Shown: positions 1 through 41,387 of the stretch, in pieces
How the letters are laid out: each line of letters opens with the position of its first letter
How positions within the stretch are numbered: position 1 is the first letter of the stretch
Source: Candidatus Parcubacteria bacterium
GTDB lineage: Bacteria > Patescibacteriota > Minisyncoccia > JAHIHE01 > JAGLIN01
DNA length: 41,387 nucleotides
Reading direction: 5' to 3'
Assembly: GCA_023140775.1 (NCBI GenBank)
Contig: JAGLLA010000014.1
Coordinates: 1 to 41,387 of the forward strand
The notes under the pieces: model-generated
Database searches by the model: none
Told to the model about the DNA's origin: nothing
Seen by the model: only the letters and a program-made list of their open reading frames with translations
Translations under genes and position numbers: made by a program

Positions 1-174
1 AACTTTTTTGAAATTTTCAGAATCAATCAATTCGTCGTTTGGAATCTCATCTTTGAAATAAAGAACGAACTTAACATCCTTTTCTTTTTTCCAGAACCTC
101 AATAAATTGGACAAATATCTGCCCACTCCAGTTTTTGAAGATTCAAGACTTCTAGCGTCTATAGCTATTTTCAT
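1..174 (-). CDS. Glycosyltransferase family 4, N-terminal part (truncated by window edge)
   Basis: Reverse translation MKIAIDARSLESSKTGVGRYLSNLLRFWKKEKDVKFVLYFKDEIPNDELIDSENFKKV, typical GT4 N-terminus (IDAR...TGVGRYL..LL). Confidence 0.75.
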   Translation of the reverse strand, partial: MKIAIDARSLESSKTGVGRYLSNLLRFWKKEKDVKFVLYFKDEIPNDELIDSENFKKV

Positions 175-414
175 TTTTGTATTTTATAAATTATGTCAGT
201 AACACAACCCAGGACGGTCCTTTCGAAAATAAGAAATTTAATCTATTCATTCAGAAAGCTAAATTCAACTTTAAGAACTACTTCATAAGAAGAGACTGTC
301 TTTGTTCTTGGGAATAATTAAATTTTAATATTTACATTCTAACATAAATTACTCAGAAAACAAAAATCCCTAACATAAAATACATTAGGGATCCTTGATA
401 AAACTTTTCAAAAA

Positions 415-699
415 TTATCTTACGGCGTCTTTTAGACTCTTTCCAGCTTTGAATTTTGGTACATTCATTGCAGGAATTTGAATCTTTTGTTCAGGATGTT
501 GAGGATTAACTCCAGTTCTTGCTTCTCTTCTGTTAACACTGAAAATTCCAAATCCAGTAAGAGCAACCTTTCCGCCATCAACAAGTGTGTTTGTGATTGT
601 TTCTAAAACAGCGCTTACAGCTCTTTCTGCGTCTTTTTTAGTCATATCAGTTTTAGCAGCTACTGCTTCGATTAATTCATCTTTTGTCATTTGATTCAC
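415..699 (-). CDS. hup: HU-family DNA-binding protein
   Basis: 94 aa, MTKDELIEAVAAKTDMTKKDAERAV..GFGIFSV..REARTGVNP..; strong SD GGGAGGTGA upstream. Confidence 0.95.
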   Translation of the reverse strand: MNQMTKDELIEAVAAKTDMTKKDAERAVSAVLETITNTLVDGGKVALTGFGIFSVNRREARTGVNPQHPEQKIQIPAMNVPKFKAGKSLKDAVR

Positions 700-811
700 C
701 TCCCTTCTTGATTAAGATTGATTAATTATTTTAAAATGTAAATATTCAAACTAATTCAAATTATCAATATAATAGCATTATACATAAGTAGCTAGAATAA
801 GGCAAATTTTT

Positions 812-1612
812 TTAAGGAACAATTTTAAAGCTCTTATTTATGCGAATAATTTTTTTTGTCTTTGTGCTCACCTCATCGATCTGAACGACCACAGCCCCAA
901 TCAAAATATTTTCATCATCGCTGATCTCATAGCGAAATTTTGTCTGATCTTGCATCTGCTGGATGACAAATTCCTTTTTACAGCCCAACACCGATTCTTT
1001 TGGTCCAACCATGCCGACATCAGTAATATAAGCCATACCTCCAGGGAAAATTTCCTCATCAGCAGTTTGAATATGTGTATGTGTTCCTAGAAAACAAGAG
1101 ACTCTTGAGTCTAAATATAGACCAAGAGCCCTCTTTTCACTTGTTGCTTCACCGTGAAAATCAACAATAGCTATATCAAATTTTTTTGCATTTTCTTTCA
1201 AGATTTGATCAATTGCCCTAAAGGGACAATCAGGATGATCTTTGAGAAAAACCCTTCCAATTAAATTTATAACCAAAATTCTTTTTGACTTTACTTTGAC
1301 GATTTTATATCCTTTTTTGTGATCAAGAACTGGATAGTTTGCAGGACAAATAAAATCATCCACGCCACTCTTCAATATTTCAATTGCCTGAGAAGTGTCC
1401 CAAGTATGATCACCACAAGTCACGATATCAATTCCATAACCCTTAATTTCCTCTAAAGTATTTTTTGTAATTCCCTTGCCATGCGCCAAATTATCACCAT
1501 TGGCAATTGTAAGGTCAATATTATATTTCTTTTTCATATCTGGCAAAACCTGCTTCAATATGTTTCTAGCCGGCCTACCCACAAGATCTCCAAAGAATAA
1601 GATATTCATCAC
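812..1612 (-). CDS. YmdB-family metallophosphoesterase
   Basis: 266 aa; MNILFFGDLVGRPARN, NGDNLAHGKGIT, GTHTHIQTADE, TDVGMVGP motifs; next to rny as in many bacteria. Confidence 0.93.
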   Translation of the reverse strand: MMNILFFGDLVGRPARNILKQVLPDMKKKYNIDLTIANGDNLAHGKGITKNTLEEIKGYGIDIVTCGDHTWDTSQAIEILKSGVDDFICPANYPVLDHKKGYKIVKVKSKRILVINLIGRVFLKDHPDCPFRAIDQILKENAKKFDIAIVDFHGEATSEKRALGLYLDSRVSCFLGTHTHIQTADEEIFPGGMAYITDVGMVGPKESVLGCKKEFVIQQMQDQTKFRYEISDDENILIGAVVVQIDEVSTKTKKIIRINKSFKIVP

Positions 1613-1652
1613 TTATCGCTTAATATTTAATACAAGATGTTTACTGCTGTCC

Positions 1653-3197
1653 TTATCTCGCATATTCAATAGCTCTTGTTTCCCGAATTACATGAACTTT
1701 GATCTCTCCTGGATAATTCAAATTCTCCTCAATACCATCGGCAATTTTTCTTGAAATTTTCACTGCACCAAGATCATCAATTTTTTCGGGCGTAACAAAG
1801 ACACGAATTTCTCTTCCAGCTTGAATTGCATATGATTTTTCAACTTCCTCGAATGAATTCGCAATATTCTCCAATTCTTCTAGTCTCTTCAGATAATTTT
1901 CAAGAGTATCTTTTCTTGCTCCTGGACGCGAAGCTGAAATTGCATCTGCTGTGCGAACGATCACAGACTCAGTGGTTTCAAAGGGAAAATCTTCATGATG
2001 AGACTGCATTGCCTTTATTATATCTTCAGAAATTTTAAACTTATTCAAAATATTCCTTCCAATTTCAACATGAGTACCTTGAATTTCATGATCAACTGCC
2101 TTTCCGATGTCATGAAGAAGTCCTGCTTTCTTTGCTACTGTAATATTCGCACCTAATTCCGCTGCCAAAGAAGCTGACAGATGAGCTACTTCGATCGAAT
2201 GCATCAAAACATTTTGTCCATAACTTGTTCTAAACTTCAGTCTTCCCAAAAGTTGAACCAACTTAGGATCAAATCCAACAATGCCGACGTTAGCAATGGC
2301 TGCTTGTCCAGCCTTCTTAATATTCTCCACTAATCCACCTTTAACTTCTTCTACGATTTCTTCAATTCTTGCAGGATGGATCCTGCCATCGTTCATAAGC
2401 TGTTCAAGTGATAGCTTCGCAATTTGCCTTCTTATTGGGTCAAATCCAGAGACAATGATCGTCAGAGGAGTATCGTCAATAATAATTTCAACCCCCGTAG
2501 CCTTTTCAAGGGTTTTTATGTTTCGTCCTTCTCTTCCGATAATTCTTCCTTTCATTTCATCACTAGGAAGACTAACCGTAGAAGTTGTCGTTTCAGCTGT
2601 GTGAGCTCCTGAATATTTTTGGATAGATTGCACAATAATATCATTAGCTCTTTTCTTAAGCTCCTCCGCTCCTTCTTCTTCTAATTGTTTGATCTTCTTC
2701 AAAACATCTTCTTTTTGATCTTCTTCGACTTTGTTGATCAAAATTCGCTTTGCGTCTTCTTGATTAAGTTGCGCAACCTTCTCAAGCTTCAAAATTTGAT
2801 CTTCTTTGATTTTCTCAACTTGTTCCTTGATGGTCTTGACCTGTTTCGCTTTGTTTTGAAGATCTGTTTTTTGTTTCTCAATTTCGTTATATTTTTGCTC
2901 CAAACCTTCTTCTTTTTTTATAATTCTTTGCTCATTTCTATTAATTTGTCTATTTCTTTCTATCTCCTCATTTTTTGCATCATCTAATATTTTTACTGCA
3001 TTATTCTTTGATTCAAGCAATATTCCCGCCGCCTTATCTTTTGCCTCAGAGATTATCTTACCGACTTTTCCTTCGGCAGTTTCCATTTGTTTTGAAGCAA
3101 AAAATTGCCTGCCAAAATAACCGATAACACCACCCAAAGTAAAAGCAACAAGACCTATGCCAATAATTTGTATTACTTCCATTTTTATTTCTCCCAA
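1653..3197 (-). CDS. rny: Ribonuclease Y
   Basis: 514 aa; N-terminal TM + coiled coil, KH domain (GRIIGREGRNIK), HD domain (LLHDIGKAVDHE). Confidence 0.97.
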   Translation of the reverse strand: MGEIKMEVIQIIGIGLVAFTLGGVIGYFGRQFFASKQMETAEGKVGKIISEAKDKAAGILLESKNNAVKILDDAKNEEIERNRQINRNEQRIIKKEEGLEQKYNEIEKQKTDLQNKAKQVKTIKEQVEKIKEDQILKLEKVAQLNQEDAKRILINKVEEDQKEDVLKKIKQLEEEGAEELKKRANDIIVQSIQKYSGAHTAETTTSTVSLPSDEMKGRIIGREGRNIKTLEKATGVEIIIDDTPLTIIVSGFDPIRRQIAKLSLEQLMNDGRIHPARIEEIVEEVKGGLVENIKKAGQAAIANVGIVGFDPKLVQLLGRLKFRTSYGQNVLMHSIEVAHLSASLAAELGANITVAKKAGLLHDIGKAVDHEIQGTHVEIGRNILNKFKISEDIIKAMQSHHEDFPFETTESVIVRTADAISASRPGARKDTLENYLKRLEELENIANSFEEVEKSYAIQAGREIRVFVTPEKIDDLGAVKISRKIADGIEENLNYPGEIKVHVIRETRAIEYAR

Positions 3198-3575
3198 ATC
3201 AATCGGTCAAATACCGAGACGTGATCTAAGATTTCTAATATCGTTATATTTAACTATACAAGGCTACTTGCATTTACACTTCTTGCTTTACAATATAACC
3301 CACAATAAAGACCTTCTTTATTCAAAAAATTTAATAATTTATATTTTTTTATAAATAATTTTTGTTTCATTTATAGTAAATAATAGCAATATTGAACAGA
3401 AACCAGAATCATCTCAGATAATCTTTAACCAGTCGATATTAATTGTTTATTATGTATATATGTTATCAGATACAAACACAACTGTCAAAGATAGTTTTTA
3501 ATTCCCTCCCTAGCAAAGTAAAGGATAATAAAATAAAATCTATAGAACAATTTAGCATTGTAAAAATTAAAACAT

Positions 3576-4835
3576 CTACTCATATCTCAAGGCTTCGATC
3601 GGATTTAATTTTGCGGCTTTTTTTGCAGGATACCAGCCAAAAACAACACCAAATAAAGTGGCCACAGAGAATGAGATTATAATTGCGCCAAATGAAACGA
3701 CAAATGGCCAATCGAAGCCGAATGCATTTATCGCATATGTCATAATATAAGAAATGAAAATGCCGATGAAAACACCAATAATACCTCCCGCAAGTGATAT
3801 CAAAACAGCTTCCAGAACAAACTGCGAAAGAATATCATCGTTCCGCGCGCCAAGTGACTTACGAAGACCAATCTCTCTTGTTCTCTCTGTCACAATCACA
3901 AACATCGTATTCATCACCCCAATTCCCCCGACCAACAGTGATATTGCAGCCAAAAGGCCGAGTAGAAGAGAAATAGCGTTTGTGATTGAACCAATAATCT
4001 CCACAGCTTGATCCATCGTCACGAGTTCAAAATCGTCATTTTTTGGATCATTGATATTATGTCTCTGTCTAAGAAGCTGGGCAACCTCAACACGAGCTTG
4101 CGGAAAATATTTTTTATCCTCAATTTGAATTCCAACCTCAAGAATATGATCAACTCCTAAAATTAATTTTTGCACGGTATAAATTGGGATGATAACCATC
4201 TCATCCATATTAAAACCAAATGATGATCCCATACTTTCCAGAACTCCTTTTACTTCATAACTATTTTGCTTGATCTTAATCTGCTTTCCAAGCGGATCAT
4301 CATCTCCAAAGAATTTTTCGGCGATATCAGAGCCAATGATCACAACCCGCGCCATCCCTTTATTTTCAGCTTCTGTATAAAATCTTCCTCTTTCCACTTT
4401 GATTTGTAAATTCACTTCTGGGTAGAATGAATCTGCGCCTATAATGAGAACTTGTTTTTCTTCATTTTGATATTTTGCCCATTCTTGCGCTGCCGAATAT
4501 CCAGAAGCCGAAACGATATAGGGAAAGCGTTTTTCATCTCTCAAAGCCTCCGCATCCGATGCTTTCAAAGTTGTAATGACAACTCCTTCTGTCATCGAAC
4601 GAATACTGTTACTATAATCGCTTCCTGGAATTTTAATTGCCACCGACATCAAGTTCGGTCCCACTGCCTCAAATTGACCCAAAATCAAAGACTTCAGACC
4701 CTGTCCTACTGAGACGATGACAATCACCGCCGCTACCCCAATCACAATACCCAACACCGAAAGTGCCGTCCTAGTTATATTAGTCTTCAACCCCGTGAAA
4801 GCTAATTTGAAAATTTTTAGTGAAAGTATTGACAT
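3576..4835 (-). CDS. ABC transporter permease, MacB/FtsX type (copy 2)
   Basis: 419 aa; MacB-like periplasmic core, [29 protein letters not shown]-term [10 protein letters not shown]. Confidence 0.93.
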
Positions 4836-4885
4836 AATTTTTCAATTTTTATTTTGAGCTTTTCATCTTCAATTTTGAGCCTTTA

Positions 4886-6118
4886 CTACTCATACCTCAA
4901 AGCTTCGATCGGATTCAATTTTGACGCCTTATATGCTGGATAAAATCCAAAAATAATACCGATAAGCGATGAAACAGAAACAGAAAGAATAACTGAAAAT
5001 GGCGAGATAACAAGCTCCCAATGATAGCCAACATAACTTACCAACAAAGCTATAATTGCTGAAAGAATTATTCCCAAGATCATTCCAATCAAACCGCCCA
5101 CAAAAGTCATAATCACCGATTCGATCAAAAACTGATTCAAAATATTTCCCCGCTTAGCGCCAATCGCCTTGCGAAGACCAATTTCACGCGTTCTTTCTGT
5201 CACACTCACCAGCATAATATTCATAATGCCGATACCTCCCACAATCAAAGATATCGCCGCAATGGCACCCAAAAATAAGTTCAGAGCTCCGGTCACATTG
5301 CCGATTATATCAAGCGCCTGGTCCATCGAACGAACTGTGAAATCCTTTTTTTTCTCATCTTTAATGTTATGCCTTTTCTGCAAAACCTTATCAACTTCAT
5401 TGATCACGAATGGCACATTCTCTTTGTCGTCGACCTTCCCTCTGATCACCGAAACATGATTTATACCCAGTAAAATCTTTTGCGCGGTTTTAACGGGAAT
5501 ATAGATCTGATTATCTTGGTCAGAAAGAAATGAAGAACCTCTTTTTTTCATAACCCCAATTACCAAAAAATTTTCTCTGTTCATTTTGATCTTTTTGCCG
5601 ATCGGATTATCATCCTCAAAAAATTTCTCTGCTACCACACCTCCCAAAACTGCAATTTTTGAAACACTTTCGTTTTCCTCTGGAAATATAAACCTTCCTT
5701 TCTCCACTTTTGAATCTTCTACATTTATAAAGTCCGAACTTACTCCTGCAAAGCTTACATTCTGAGATTTATTCAAATATGATACATTTACATTTCCATT
5801 GGCATAAGGCGTCACCGCAATCATATGAGGAATTTTCTTCAATTCCTTGGCGTCTTCATATGTCAATGTCGTAATTATAATTCCAAACACCGATGCGGGT
5901 GGACCTTCTTCTTCAGATCCGCCTGGAAGCACACCAATCAAATTAGTGCCAAAAGATTCAATTTGATCAAAAACAAAACTTTGAGCGCCAGCTCCAACTG
6001 CCATAATCGTAATCACTGAACCGACACCAATGATAATTCCTAGCATCGTCAAAAACGACCGAACTTTATTGACGGCCAGATTCACCAGTGACAATTTTGC
6101 AATTTGAAATATGTTCAT
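4886..6118 (-). CDS. ABC transporter permease, MacB/FtsX type (copy 1)
   Basis: 410 aa; [29 protein letters not shown]-term [10 protein letters not shown]; paralog of the adjacent gene. Confidence 0.93.
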   Translation of the reverse strand: MNIFQIAKLSLVNLAVNKVRSFLTMLGIIIGVGSVITIMAVGAGAQSFVFDQIESFGTNLIGVLPGGSEEEGPPASVFGIIITTLTYEDAKELKKIPHMIAVTPYANGNVNVSYLNKSQNVSFAGVSSDFINVEDSKVEKGRFIFPEENESVSKIAVLGGVVAEKFFEDDNPIGKKIKMNRENFLVIGVMKKRGSSFLSDQDNQIYIPVKTAQKILLGINHVSVIRGKVDDKENVPFVINEVDKVLQKRHNIKDEKKKDFTVRSMDQALDIIGNVTGALNLFLGAIAAISLIVGGIGIMNIMLVSVTERTREIGLRKAIGAKRGNILNQFLIESVIMTFVGGLIGMILGIILSAIIALLVSYVGYHWELVISPFSVILSVSVSSLIGIIFGFYPAYKASKLNPIEALRYE

Positions 6119-6166
6119 AACGCAGTATATAGTAGTTAGTATTTCATATTAAGCATAGTTAATTTA

Positions 6167-6325
6167 TCATTCTTCCTCTAATATTTCTTTTTGAAATATA
6201 ATCATAGCGTCAACCACTCCTTTGTCAAAATAAACATCACCAATATTAATTTCGGTTTCCCGTTCTTTCTCTGCTACATTTTCCAAATTGACAGGTTCTG
6301 GTCCTTTTTTTTCAAAATTATTCAT
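6167..6325 (-). CDS. Small acidic hypothetical protein between permease and ATPase
   Basis: Manual frame: MNNFEKKGPEPVNLENVAEKERETEINIGDVYFDKGVVDAMIIFQKEILEEE; same strand as the flanking ABC genes; not in supplied ORF track. Confidence 0.5.
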   Translation of the reverse strand: MNNFEKKGPEPVNLENVAEKERETEINIGDVYFDKGVVDAMIIFQKEILEEE

Positions 6326-6360
6326 ACTTATTAATTTTGCTTAATACTTACTACTAAATT

Positions 6361-7086
6361 CTACTTCTCGTAATCCCCATTATTTGCCATTTTTCGATCA
6401 TTCACAATCTCATCTTCTATAATTTTCCCATCTTTGATGTGTAAAATTCTCTTGGCGCATTCCGCTGTATATTTTTCATGTGTTACCATAATAATCGTCC
6501 GCCCCTCGTTATTTAAATCTTGCAAAATTTCCATAATCTCTTCCCCTGATTTGCTGTCCAAATTTCCCGTTGGCTCGTCAGCCAAAATTAAGCGAGGATT
6601 GTTCACCAGAGACCTCACGATTGCCACTCTTTGTTGTTCTCCACCCGAAAGCTGATTTGGTCTGTGATCAATTCGATGACCTAATCCAACTCTTTTAAGA
6701 AGTTTTCGCGCTTCTCTCTCCGCTTTTTTCAAATCACCTCCCACAAAATATGTCGCTGGCAAAAGCACATTGTCCAAAACCGAAGTCCTTTGAAGTAAAT
6801 TATATGATTGAAATATAAAACCAATTTTTTCGTTTCGAAATTCTGCCAATTTGTCCTCATCAAGTTTCGATGTATCTTGATCTTCAAAATAATATTTTCC
6901 ACTGGTCGGCTTGTCTAAAAATCCCAAAACATACATCAAAGTTGATTTTCCAGATCCCGAAGATCCCATAATCGAAATAAATTCTCCATCCTTAACCTCA
7001 AATGAGATCCCCTTCAAAACACTAGTCGTCACATCGCCAGTAACATAATCTTTTTTTATATTTTCAATTTTAATTAGAGTTGACAT
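6361..7086 (-). CDS. ABC transporter ATP-binding protein (MacB/LolD type)
   Basis: 241 aa; Walker A GSSGSGKST, signature LSGGEQQR, Walker B LILADEPTGNLD. Confidence 0.96.
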   Translation of the reverse strand: MSTLIKIENIKKDYVTGDVTTSVLKGISFEVKDGEFISIMGSSGSGKSTLMYVLGFLDKPTSGKYYFEDQDTSKLDEDKLAEFRNEKIGFIFQSYNLLQRTSVLDNVLLPATYFVGGDLKKAEREARKLLKRVGLGHRIDHRPNQLSGGEQQRVAIVRSLVNNPRLILADEPTGNLDSKSGEEIMEILQDLNNEGRTIIMVTHEKYTAECAKRILHIKDGKIIEDEIVNDRKMANNGDYEK

Positions 7087-7130
7087 AAATTTAGTATTAA
7101 GTAGATAGTATTAAGTATTAAGCACTCAAA

Positions 7131-7176
7131 CTGTTATTCTGGAGTGCAGAGAAATGGAATGAGAGAATCACCTGAG
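7131..7176. repeat. Copy of a 'CTGTCATTCTGGAGCGAAG..GATAGAATC'-type dispersed repeat (diverged)
   Basis: ctgttattctggagtgcagagaaatggaatgagagaatcacctgag; related segments at 32791-32828 and 36644-36684. Confidence 0.4.
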
Positions 7177-7319
7177 AAATTTCGAACAATGTCATCCTTG
7201 AAACATTAATAAATGAGATAAATCTAACCTTGATATTTATAAAATTTTCTTATAAGCTTTTAATAAAGTTATAAAAGTGATTAAGGTAAATTGATTTAAG
7301 TTAAATGGAGGAAGAGTGA

Positions 7320-7751
7320 ATGACAGATAATGACTGTAACTGCGAAGACAAAGATGCTAACAAAGGAGATTGTGCAGGTCCAGTAAGATGAGCAAAATGC
7401 AAATGTGATAAAAATACTTGTCAGAAAATTACAAATTGTGCCTTTGCTAAACATATCAAAGCAATGCTCGATTTAGAAAAAATACACCCAGATGTAATTA
7501 AAATTCTTCTCACATTTATTACAGACAATTGCGATAAGAAACATCAAAGAGAGAATTGTAGATTTGCAAAAATAACTTGTTGCCCAGACTTTCCTTGTAT
7601 AAAGATATTAGAAAGTTCAAATTCCCTGGGAGTTACCATTGCAAAATTCTGCATCGACACCTGCACTGATTTTACAATAGATCCATGTGAAGGAATAGGA
7701 CTGATAAGATATCATCACGCCAACATTCAAGGTAACGAATTGAAAAAATGA
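7320..7751 (+). CDS. Cys-rich hypothetical protein with an in-frame UGA at 7389-7391 (selenocysteine/readthrough candidate, or disrupted gene)
   Basis: ATG at 7320 preceded by GGAGG; MTDNDCNCEDKDANKGDCAGPVR-[UGA]-AKCKCDKNTCQKITNCAFAKHIKAMLDLEK..., continuing in frame into ORF 7464..7751; Cys-rich on both sides of the UGA. Confidence 0.55.
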
Positions 7752-7856
7752 AACATTTCAAGGATTGTAACGAAAAAAAAGTTATTCTCCTTTTTTTATT
7801 CTAAAAAACCAATGAATTGGGAATTTATTAAAAATTAAAAATTAAATATTTTCTCT

Positions 7857-9689
7857 CTATTCTTCCACAAATGTCACGACATCTTGCCCTTCATGTAATC
7901 CGCTCGTAATCTCTAGATCAATATCCCCTCTCAAGCCAACCTCCACAAGAACTTCCCTCGCTTCGCCATCTTCAAGAATTTGCACATATTTCTGCCCACC
8001 TCTATCTTTCAGAGCCTGAAAAGGAATCAAAACCACATCATCCTTTCTGGCAGTCATAATATCGAGATTGGCAGTCATACCAGGTTTGATAATTTTTCCA
8101 TCACCAGCAAACATCGTGGTCAATTTATAATATATCACTCCTGAAATTTCTGTTTCGGCTGGATCAATACTGATAATTGTTCCTTCAAACTTTTCATCAG
8201 GACCAAGCGCATCGAATGTAATTTCAACAGTATCGTCTATTTTCACCTTTGAAATATCAACCTCGGAAATATTAGCTATGATCTCAAAATTCTCATCCGT
8301 AATCAAAGAAATGAAATTCACCGCAGAATTAACCGCCTCCCCTACTTCTCCGTTGATCACAGTTATGATCCCATCTCTCGGTGTATATAATATCGAATCA
8401 TCAATCTGATTTTGAATTACATCAACACTAGCTTGAGCTTCTTTAACTTGCGCCCGATATAATTGAAGATCAGATGAACTTGGATCTGCCATTTTGAATG
8501 CCAGCTGATCTTGAGCTTGCTTCAAAGATCCTTCCGCTAATTTGATTGTATTTTGAGCTGAATTTATTTTTGTATCAACTGCTGATTTTGTAGCAGACAA
8601 GGAATTATTTGCCACCAAAAGAGAGCTCTTGGCAGAATTCACAGTGGCTTCCGCATTATTAAGATTGGTTTGATTAGTCACTTTTTGAGTTGATATATTC
8701 TGCCCAGCTGTGGTAGTATTCGCTATTGCCGTATTCACACTTATTCTTGAAACCGAAATACTAGACTTCAAAGAATCAAGCTCTGCTTGCGAAAGTTGAG
8801 AAGATGTAATCGTTGACCCTAGAACATTTCCAGTGTCACCAAGAGTGTCTCTTGTGTCTTCCAGAGATGTTTTTGTCTTCAAAAGAGCTTCCTCAATATT
8901 CACAAAAGACCGATCACCTCTCATACTGTCAATAAAATCTTTTGCGTTATTATATGAGTTATCAGCTACAATCTTACTTTGAGATGAAAAATTTAGATAT
9001 TGTTTATTTAAAACGCTTAAAGTATCTTGCGCGTCTTCGTATTCTAGCGTAGTTTTGTTCGTATTCAAAGAATCAAATATCGTCAAAAGTGAGGAATTTA
9101 CGACATCCCAAGCATCGTCATAATCTTGATTCAGATTATTTTCATTTGCAATTCTTGTATTATCAAGACTTAAATTTGCATTGTCTAGAGTGACCTGCGC
9201 GCTATTCACAGAAGACTCCGCATTATCGATATCCCTTGTTCCACTTTTTTGCACATCATATAAATTTTGCCCAGCATTATCCAAGGAAATTTTGGCATTA
9301 TCAACTGACGTTTGAGAAATTTGCAAATCCTCAACAGTTGCTCCTGCCACAAGTTTATTATAATTTGCATTAGCCGCGCTCAAACTTGCCTTTGATCGAG
9401 CAAGTTGCGACTCTAACTGATTCGTATCCAACTTGGCAAGAATTGACTCACTTTCAACTTTGTCTCCGACCTTCACATTGATTTGCTCAATTTTTCCTGG
9501 ATTAACGAATCGCAAATCAAGTTTTGTGGCTGCTTCCACCGTTCCAGTGGCAGAAACCGTTTGCAAGACTGATCCCCTCTCGACTTTAGCAGTTGTATAT
9601 TTCACTTCCGGCTCTTTTGAAAAACCAAGAATCGCATAAACTATAACAATCAAAATCAAAACGATTATAATAATTTTCTTTTTTGTCAT
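7857..9689 (-). CDS. HlyD/MacA-family membrane fusion (efflux adaptor) protein
   Basis: 610 aa; N-term TM, SATGTVEA..KVGDKVESESILAKLD lipoyl-like half, long coiled coil, DGIITVINGEVGEAV, C-term barrel. Confidence 0.92.
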   Translation of the reverse strand: MTKKKIIIIVLILIVIVYAILGFSKEPEVKYTTAKVERGSVLQTVSATGTVEAATKLDLRFVNPGKIEQINVKVGDKVESESILAKLDTNQLESQLARSKASLSAANANYNKLVAGATVEDLQISQTSVDNAKISLDNAGQNLYDVQKSGTRDIDNAESSVNSAQVTLDNANLSLDNTRIANENNLNQDYDDAWDVVNSSLLTIFDSLNTNKTTLEYEDAQDTLSVLNKQYLNFSSQSKIVADNSYNNAKDFIDSMRGDRSFVNIEEALLKTKTSLEDTRDTLGDTGNVLGSTITSSQLSQAELDSLKSSISVSRISVNTAIANTTTAGQNISTQKVTNQTNLNNAEATVNSAKSSLLVANNSLSATKSAVDTKINSAQNTIKLAEGSLKQAQDQLAFKMADPSSSDLQLYRAQVKEAQASVDVIQNQIDDSILYTPRDGIITVINGEVGEAVNSAVNFISLITDENFEIIANISEVDISKVKIDDTVEITFDALGPDEKFEGTIISIDPAETEISGVIYYKLTTMFAGDGKIIKPGMTANLDIMTARKDDVVLIPFQALKDRGGQKYVQILEDGEAREVLVEVGLRGDIDLEITSGLHEGQDVVTFVEE

Positions 9690-9722
9690 ATTAGTTTGCT
9701 TAATTTTTAGATTTAGATATTA

Positions 9723-9828
9723 TTCTACCCAGCTTCAGTTGAGGGTTTGCGATACTTTAGTATCTCAAGTTTTTGTAAAATGTATTCGAAGCTAAAGCTT
9801 CATAACCCTCGGCTAAAGCCGGGTAGAA
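9723..9828. repeat. Imperfect inverted-repeat element with two internal hairpins
   Basis: Termini TTCTACCC...GGGTAGAA; GAGGGTTT/AACCCTC; internal GATAC-TTTA-GTATC and GAAGCT-AA-AGCTTC. Confidence 0.6.
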
Positions 9829-9989
9829 ATCATCACTACAAATCCATTATACCGCCTCAGCAAAACCTTCACTAAGAACATACCCATTGAAATAGTTTTA
9901 TTTTATAAATTAACAAATCATACCTAGTCCATATCAAAGTCCTCTAATGAAAGACTCTAACAAATCGGGTTTGAGTCATAATCAGATCC

Positions 9990-10343
9990 CTATTCTCCAT
10001 TTCCACGATATAAGACAATCTTTTTTTCTGACTCCCAAACTCCATGAAGATTGCATTCTGCAATTGCCGAGACAACAGAATCTTTTTCAAGTTTGATTTT
10101 GAAATCTGCCTGCGCCTTTTTTTTATTTTTCAAAACCTGACATTCAAACTGCTTTCCGTTAATATTTAATCTGATACATCTTATAAAATGTTCATCAGTC
10201 ATGGGATGTGGCACCTCTCCAATTTTTACCTCAATGACAAATTCCTCTCCCGCTTTGATGAATTCTGAAAACAAGATCCACGGAAGATGTTTTTGCTCAA
10301 ACTCCGTCATCGCTTTTGGATTTTTTGCATGTTGTAATTTCAT
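9990..10343 (-). CDS. Superoxide reductase / desulfoferrodoxin-type protein (class II-like, no N-terminal desulforedoxin domain)
   Basis: 117 aa; EQKHLPWI, VPHPMTDEHFI, AECNLHGVWES match the SOR Fe centre ligands. Confidence 0.88.
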   Translation of the reverse strand: MKLQHAKNPKAMTEFEQKHLPWILFSEFIKAGEEFVIEVKIGEVPHPMTDEHFIRCIRLNINGKQFECQVLKNKKKAQADFKIKLEKDSVVSAIAECNLHGVWESEKKIVLYRGNGE

Positions 10344-10513
10344 ATTTTTGTTTCTTACAATGAATTAAACACTGTGAAAAATTAATACTTTTTCTTTTTT
10401 ATATTATACTCCTTTTTGAATTTTCCACAAACTTAAATCTTATCAAAAAAGTATTTAAGTGGAGAGTGCAAAGTGCAAGATATTTTGAAAGTATTAAACG
10501 CAACTCAACATTA

Positions 10514-10636
10514 GAGTGTTGAATAAAGCGCTAGTAGAGTTTATTGGAGTGTTAAACGAAGCGATAGCGGAGTTTGACTAATATATCACATTATACCCAT
10601 TTTCAGCAAAACTCCAGTACATTGCGTTTTACACTC
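10514..10636. repeat. Two tandem degenerate copies plus one inverted copy of a ~30-bp unit
   Basis: gagtgttgaataaagcgctagtagagttt / ggagtgttaaacgaagcgatagcggagttt / inverted aaactccagtacattgcgttttacactcc. Confidence 0.5.
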
Positions 10637-10766
10637 CTAGCTTTTTCAACAAAAAAACCATCATCAAGATGGAAAAAGTTTCTCTATATTTTGACGAAAA
10701 AAAATAGAGGTTCAGAATTCTAAATTACTCGCTTATATTCACGAGAGAGCTAGAATTCCAAACCAG

Positions 10767-11156
10767 TTAGTAATATTGCTGACTTAATTTTTGAGCATCA
10801 ATTTTTTTTGCAATATTTTTTAGATTGAGAGCATATGCCCTGGCGGCAGAGAAATCACCATTAAACATAGCAGCATGTGTTGGCCATGATTCAGCAATTA
10901 CTTCCTGCCCTAACAAAGCTAGGAGATTTTTTTTTGCTGCAAGAAATCTTAGTCCTTCGTTATAACATTCCAAGAGATGCAATTCCTCTATTGTCATTTT
11001 TCGCGCATACTCTCCAACGAGGTCAAAGCTATCCTGTTGAATTAAAAATTTCAAACCATCGTAATATCCCATTTGCTCTAAAATATCTTCATCTGTTATT
11101 TCGCTAAGATCCTTACCAAGCAAAGGATACTTCGGTTCAATGCATGTTTGTATCAT
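10767..11156 (-). CDS. Hypothetical protein
   Basis: 129 aa ORF with coding-like composition; no family recognised. Confidence 0.6.
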   Translation of the reverse strand: MIQTCIEPKYPLLGKDLSEITDEDILEQMGYYDGLKFLIQQDSFDLVGEYARKMTIEELHLLECYNEGLRFLAAKKNLLALLGQEVIAESWPTHAAMFNGDFSAARAYALNLKNIAKKIDAQKLSQQYY

Positions 11157-11472
11157 CTTTAATGCCTCTTTTTTCTTGCTATTTTATTTAATTAAGTCCG
11201 ACCCTTTTTTAAAAGTAGACTAAAACCAGTTTATCATAAATGACCATTATTGTCAACCCTTGCTAAAAACACGTTAAACGAAACGAAAGATCACCGCAAT
11301 CATAAGCTCTTTATTCTACAAAAGAACTTAATTTTTTAAAAAAAATTACACAGCATTGCTCGTAACCAATGTTAGCTTGATAATATGCTTGTCAATTCAC
11401 CTCATTTTATGTAAAATTAGATCATATTATATATGTAGCTCATGCTTAATACTAAATACTTACTACTAAATT

Positions 11473-11640
11473 ATGTCAAAATCAAAATGGGGCAATTTTG
11501 CCTACAAAGGAAAACCAGATCCAATGAAAATCGCTAACCGAGTCATGTTCATTTTTGTCTTGATCCTTTTCATCGGCTTTGTTAAAGCTGGATTAAGAGA
11601 AGGATGGTTTGAACCTATCATAGACTTTATACTATATTAA
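11473..11640 (+). CDS. Small single-TM hypothetical protein
   Basis: Manual frame: MSKSKWGNFAYKGKPDPMKIANRVMFIFVLILFIGFVKAGLREGWFEPIIDFILY. Confidence 0.5.
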   Translation: MSKSKWGNFAYKGKPDPMKIANRVMFIFVLILFIGFVKAGLREGWFEPIIDFILY

Positions 11641-11821
11641 AAATAATTAGACAAAACCATCCGCATCTTGTGATTCTAGAGCCGTATAGTAAACCATTTC
11701 TTCTATGGTTCACCTAAGGTCAAAATCACAATATTCTACATCTCAAACTATCAACCAATATTTTATGATAATTCCCTCCGTATTTTTTTGATGAGATTAC
11801 AATGAAATCATTTTGATTATC

Positions 11822-11856
11822 AAAAAACAGCAATATCTCAATTGCTGTTTTTTTAA
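11822..11856 (+). terminator. Intrinsic terminator
   Basis: AAAAACAGCAA-tatctcaa-TTGCTGTTTTTTT. Confidence 0.65.
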
Positions 11857-11932
11857 ACCTCAGTCTTCTATAATTGAACTCGGACTTCAGATACCTGAAG
11901 TCCAACTTCGAAAGATCGTATACTTAAATCAG

Positions 11933-13879
<1,947 letters not shown>

Positions 13880-14027
13880 TTATTAACTTATTATTAAATC
13901 AAGTTTTGTACAGAAAGCCATTCTATTAATAGCTAACCCATTACAGGGACTGTCCTTATTTTTTGAAAAACTCTCCGCACGATAAAACTATTTTCATAAC
14001 TTTATCATTCGGAGGTCCGACGATTAG

Positions 14028-14066
14028 TCAGACTCCTATAGAAGGACTCCATTTTATTATATCCAT
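14028..14066 (-). CDS. Putative 12-aa leader peptide upstream of dnaK
   Basis: AAGGAGGTGATTAAT-ATG GAT ATA ATA AAA TGG AGT CCT TCT ATA GGA GTC TGA (MDIIKWSPSIGV); strong SD at 14071-14080; stop lies within a hairpin. Confidence 0.45.
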   Translation of the reverse strand: MDIIKWSPSIGV

Positions 14067-14127
14067 ATTAATCACCTCCTTTTTACTTAAAAATAAAAAA
14101 TATAGAATTTGATAATGGATTTTCTTA

Positions 14128-14295
14128 TTATTTACTACTTCCGCAGCCAGAATGACAACCACTGCATCCAGGACAACTGAAAAGCTCTTCTTCGTTTGTT
14201 TCCACCATTTTCTCATCGCAACAAACAGGAATTTTCTGATCGTCACCTTCTTCAATACTTCCGCATCCTTTTGCGCATTTGTATAGTTTTGACAT
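14128..14295 (-). CDS. Small Cys-rich putative metal-binding protein between grpE and dnaK
   Basis: Manual frame: MSKLYKCAKGCGSIEEGDDQKIPVCCDEKMVETNEEELFSCPGCSGCHSGCGSSK; 9 Cys in 55 aa; not in supplied ORF track. Confidence 0.7.
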   Translation of the reverse strand: MSKLYKCAKGCGSIEEGDDQKIPVCCDEKMVETNEEELFSCPGCSGCHSGCGSSK

Positions 14296-14324
14296 ATTTT
14301 TTTATTACTTGATTAAATTATTTA

Positions 14325-14402
14325 TTGGAGTTCAGGTTTCAACCTGTAATCCTTCGACAAGCTCAGGCTGAGATTAATTACATACTAAAGTCTTAACTCC
14401 AA
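14325..14402. repeat. Palindromic repeat TTGGAGTTCAGGTTTCAACCTG...AACTCCAA (copy A)
   Basis: Inverted termini; shares TGGAGTTCAGGTTTYAACCTGTAA with 36731-36781; contains CTTCGACAAGCTCAGG. Confidence 0.6.
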
Positions 14403-14415
14403 AATTGATATTTTA

Positions 14416-14973
14416 TTATCTTGAGACTTCCTTATCATTTTCATCTTTTTGATTCTTTTTTGCGATCCGCACCTTGGCAGGCCTAATGATTTTCCCTGAC
14501 ATTTTATATCCCTTTTGAAGCTCAACGATCACAGTCCCTTCTTCTTTGTCAGATTCTTCCTCTCCGACTGATTCAAACAAGCTTGGATCAAATTTTTCTC
14601 CTAAAGATCTAATCTCCTCAACTCCAGCTTCTTTCAAAAAACCATCAAACTGCCCCTTTATACACAAGATACCCTTCACCCAATCTGAATCTTTCAAGTC
14701 TTCTGGCAAATAATTTGTAGCTAAAGCAAAACTATCAATTGTTGGCAGAAGATTCAAAATCATATCCTCATTAGCGTATTTTCGAAATTCACTCAAATGC
14801 TTTTCTTGTTCCTTCTTATAGTTTGCCATATCTGCCTGCGCTCTCTGCCAACCAATCAAATTTTCCTCAACTTGTTTTTTCAATTCTTCTACCTCTTTAA
14901 CCTCTTTGGCAATCTTCTTTGCAAAAGTCTTAGGTTTTTCTTTTTTGATCTTTTCTTTTTTTTCGTTTGACAT
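14416..14973 (-). CDS. grpE: Nucleotide exchange factor GrpE
   Basis: 185 aa; coiled coil N-term, LLPTIDSFALA, FDPSLFESVGEEE, VIVELQKGYKMSGKIIRPAKVRIAK. Confidence 0.95.
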   Translation of the reverse strand: MSNEKKEKIKKEKPKTFAKKIAKEVKEVEELKKQVEENLIGWQRAQADMANYKKEQEKHLSEFRKYANEDMILNLLPTIDSFALATNYLPEDLKDSDWVKGILCIKGQFDGFLKEAGVEEIRSLGEKFDPSLFESVGEEESDKEEGTVIVELQKGYKMSGKIIRPAKVRIAKKNQKDENDKEVSR

Positions 14974-15031
14974 ATTTTATATTTTAACTAGTATTATATT
15001 AAATGTATAATCCTGAGGAGGAATAAATAAA

Positions 15032-15262
15032 ATGAAATATCTAAAATGTATATTGAAAAATTCAATCAAGCATAAACCAATCGCAACAATCTTTCTTCTG
15101 ATTGGGATATTACTATCTGTCATATCTTTTCCGGTGTATCTGATCTTCGGAATAAATACAAAGCTATTTTTTATGACTGGTGTCATAATTACTTCTATAG
15201 TAGCACTGACAAATCCAAAATTTAAAAAAGATATTATTGCCAAGATGAAAAGTGAATCATAA
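15032..15262 (+). CDS. Small membrane hypothetical protein
   Basis: 76 aa with two predicted TM stretches; SD-like GAGGAGG upstream. Confidence 0.6.
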   Translation: MKYLKCILKNSIKHKPIATIFLLIGILLSVISFPVYLIFGINTKLFFMTGVIITSIVALTNPKFKKDIIAKMKSES

Positions 15263-15328
15263 AACTTTTCGTCTTTTTTTATTTTTTAAAAAAACGATTA
15301 AGCTCCTTATTTACAAGATGTAAACATT

Positions 15329-16081
15329 TTAAATCAAAGTCATCAAAATTATCATAGTCCCTCCACCACTTAGCAATTTTTTCAAATAATCAATCAGTGA
15401 TACATTGTGAGAATATTTCATTCTTTTTGGGCCGATAATTGCCAAGAGTCCTTCTTCACCACTTTCCAGAGTATATTTGGAGACAACCATACTACATTCA
15501 TCAACTGCGCAAATTGGATTTTCCTTTCCGATATAAACTTCGATCTCTGACTTATTCTCCAATTCCTTGGAAAGGGAATCAATACTTTCATCGATATAAT
15601 CGATCACTTCCGCAACCCTGCAAACACTATCTGAATTTTGAAATTCTGGTTTTGAAAAAAGTCTTTGCAGTCCAGCTTTATGAAAATCATCTGAACCAAT
15701 TGTGCCACTAACGGCAAGACTATCCGACATCTGAGAAAGCAATTTCGCTGTCGTTCGAGCCAGCATTCTGTTTTGAGATTTCAATTTCAACACTTCAACT
15801 TGCAATGACTTTTGCTCTTTTTGACTCAATTTCTTATCTTGCATCAATTCATCTACAAAATATCGGAATCCTTGATCGGTTGGAATTCTTCCTGCTGAAG
15901 TGTACGGCTGATATAAATAACCGTTATTTTCCAGTTCCCACATTTCCGCTCGAATCGTAGCCGAGCTCACATTCAAGCTGTATTTTTCAAATAACAACGC
16001 AGATCCAACAGGCACAGCAGAACCAACATATTCCTTGATAATTGCCGTCAAAATTTTCTCCTGCCTACTTTCCATGGTCAT
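15329..16081 (-). CDS. hrcA: Heat-inducible transcription repressor HrcA (short form)
   Basis: 250 aa; N-term winged helix SRQEKILTAIIKEYV..AVPVGS..SSATIRAEMWELENNGYLYQPYTSAGRIPTDQGFRYFVD. Confidence 0.93.
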   Translation of the reverse strand: MTMESRQEKILTAIIKEYVGSAVPVGSALLFEKYSLNVSSATIRAEMWELENNGYLYQPYTSAGRIPTDQGFRYFVDELMQDKKLSQKEQKSLQVEVLKLKSQNRMLARTTAKLLSQMSDSLAVSGTIGSDDFHKAGLQRLFSKPEFQNSDSVCRVAEVIDYIDESIDSLSKELENKSEIEVYIGKENPICAVDECSMVVSKYTLESGEEGLLAIIGPKRMKYSHNVSLIDYLKKLLSGGGTMIILMTLI

Positions 16082-16091
16082 GATATATCGA

Positions 16092-16118
16092 TTAGCACTT
16101 GCACTACGAGAGTGCTAA
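16092..16118. promoter_or_regulatory. CIRCE operator upstream of hrcA
   Basis: TTAGCACTT-N9-GAGTGCTAA, one mismatch to the CIRCE consensus TTAGCACTC-N9-GAGTGCTAA. Confidence 0.95.
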
Positions 16119-16288
16119 TTTCATTATACTATTTTTTCGAAATGCGTCAAGAGTACAAATTGATATAATTCTTATTTTTACCAAATCACCAGATTATATA
16201 CATAAAAATCTCTAGACAACAGTTGTCAAAAAACAAGAAAAACTGTATAATTAAATTAATGATTTAAACTTAATTTTCAAACTAATTT

Positions 16289-17206
16289 ATGAAACAAGAA
16301 ATTCAAAACGGTAAAATAAAATGGATTAGCATCACAAATCCAAACAAACAAAATGTTGAGTTTTTGAAAAAGGATTTCAACATTTGTCCTTCAATCCTCA
16401 AGGAATATATCCCCTTAATCAAAAGACCAAAAGTTGAAGAATACAAAGATTATCTATTTGTCGTAATTCACTTCCCTGTTTTTGATCGAAAATCAAGAAA
16501 AACAATTTCAACCGAACTAGATATAATTCTTTTTGAGAATACTTTGATTACAAGTCATAACGGCTTGCTCCCTGAACTGAAAAAAATCGTGGAAAAATGT
16601 ACTTCCAACAAACTTGTAAAGAATTATTACATGGAAGACAATGCAATTGAATTAACTTTGAAGATCATTGACAAGCTAATCGACACAAGAATGCCTATGC
16701 TTGATCACCTTGATGATAATATCAACAACATTGAGGAAGAAATTTTCAATGGCAACGAAAGAAAAATGGTTGCAGAGATCGCCATCGTCAAACACGACAT
16801 GATCAGCTTTCGAAGAATTGTCAAACCGCAAAGAATGGTCCTTGAGAGTTTATCTCGAAATATTTGTAAAATTTCAAACAAAAACCATTCCAGGCTTTCA
16901 GCAGAGGTCATCGGATCAAATATCAAAATTTGGAACACTCTGGAAAATCACAAAGAGATGATCGAAGCTCTTGAGCAAACAAACGAATCGCTACTCTCGT
17001 ACAAATTAAACAACACCATGAAAATTCTAACCGCTTTTTCTGTGATTGTACTCCCTCTCTCTTTGATGGCGAATGCTTTTGGAATGAATGTCACGAATGG
17101 AATGCCACTTCAAGAATCACCAATCGGATTTTGGGTCGTAATCGCCCTAATGACCATAACAACTTTCATTTCATTTTTGTTTTTCAAATATAAAAAGTGG
17201 ATATAG
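16289..17206 (+). CDS. corA: CorA-family divalent cation transporter
   Basis: 305 aa; C-terminal two TMs with GMN motif (ANAFGMNVTNGMP). Confidence 0.95.
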   Translation: MKQEIQNGKIKWISITNPNKQNVEFLKKDFNICPSILKEYIPLIKRPKVEEYKDYLFVVIHFPVFDRKSRKTISTELDIILFENTLITSHNGLLPELKKIVEKCTSNKLVKNYYMEDNAIELTLKIIDKLIDTRMPMLDHLDDNINNIEEEIFNGNERKMVAEIAIVKHDMISFRRIVKPQRMVLESLSRNICKISNKNHSRLSAEVIGSNIKIWNTLENHKEMIEALEQTNESLLSYKLNNTMKILTAFSVIVLPLSLMANAFGMNVTNGMPLQESPIGFWVVIALMTITTFISFLFFKYKKWI

Positions 17207-17245
17207 AACAATAAATAAAGCAATTAATATTAAAAACTAAAAAAC

Positions 17246-20200
17246 ATGATAATAAAAAATAAAAAAATAATAGACATTTTTTTTGGCTCCATTTTGCTAC
17301 AAATCGTTTTTCTTTTGGCATATAGTGTCAATTTTTTGTTTGCGCAAGTTTCTACCTCTCCACTTATTTTCTCTGTAAAGATTAATAATACTGAGATTAA
17401 CAGCACTATGGAAATCAATGAAATAAAAAATATAGGAGCGAAGATTACCTCAACCGACACCGCCTCTTTAGGTGCGATTACATTAGTTAATTTTATATTC
17501 GATAACCCAAATACACCCGATGTCGACTACAATTTTCCAGCAATTATTAACCCAGACAATCAGTCAAATTGGACAGACAGTCAACATGGCATGTTTTCGG
17601 TAGAAAATGGTATTTATAATTTTTATACAAAAGCCATCTCAATGACAACTACTGCCAGTGATTATGTAAATGAATACTCAAGTAACCCTATTCGGATTAA
17701 TATAAATAATGTTCCAACTAAAACCATTGCCACGGTATCTCCATTTTCAATTGAATTTATAAATATACCAAGTTCTCCTTTGTCTGGAGATCAAATTTTT
17801 TATGCAAAAACAAACAGAATAGCAGAATATGTTAAATTTAAAGTATTTCCCGGCATTAAAAATAATTTTTATGAATTATATTATGGGAAAAAAGTTTCTG
17901 AATTTACTAATGAATATTACTTTAAGTTACCAACCGTTTCTTTTCCGAATGGAATATATAAAATTACAGCAATAGCAAATGACGGAACAAGCAAAAATGA
18001 TGACCACATAGAAAATGTTGAAATTCACAATAATATAGATACTACAATGACTGCCACTGGCCTAGATTTAAATATAATGCCTGTTATTAAATTTTCTGAA
18101 AAATATAAAACTACAGAATTATCTTTATCTAATAATCAAGAAATTTCTATTGCTTTGAATGAAGAAATAAATATCAACTTACTTGTGTTTAAAACAAGAA
18201 AAGTAGAAGACACAGATGGCGAAGGATATAAGGAATATATCGCCCTACAAGGTATCAACAATCTGTATTATTTCAACTTAGATACCACTCTCCTTACTAA
18301 TAATACAAATTATTATATAAAAGCATTTTACAATGGGGTAATTGTTGACTATTTTTCTGCAAAAATTAATAATGCTAACTCGAATAATACGGAGACCATA
18401 ATAAATACTACCACTGAAACAGTTGATAACACTGTTTCAAGTGACACAAGACCTAAAGTTGATACTACAGTAGAGATAATCGATGACACTACTTCAGATG
18501 ACACAAATACTACTACAGAAATGATCGATAACACTATATCAACCACAAGATCTACGATCTATCCCACTCAAAAGACACTACTCTGCGACAATGCTAACAT
18601 CAAAGACTCAAAAGAATGTAATATCTATTTATTCGAACTAAACTCTCCCGAAGAGTGTAAGAACCAAGAATTTGAAAGAAGTGAAGAATGTACAGAGTTT
18701 ATTTTTTCAAAAAGTATACCTTTGGCTTGCAGAGAAAAAAATATCACCACTAGAGAAGAGTGCAACAATGAGATAGAAAAACAAAATACCCTAACTGCTA
18801 AAAGTTCCTTTATCTATAAAGACTGCACAAAAATTGGAATTACAGACGTGGAGGAATGCCATTATAATCTCAGAGAGGAATATACAAAGTTTAAAACTAT
18901 CATCAAATTAAACCGTGAAAACAATCAACGATCAATTGAGTGCAAAGAGCAAAATATATCAAACTTAAACGAATGCGAAAGATTTATGTTCAAAAAATAT
19001 GCACCAGAAGATTGCAAAACTCAGAATATTTACAGTACTGAGGAATGCGACAACTTGGTATTTGAAAAAATTGCTCCTTATGACTGTAAAAAAGCTAGAA
19101 TTACTAGTCTTGAATCATGTAACGAACTGATGTTTGAAAAATATAACAAAGAATACGCAATATCCCAAGAACAATATCCCATCGAATGTAAAGCGCAGAA
19201 TATAGAATCTACCATTGAATGTAAAAAAGCCATAAGAACTATTTATCTTCCAAAGAAATGTACAGCGAACGGAATTCAAGATATAGAAAAATGTGAAATA
19301 TTACTTAGTAAAAAAAGTATTACAAAAGAGTGTCAAAGTGATAATGTTACTTCAAGAAATGAATGTAATGACTACCTGTTTAATCAATTTGGATCGCAAA
19401 AATGTGAAAAAGATGGAATAAATGATCGCAAAGAATGTGAAAATCATATCTTTAATGAGTATATTTCAAAAATAAATTGCGAAGACAGAGAAAACTGGGA
19501 ATGTAAAAATATAATAATCGAGCGATATTTGGGAAATATTTCCTACAAACAAGCAATTTTTGAAAAAATAGAGAAGAGCAACGATAAGTTAAAAAATAGG
19601 TCTCTGCAGATAGACAAGTTAAAGGAAGAAATAGGAATAAGCACTGATATAATTCCGCTTAAAAAAACAAAAACAAGCATTAAAATAATTCAATCAGAAT
19701 CCAGTCTAACATTGAATAAAAAAGAAGAGTTACTTCAGTTATCGCCAATAATAATAATGCTAGACTCAGATCAAGATGGACTACCTGATGATATAGAAAT
19801 AAAAATAGGCACAGACCCAAACAACAAAGACACTGACCAAGATGGATATACAGATCTAGAAGAGATCCAAAAGGGCTATAATCCTAATGGAACAGGAATA
19901 TTTGAAAATATCCTATCATCAATTGAGATAGCAATAATCAACAACGAAAAACTTGAGCATCCAAAAAATAAAGGCAAAGAAAGCAACAGCTTTCGAATTA
20001 ACGATATTACTAATCTTCAAAATACCGAGGGGTATATTCTGCAAGGAACAGCAAGTCCGAACAGTACTGCCACAATATATATCTATTCAGATCTACCAGT
20101 ACTAATCACAACCAAAACTGATGAATACGGCAATTGGAAATATGAAATGAGAGAGTCTTTGATTGATGGGGAACATGAAATTTATGTTACGATCAACGAT

Positions 20201-20428
20201 AATACTGGAAAGGTTGTCAACAAAAGTAAGCCGTTTAGCCTATTTATCAAGCAAGCTGAGGCCGTTTCCGTCAAAGATTTCCTTATTCCAATAGACAGTT
20301 CCGCTTCGAGAGAATCAGACCTTTCCCTATATTATTATAAGATAATTTCATTTGTATTAATCGTTATGGGAATATCAATGTTCCTCATTACTATCGTCGC
20401 GAAAAAAAAGGGAAGAAGTGAAAAATAA
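17246..20428 (+). CDS. Large surface protein: N-term TM/signal, Thr-rich linker, Cys-pair repeat array, TSP3-like Ca-binding motif, Ig-like domain, C-terminal TM
   Basis: 1060 aa; DSDQDGLPDDIEIKIGTDPNNKDTDQDGYTDLEEIQKGYNP; GTASPNSTATIYIYSD..GNWKYEM; C-term hydrophobic helix followed by KKKGRSEK. Confidence 0.85.
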   Translation: MIIKNKKIIDIFFGSILLQIVFLLAYSVNFLFAQVSTSPLIFSVKINNTEINSTMEINEIKNIGAKITSTDTASLGAITLVNFIFDNPNTPDVDYNFPAIINPDNQSNWTDSQHGMFSVENGIYNFYTKAISMTTTASDYVNEYSSNPIRININNVPTKTIATVSPFSIEFINIPSSPLSGDQIFYAKTNRIAEYVKFKVFPGIKNNFYELYYGKKVSEFTNEYYFKLPTVSFPNGIYKITAIANDGTSKNDDHIENVEIHNNIDTTMTATGLDLNIMPVIKFSEKYKTTELSLSNNQEISIALNEEININLLVFKTRKVEDTDGEGYKEYIALQGINNLYYFNLDTTLLTNNTNYYIKAFYNGVIVDYFSAKINNANSNNTETIINTTTETVDNTVSSDTRPKVDTTVEIIDDTTSDDTNTTTEMIDNTISTTRSTIYPTQKTLLCDNANIKDSKECNIYLFELNSPEECKNQEFERSEECTEFIFSKSIPLACREKNITTREECNNEIEKQNTLTAKSSFIYKDCTKIGITDVEECHYNLREEYTKFKTIIKLNRENNQRSIECKEQNISNLNECERFMFKKYAPEDCKTQNIYSTEECDNLVFEKIAPYDCKKARITSLESCNELMFEKYNKEYAISQEQYPIECKAQNIESTIECKKAIRTIYLPKKCTANGIQDIEKCEILLSKKSITKECQSDNVTSRNECNDYLFNQFGSQKCEKDGINDRKECENHIFNEYISKINCEDRENWECKNIIIERYLGNISYKQAIFEKIEKSNDKLKNRSLQIDKLKEEIGISTDIIPLKKTKTSIKIIQSESSLTLNKKEELLQLSPIIIMLDSDQDGLPDDIEIKIGTDPNNKDTDQDGYTDLEEIQKGYNPNGTGIFENILSSIEIAIINNEKLEHPKNKGKESNSFRINDITNLQNTEGYILQGTASPNSTATIYIYSDLPVLITTKTDEYGNWKYEMRESLIDGEHEIYVTINDNTGKVVNKSKPFSLFIKQAEAVSVKDFLIPIDSSASRESDLSLYYYKIISFVLIVMGISMFLITIVAKKKGRSEK
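18570..19555 (+). repeat. Protein-level tandem repeat array (~26 aa units, C-x(n)-I-x2-x-x-E-C)
   Basis: e.g. ECKEQNISNLNECERFMFKKYAPEDCKTQNIYSTEECDNLVFEKIAPYDCKKARITSLESCNELMFEKY. Confidence 0.85.
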
Positions 20429-20445
20429 AAAAATAAAAAAAAACA

Positions 20446-21846
20446 ATGACGACATTAAAAGATTTTTTCTCAAAGAACAAAGATATATTTCAGCTTGCCT
20501 ACGGATTGATCCTTCTTATATTAATTCCCCTTTTGATTACCTATAACACAGTTTCAATTATCAACAGATATAACAAGAGTATTGATGTTTCAATTCAACG
20601 ACATGCCCTTGCCATTGGGAGGTCTATAAACGTTTTGATTAAAAATGATCTTGACTCGAACAAATCGCTTCAAACCAAAGTTCAGCAACTGGTTAGTAAA
20701 AATTCCGACGATTTTCAGAACATAGAGATACTTGTTCCAGATGGAGAAAATTTTAAGATAATTGCCTCTGCCAATGAAAAAAATATCGACAAAGTATCCC
20801 AATTAGATTACTATCATTTGGCCTGGAGAAGCGAAATTGACAAAGGTATAGCCACCGAATCTCTAAGCATAGCAGCAAGTTCAGACGACAAAGAACTAAT
20901 CAAAGAAATCTCTTCTCAAGGCAGGTTTTGGCTTTTTGCTATGCCTATCACTGATTCCGATGGTGAAAAAAAAGCGATTCTTTCACTCAGATTATCCTCA
21001 AAAATTATTGACGATCTAACATCTGCTAATAGAAATTATTCGCTCTACATACTAATAGTCACAATTCTAATCGTAACCCTCTTTCTTTCCATAGCGATAA
21101 AACTTTGGGATTATGTTATTCTGTATAAAAAAATAAAAGAAGTTAATCAGATGAAAGATGAGTTCATGTCAATCGCATCTCATGAGCTCAGAACCCCGCT
21201 AGGAGCTATCAAAGGATACACCTCTCTTATTCTCGAAGGATCTTTTGGAAAGATTAGCGACAAAGGAATGAAGAAAGGGTTGGAAAGAATAATGATATCA
21301 GCAGAAAGATTAGACACACTAGTTAACGATCTTTTGGATGTTTCTCGTATTGAACAAGGAAGAATGAAAACAGATAATAAGAATATTCAAGCTGAGCCGA
21401 TCATCCAAGAAATTATTTCGCAACTCGAAGTAACAGCAAAGCAAAAAGGATTGAAATTAAAATACGAAAAACAGAAAAATAAATTACCACTAATAATAGC
21501 TGACAATGAAAAATTAAAACAGGTCCTTATTAACTTAATCGGCAACTCTATAAAATACACAGAAAAAGGAACAGTAAAAATTACAACTATAATTAAAAAT
21601 AACAAACTAGAAATCAAGATAATCGACACCGGAATTGGAATGTCGGCAGAGGATCAAAAAAATCTTTTTGAAAAGTTTCACAGAGTACAAAATGAAAAAA
21701 CATGTAAAATCACTGGTACGGGACTTGGGCTTTGGATCACAAAAAAGATAGTAGAACTCATGAATGGCAAGATATACATCGAAAGTATGGAGGGAATTGG
21801 GACACAAGTTACAGTTGAATTAAATGTAGCAAAAAAATCACTATAA
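20446..21846 (+). CDS. Membrane sensor histidine kinase
   Basis: 466 aa; two TMs with extracytoplasmic sensor; H-box SIASHELRTPLGAIKGY, N-box NLIGNSIKYTEKG, G-boxes DTGIGM, GTGLGL. Confidence 0.96.
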   Translation: MTTLKDFFSKNKDIFQLAYGLILLILIPLLITYNTVSIINRYNKSIDVSIQRHALAIGRSINVLIKNDLDSNKSLQTKVQQLVSKNSDDFQNIEILVPDGENFKIIASANEKNIDKVSQLDYYHLAWRSEIDKGIATESLSIAASSDDKELIKEISSQGRFWLFAMPITDSDGEKKAILSLRLSSKIIDDLTSANRNYSLYILIVTILIVTLFLSIAIKLWDYVILYKKIKEVNQMKDEFMSIASHELRTPLGAIKGYTSLILEGSFGKISDKGMKKGLERIMISAERLDTLVNDLLDVSRIEQGRMKTDNKNIQAEPIIQEIISQLEVTAKQKGLKLKYEKQKNKLPLIIADNEKLKQVLINLIGNSIKYTEKGTVKITTIIKNNKLEIKIIDTGIGMSAEDQKNLFEKFHRVQNEKTCKITGTGLGLWITKKIVELMNGKIYIESMEGIGTQVTVELNVAKKSL

Positions 21847-21861
21847 CGTATTATAAAATAT

Positions 21862-21890
21862 AAAAACCTAGTTAATTGACTAGGTTTTTA
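21862..21890 (+). terminator. Intrinsic terminator after histidine kinase
   Basis: AAAAACCTAGT-TAATTG-ACTAGGTTTTT. Confidence 0.85.
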
Positions 21891-21969
21891 TTTATATATT
21901 TAAATAAAAGTAAATAGTATATAAACGCTCAAACAAACTATCATCCATCGCAATCATCATCCATCGCAA

Positions 21970-22106
21970 TTGACATAATATTTTAGATATGTTATTTTTA
22001 TATCAAAGTCACACAATAAGAAGAGTTTTTATAGTGTAAGGATGAACCCCCTCGGTTTATAAAACCTTAACAACAAGCACTATAAACACTCTTCTCTATT
22101 TTTTTG
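21970..22106 (+). ncRNA. Candidate stand-alone small structured RNA with its own promoter (promoter + RNA)
   Basis: TTGACA (21970-21975)-17 nt-TATTTT; long stem GAAGAGTTTTTATAGTG/CACTATAAACACTCTTC enclosing TAAGG/CCTTA and AACC/GGTT; then CTATTTTTTTG. Confidence 0.55.
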
Positions 22107-22190
22107 AAAATATCCTGAAAAGGTTGTTTTTTTATTGGCAAATTATGTTAATTATGTAATAATTCACATATTAGAATTAACCACAAGCTT

Positions 22191-23567
22191 ATGACTTTGA
22201 AATTATACGACACTTATACAAGAAAAATTAGAGATTTCAAATCAATCCAAAAAAATAAAATTACAATGTATAATTGTGGACCAACCGTTTATGATTTTGT
22301 GCATATTGGTAATTATCGAACATACCTGATGGCAGATTTCATTCGTCGAACTTTTGAATATTTCAATTATGATGTCAAACAAATCAAGAACATAACTGAT
22401 GTCGGTCATCTAACTCAAGATGACATTGAAGCTGGTGAAGATAAGATGCTCAAAGCTGCCAGGAGAGAAAATAAAAGCCCTTATGACATCGCCAGGTTTT
22501 ATGAAAATATTTTTCTGGCAGATGAAAAAAAACTAAACATACTCCCCGCCTACAAGTTCACTAGAGCAACAGAATATATCAACGAAATGATTGCCATGAT
22601 TGAGAAACTAATTGAAAAAGATTATGCCTATGAGTCAAACGGCAATGTTTTTTTTGCAGTTGGTAAATTTGAAAACTACGGAAAACTTTCTGGAAATACT
22701 TTGGAAAATTTGAAAACTGGTTCTAGACTTGAAGCTCATCCTGATAAACGAGATTCCCATGATTTTGCCCTGTGGCTCAAAGCCAGCCCCGACCATTTGA
22801 TGCAATGGGATTCTCCATGGAGCAAAGGTTATCCTGGTTGGCACATTGAATGCTCGGCAATGAGCACTGCAAATCTTGGAAATACAATTGACATTCATAC
22901 AGGCGGAGAAGATAATATTTTCCCTCATCACGAAGATGAAATTGCCCAATCTGAAGGTGCAACAGGAAAGAAGTTTGTAAATTATTGGCTCCACGGAAGA
23001 CATCTTTTGGTCGATGGGAAAAAAATGTCAAAGTCGAAAGGAAATTTCTATAAACTTAGCGATATCGAAAAAAAGGGTTTAGAACCTCTCTCATTTCGCT
23101 ATCTTTGCCTGACAACACATTTTCAATCTCAGCTGAATTTTACATGGCAAAGTCTAGAAGCTAGTCAAAGCGCGCTTAATAAACTCTTTGAATTTGTCAG
23201 GTCCGCCAAAGAAAAAAGAGGAAAGATCATCAAGGAATATGAAGCAAAATTTAATAATGCTTTAGAAAATAACCTAGATACACCTCGAGCCTTAGCTATA
23301 ACTTGGGAGATGATAAAGTCAAAAAATCATAGTATTGGTGATAAAAAAATTACACTGCTAAAGTTCGACGATTTCTTTGGATTTGATTTAAATACTGCGA
23401 CCATAGAAGACGAAATTCCTGCTGAGATTGAGAGATTAACAGAACAAAGAAATGAAGCAAGAAAAAACAAGGATTGGTCAATGTCAGATAAACTGAGAGC
23501 TGAGATCGAATCAAAGGGGTTTATTCTCAAGGACACGACTGAAAATACTACAGTTAAGCCAAAGTAG
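22191..23567 (+). CDS. cysS: Cysteinyl-tRNA synthetase
   Basis: 458 aa; MYNCGPTVYDFVHIGNYRTYLMAD, GWHIECSAMS, HHEDEIAQSEG, KMSKSKGNF. Confidence 0.98.
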   Translation: MTLKLYDTYTRKIRDFKSIQKNKITMYNCGPTVYDFVHIGNYRTYLMADFIRRTFEYFNYDVKQIKNITDVGHLTQDDIEAGEDKMLKAARRENKSPYDIARFYENIFLADEKKLNILPAYKFTRATEYINEMIAMIEKLIEKDYAYESNGNVFFAVGKFENYGKLSGNTLENLKTGSRLEAHPDKRDSHDFALWLKASPDHLMQWDSPWSKGYPGWHIECSAMSTANLGNTIDIHTGGEDNIFPHHEDEIAQSEGATGKKFVNYWLHGRHLLVDGKKMSKSKGNFYKLSDIEKKGLEPLSFRYLCLTTHFQSQLNFTWQSLEASQSALNKLFEFVRSAKEKRGKIIKEYEAKFNNALENNLDTPRALAITWEMIKSKNHSIGDKKITLLKFDDFFGFDLNTATIEDEIPAEIERLTEQRNEARKNKDWSMSDKLRAEIESKGFILKDTTENTTVKPK

Positions 23568-23703
23568 ACGTCTTAACAACCTGTGCATTACAAGGTATAG
23601 ATAAGCTATTGATTTAAATGGCTTATTTTTATATACTAAGTCTATGACATAAGCTCAAATTCACAGTAACATTTTTTAATAAACTCTATTAAAGACCTAA
23701 AAT

Positions 23704-25080
23704 ATGACTAAAGAAAAATCCAAGAAAAATCCCGATTTTAACACTGACAAGCTACCTCCGCAAAATATTGAAGCAGAACAATCAGTTTTAGGGTCCTTAA
23801 TGATCGACAAAAATGCCATTATTAAAATTGGAGATTTACTTTCTGCTGAAGATTTCTACAAAAACAGTCACGGCAAGATCTACGAATCTATGATCTATCT
23901 ATATGAACATCATGAGCCGATCGATCTACTGAGCCTTTCCAATCGATTAAAAGACACCAAGGAGCTTGAAAAAATTGGTGGTCACAGCTTTCTTGCTTCT
24001 CTGGCTAATACTGTTCCGACTGCAGCAAACATCGTTCATTATGCAAAGATAGTCAGCAAAAAGGCAGTACTTCGAAAACTTATCGACAATGCTTCACAGA
24101 TAATTGTTGACGCATATAATGAGACAGAAGAAATCGAAAAAACTCTAGACAATGCCGAACAAAGAATTTTTTCCGTTTCCAAAAAACATATCAGACAGGA
24201 TTTTACTTCCATTAAACCAGTTCTGGAAGAAGCTTTTGATAGAATTGACGACATTCACAAAAACAAAGGAAAAATGAGAGGTATCCCTACAGGATTTACC
24301 GAACTTGATAACATACTTTCTGGACTTCAAGAATCAAATTTGATAATTATTGGCGCCAGACCTAGCGTCGGAAAATCATCTCTGGCAATGGACCTTGTCA
24401 GACATGCTGCCGTGCATGCCAAAATTCCAGTTGGAGTGTTTTCATTGGAAATGTCTAAGGGTGAAGTCATTGACAGACTTATCTGTTCACAGGCAAACAT
24501 TGATCTTTGGAAACTCAGAACCGGAAAGCTTTCCAGTATGGGAGAAAATGACGACTTTTCAAAAATTGGACATGCCATGGGAGTTCTTTCTGAGGCGCCA
24601 ATTTTTATCGATGATTCAGCCAGCTTAAATGTGATGTCCATGAGAACAATGGCCAGAAGATTGCAATCAGAACACGGTCTGGGCATGATTGTCATTGACT
24701 ATTTACAACTCATTGAAGGACGGGGCAGTTCAGATAATCGTGCCGTAGAAGTAAGTGAAATATCGAGATCGCTCAAAGGACTTGCCCGAGAGCTCAATGT
24801 ACCAATCATTGCTCTTTCTCAGCTATCTAGGGGTATCGAATCAAGAACCGATCAAAAACCAAAACTTTCAGATCTGAGAGAAAGTGGATCAATTGAGCAA
24901 GATGCTGATGTTGTCTTGTTTATCTACCGAGAAGACCGCGTGAACAGTGAAACTGAAAATAAAAACATCGCCGAAATCCTGATTGCCAAACACAGAAACG
25001 GTCCGATTGGCAGCGTTCAACTCTTCTTTAATCAGCAATGCACAAGTTTCCGAAACCTAGATCGAAAACATGAAAGTTAG
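23704..25080 (+). CDS. dnaB: Replicative DNA helicase DnaB
   Basis: 458 aa; LPPQNIEAEQSVLGSLMID, Walker A GARPSVGKSSLAMD, VIDYLQLIEG. Confidence 0.98.
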   Translation: MTKEKSKKNPDFNTDKLPPQNIEAEQSVLGSLMIDKNAIIKIGDLLSAEDFYKNSHGKIYESMIYLYEHHEPIDLLSLSNRLKDTKELEKIGGHSFLASLANTVPTAANIVHYAKIVSKKAVLRKLIDNASQIIVDAYNETEEIEKTLDNAEQRIFSVSKKHIRQDFTSIKPVLEEAFDRIDDIHKNKGKMRGIPTGFTELDNILSGLQESNLIIIGARPSVGKSSLAMDLVRHAAVHAKIPVGVFSLEMSKGEVIDRLICSQANIDLWKLRTGKLSSMGENDDFSKIGHAMGVLSEAPIFIDDSASLNVMSMRTMARRLQSEHGLGMIVIDYLQLIEGRGSSDNRAVEVSEISRSLKGLARELNVPIIALSQLSRGIESRTDQKPKLSDLRESGSIEQDADVVLFIYREDRVNSETENKNIAEILIAKHRNGPIGSVQLFFNQQCTSFRNLDRKHES

Positions 25081-25247
25081 TTTCCAATATGCCAACAATG
25101 ACGACAAGTAGTGTGCCGTATTAAGTCTCACTCAGAGAAACTACATTTTCAAAATCGAAATTTTCTCAATTCAATTTCGCAACGTATACATCAACATTGT
25201 GAAACTTTTTGCTTTCATCTTTTCACTTTAAACTTTTAACTAATCCA

Positions 25248-25841
25248 ATGTATCCAAAACCCATCGAAAATTTAATCAAAGAATTTTCCAAATTGCCAGG
25301 AATCGGGCCAAAAGCGGCTACTCGCTTCACTTTCAATCTGCTTCGTAAGTCAGAACATGAATTAGAAATTTTTGGTAATGCGATTTTTGATCTCAAAAAA
25401 GAAACTACTGTTTGCGAAAACTGTTTTAACGTATCAGAAGAAATTTTATGTGAGTTCTGCTCAAATAAAAAAAGAGATGAACTGATTATTTGCATCATCG
25501 AAGAGGCAATAAATATTCCGGCGATTGAAGACACAAGACAATTTAATGGTCAATATCATGTCCTGGGCGGGACGATTCAGCCAGGAGAAGGACTTGGACC
25601 AGACAATCTCAAAATCAGAGAATTGATCAAAAAAATAAAAGAAAAAGAAATCAAAGAAGTGATAATCGCCACTAATCCCAATACTGAAGGAGAAACAACC
25701 GCTCTATACCTAGTCAAGATTATGAAACCTTATGATGTAAGAATAACTCGTCTTGGACGAGGACTTTCTACGGGAAGTGATCTTGAATATACTGACCGAA
25801 TGACAATTATCAATGCCCTGGAAACCAGAAAAGAATGCTAA
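25248..25841 (+). CDS. recR: Recombination protein RecR
   Basis: MYPKPIENLIKEFSKLPGIGPKAATRF; Cys4 zinc finger CENCFNVSEEILCEFC; Toprim region. ATG at 25248 preferred over the ORF-track start 25209. Confidence 0.96.
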   Translation: MYPKPIENLIKEFSKLPGIGPKAATRFTFNLLRKSEHELEIFGNAIFDLKKETTVCENCFNVSEEILCEFCSNKKRDELIICIIEEAINIPAIEDTRQFNGQYHVLGGTIQPGEGLGPDNLKIRELIKKIKEKEIKEVIIATNPNTEGETTALYLVKIMKPYDVRITRLGRGLSTGSDLEYTDRMTIINALETRKEC

Positions 25842-26042
25842 AAATTTATCAGCTTCTTTGAACCACAAAATGTCATTCTCAACGAATAAGAAATATCAAA
25901 ACTAGAAAAAAAGAGTTCACTTTATGGATTACCAGAGTTTATTTTGTGATCGGCAAATAAATTTTTTCACTCCTTAAATAACAAGAATATTTTATATTTT
26001 TATATTTTTATATTTTTATATTTCACAATTTAAAATATTCTC

Positions 26043-26080
26043 TATCACTCTTTTCTCACGGCCGTGAGAAAAGAGTGATA
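26043..26080. repeat. Perfect 38-nt palindrome
   Basis: TATCACTCTTTTCTCACGGCCGTGAGAAAAGAGTGATA; between convergent recR and rplU. Confidence 0.9.
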
Positions 26081-26144
26081 ATTATTTTAGTATATTTTAT
26101 GTTTCAATTGATATTTGTTTTACATAAAATTATTATCAAATAAA

Positions 26145-26172
26145 AAAACCGTCACAATGACGGTTTTTTTGT
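26145..26172. terminator. Bidirectional intrinsic terminator between recR and rplU
   Basis: AAAAAACCGTCA-CAA-TGACGGTTTTTT. Confidence 0.85.
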
Positions 26173-26187
26173 ACTTAAAACATTTTC

Positions 26188-26505
26188 TTACGATATGATT
26201 TTTTCAATTTCAACTTCTGTAAAATATTGCCTGTGTCCTCTTTTTACATTATACCTCTTCTTTGCTTTGTGTTTTACAATTTCAACTTTTTTACCTCGCG
26301 CCTGTCGTAAGATCGTTGCCTCAACTTTGGCACTTTTGATAATTGGATCGCCAAAAGTTACGTCTTTAGCATCCTCAGAAGAAATCAAAAGAATTTGGTC
26401 AAAAACAATTTTTGCGCCTTCTTCACCTTCCAATTTTTCCACTCTAATCTTGTCTTTTGGAGAAACCTTGTATTGCTTCCCACCCGTTTTTATAACTGCA
26501 ATCAT
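26188..26505 (-). CDS. rplU: Ribosomal protein bL21
   Basis: 105 aa; MIAVIKTGGKQYKVSPKDKIRVEKL, KAKKRYNVKRGHRQYFTEVEI. Confidence 0.97.
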   Translation of the reverse strand: MIAVIKTGGKQYKVSPKDKIRVEKLEGEEGAKIVFDQILLISSEDAKDVTFGDPIIKSAKVEATILRQARGKKVEIVKHKAKKRYNVKRGHRQYFTEVEIEKIIS

Positions 26506-26849
26506 GATATTTTTAAATTAGTAAATTTATTAATTTTATATTGAAATTTGATTATTGAGAAATAAGCGAGTAGATTAAAGTTTATTTAAAAACTACTACT
26601 CTTATTGTTACGGAGGTTTTTTAACCTCCTTTTTTAGTTCATTATCAATCCCCCTTTGTAAGGACTATCTATGTCTACTCATATAAATTGACACTATTAT
26701 TAGGGAAGAGCAAGCCCAGTGTCAATCTTCCAGCTTTAAATTATGCAAAAACTACCATAATCACCTCCCATAGTACGACTGTTTCCTCTTCTAGGCAACC
26801 GGGTCGATACTAATCTTTATAATATAGCAACTGATTCGATTTATGTCAA
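26506..26849 (-). promoter_or_regulatory. Long structured rplU leader with consensus-like promoter and two mini-ORFs
   Basis: Minus-strand TTGACA-17 nt-TATATT (26849..26821); hairpin TAGTATCGAC/GTCGTACTA; mini-ORFs ATG GTA GTT TTT GCA TAA (26741..26758) and ATG AAC TAA (26634..26642), each with a strong SD; GGAGGTT/AACCTCC hairpin. Confidence 0.6.
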
Positions 26850-26875
26850 TATACGGATTTAAACATTAAAAGGAC

Positions 26876-27102
26876 AAAATAAAAAGCAGCTTTATTAAGG
26901 TGATATTTAACCTCTGCTGCAATTTTGCAATAATTTTTCATTGCGATTGTGAGCAAATTATCGCTCAATTATTGAATCGTCTTTAAAAGCCTACCTGGAA
27001 GCGGGAACACGGTAGTAGCTTTCCTTCTTTGCGCGTCAATCCTTTGCTCACGGACACGTGCCTCTGATCGTTATTTTCCCTGGATATCTTTTGATATCAT
27101 AC
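26876..27102 (-). ncRNA. Candidate ~225-nt non-coding RNA of unidentified family
   Basis: Minus-strand promoter TTGACA-17 nt-TATTAT (27137..27109); ends in hairpin GCAGC...GCTGC + TTTTTATTTT; internal GATATC-AAAA-GATATC and GTGAGCAAA/TTTGCTCAC. Confidence 0.65.
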
Positions 27103-27108
27103 AAATAA

Positions 27109-27137
27109 ATAATACAATCGAATCAGACCTATGTCAA
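27109..27137 (-). promoter_or_regulatory. Sigma70-type promoter
   Basis: TTGACA TAGGTCTGATTCGATTG TATTAT on the minus strand. Confidence 0.75.
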
Positions 27138-27148
27138 CAAAACGAAAA

Positions 27149-28205
27149 TCATTCGAACAGCTCCTGATTTCTCTTGAATTTCAAAAAATAATTCGTCCCC
27201 AGCATAACAAAAAACAAAACCAAAAATGAAATGATTTTTCCAAGACTATCAAAAATGAGTGCAGAAATTCCGAAGGAAATGCAGATCGTGTAAATAAACA
27301 AAATCACTTTTTTTTGTGACCACCCAGCTTGTAATAACCGATAATGAAAATGACGCATATCTCCTTGAAACGGAGAATTGCCACTTTTTAGACGAGAGAC
27401 AATCACAAAGGCTGTATCTAGGATTGGAAAGCCTAAAACCAAAAAAACGGTCGCAATTTTTCCGCCAGAAAATATTGCCAAAACTGCCAGCATAAATCCC
27501 AAAAACATCGATCCGCTCGTCCCCATAAAAATCTTGGCTGGCTTGAAATTAAAGATCAAAAATCCCAAAATTGATCCTGCAAAAAAAATTGCCAAGATTC
27601 CCAGCGGTGGCTGATTCACTAGCGATGAAACACTCAAAAAAAACATCGTCATCGCCCCGATCAAGCCAACTCCCCCTGAAAGTCCATCAAGTCCATCAAG
27701 CCAGTTCATAGCATTCATCAGCCCCACGATCCAAAACAGAACAAACAAAGACCCCAGAACCGAAAAAGAAAATCCAAAAATCTGACCACTTACGCCGTCC
27801 AAACGAAATTCCGCTCCTCCAAGTGGATTAGCGATATAATCAACCGTCAGACCCACATAGATCATCAAAAGAGCAACAAACACTTGTACAAAAAGTTGCT
27901 TTTTCCAGCTAACACTTTTCAAATCATCATATATTCCAAATACGAAAATCAAAACCGAAGATAAAACGATCCCCCATTTCAAACTGTCAAAAACCAATTC
28001 CCTAGCAAATAACATTCCCACTAAAAAAGAAAGGATAATCCCCAACCCCCCAAACCTCGCCACATCCCTTTTGTGAATCTTATTTTCTCTCAAAGGGTCA
28101 AACAACTTGTATCTCCCTCCAAATACAATAAGAGTCTTCGTGAAAACAAGACTAAAAATTAATGCTATCAGAAATGGTTGAAGATAAAGGGCTATATTTG
28201 ACATT
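27149..28205 (-). CDS. MraY/WecA-family undecaprenyl-phosphate glycosyl-1-phosphate transferase
   Basis: Multi-TM; GGLGIILSF, GIYDDLKSVSWKKQL, NAMNWLDGLDGLSGG, MGTSGSMFLGFMLA, DMRHFHYRLL. Start at MSNIALYL preferred over 28270. Confidence 0.92.
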
Positions 28206-28260
28206 ATTTTGTGATTTGATAGGATTAAATTATCATGCTTAATATAAAGGAGTTGTGAAA

Positions 28261-28524
28261 ATGGACCCAACGAGTTACGAAAGTAGAATATTTAATATCT
28301 TCAAAAATGCTTCAAAACAAACAGATGAGAGTAAAAGAAGTGTCACCATTCCAGAAATATGTAAGATGCTAGATATTGAAGATGAGTATCTCGTTAGTTC
28401 AATAGTAGCAGAACTTGAGATAAGTAAAAAAGTTACTCAAAATGGAGATATAAAATTGCATGAAACAAATAGATCTCCTCTTTTCGTATGCTTATATACT
28501 TTATCTAATCAGACAAAATCTTAA
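28261..28524 (+). CDS. Hypothetical protein, possible winged helix
   Basis: MDPTSYESRIFNIFKNASKQTDESKRSVTIPEICKMLDIEDEYLVSSIVAELEIS...; SD AAGGAG; followed by terminator. Confidence 0.65.
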   Translation: MDPTSYESRIFNIFKNASKQTDESKRSVTIPEICKMLDIEDEYLVSSIVAELEISKKVTQNGDIKLHETNRSPLFVCLYTLSNQTKS

Positions 28525-28547
28525 TAAATTACTGTTAGGATTATCGT

Positions 28548-28583
28548 TAGTTCAGAGTCTTATCGACCTGAACTATTTTTTTT
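28548..28583 (+). terminator. Intrinsic terminator
   Basis: TAGTTCAG-agtcttatcgac-CTGAACTATTTTTTTTATTT. Confidence 0.85.
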
Positions 28584-28667
28584 ATTTCAAATTCCTAATT
28601 CCAAATTCATAATTCAAAACTTCCAACAGTTTAGCAATTTAACAATTTAGCAATATATCAATTTAAT

Positions 28668-30230
28668 TCACTTCCTCACCTTCTTCGTCACCCAAAATTC
28701 CATATATTTCCCAAACAACATTCTGGTTTGAGCATCGATCATGGGAAGCGCGCCAAGTGGAATTGCCACCATCGGAGCCAGAATCCATTGAAAAACCATA
28801 ACTGATCTTCTGAAAATATTCATTTTATACGGCGGAGGTGGAAGTAACAACAAGGACATATACATTGAGATCAAAAGTCCCATCATAGCAAAGGTCATCA
28901 GATATCCAAGAACCTTTGGTAGATTCAAAGCCAAGACCGTTTGATTGAATTGATCACCACCAAATATCAAAGGAAACCAACCCAGAAAAGCAATAATTAC
29001 TGGAATAAGACCCCACGAAATTCTGCCAGCAAGTTCTTCCCAACCCCTGCTGAACTTTCTCGTCAAAGAAATTTTCTTATCTTTCAAAAATGCTCGATAG
29101 ATTATCGGAATGTTCTCGATCCCCCACGCCCAACGCCTTTGTTGTTTATATTGATTTACAAGTGTTTTCAAATAATTTTCAGCAAGCACTGCATCAAGAG
29201 AGATCGTCAGATAGATTGGCTGCACAAAATAATCACCATGATAGAGGATATAACATTTCCAGAAAATAATCGAATCATCAGAGATCATATCCCTTGGCCA
29301 ATAATTGACATCTACCAGAGTCTTGAAACTCATTGAATGGCTCGAAAATGTCACCATTTTGTTATATCTCACAGATTGCATAATCTGCCAAAACGAAGAA
29401 CTAGTCATAATCACCCGAACAACACTATTTGTCTGCCAAATATTATTATTATACAAAGGTAAGGGCTGATAACTAAACTGCAACCTTTTTGAATTTATCA
29501 TAAATTGATATGTCAAACATGAAAAATATTTTTGATGCACGCAAGTATCACAATCGAATGTCGAAACAATGACATTCTCATATTTTATATTTTGTTCATC
29601 CAAAAAAATTCTTGCTTCTTCCGCTGCCCAGCTTGCATTTGCCCCTTTCACTTTTGCTTCTCCTTTGATTCCGTCTGGATGAACAGTTGTTAGATGCGCA
29701 AAAAATCTATCACTATACTTTTCTTCGATAATTTTTGCCCTTTCCAGCGCCTCTGCTCCCGCTCTCTGCTCAAAAGCGAAAACAATGATCATCTTGTCTT
29801 TTTCATAATCAGAATTCACAATTGAATCGATCGCTGGTTCAAGAATTTCCAACCCCTCTTTGTATATTGGAATTATAACCAAATGATAAATATCTCGATA
29901 GTTTTTCAAAACATTTTCTCTTTTGGTTTCTGACAAATTCTTACATTTTTCAAGCCAATCGATCTTCTCCCAAATTTTGATTCTCCTATATCCAAAAAGC
30001 ATAAAAACAGTGATATAAAAAACTTTTATCATCCAATAGAGATCAAACACAATGATAAATATTGCCACACCTACTGGAAAATTAACAGAAAAATATATGC
30101 TAAAGATCAAAAAAAGCCAAGTGATGATTGCTGGCAAAACTTCGAATGCTCTTTGCACGCGATATTCTTTTTTTGTGCTTGGTTTGGAAGTAGGAAAATC
30201 AAATACTACTTTTTGATTAGTTTCATTCAT
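28668..30230 (-). CDS. Membrane glycosyltransferase family 2
   Basis: 520 aa; TM helices, YRDIYHLVIIPIYKEGLEILEPAIDSI, FDCDT, QQRRWAWG. Confidence 0.88.
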   Translation of the reverse strand: MNETNQKVVFDFPTSKPSTKKEYRVQRAFEVLPAIITWLFLIFSIYFSVNFPVGVAIFIIVFDLYWMIKVFYITVFMLFGYRRIKIWEKIDWLEKCKNLSETKRENVLKNYRDIYHLVIIPIYKEGLEILEPAIDSIVNSDYEKDKMIIVFAFEQRAGAEALERAKIIEEKYSDRFFAHLTTVHPDGIKGEAKVKGANASWAAEEARIFLDEQNIKYENVIVSTFDCDTCVHQKYFSCLTYQFMINSKRLQFSYQPLPLYNNNIWQTNSVVRVIMTSSSFWQIMQSVRYNKMVTFSSHSMSFKTLVDVNYWPRDMISDDSIIFWKCYILYHGDYFVQPIYLTISLDAVLAENYLKTLVNQYKQQRRWAWGIENIPIIYRAFLKDKKISLTRKFSRGWEELAGRISWGLIPVIIAFLGWFPLIFGGDQFNQTVLALNLPKVLGYLMTFAMMGLLISMYMSLLLLPPPPYKMNIFRRSVMVFQWILAPMVAIPLGALPMIDAQTRMLFGKYMEFWVTKKVRK

Positions 30231-30385
30231 TGTGGAATTTAGTTTTATTTAGTTATTATTCATACCTACTAGAAATCAATCCATAGATCATAGCCACAGT
30301 CCGTAACAAAACTTCAAGGATATAATTTCACAAAATATTTAAGCTACTCTTATTATACAAAAAAAACGCTTTTTGTCCAAGACGA

Positions 30386-31216
30386 TCAAATCAAAAACCT
30401 AAATCCTTCAATTTTTCGGTCAAGATTATATTCTACAAATTTATTCATTATTACAACTGTTTTTTGAATTAACTTATCGTCAATTTTTATCCTTCCTAAT
30501 TTTTCAAAATTCTCGTCCAAGGAAACCTTATAATTTTGCTTGTCTGCCTTCTTCATGGAGAACAAACGAACAAGTTTTATTGCATTATCGCTCACTTCTA
30601 TTGCACTGACATCTTTGCTTTTGCATTTTTTGTCCAAAATTCCACCTAGGTTGAAACTAAAATAATTTCTTTCAGAAGATATTTTTTCTGAACATAAAAC
30701 ACACTTATTCATTTCTGGAGAAAATCCAGAAAGATAAAGTATGTTGATTTGAAAAAGAAGAAGCGAAAGATAATATTTTTTTATAACTTCGGCGATGCCA
30801 CACCTTCCTATATCCACCTTTTCTGCTAAATAATCTAAAAAATGTAATTCCTCCCATAATAGCTCAAAGACTCTCTCATCTTTATGATGCTGGATTGTCA
30901 TCTTGTTTGTCAATTCCAAAGCATAATAGGCACCTAACGAAATCTTCAAATTATTTCGAAAATTCAAAAAATTTTCCTTTACCGTACTGTTTGTTATAAT
31001 ATCAAAATTCCTGCCGTGAGCCAAAATCAAATCAGCCAGCAAAAAAATCTCCAGATGACCTTTGAGTTTTCCCCTAGCCTTGCGAGCACTTCTAGCAGTT
31101 GCTTGAATTTTCCCATATTCTTTTGTATAAATATCCAAAAGCAAATTCGCCTCTCCGAAATGACTGCGCTTAATGATTATCCCCTGAGTTTTATAAGTGG
31201 ACATAGGTATTGACAA
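30386..31216 (-). CDS. recO: DNA repair protein RecO
   Basis: 276 aa; TYKTQGIIIKRSHFGEANLLLDIYTKEYGKI..ARSARKARGKLKGHLE; C4-like CVLCSEK. Confidence 0.9.
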   Translation of the reverse strand: MSIPMSTYKTQGIIIKRSHFGEANLLLDIYTKEYGKIQATARSARKARGKLKGHLEIFLLADLILAHGRNFDIITNSTVKENFLNFRNNLKISLGAYYALELTNKMTIQHHKDERVFELLWEELHFLDYLAEKVDIGRCGIAEVIKKYYLSLLLFQINILYLSGFSPEMNKCVLCSEKISSERNYFSFNLGGILDKKCKSKDVSAIEVSDNAIKLVRLFSMKKADKQNYKVSLDENFEKLGRIKIDDKLIQKTVVIMNKFVEYNLDRKIEGFRFLI

Positions 31217-31380
31217 GATTTTAAAAGTATGATAAAGTGTTCTTGCACAATCTAAATGTGCAACTTCTCATAGATGACCCTAAGTGAAAGCTTTGTATGA
31301 CATAAATCGTCTGCAGACGATTTGTTGATAAAGCAAGTAACCCAAGATTATAATATCTTGGAGCGTCGTCTTTTTTGTTT
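31210..31380 (+). promoter_or_regulatory. Candidate promoter plus structured attenuator/riboswitch-like RNA
   Basis: TTGACA-17 nt-TAAAGT; TTGCACA/TGTGCAA hairpin; palindrome AAATCGTCTGCAGACGATTT (31304-31323) that competes with AGACGA...TCGTCT + TTTTT. Confidence 0.45.
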
Positions 31381-31428
31381 GTATTTTAAATCTTCTTATT
31401 ATAAGTGTTCTATAAACAAGCATAATTA

Positions 31429-31542
31429 ATGTCTCATAAGAAAGTTATTTCGATGGACAGAACTTTTTCCATTTGCAAAGTGGGAATTGAAAAAGCAACA
31501 GCCCTCGTAAAAATAGAATCAGACGGAGGTGCAACAGCATAA
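31429..31542 (+). CDS. Small ORF of unknown function (37 aa)
   Basis: Manual frame: MSHKKVISMDRTFSICKVGIEKATALVKIESDGGATA; followed by terminator hairpin AGCAGAA..AATC...GATT..TTCTGCT + T-run. Confidence 0.35.
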   Translation: MSHKKVISMDRTFSICKVGIEKATALVKIESDGGATA

Positions 31543-31550
31543 ACCCATAA

Positions 31551-31600
31551 GCAGAAGAGAATCTACAATACAAGTTGATTCAATTCTGCTCATTTTTTTT
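31551..31600 (+). terminator. Intrinsic terminator
   Basis: agcagaagagaatc...gattcaattctgctcatttttttt. Confidence 0.7.
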
Positions 31601-31611
31601 AGTTCCTGTGA

Positions 31612-31762
31612 ATCACGAAACACTATAAAATTGTCATCTCGAAATGATTCGCCAGCTGGCGAAGATTGAGAGATCTGAAAAAATATAATAAATGAGCTAA
31701 ACTATGTTTATAGATTTCTCGTCGCTGTGCTCCCACGAAATGACAAACTAGTGTTTCGTGAT
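31612..31762. repeat. 151-bp MITE-like element
   Basis: 14-bp perfect terminal inverted repeats ATCACGAAACACTA / TAGTGTTTCGTGAT, plus inner TTGTCAT/ATGACAA; central TTCGCCAGCTGGCGAA palindrome. Confidence 0.6.
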
Positions 31763-31868
31763 CCAAATTAATTCGTAAATTAGGTTCAACAATACATTGT
31801 AAGGAGATTTTAACTTAATATTTTACACAACCACCCCTACCCCTCCTTGAAAAGGAGGGGTTAAAAAA

Positions 31869-34800
31869 TCATAATCTCTTAATTCCAACTATAATCACAT
31901 ATTCTCCTACTTTTATTTCTTTCACGGTATCAAATCTTTCACTTTCAATCTCGCTACTAAATTCAAGTTTTTTCGCTAAACACTCTTTTGCAATATAATC
32001 TTTCTGACTTGCAAAGATTTTCTTGACACCAGCACTTTCATCTTTGAAATTATATTCAATTTCGACCTCGTCATCTCGATTGAATTTTGCCTCTTTTCTC
32101 ATCACTTGAATGTGACGAATGACCTCTCTCGCTAATCCCTCATTTCGCAATTCATCAGTGATATTTAGATCAAAAGCAACTTTCAAACCACTATCCTCCT
32201 CAGACACCCAACTATCCTGCTCTTCTACCTTCTCTACAATTTTCACAATTTTCACATTTAGTTCGTCCTTGATCAATTCAATCAATTCACCACCTTCAAC
32301 TTTCATTTTTTTACTTTCAATTTGAAACTCGGCAATCGGCATTCTCACTTTAATTGAGTTTTTGGCGCGAATTGCCAGTCCCAGTGTCACTGCCTGCCTG
32401 ACAAAGCTCATTGCAGTACTGACCTGCTCGTTGATCATTTCACTATCCGCAATAGGAAAATTCTCGAGATGAACAGATTCTTTTCCAGTCAAATTGCGAT
32501 AAATCTCCTCAGATAGAAATGGCATAAATGGAGCAAGCAACTTGGAATATTCAACCAAAATATAATGTAAAGTTTGAAAAGCCAATTTTTTGTCTTTAAT
32601 GTCATCAGAAGCAAATCTTTTTCGAGAGCGACGAACATACCAATTTGAAAGCTTATCGACAAAGTCACGCAATGGCCTTGAAGCGCGAACGAGATCATAG
32701 CTCTCCATCTGTTCGTTCACTTCACCTGTCAAAATGTGAAGCTCTGAAACAATCCACCTGTCAAGCAAATTGTCTGATTTTATAAACAGACTGTCATTCT
32801 GGAGCGAAGTGATAGAATCCTGTGATTCATCTCTTTGAACCTTTCTTTTGTCGTCTTTATTTTTTTCAAGGATCTCTCTGATATCCTCATTGAACTCCAC
32901 ATTCATCACAAAGAATGAATAGGTGTTCCACAAAGTCAATACGAATTTCTTCAAGACTTCATCCACGCCTCTTTCTGAAAATCGCAAACTCTCCCCTTTC
33001 ATGATCGGAGAAGATAGGAGATAATACCGCAGGGCATCTGCCCCATATTTCTCGATCACCAAATTCGGCTCTGGGTAGTTCTTCAATCTTTTGCTCATTT
33101 TTTGTCCATCTTCTGCCAAGACCATGCCATTGACGATCACGTTTTGAAATGGCGCTTTGTCAAAAAGTGCCGTAGAAAGAACCATCAGAGTGTAGAACCA
33201 ACCACGAGTCTGATCAAGTCCTTCAGCAATGAAATCCGCAGGAAAGCTTTTTTCAAATTCAGCTTTATTTTCAAACGGATAGTGCCACTGGGCATAGGGC
33301 ATTGAACCTGATTCAAACCAGCAATCAAAAACATCACCTACGATCTTTGCCTTGCTTTGACACTTTGAACATTTAATCTCGAGCCTATCAATGTTTGGCT
33401 TGTGCAAATTAAATTCCTTGGCTTTACTGTCTACATAGAAAATATTACGTTCAGCATTATCCAAAGCACGCTCTAATCGAAAAACATCTTTGATGGAAAC
33501 CTCGCTCAAAACTCTGTTAAACATAGCATTGATTCCACTGTGAGAAACCACGAGAATGGTCTTACCTGGATATTTTTCAATGTTCTCCTTAATGAATTCT
33601 CTGACACGCTTTTCCACATCTTTCCTTGATTCACCATCACCACCAAAACGAAATTTATATTTGTCTTCATTATTCTCAAGATTCTGATATTTCTTGCACA
33701 AATCGTCTTCTTTTAAATCACTATAAGAAAAACCATTCCAAGAACCGAAATCATACTCTTTGATCAGATCACTTTCTTTGATTTCAAGATTTAGATGTTT
33801 TTTCACAATTTCTGCGGTCTCTTTGGTTCGCATGATCGGAGATGATATAAGAATATCAATTTTTTCATTTTTCATTTTTTCACTAACATTTTCAACTTGC
33901 TCTATTCCTTTTTCAGTCAAATGATATTTATTCAGATGTCCCGCCTTGATTTTTTTGACATTACTCTCGCTTTCTCCGTGTCTGAGAAAAATGAATTTGG
34001 TAATTTTTTCTTCCGTCTTTTCTCGCAGATCATCGATTGAATTGACCACCTCGATGTTTTCACAGTCAGTACATCTCCAAATTGGCAATGGAGCTCCCCA
34101 AAACCGGTTTCTGGAAATTGCCCAATCACGAGCATCTTCCAACCATTTCCCAAATCTCCCCTCTTTGATATATTCAGGAGTCCAATTCACTTGCTTGTTA
34201 TTTTCCACCATCTTCTCCTTGATCTCCGTCACCTTCACGAACCAAGAGCTGGTCGCATAATTGAGTAGTGGTGTATCACATCTCCAACAATGTGGATAGC
34301 TATGCTCATATTTTTTCTTCGAAAATAGTGAATTATTATGTGCTAAATATTTTATAATTTCAATATCAGTTTGCATGTGAGGATCTTTTTCGCCTTCTTT
34401 TCCTTTCGGCTTTACTTCTATGCCAACCCATTTACCTCGACGTTCACTCTCTTTTTTATCTTTTATTGCTTCCACAAATACTTCATAGTTTTTAATAGCT
34501 TCATCAGTCATCTCATTGTCCCATGAAGAATATGTAATATCTTCGCTTAATCTACCGTCCATTGAAACATGTTGAACGAAAGGTAAATTATATTTTTGCC
34601 CCAGTTTCATATCATCTTCTCCAAATGCCGGAGCGATATGAACAATTCCAGTTCCATCATCAGTTGTCACAAATTGATCTTTATCACTATCACTATAAAT
34701 TTTATATGCATTATCTTCGAAAGACATCATAGCTCCCATATCCTTAATATCTGGATTAGAAGCATTAACACTTTCATCTGATTCACTTTTTTTCAAATCT

Positions 34801-35780
34801 CTTGTTTGATGTTTGTTTTCTAAAAGCTTTTTCATATAACCGAATAGAGGATAATACTCAAGACCTACCAAATCCTTGCCATCGATTTCATTTAAAATCT
34901 CAAACTCTTCATCTTTTAGAATTTCCTCGGCTTGATCTTTTGCTAAAATAAATTTTCCACTTTTTCCCTTAATACTAAATACTAAATACTTAATACTAAA
35001 ACCCACCGCAAGCGCCACATTCCCAGGAAGAGTCCATGGAGTCGTCGTCCATGCCAAAACAAATACCTCTTCATCCTGAACTGCACTGTCATCCTGAACT
35101 TGATTCAGGATCTTTTGTCTTAGCACCTTAACACTCGCTTTTTTCAACTTGAATTTCACAGTCGCCGACAAGTCTGTGATGTCTTTGTATCCTTGCGTCA
35201 CTTCAAAATTGGAAAGCGTGGTCTCGCATCTCGGACAAATATGCATTGCTTTATGCCCTTCATAGACAAGTCCTTTTTTGAAAAGCTCAGAAAAAACCCA
35301 CCAAATGCTTTCCGTATATTTCCAATCCATTGTGCGATAATCATTTTCCATATCCACCCATCTGCCAATTCGAGGAATGAATTTTTTCCAATCTTCGGCA
35401 TACCTGAGAACGGAATTGTGACAAGCATCATTGAAATTCTCAACACCCCATTTTTCAATGTCTTGCTTGTTCTTGATGCCGTGTTCTTTTTCAACCAAAT
35501 TCTCAACAGGCAAGCCATGACAATCCCAACCCCACCTGCGATTGACTTTCTTGCCCTTCATTGTTTGAAATCGTGGGACAACATCCTTGATCAAGCTGGC
35601 CACAACATGCCCATAATGAGGAAGCCCTGTGGCAAACGGAGGTCCGTCAAAAAAACTATATGTCTTTTCATCTTCCCTGTTTTCCACAGATCTTTCAAAT
35701 GTTTGATTCTCTTTCCAGTTATTCATAATTTCCTTTTCCATTTCAGGAAAGTTCTGTCGGGGATTCACCTTTTTAAACAT
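31869..35780 (-). CDS. ileS: Isoleucyl-tRNA synthetase with inserted histidine phosphatase domain
   Basis: 1303 aa; HIGH-type PHYGHVVASL, KMSKRLKNYPEP, AWTTTPWTLPGNVALAVG; RHG phosphatase domain at about 33420-34010. Confidence 0.97.
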   Translation of the reverse strand: MFKKVNPRQNFPEMEKEIMNNWKENQTFERSVENREDEKTYSFFDGPPFATGLPHYGHVVASLIKDVVPRFQTMKGKKVNRRWGWDCHGLPVENLVEKEHGIKNKQDIEKWGVENFNDACHNSVLRYAEDWKKFIPRIGRWVDMENDYRTMDWKYTESIWWVFSELFKKGLVYEGHKAMHICPRCETTLSNFEVTQGYKDITDLSATVKFKLKKASVKVLRQKILNQVQDDSAVQDEEVFVLAWTTTPWTLPGNVALAVGFSIKYLVFSIKGKSGKFILAKDQAEEILKDEEFEILNEIDGKDLVGLEYYPLFGYMKKLLENKHQTRDLKKSESDESVNASNPDIKDMGAMMSFEDNAYKIYSDSDKDQFVTTDDGTGIVHIAPAFGEDDMKLGQKYNLPFVQHVSMDGRLSEDITYSSWDNEMTDEAIKNYEVFVEAIKDKKESERRGKWVGIEVKPKGKEGEKDPHMQTDIEIIKYLAHNNSLFSKKKYEHSYPHCWRCDTPLLNYATSSWFVKVTEIKEKMVENNKQVNWTPEYIKEGRFGKWLEDARDWAISRNRFWGAPLPIWRCTDCENIEVVNSIDDLREKTEEKITKFIFLRHGESESNVKKIKAGHLNKYHLTEKGIEQVENVSEKMKNEKIDILISSPIMRTKETAEIVKKHLNLEIKESDLIKEYDFGSWNGFSYSDLKEDDLCKKYQNLENNEDKYKFRFGGDGESRKDVEKRVREFIKENIEKYPGKTILVVSHSGINAMFNRVLSEVSIKDVFRLERALDNAERNIFYVDSKAKEFNLHKPNIDRLEIKCSKCQSKAKIVGDVFDCWFESGSMPYAQWHYPFENKAEFEKSFPADFIAEGLDQTRGWFYTLMVLSTALFDKAPFQNVIVNGMVLAEDGQKMSKRLKNYPEPNLVIEKYGADALRYYLLSSPIMKGESLRFSERGVDEVLKKFVLTLWNTYSFFVMNVEFNEDIREILEKNKDDKRKVQRDESQDSITSLQNDSLFIKSDNLLDRWIVSELHILTGEVNEQMESYDLVRASRPLRDFVDKLSNWYVRRSRKRFASDDIKDKKLAFQTLHYILVEYSKLLAPFMPFLSEEIYRNLTGKESVHLENFPIADSEMINEQVSTAMSFVRQAVTLGLAIRAKNSIKVRMPIAEFQIESKKMKVEGGELIELIKDELNVKIVKIVEKVEEQDSWVSEEDSGLKVAFDLNITDELRNEGLAREVIRHIQVMRKEAKFNRDDEVEIEYNFKDESAGVKKIFASQKDYIAKECLAKKLEFSSEIESERFDTVKEIKVGEYVIIVGIKRL
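35087..35113. repeat. Palindromic repeat embedded in ileS, encoding KILNQVQDDS
   Basis: tgtcatcctgaacttgattcaggatct; CCTGAA-cttga-TTCAGG. Confidence 0.7.
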
Positions 35781-36133
35781 TATTTTGATTTTAATTTTTA
35801 TAAAACAACCAAAAGAAGGACAGTCCTTTGAAATTATACATCAAGAATATCACTCAAACTAAATATTAGGCTTTAATTTAGAAAATTAGCAGAAGGACTG
35901 TACTTTAAATTTTATTCTTTACTCACTTATAATAAGCCAAGAATGACGAAAAGTAAAGCTATTGACATATCACTGTTTATATGCTATATTGTAAAGTTGT
36001 TAAAGAATGCAACAATAGTAACTAAAATTAGTTCATTGAAAATTGAGGAAGGAAAAAAATCTATGTAAATGGAAAATTGGTTTAAATTAATTTTTTAATT
36101 AGCTTTCCATTTATATAGACAAAGAGGCAAAAT

Positions 36134-36373
36134 ATGGTCAGTAATACCGACGAAATTAGCAGTTCAGATATTATCCAAAAATATGAAAAAGAATATGAGC
36201 AAAAAGAATTAAAAGATTGGGATGAATACAAAAATTGTTTCCAGGATGCCTTTCCAGATATAATTGAAGGTAAATGTCCATTTTGTAAAATGGAACAAAC
36301 TGGAGAAACAGATGCAGAAGCGAATTTTATTTGCCTTAAATGTGAACGAAAAATAGACAATATGACAAAATAA
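36134..36373 (+). CDS. Small zinc-ribbon-like hypothetical protein
   Basis: 79 aa; CPFC...CLKC. Confidence 0.65.
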   Translation: MVSNTDEISSSDIIQKYEKEYEQKELKDWDEYKNCFQDAFPDIIEGKCPFCKMEQTGETDAEANFICLKCERKIDNMTK

Positions 36374-36430
36374 CGATTTCCTTCCTCTTTTTCTTTTTTC
36401 CCACTCCGCCTTTTCAAAAGACGAATTGAG

Positions 36431-36620
36431 AAAAAAACAAAATCCGCTTACTAATGAGCGGATTTTGTTTTGATACTAGACAGTTCTATAGTCCACAATC
36501 GTTGGATCCATACTCCTGTGTGGAGCCTTGTGTAAATCGGAAATTCATTGTGAAATCGTATGCGTCATACTCTGCATTCTGGGTTCCACAGCCCGAACGG
36601 GACTATGAAACCCTCATAAT
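36431..36620 (-). ncRNA. Candidate structured RNA ending in an intrinsic terminator
   Basis: Minus strand: closing stem TTCATAGTCC/GGACTATAGAA over ~120 nt, hairpins CTCC-ACACA-GGAG and GTATG-ACG-CATAC, then AAAATCCGCT..AGCGGATTTTGTTTTTTT. Confidence 0.4.
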
Positions 36621-36730
36621 CATAATTTAATTCAAAATAATAGCGGGATTCTATCGGTCGTTTTACTCTCTCCAGAATTACAGAATTTAGGTATTCTTTA
36701 TCAGTAAATCAAAAAGTGTCTATAAATCAA

Positions 36731-36781
36731 TGGAGTTCAGGTTTTAACCTGTAAATTTTACACTTTAAAAAGTGAACTCCA
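36731..36781. repeat. Palindromic repeat TGGAGTTCAGGTTTTAACCTG...GAACTCC (copy B)
   Basis: Shares ends with 14325-14402. Confidence 0.6.
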
Positions 36782-36845
36782 AAAATTATATACTTTATCC
36801 AACAAAATGAATTACCCCGCAGTAGGCTGATGGGGAATTAATAGA

Positions 36846-38000
36846 TCAAACCACCTCTTCCAAAACTTTCAGGGTCTCTTTGGCTGTCTTTTCCCAACTA
36901 AATTTTTTTGCTTGTTCTAATCCTTTCGCTTTCATTTCCTCTCGCAAAATATCATCATCCAAAACTTTCAAAATTGCGCATTTGATCCCGTCAACATCAT
37001 AAGGATCAACTAATTCTGCCGCGTCTCCTGTAATTTCCGAAAGTGAAGGAACGCTTGAACAGACCACTGGCACAGAACAAGCCATCGCCTCGAGAACCGA
37101 AGAACCAAATTCTTCGTATAAAGGAACAGACACAAAAACATCAGCTCCGCTAAAAAGTGCATTTAGATCCCCTTGCTCAATATATCCTGGAAAAATCACT
37201 TCATTTTTTAATCCAAAATCCTTGGCAGTCTGGTGAATTTCATCGGCAAGCCAACCATTCTTTCCAGCAATCACCAATTTATAATTTGAATTAGGTTTTT
37301 TCCCTTTCAATAATAATCGTAATTTCGAAAAAGCCTCAATTAATTTTGGAAGATTGTTAGATGGCTTAATAGTATTCATAAACAATATATACTCGCCCCC
37401 AATTTTATATCTATCCTTCACTCTCTGAATTTCACTTAAGCTCGCAATCTGAAAAAAATCTTCATCAAAAGCATTGTGCACAACTCTAATTTTTTTTCTT
37501 TCCACATCAAAATCACTTATCAAATCACCTTTGGCAGCATTTGTGGAAGCAATTACAACATCTGCCCTTTTGAAAGCAGCTGGCTTTATTTTGAATTTAA
37601 TAACATGCTTTTTTGAGAAAAGTTCAGGAAATTTCTTCAAAGCCAAATTATACCCCGTCACCACAATTTTTTTCTGATATGTGATCGGCACCCTACCACC
37701 GGGAACAAAAAGTACATCTAATTTATCTCGTAAAAAAAATGCCGAAGCCAATGTCTCAGAATATACAAGAGGCAAAAACTTTTTATAATATGAGAACGGA
37801 AATCGCCTGATTGTTACATTTTGTTTCTCAAACCTCTCAACATCCTCTTCTCTTGCTTTGTAGTTAAAAAATAAAACGAATTCGTTTTTTTTATTATCAG
37901 AAAGCAAACTATCAATCAGATGATAGGTATAATGACCAAGTCCTGCTGCATCGCCAATTTCTGGATTCAAAATTGTTTGCGCATCAATCCCAATTCTCAT
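36846..38000 (-). CDS. Glycosyltransferase family 4
   Basis: 384 aa; MRIGIDAQTILNPEIGDAAGLGHYTYHLIDSLL, FVSVPLYEEFGSSVLEAMACSVPVVCSSVPSLSEITGDAAELVDPYD. Confidence 0.95.
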   Translation of the reverse strand: MRIGIDAQTILNPEIGDAAGLGHYTYHLIDSLLSDNKKNEFVLFFNYKAREEDVERFEKQNVTIRRFPFSYYKKFLPLVYSETLASAFFLRDKLDVLFVPGGRVPITYQKKIVVTGYNLALKKFPELFSKKHVIKFKIKPAAFKRADVVIASTNAAKGDLISDFDVERKKIRVVHNAFDEDFFQIASLSEIQRVKDRYKIGGEYILFMNTIKPSNNLPKLIEAFSKLRLLLKGKKPNSNYKLVIAGKNGWLADEIHQTAKDFGLKNEVIFPGYIEQGDLNALFSGADVFVSVPLYEEFGSSVLEAMACSVPVVCSSVPSLSEITGDAAELVDPYDVDGIKCAILKVLDDDILREEMKAKGLEQAKKFSWEKTAKETLKVLEEVV

Positions 38001-38178
38001 ATATTTACAAATTAACCATTTACTGCTTTAATTATAAGCCTATGAGACAAGGTGTCAATGATGACAGATTTAGCATAAAATCATAATAATTCATAATTTT
38101 TCATTTCTATGATAAAATAAAATTATATTAGAAATAATCTTAATTTTAATAAATATAATAATTGCCACAGCAAAAACC

Positions 38179-38628
38179 ATGCCAACATATGCCATTAACA
38201 AAAGAGCCAACTTTGATTATGAAATTCTTGAAAAAAAAGAGGGTGGTTTAGTGTTGGCAGGATACGAAGTCAAATCAATCAAAACTGGTCACATAAGCCT
38301 CAAGGGAGCATTTGTCACAATTCATGAAAACGAGGCGTATCTCACAAATACTAACATCCCCGCCTATCAGGTGGCAAATATGCCAAAAGAATATGACCCA
38401 AATCGATCGAGAAAAGTTCTCATTCACAAAAGAGAGATCAAATCCCTGCTTGAAAAAATAAGTCAAAAAGGCTTGACATTAGTACCAATTAGAGTATACT
38501 CTACTCGCGGGCTTATAAAGCTTGAGTTTGGTGTCGGCAAGGGAAAAAGAAAGATCGACAAGAGAGAAAATATCAAAAAAAGAGAAGCGAAAGTTAAGAT
38601 GAGCAGAACCCTAAAAAACAAGTATTAA
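38179..38628 (+). CDS. smpB: SsrA-binding protein SmpB
   Basis: 149 aa; NKRANFDYEILEKKEGGLVLAGYEVKSIKTGHISLKGAFV, KRENIKKREAKVKMSRTLKNKY. Confidence 0.97.
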   Translation: MPTYAINKRANFDYEILEKKEGGLVLAGYEVKSIKTGHISLKGAFVTIHENEAYLTNTNIPAYQVANMPKEYDPNRSRKVLIHKREIKSLLEKISQKGLTLVPIRVYSTRGLIKLEFGVGKGKRKIDKRENIKKREAKVKMSRTLKNKY

Positions 38629-38701
38629 TATTTTTTAATTGAATATTTGACGTCAATATTATTGTTTAAATGTTTGTGTATTAAAATGTTTAAATGATAA
38701 T

Positions 38702-39098
38702 GGGGATGTTTAGATTCGATAGGAGTCTTAATTTGAAAATTGCCAATCGAGCATTCTGGTTAATCTCGTAAAACTTATCAGAACTATATAAGTGCAGAAT
38801 CACTTGTAAGCAGAGTAGCCTCTATTTTTAGAGCTCCTAGCTTTGCGACTGCTACTGTCTAATCGACTGGTAGCCATCGAATTGCCAAATCTTGATAGGC
38901 AAAACTTCGGTGTTATAAATCAAGATAGGACTTCGTGATTTCTTACCGCGAAAATCCGAAAATTCAGTCAGAATCGAATTTATAAGGTCTCGGCCATTCA
39001 TTGCTTATAAATTTTAAAACTAAAAGAATGACCTATGTTGGTAGATTATTTTTGAATGGATTTACTAGACGCGGGTTCAATTCCCGCCATCTCCACCA
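38702..39098 (+). ncRNA. ssrA: tmRNA
   Basis: 5' GGGGATGTTTAGATTCGATAGG; 3' T-arm GCGGGTTCAATTCCCGC and acceptor CATCTCCACCA pairing with GGGGATG; PK1-like GCCA/CGAG/TGGT/CTCG; adjacent to smpB. Confidence 0.95.
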
Positions 39099-39101
39099 AA
39101 A
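39079..39101 (+). repeat. Direct repeat copy 1 (within/after ssrA 3' end), att-like
   Basis: AATTCCCGCCATCTCCACCAAAA. Confidence 0.9.
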
Positions 39102-39279
39102 CCCTAAAAAGCGAAACAACTATTATCAGGAAATTACATACGAAATTACACAATGAGAAGGGAGTTGAACTTTTAAAGGGGTTGGGAAACGGAAGTTTCC
39201 CGTGGCGGAAGCCTGCCCGCCGTATGGAGGGCATTGAAACCGAGGGGTTTCAAAGTGGAACCTGAAAGGCGAGCAGTGA

Positions 39280-39302
39280 AATTCCCGCCATCTCCACCAA
39301 AA
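39280..39302 (+). repeat. Direct repeat copy 2, att-like
   Basis: AATTCCCGCCATCTCCACCAAAA, identical to 39079-39101. Confidence 0.9.
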
Positions 39303-39468
39303 ATATCAATGAAACAAATAGGCATTATAGTAAAATATATATAAATTGCAGAAATCGAAATTTTGACTTATAGCTTGTTGTAATATATAATAAACTATAT
39401 TAATAACTAAATATAAATATATAGCAAAGGAATTAAGGGTAAATAACCAGATTAGATTACCAGAAGTA

Positions 39469-39966
39469 ATGGTAATCGGAAGCGAAGGAGAACAATTTGG
39501 ACTCATGAAAACTGAGGACGCTTTGAATTTAGCCGCAGAAAAAGAATTAGACCTCGTAGAAGTTTCACCGAACCTAAATCCTCCAGTTTGCAAACTGATG
39601 GATTATGGAAAACAAATGTATAAAATTGCCAAGCAGAAAAGACAACAAAATGCTAAGCAAAAACAGACAGAGACGAAAGGTATCAGATTGAGTGTCAGAA
39701 TTGAAAAACACGATCTGACCTTCAAAGCAAATAATGCGGTAAAATTCTTGAAAAAAGGAAATAAAGTCAAAATTGATATAGTGATGAGAGGAAGAGAAAA
39801 AGCGCATCAAGAGCTTGCATTTAAAAAAATGAAGGATTTTCTCAATCTCATAAGCGAGATAACAAAGAATGACAAAGAAGCTTCCGAAAGGGAAATTATC
39901 GAAGAACAAAGCGCAAAGAAAACCCCCCAAGGACTAAGCGCAATCATTGAATACAAAAAGCTATAG
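39469..39966 (+). CDS. infC: Translation initiation factor IF-3 (true start probably upstream at a non-AUG codon)
   Basis: GSEGEQFGLMKTEDALNLAAEKELDLVEVSPNLNPPVCKLMDYGK; in-frame upstream codons encode KELRVNNQIRLPEV, IF-3-like. Confidence 0.95.
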   Translation: MVIGSEGEQFGLMKTEDALNLAAEKELDLVEVSPNLNPPVCKLMDYGKQMYKIAKQKRQQNAKQKQTETKGIRLSVRIEKHDLTFKANNAVKFLKKGNKVKIDIVMRGREKAHQELAFKKMKDFLNLISEITKNDKEASEREIIEEQSAKKTPQGLSAIIEYKKL

Positions 39967-40020
39967 TTTATAAAATAGCTGGACGATTAGTCTAATATTA
40001 AAAAAATAATTCTTATCAAG

Positions 40021-40212
40021 ATGAAGATAAAAACAAGAAAAGCCGTAGCTAAAAGATTTAAAATAACAAAAACGGGAAAAGTAATCGCACGAACTGCAAA
40101 TCAAGACCATTTTAACGCCAAAGAATCTGGAAACAAGACAAGGGCAAAAAGATCCGACAAGCAAATTACAAGTGGCACAAAAAAATCAATAAAGAGACAA
40201 TTAGGAAAATAA
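40021..40212 (+). CDS. rpmI: Ribosomal protein bL35
   Basis: 63 aa; MKIKTRKAVAKRFKITKTGKVIARTANQDHFNAKES; infC-rpmI-rplT order. Confidence 0.95.
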   Translation: MKIKTRKAVAKRFKITKTGKVIARTANQDHFNAKESGNKTRAKRSDKQITSGTKKSIKRQLGK

Positions 40213-40281
40213 ATATTTTATTGCTGTCACAGCACATATCATAGCGACAGAACAATTTAACAATTTAACAATTTAATTTAT

Positions 40282-40638
40282 ATGACAAGAGTAAAACGTG
40301 GCGTAATGGCCAACAAACGAAGAAAAAAAGTTCTAAAAAAGGCAAAAGGATTTCTAAATGCCAGAAGCAAGAAATATAAAGCAGCGAAAGAAGCCTTGAT
40401 GAAAGCTGGAACATATGCCTACAGAGACAGAAAGGCGAAAAAAAGAACAATGAGAGGACTATGGCAAATCAAAATTAATGCAGGTGTAAGAGAATTAGGA
40501 CTGAACTACAGCAAGTTTATCCATGCTCTGAAAATTGGAAAAATTGACATCGACAGAAAGATTCTTGCTGAGATTGCGGTAGAAAATCCACTGATTTTCA
40601 AAAGTGTTGTTGATAAAGCAAAGGAAAATATAAAATAG
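40282..40638 (+). CDS. rplT: Ribosomal protein bL20
   Basis: 118 aa; MTRVKRGVMANKRRKKVLKKAKGF, INAGVRELGLNYSKFI. Confidence 0.98.
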   Translation: MTRVKRGVMANKRRKKVLKKAKGFLNARSKKYKAAKEALMKAGTYAYRDRKAKKRTMRGLWQIKINAGVRELGLNYSKFIHALKIGKIDIDRKILAEIAVENPLIFKSVVDKAKENIK

Positions 40639-40645
40639 TTTTCAT

Positions 40646-40678
40646 AAAAAAAGAGGAGAATTAATTCTCCTCTTTTTT
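40646..40678. terminator. Intrinsic terminator after rplT
   Basis: AAAAAAGAGGAGAATTAATTCTCCTCTTTTTT. Confidence 0.9.
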
Positions 40679-40682
40679 ATTT

Positions 40683-41060
40683 TTATTCGATAGATTGCAA
40701 CGACTCTCTTTTTCCGTTGGGGTTTAATTGAATGACATACTTATCACCAGAAATAAATCTAGCTTCCTCAACATCATCTTCATAAACTTGTTTAAAAGTA
40801 ATCAATCCCGCATTTTCTAATCTTTCCAAAGCTCTCTTCAATTCAATAAGTGGAGCTCTTTTATTAACTGGAATATCACTTTTTAATTCATTATACAATT
40901 CTTTGTTAGTAATTGTGATTTCACCCATATCTTTTCCCATATTTAACTCTTCCATTTTTTCACTTCTCCTTCTAATCAATTCATTAATTTTCGAAAGAAC
41001 GACAATTGAAAAATCTTTTTCATGACCATCTTCTCTCTCAAATGTTTCTGCAATATTCAT
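40683..41060 (-). CDS. Hypothetical protein, possible winged helix
   Basis: 125 aa; ITNKELYNELKSDIPVNKRAPLIELKRALERLENAGLITFKQVYED. Confidence 0.7.
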   Translation of the reverse strand: MNIAETFEREDGHEKDFSIVVLSKINELIRRRSEKMEELNMGKDMGEITITNKELYNELKSDIPVNKRAPLIELKRALERLENAGLITFKQVYEDDVEEARFISGDKYVIQLNPNGKRESLQSIE

Positions 41061-41100
41061 ATTTCTAATAAAATAATTTATTTATTTGAATCATAATAAT

Positions 41101-41387
41101 CTACCATCGATAATTTTGAAAAATCCATTCTTCTAGTTTCTCCGTTTGAAAAAAACGATCATTAGCATTCAAGACAACTGTGATAATTTTTCGATTTTTT
41201 TCAGGATCATTTAAGATTAAAACTAAGCACTCACCCGCCTTTTCTGTAAATCCTGTTTTTCCACCAATAATATTTTCTACCTTTCCAAGCAATAAGTTAG
41301 TATTTTTTACACTATGCTGCAGCTTTCCATCGGAAGACCTTACAACCGTATTTTTCATTCTAGAATATTCCCAAATAAAAGGAACTT
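41101..41387 (-). CDS. D-alanyl-D-alanine carboxypeptidase (PBP5-type), C-terminal fragment truncated by window edge
   Basis: ...KNTNLLLGKVENIIGGKTGFTEKAGECLVLILN: KTG motif region of S11 peptidases. Confidence 0.88.
   Translation of the reverse strand, partial: VPFIWEYSRMKNTVVRSSDGKLQHSVKNTNLLLGKVENIIGGKTGFTEKAGECLVLILNDPEKNRKIITVVLNANDRFFQTEKLEEWIFQNYRW

Follow-up and report, generated by a model that had tools for sequence, protein, structure and literature searches.

The isoleucyl-tRNA synthetase and its inserted domain

The window, by which we mean the whole stretch of 41,387 nucleotides that was analyzed, contains on its minus strand a single open frame (31869-35780) of 1303 aa with no internal stop. 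By its signatures this is a type-2 isoleucyl-tRNA synthetase (IleRS): the whole protein scores 881.7 bits with the TIGR00392 ileS model (cut-off 621.4 bits), and the motifs GLPHYGH and KMSKR as well as the anticodon-binding domain PF08264 are all present. According to Pfam, its tRNA-synt_1 domain is split in two by a histidine phosphatase (HP) domain, PF00300 His_Phos_1. The following features can be recognized in the gene:

31869..35780, minus strand: ileS, 1303 aa, the type-2 IleRS that carries the phosphatase insert (Pfam, TIGR00392, Foldseek)
35607..35627, minus strand: HIGH-type motif GLPHYGH (PHYGH; within aa 52-58), from motif reading
34062..34073, minus strand: C570/C573, first of the two Cys pairs that flank the insert (sequence; putative zinc binding)
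33411..33998, minus strand: HP domain of superfamily branch 1, aa ~595-790 (PF00300, E=2.1e-38; PDB phosphatases by sequence and fold)
33975..33983, minus strand: catalytic R600-H601-G602, with His601 as predicted phosphate acceptor (every scored insert keeps R and H)
33828..33830, minus strand: second catalytic Arg, R651 (66/66 inserts)
33756..33758, minus strand: catalytic Glu, E675, predicted general acid (64 Glu and 2 Asp of 66)
33540..33542, minus strand: second catalytic His, H747 (66/66 inserts)
33360..33371, minus strand: C804/C807, second of these Cys pairs (sequence)
33087..33101, minus strand: KMSKR motif, aa 894-898, from motif reading
32337..32762, minus strand: anticodon-binding domain, aa 1007-1148 (Pfam PF08264)

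The insert sits in frame in the second Cys-pair loop of the synthetase (C570/C573...C804/C807), where according to sequence alignment it replaces a linker of ~7 residues in the solved type-2 IleRS 8c8u (residues 478-484). The Pfam match covers aa 597-791 with 132.4 bits against a gathering score of 21.7 bits (E=2.1e-38), and the catalytic set R600, H601, R651, E675, and H747 is complete.

An AlphaFold2 model of aa 1-1190, built from 38 sequences, has a mean pLDDT of 85.2 and a pTM of 0.82, with the insert mostly at ~90-97; modelled alone with AlphaFold, the insert reaches a pLDDT of 96.8. Foldseek places the synthetase model with the type-2 IleRS 8c8v, and also with 7d5c and 1ile (TMt 0.93 for 1ile). 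The insert model matches solved HPs in the PDB with TMq values of 0.75-0.87, the best being alpha-ribazole phosphatase, PspA and PhoE (TMq 0.81-0.87), and a profile search of the PDB with the insert likewise gave PspA at the top, followed by PhoE and CobC. The inserted HP appears to be a complete and working phosphatase.

These results agree with the original prediction in most of its particulars. It had proposed an HP domain within an IleRS, which the Pfam and TIGR00392 matches (E=2.1e-38 and 881.7 bits) bear out, and its boundaries (33420-34010) lie within about 12 bases of those found here (33411-33998). The HP fold that it named is recovered by Pfam, by the insert model and by the fold matches to solved HPs, and structure prediction, which it had suggested as a check for the full protein and which covered aa 1-1190 and the insert alone, returned a type-2 IleRS fold with an HP fold. 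It was also right that the catalytic RHG, second Arg, Glu and second His are all there (R600-H601-G602, R651, E675, H747), that the insertion falls between two CxxC pairs (C570/C573 and C804/C807) and that the HIGH and KMSK motifs are intact (PHYGH and KMSKR, 894-898).

The window genome is a draft of 49 contigs and 70% completeness, in which only one full IleRS was found; the weaker IleRS matches belong to a valyl-tRNA synthetase (ValRS). Low-complexity stretches of the IleRS (window positions 34710-35150 and 32775-32870, e.g., KILNQVQDDSAVQDE near aa 217-231) have low model confidence, and no second full copy was found within the window. Elsewhere in the window, two adjacent plus-strand ORFs (22191-23567 and 23704-25080) are exactly 458 aa each and might represent a tandem duplication.

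Distribution, conservation and descent of the insert

The insert was scored by reading in 54 genomes of the same class or nearer, including the window's own. Of these Patescibacteria genomes 50 could be scored and four could not; 41 of the 50 have an IleRS with the insert, and the nine without it are G009, G014, G020, G028, G030, G033, G034, G042, and G046. In 22 of the 41 carriers the insert is the sole HP domain of the genome. Insert-less genomes can stand beside close relatives that carry it (G009 beside G005, G014 beside G017), and no HP domain of any kind was found in G009, G014, G020, G042, and G046; neither charging nor the cell therefore strictly needs the HP.

A second sample of 153 genomes from the phylum comprised nine of the window's class together with others (~139 scored from other classes). 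The insert was present in 9/9 of the former and in about 14 of the ~139 latter, including G097, where it is at a different site. Named carriers among the best 80 of 582 candidate IleRS stretches were Paceibacterota, Yanofskybacteria, Nomurabacteria, and Peregrinibacteria/Peribacteria, with a match extending beyond the IleRS flank only in the top 19 of these 80. No fused HP-IleRS was seen among the matches listed for 301 Chloroflexota, in which standalone HP genes are common. One carrier record (L036) is titled Spirochaetia. Its genome measures a mere 0.4 Mb, however, and its IleRS host clusters with Patescibacteria, as does its HP, so the title is probably wrong and a Spirochaete origin was rejected. 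The HP-in-IleRS arrangement is common and ancient in the phylum and has arisen more than once.

In a draft genome of this kind the insert could be imagined to stem from faulty assembly or annotation, or from a selfish element that is spliced out. However, dozens of independent genomes, drawn from two collections, show the same junctions, the catalytic residues are conserved and a second IleRS is absent, which makes such an origin extremely improbable. Mis-assembly, one of the things named in the original prediction as refuting it, is ruled out by these dozens of genomes, as is a chance origin of the insert, and its expectation that uncharacterized genomes might carry the architecture was correct.

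Since the first same-class inserts were collected through their IleRS host, they had not been selected for their catalytic residues. Equivalents of R600 and H601 are nevertheless present in all 65 IleRS inserts covering these positions, those of R651 and H747 in 66/66, and E675 corresponds to Glu in 64/66 and Asp in 2/66. The R/H/R/H set is also invariant in 60 further aligned HP domains of the same family that are 22-58% identical to that of the window, which places the insert far beyond chance. Close pairs of inserts gave dN/dS values of about 0.04-0.14, which are rough because dS is near or beyond saturation. Together these data indicate that the insert is maintained by purifying selection.

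A tree of 127 HP domains places the synthetase-borne domains in at least three lineages. One branch (SH-aLRT 89) holds 63 IleRS inserts, a free gene from G034, the off-site IleRS domain of G097 and one ValRS domain, and a second branch (89) holds the second domains of tandem IleRS inserts, the IleRS insert of G016 and a pair of ValRS domains from G097. The ValRS domains of G007 and G016 group with free genes of a VHG type. These groupings imply, with moderate support, at least three recruitments. Tandem doubling of the HP was found in both synthetases. The VHG-type relatives (L115, L116, and L118-L122) occur both inside ValRS and as free genes of ~185 aa; as VHG replaces RHG in them, the first catalytic Arg is missing.

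On an IleRS tree made with the insert columns left out, the presence of the insert needs 12 changes, 10 of them forced by the starred branches. Rows with the HP type of the window form one branch of the HP tree (90/96), but forcing this same grouping on the host data costs 601 log-likelihood units (p-AU 7e-73). Of the host groupings tested on the HP data, two were rejected (p 5e-5 and 3e-7) and two were not (p 0.08 and 0.15). All these p-values are descriptive, as the groups were picked after the trees had been seen. The HP and host trees conflict, and the tests point to exchange of the HP domain between ileS genes. G034 has the gene order argS, a free HP ORF of 192 codons and an insert-less ileS, and the stop codon of the HP overlaps the start of ileS by 7 bases (ATGCTAA). 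As this free HP groups with the IleRS inserts, it looks like an insert that has reverted to a separate gene.

Other inserts at the loop and other HP fusions

ValRS also carries HP domains, in the homologous loop, and among the matches listed for the relatives and the phylum sample the very large ORFs fused to an HP were IleRS or ValRS wherever they could be classified. The ValRS of the window genome (G000:C23, L117:1224-4547, minus strand, 1108 aa) instead has in this loop a serine hydrolase resembling YdeN and RBBP9 (PF06821; YdeN E=2e-12), and long PF06821 ORFs of a similar kind are found in several relatives. In G016 the ValRS has an HP and a YdeN/RBBP9-like serine hydrolase together. Since the loop tolerates various inserts, an argument from position alone is weakened.

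Further stretches were seen at the same IleRS loop: one of ~120 aa and of unknown kind in L154, L155, L156, and L157 (one family, f46), and a repeat-like one (VIASGAKQSPASK...) in the G075 IleRS (L158:1003-4464). The IleRS of G097 (L149:1638-5990) has a GNAT and an HP domain C-terminal to the DCWFESG motif, outside the Cys-pair interval. Three further HP fusions (L151, L152, and L153), named from sequence, join a 2-hydroxyacid dehydrogenase to an HP or a phosphoglycerate-mutase-like HP to a pyruvate kinase.

Possible roles and relation to known enzymes

We tentatively favor, at somewhat less than even confidence, a bifunctional synthetase-phosphatase whose HP acts in cis on something tied to the charging of Ile or Val. 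By analogy with the HP family, His601 would accept the phosphoryl group and Glu675 would protonate the leaving group, while Arg600, Arg651, and His747 would hold the phosphate until water frees it from the enzyme. Less certain than these catalytic steps is the target, which would be linked to isoleucine charging, or in the ValRS versions to valine, and could be a phosphate-bearing by-product, a phosphate carried by the synthetase or its tRNA, or an inhibitor mimicking the aminoacyl-adenylate. Seated in this loop, the phosphatase would stay near the synthetase body. The original prediction had likewise proposed that aminoacylation could be coupled to hydrolysis of a phosphorylated by-product. 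The repeated recruitment of HP domains to IleRS and ValRS favors such a link indirectly; it is weakened by sister lineages that have lost the insert cleanly and by the unrelated inserts at the same loop, both of which would also fit a permissive loop. The complete and conserved catalytic set, the low dN/dS, the tandem doubling in both synthetases, the free G034 gene overlapping ileS and the 22 carriers with no other HP domain also speak for the bifunctional synthetase-phosphatase.

We prefer the charging-linked phosphatase only narrowly to its closest competitor. The HP might be a housekeeping enzyme, a general phosphatase of small metabolites, parked where an essential and always expressed protein exposes a loop to solvent, with a benefit of dosage only and a substrate unrelated to charging; this is a real possibility. 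It fits the range of guests that the loop accepts (HP, the ValRS serine hydrolase, the ~120-aa domain of L154-L157 and the repeat-like stretch of L158), the HP often being the only one of its genome, the joining of HPs to 2-hydroxyacid dehydrogenases and pyruvate kinase as well, and the disagreement of HP and host trees, from which it follows that the module moves on its own. It does not readily explain why recruitment repeatedly involved IleRS or ValRS and no other aminoacyl-tRNA synthetase among the matches listed, and serine and glycolytic roles look unlikely for such an enzyme.

The HP could also stand in for a metabolic enzyme that the cell lacks, such as alpha-ribazole phosphatase, phosphoserine phosphatase or phosphoglycerate mutase, which we consider very unlikely even though its nearest solved relatives are PspA, PhoE and CobC. 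Against a mutase role, the window genome encodes PF01676 proteins of the size of iPGM, and a search of 54 genomes gave PF01676 matches in 48. Nor is the HP likely to act as the phosphoserine phosphatase of serine synthesis, since none of the 54 genomes has SerC, compared with matches in 11 of 14 control genomes. The HP moreover scores below the curated cut-offs for CobC alpha-ribazole phosphatase (TIGR03162, 110.1 vs 162.9 bits), PspA phosphoserine phosphatase (NF045917, 99.6 vs 350 bits) and 2,3-BPG-dependent phosphoglycerate mutase (TIGR01258, 36.2 vs 81.7 bits; NF038349, 99.3 vs 225 bits). The same holds for SixA phosphohistidine phosphatase (TIGR00249, 33.3 vs 74.5 bits), so that every curated HP-subfamily cut-off tested was missed and membership in the named HP subfamilies was rejected.

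The relatives of HPs include protein phosphatases such as SixA, and a regulatory enzyme that dephosphorylates the synthetase itself (e.g., at the serine of KMSKR) or its tRNA would suit both this kinship and the tethering in cis. With the SixA model missed and small-molecule phosphatases as the nearest solved relatives, we regard it as quite unlikely. A more far-reaching idea is unlikely too: the loop of Patescibacteria IleRS and ValRS would be a swappable cassette site, in which exchangeable HPs of several lineages, an RBBP9/YdeN-like serine hydrolase and the uncharacterized domain clear the synthetase of by-products or inhibitors that resemble aminoacyl-nucleotides. If true, this would represent a previously unknown built-in protection or proofreading.

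Aminoacyl-tRNA synthetases rank among the most conserved enzymes. Repeated recruitment, retention across classes, exchange between ileS genes and clean losses suggest here that selection connects a phosphatase with Ile/Val charging. The uncultured Patescibacteria also gain a concrete, expressible enzyme for which a change of one residue (H601A) provides the control.

Compared with the IleRS2 of Priestia megaterium (8c8v) and the Thermus thermophilus enzyme (1ile), the catalytic, editing and anticodon-binding parts align throughout, with a TM-score of 0.93 over 1ile; yet solved type-2 IleRS have a short linker where the window IleRS has ~200 phosphatase residues. PspA (4ij5), PhoE (1h2e/1ebb) and CobC (6nru, 6e4b) share fold, size and catalytic residues with the insert (20-29% identity, TMq 0.81-0.87), but they are free-standing, whereas the HP of the window is embedded and falls below the PspA and CobC curated cut-offs. 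No published account of an HP inside IleRS or ValRS was found in the open-access literature, consistent with the original statement that no characterized IleRS has this architecture; novelty is provisional, as the search covered open-licence papers only.

A precedent for an extra enzyme domain on IleRS is NF040702 (ileS_w_GNAT), which has an N-acetyltransferase, but the window IleRS reaches only 275.6 bits with this model (cut-off 1999) and has no GNAT match. Microcin C-type aminoacyl-nucleotide antibiotics are detoxified by the MccE GNAT, the MccF peptidase and the MccH phosphoramidase (PMC7157772). These enzymes are free or part of antibiotic clusters and are directed against AspRS inhibitors, and MccH belongs to the HIT proteins instead of the HPs. 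Similar kinds of enzyme, a GNAT, a serine hydrolase and a phosphate-active enzyme, are also found inside the IleRS and ValRS of CPR bacteria, which gives only a loose analogy between the two systems.
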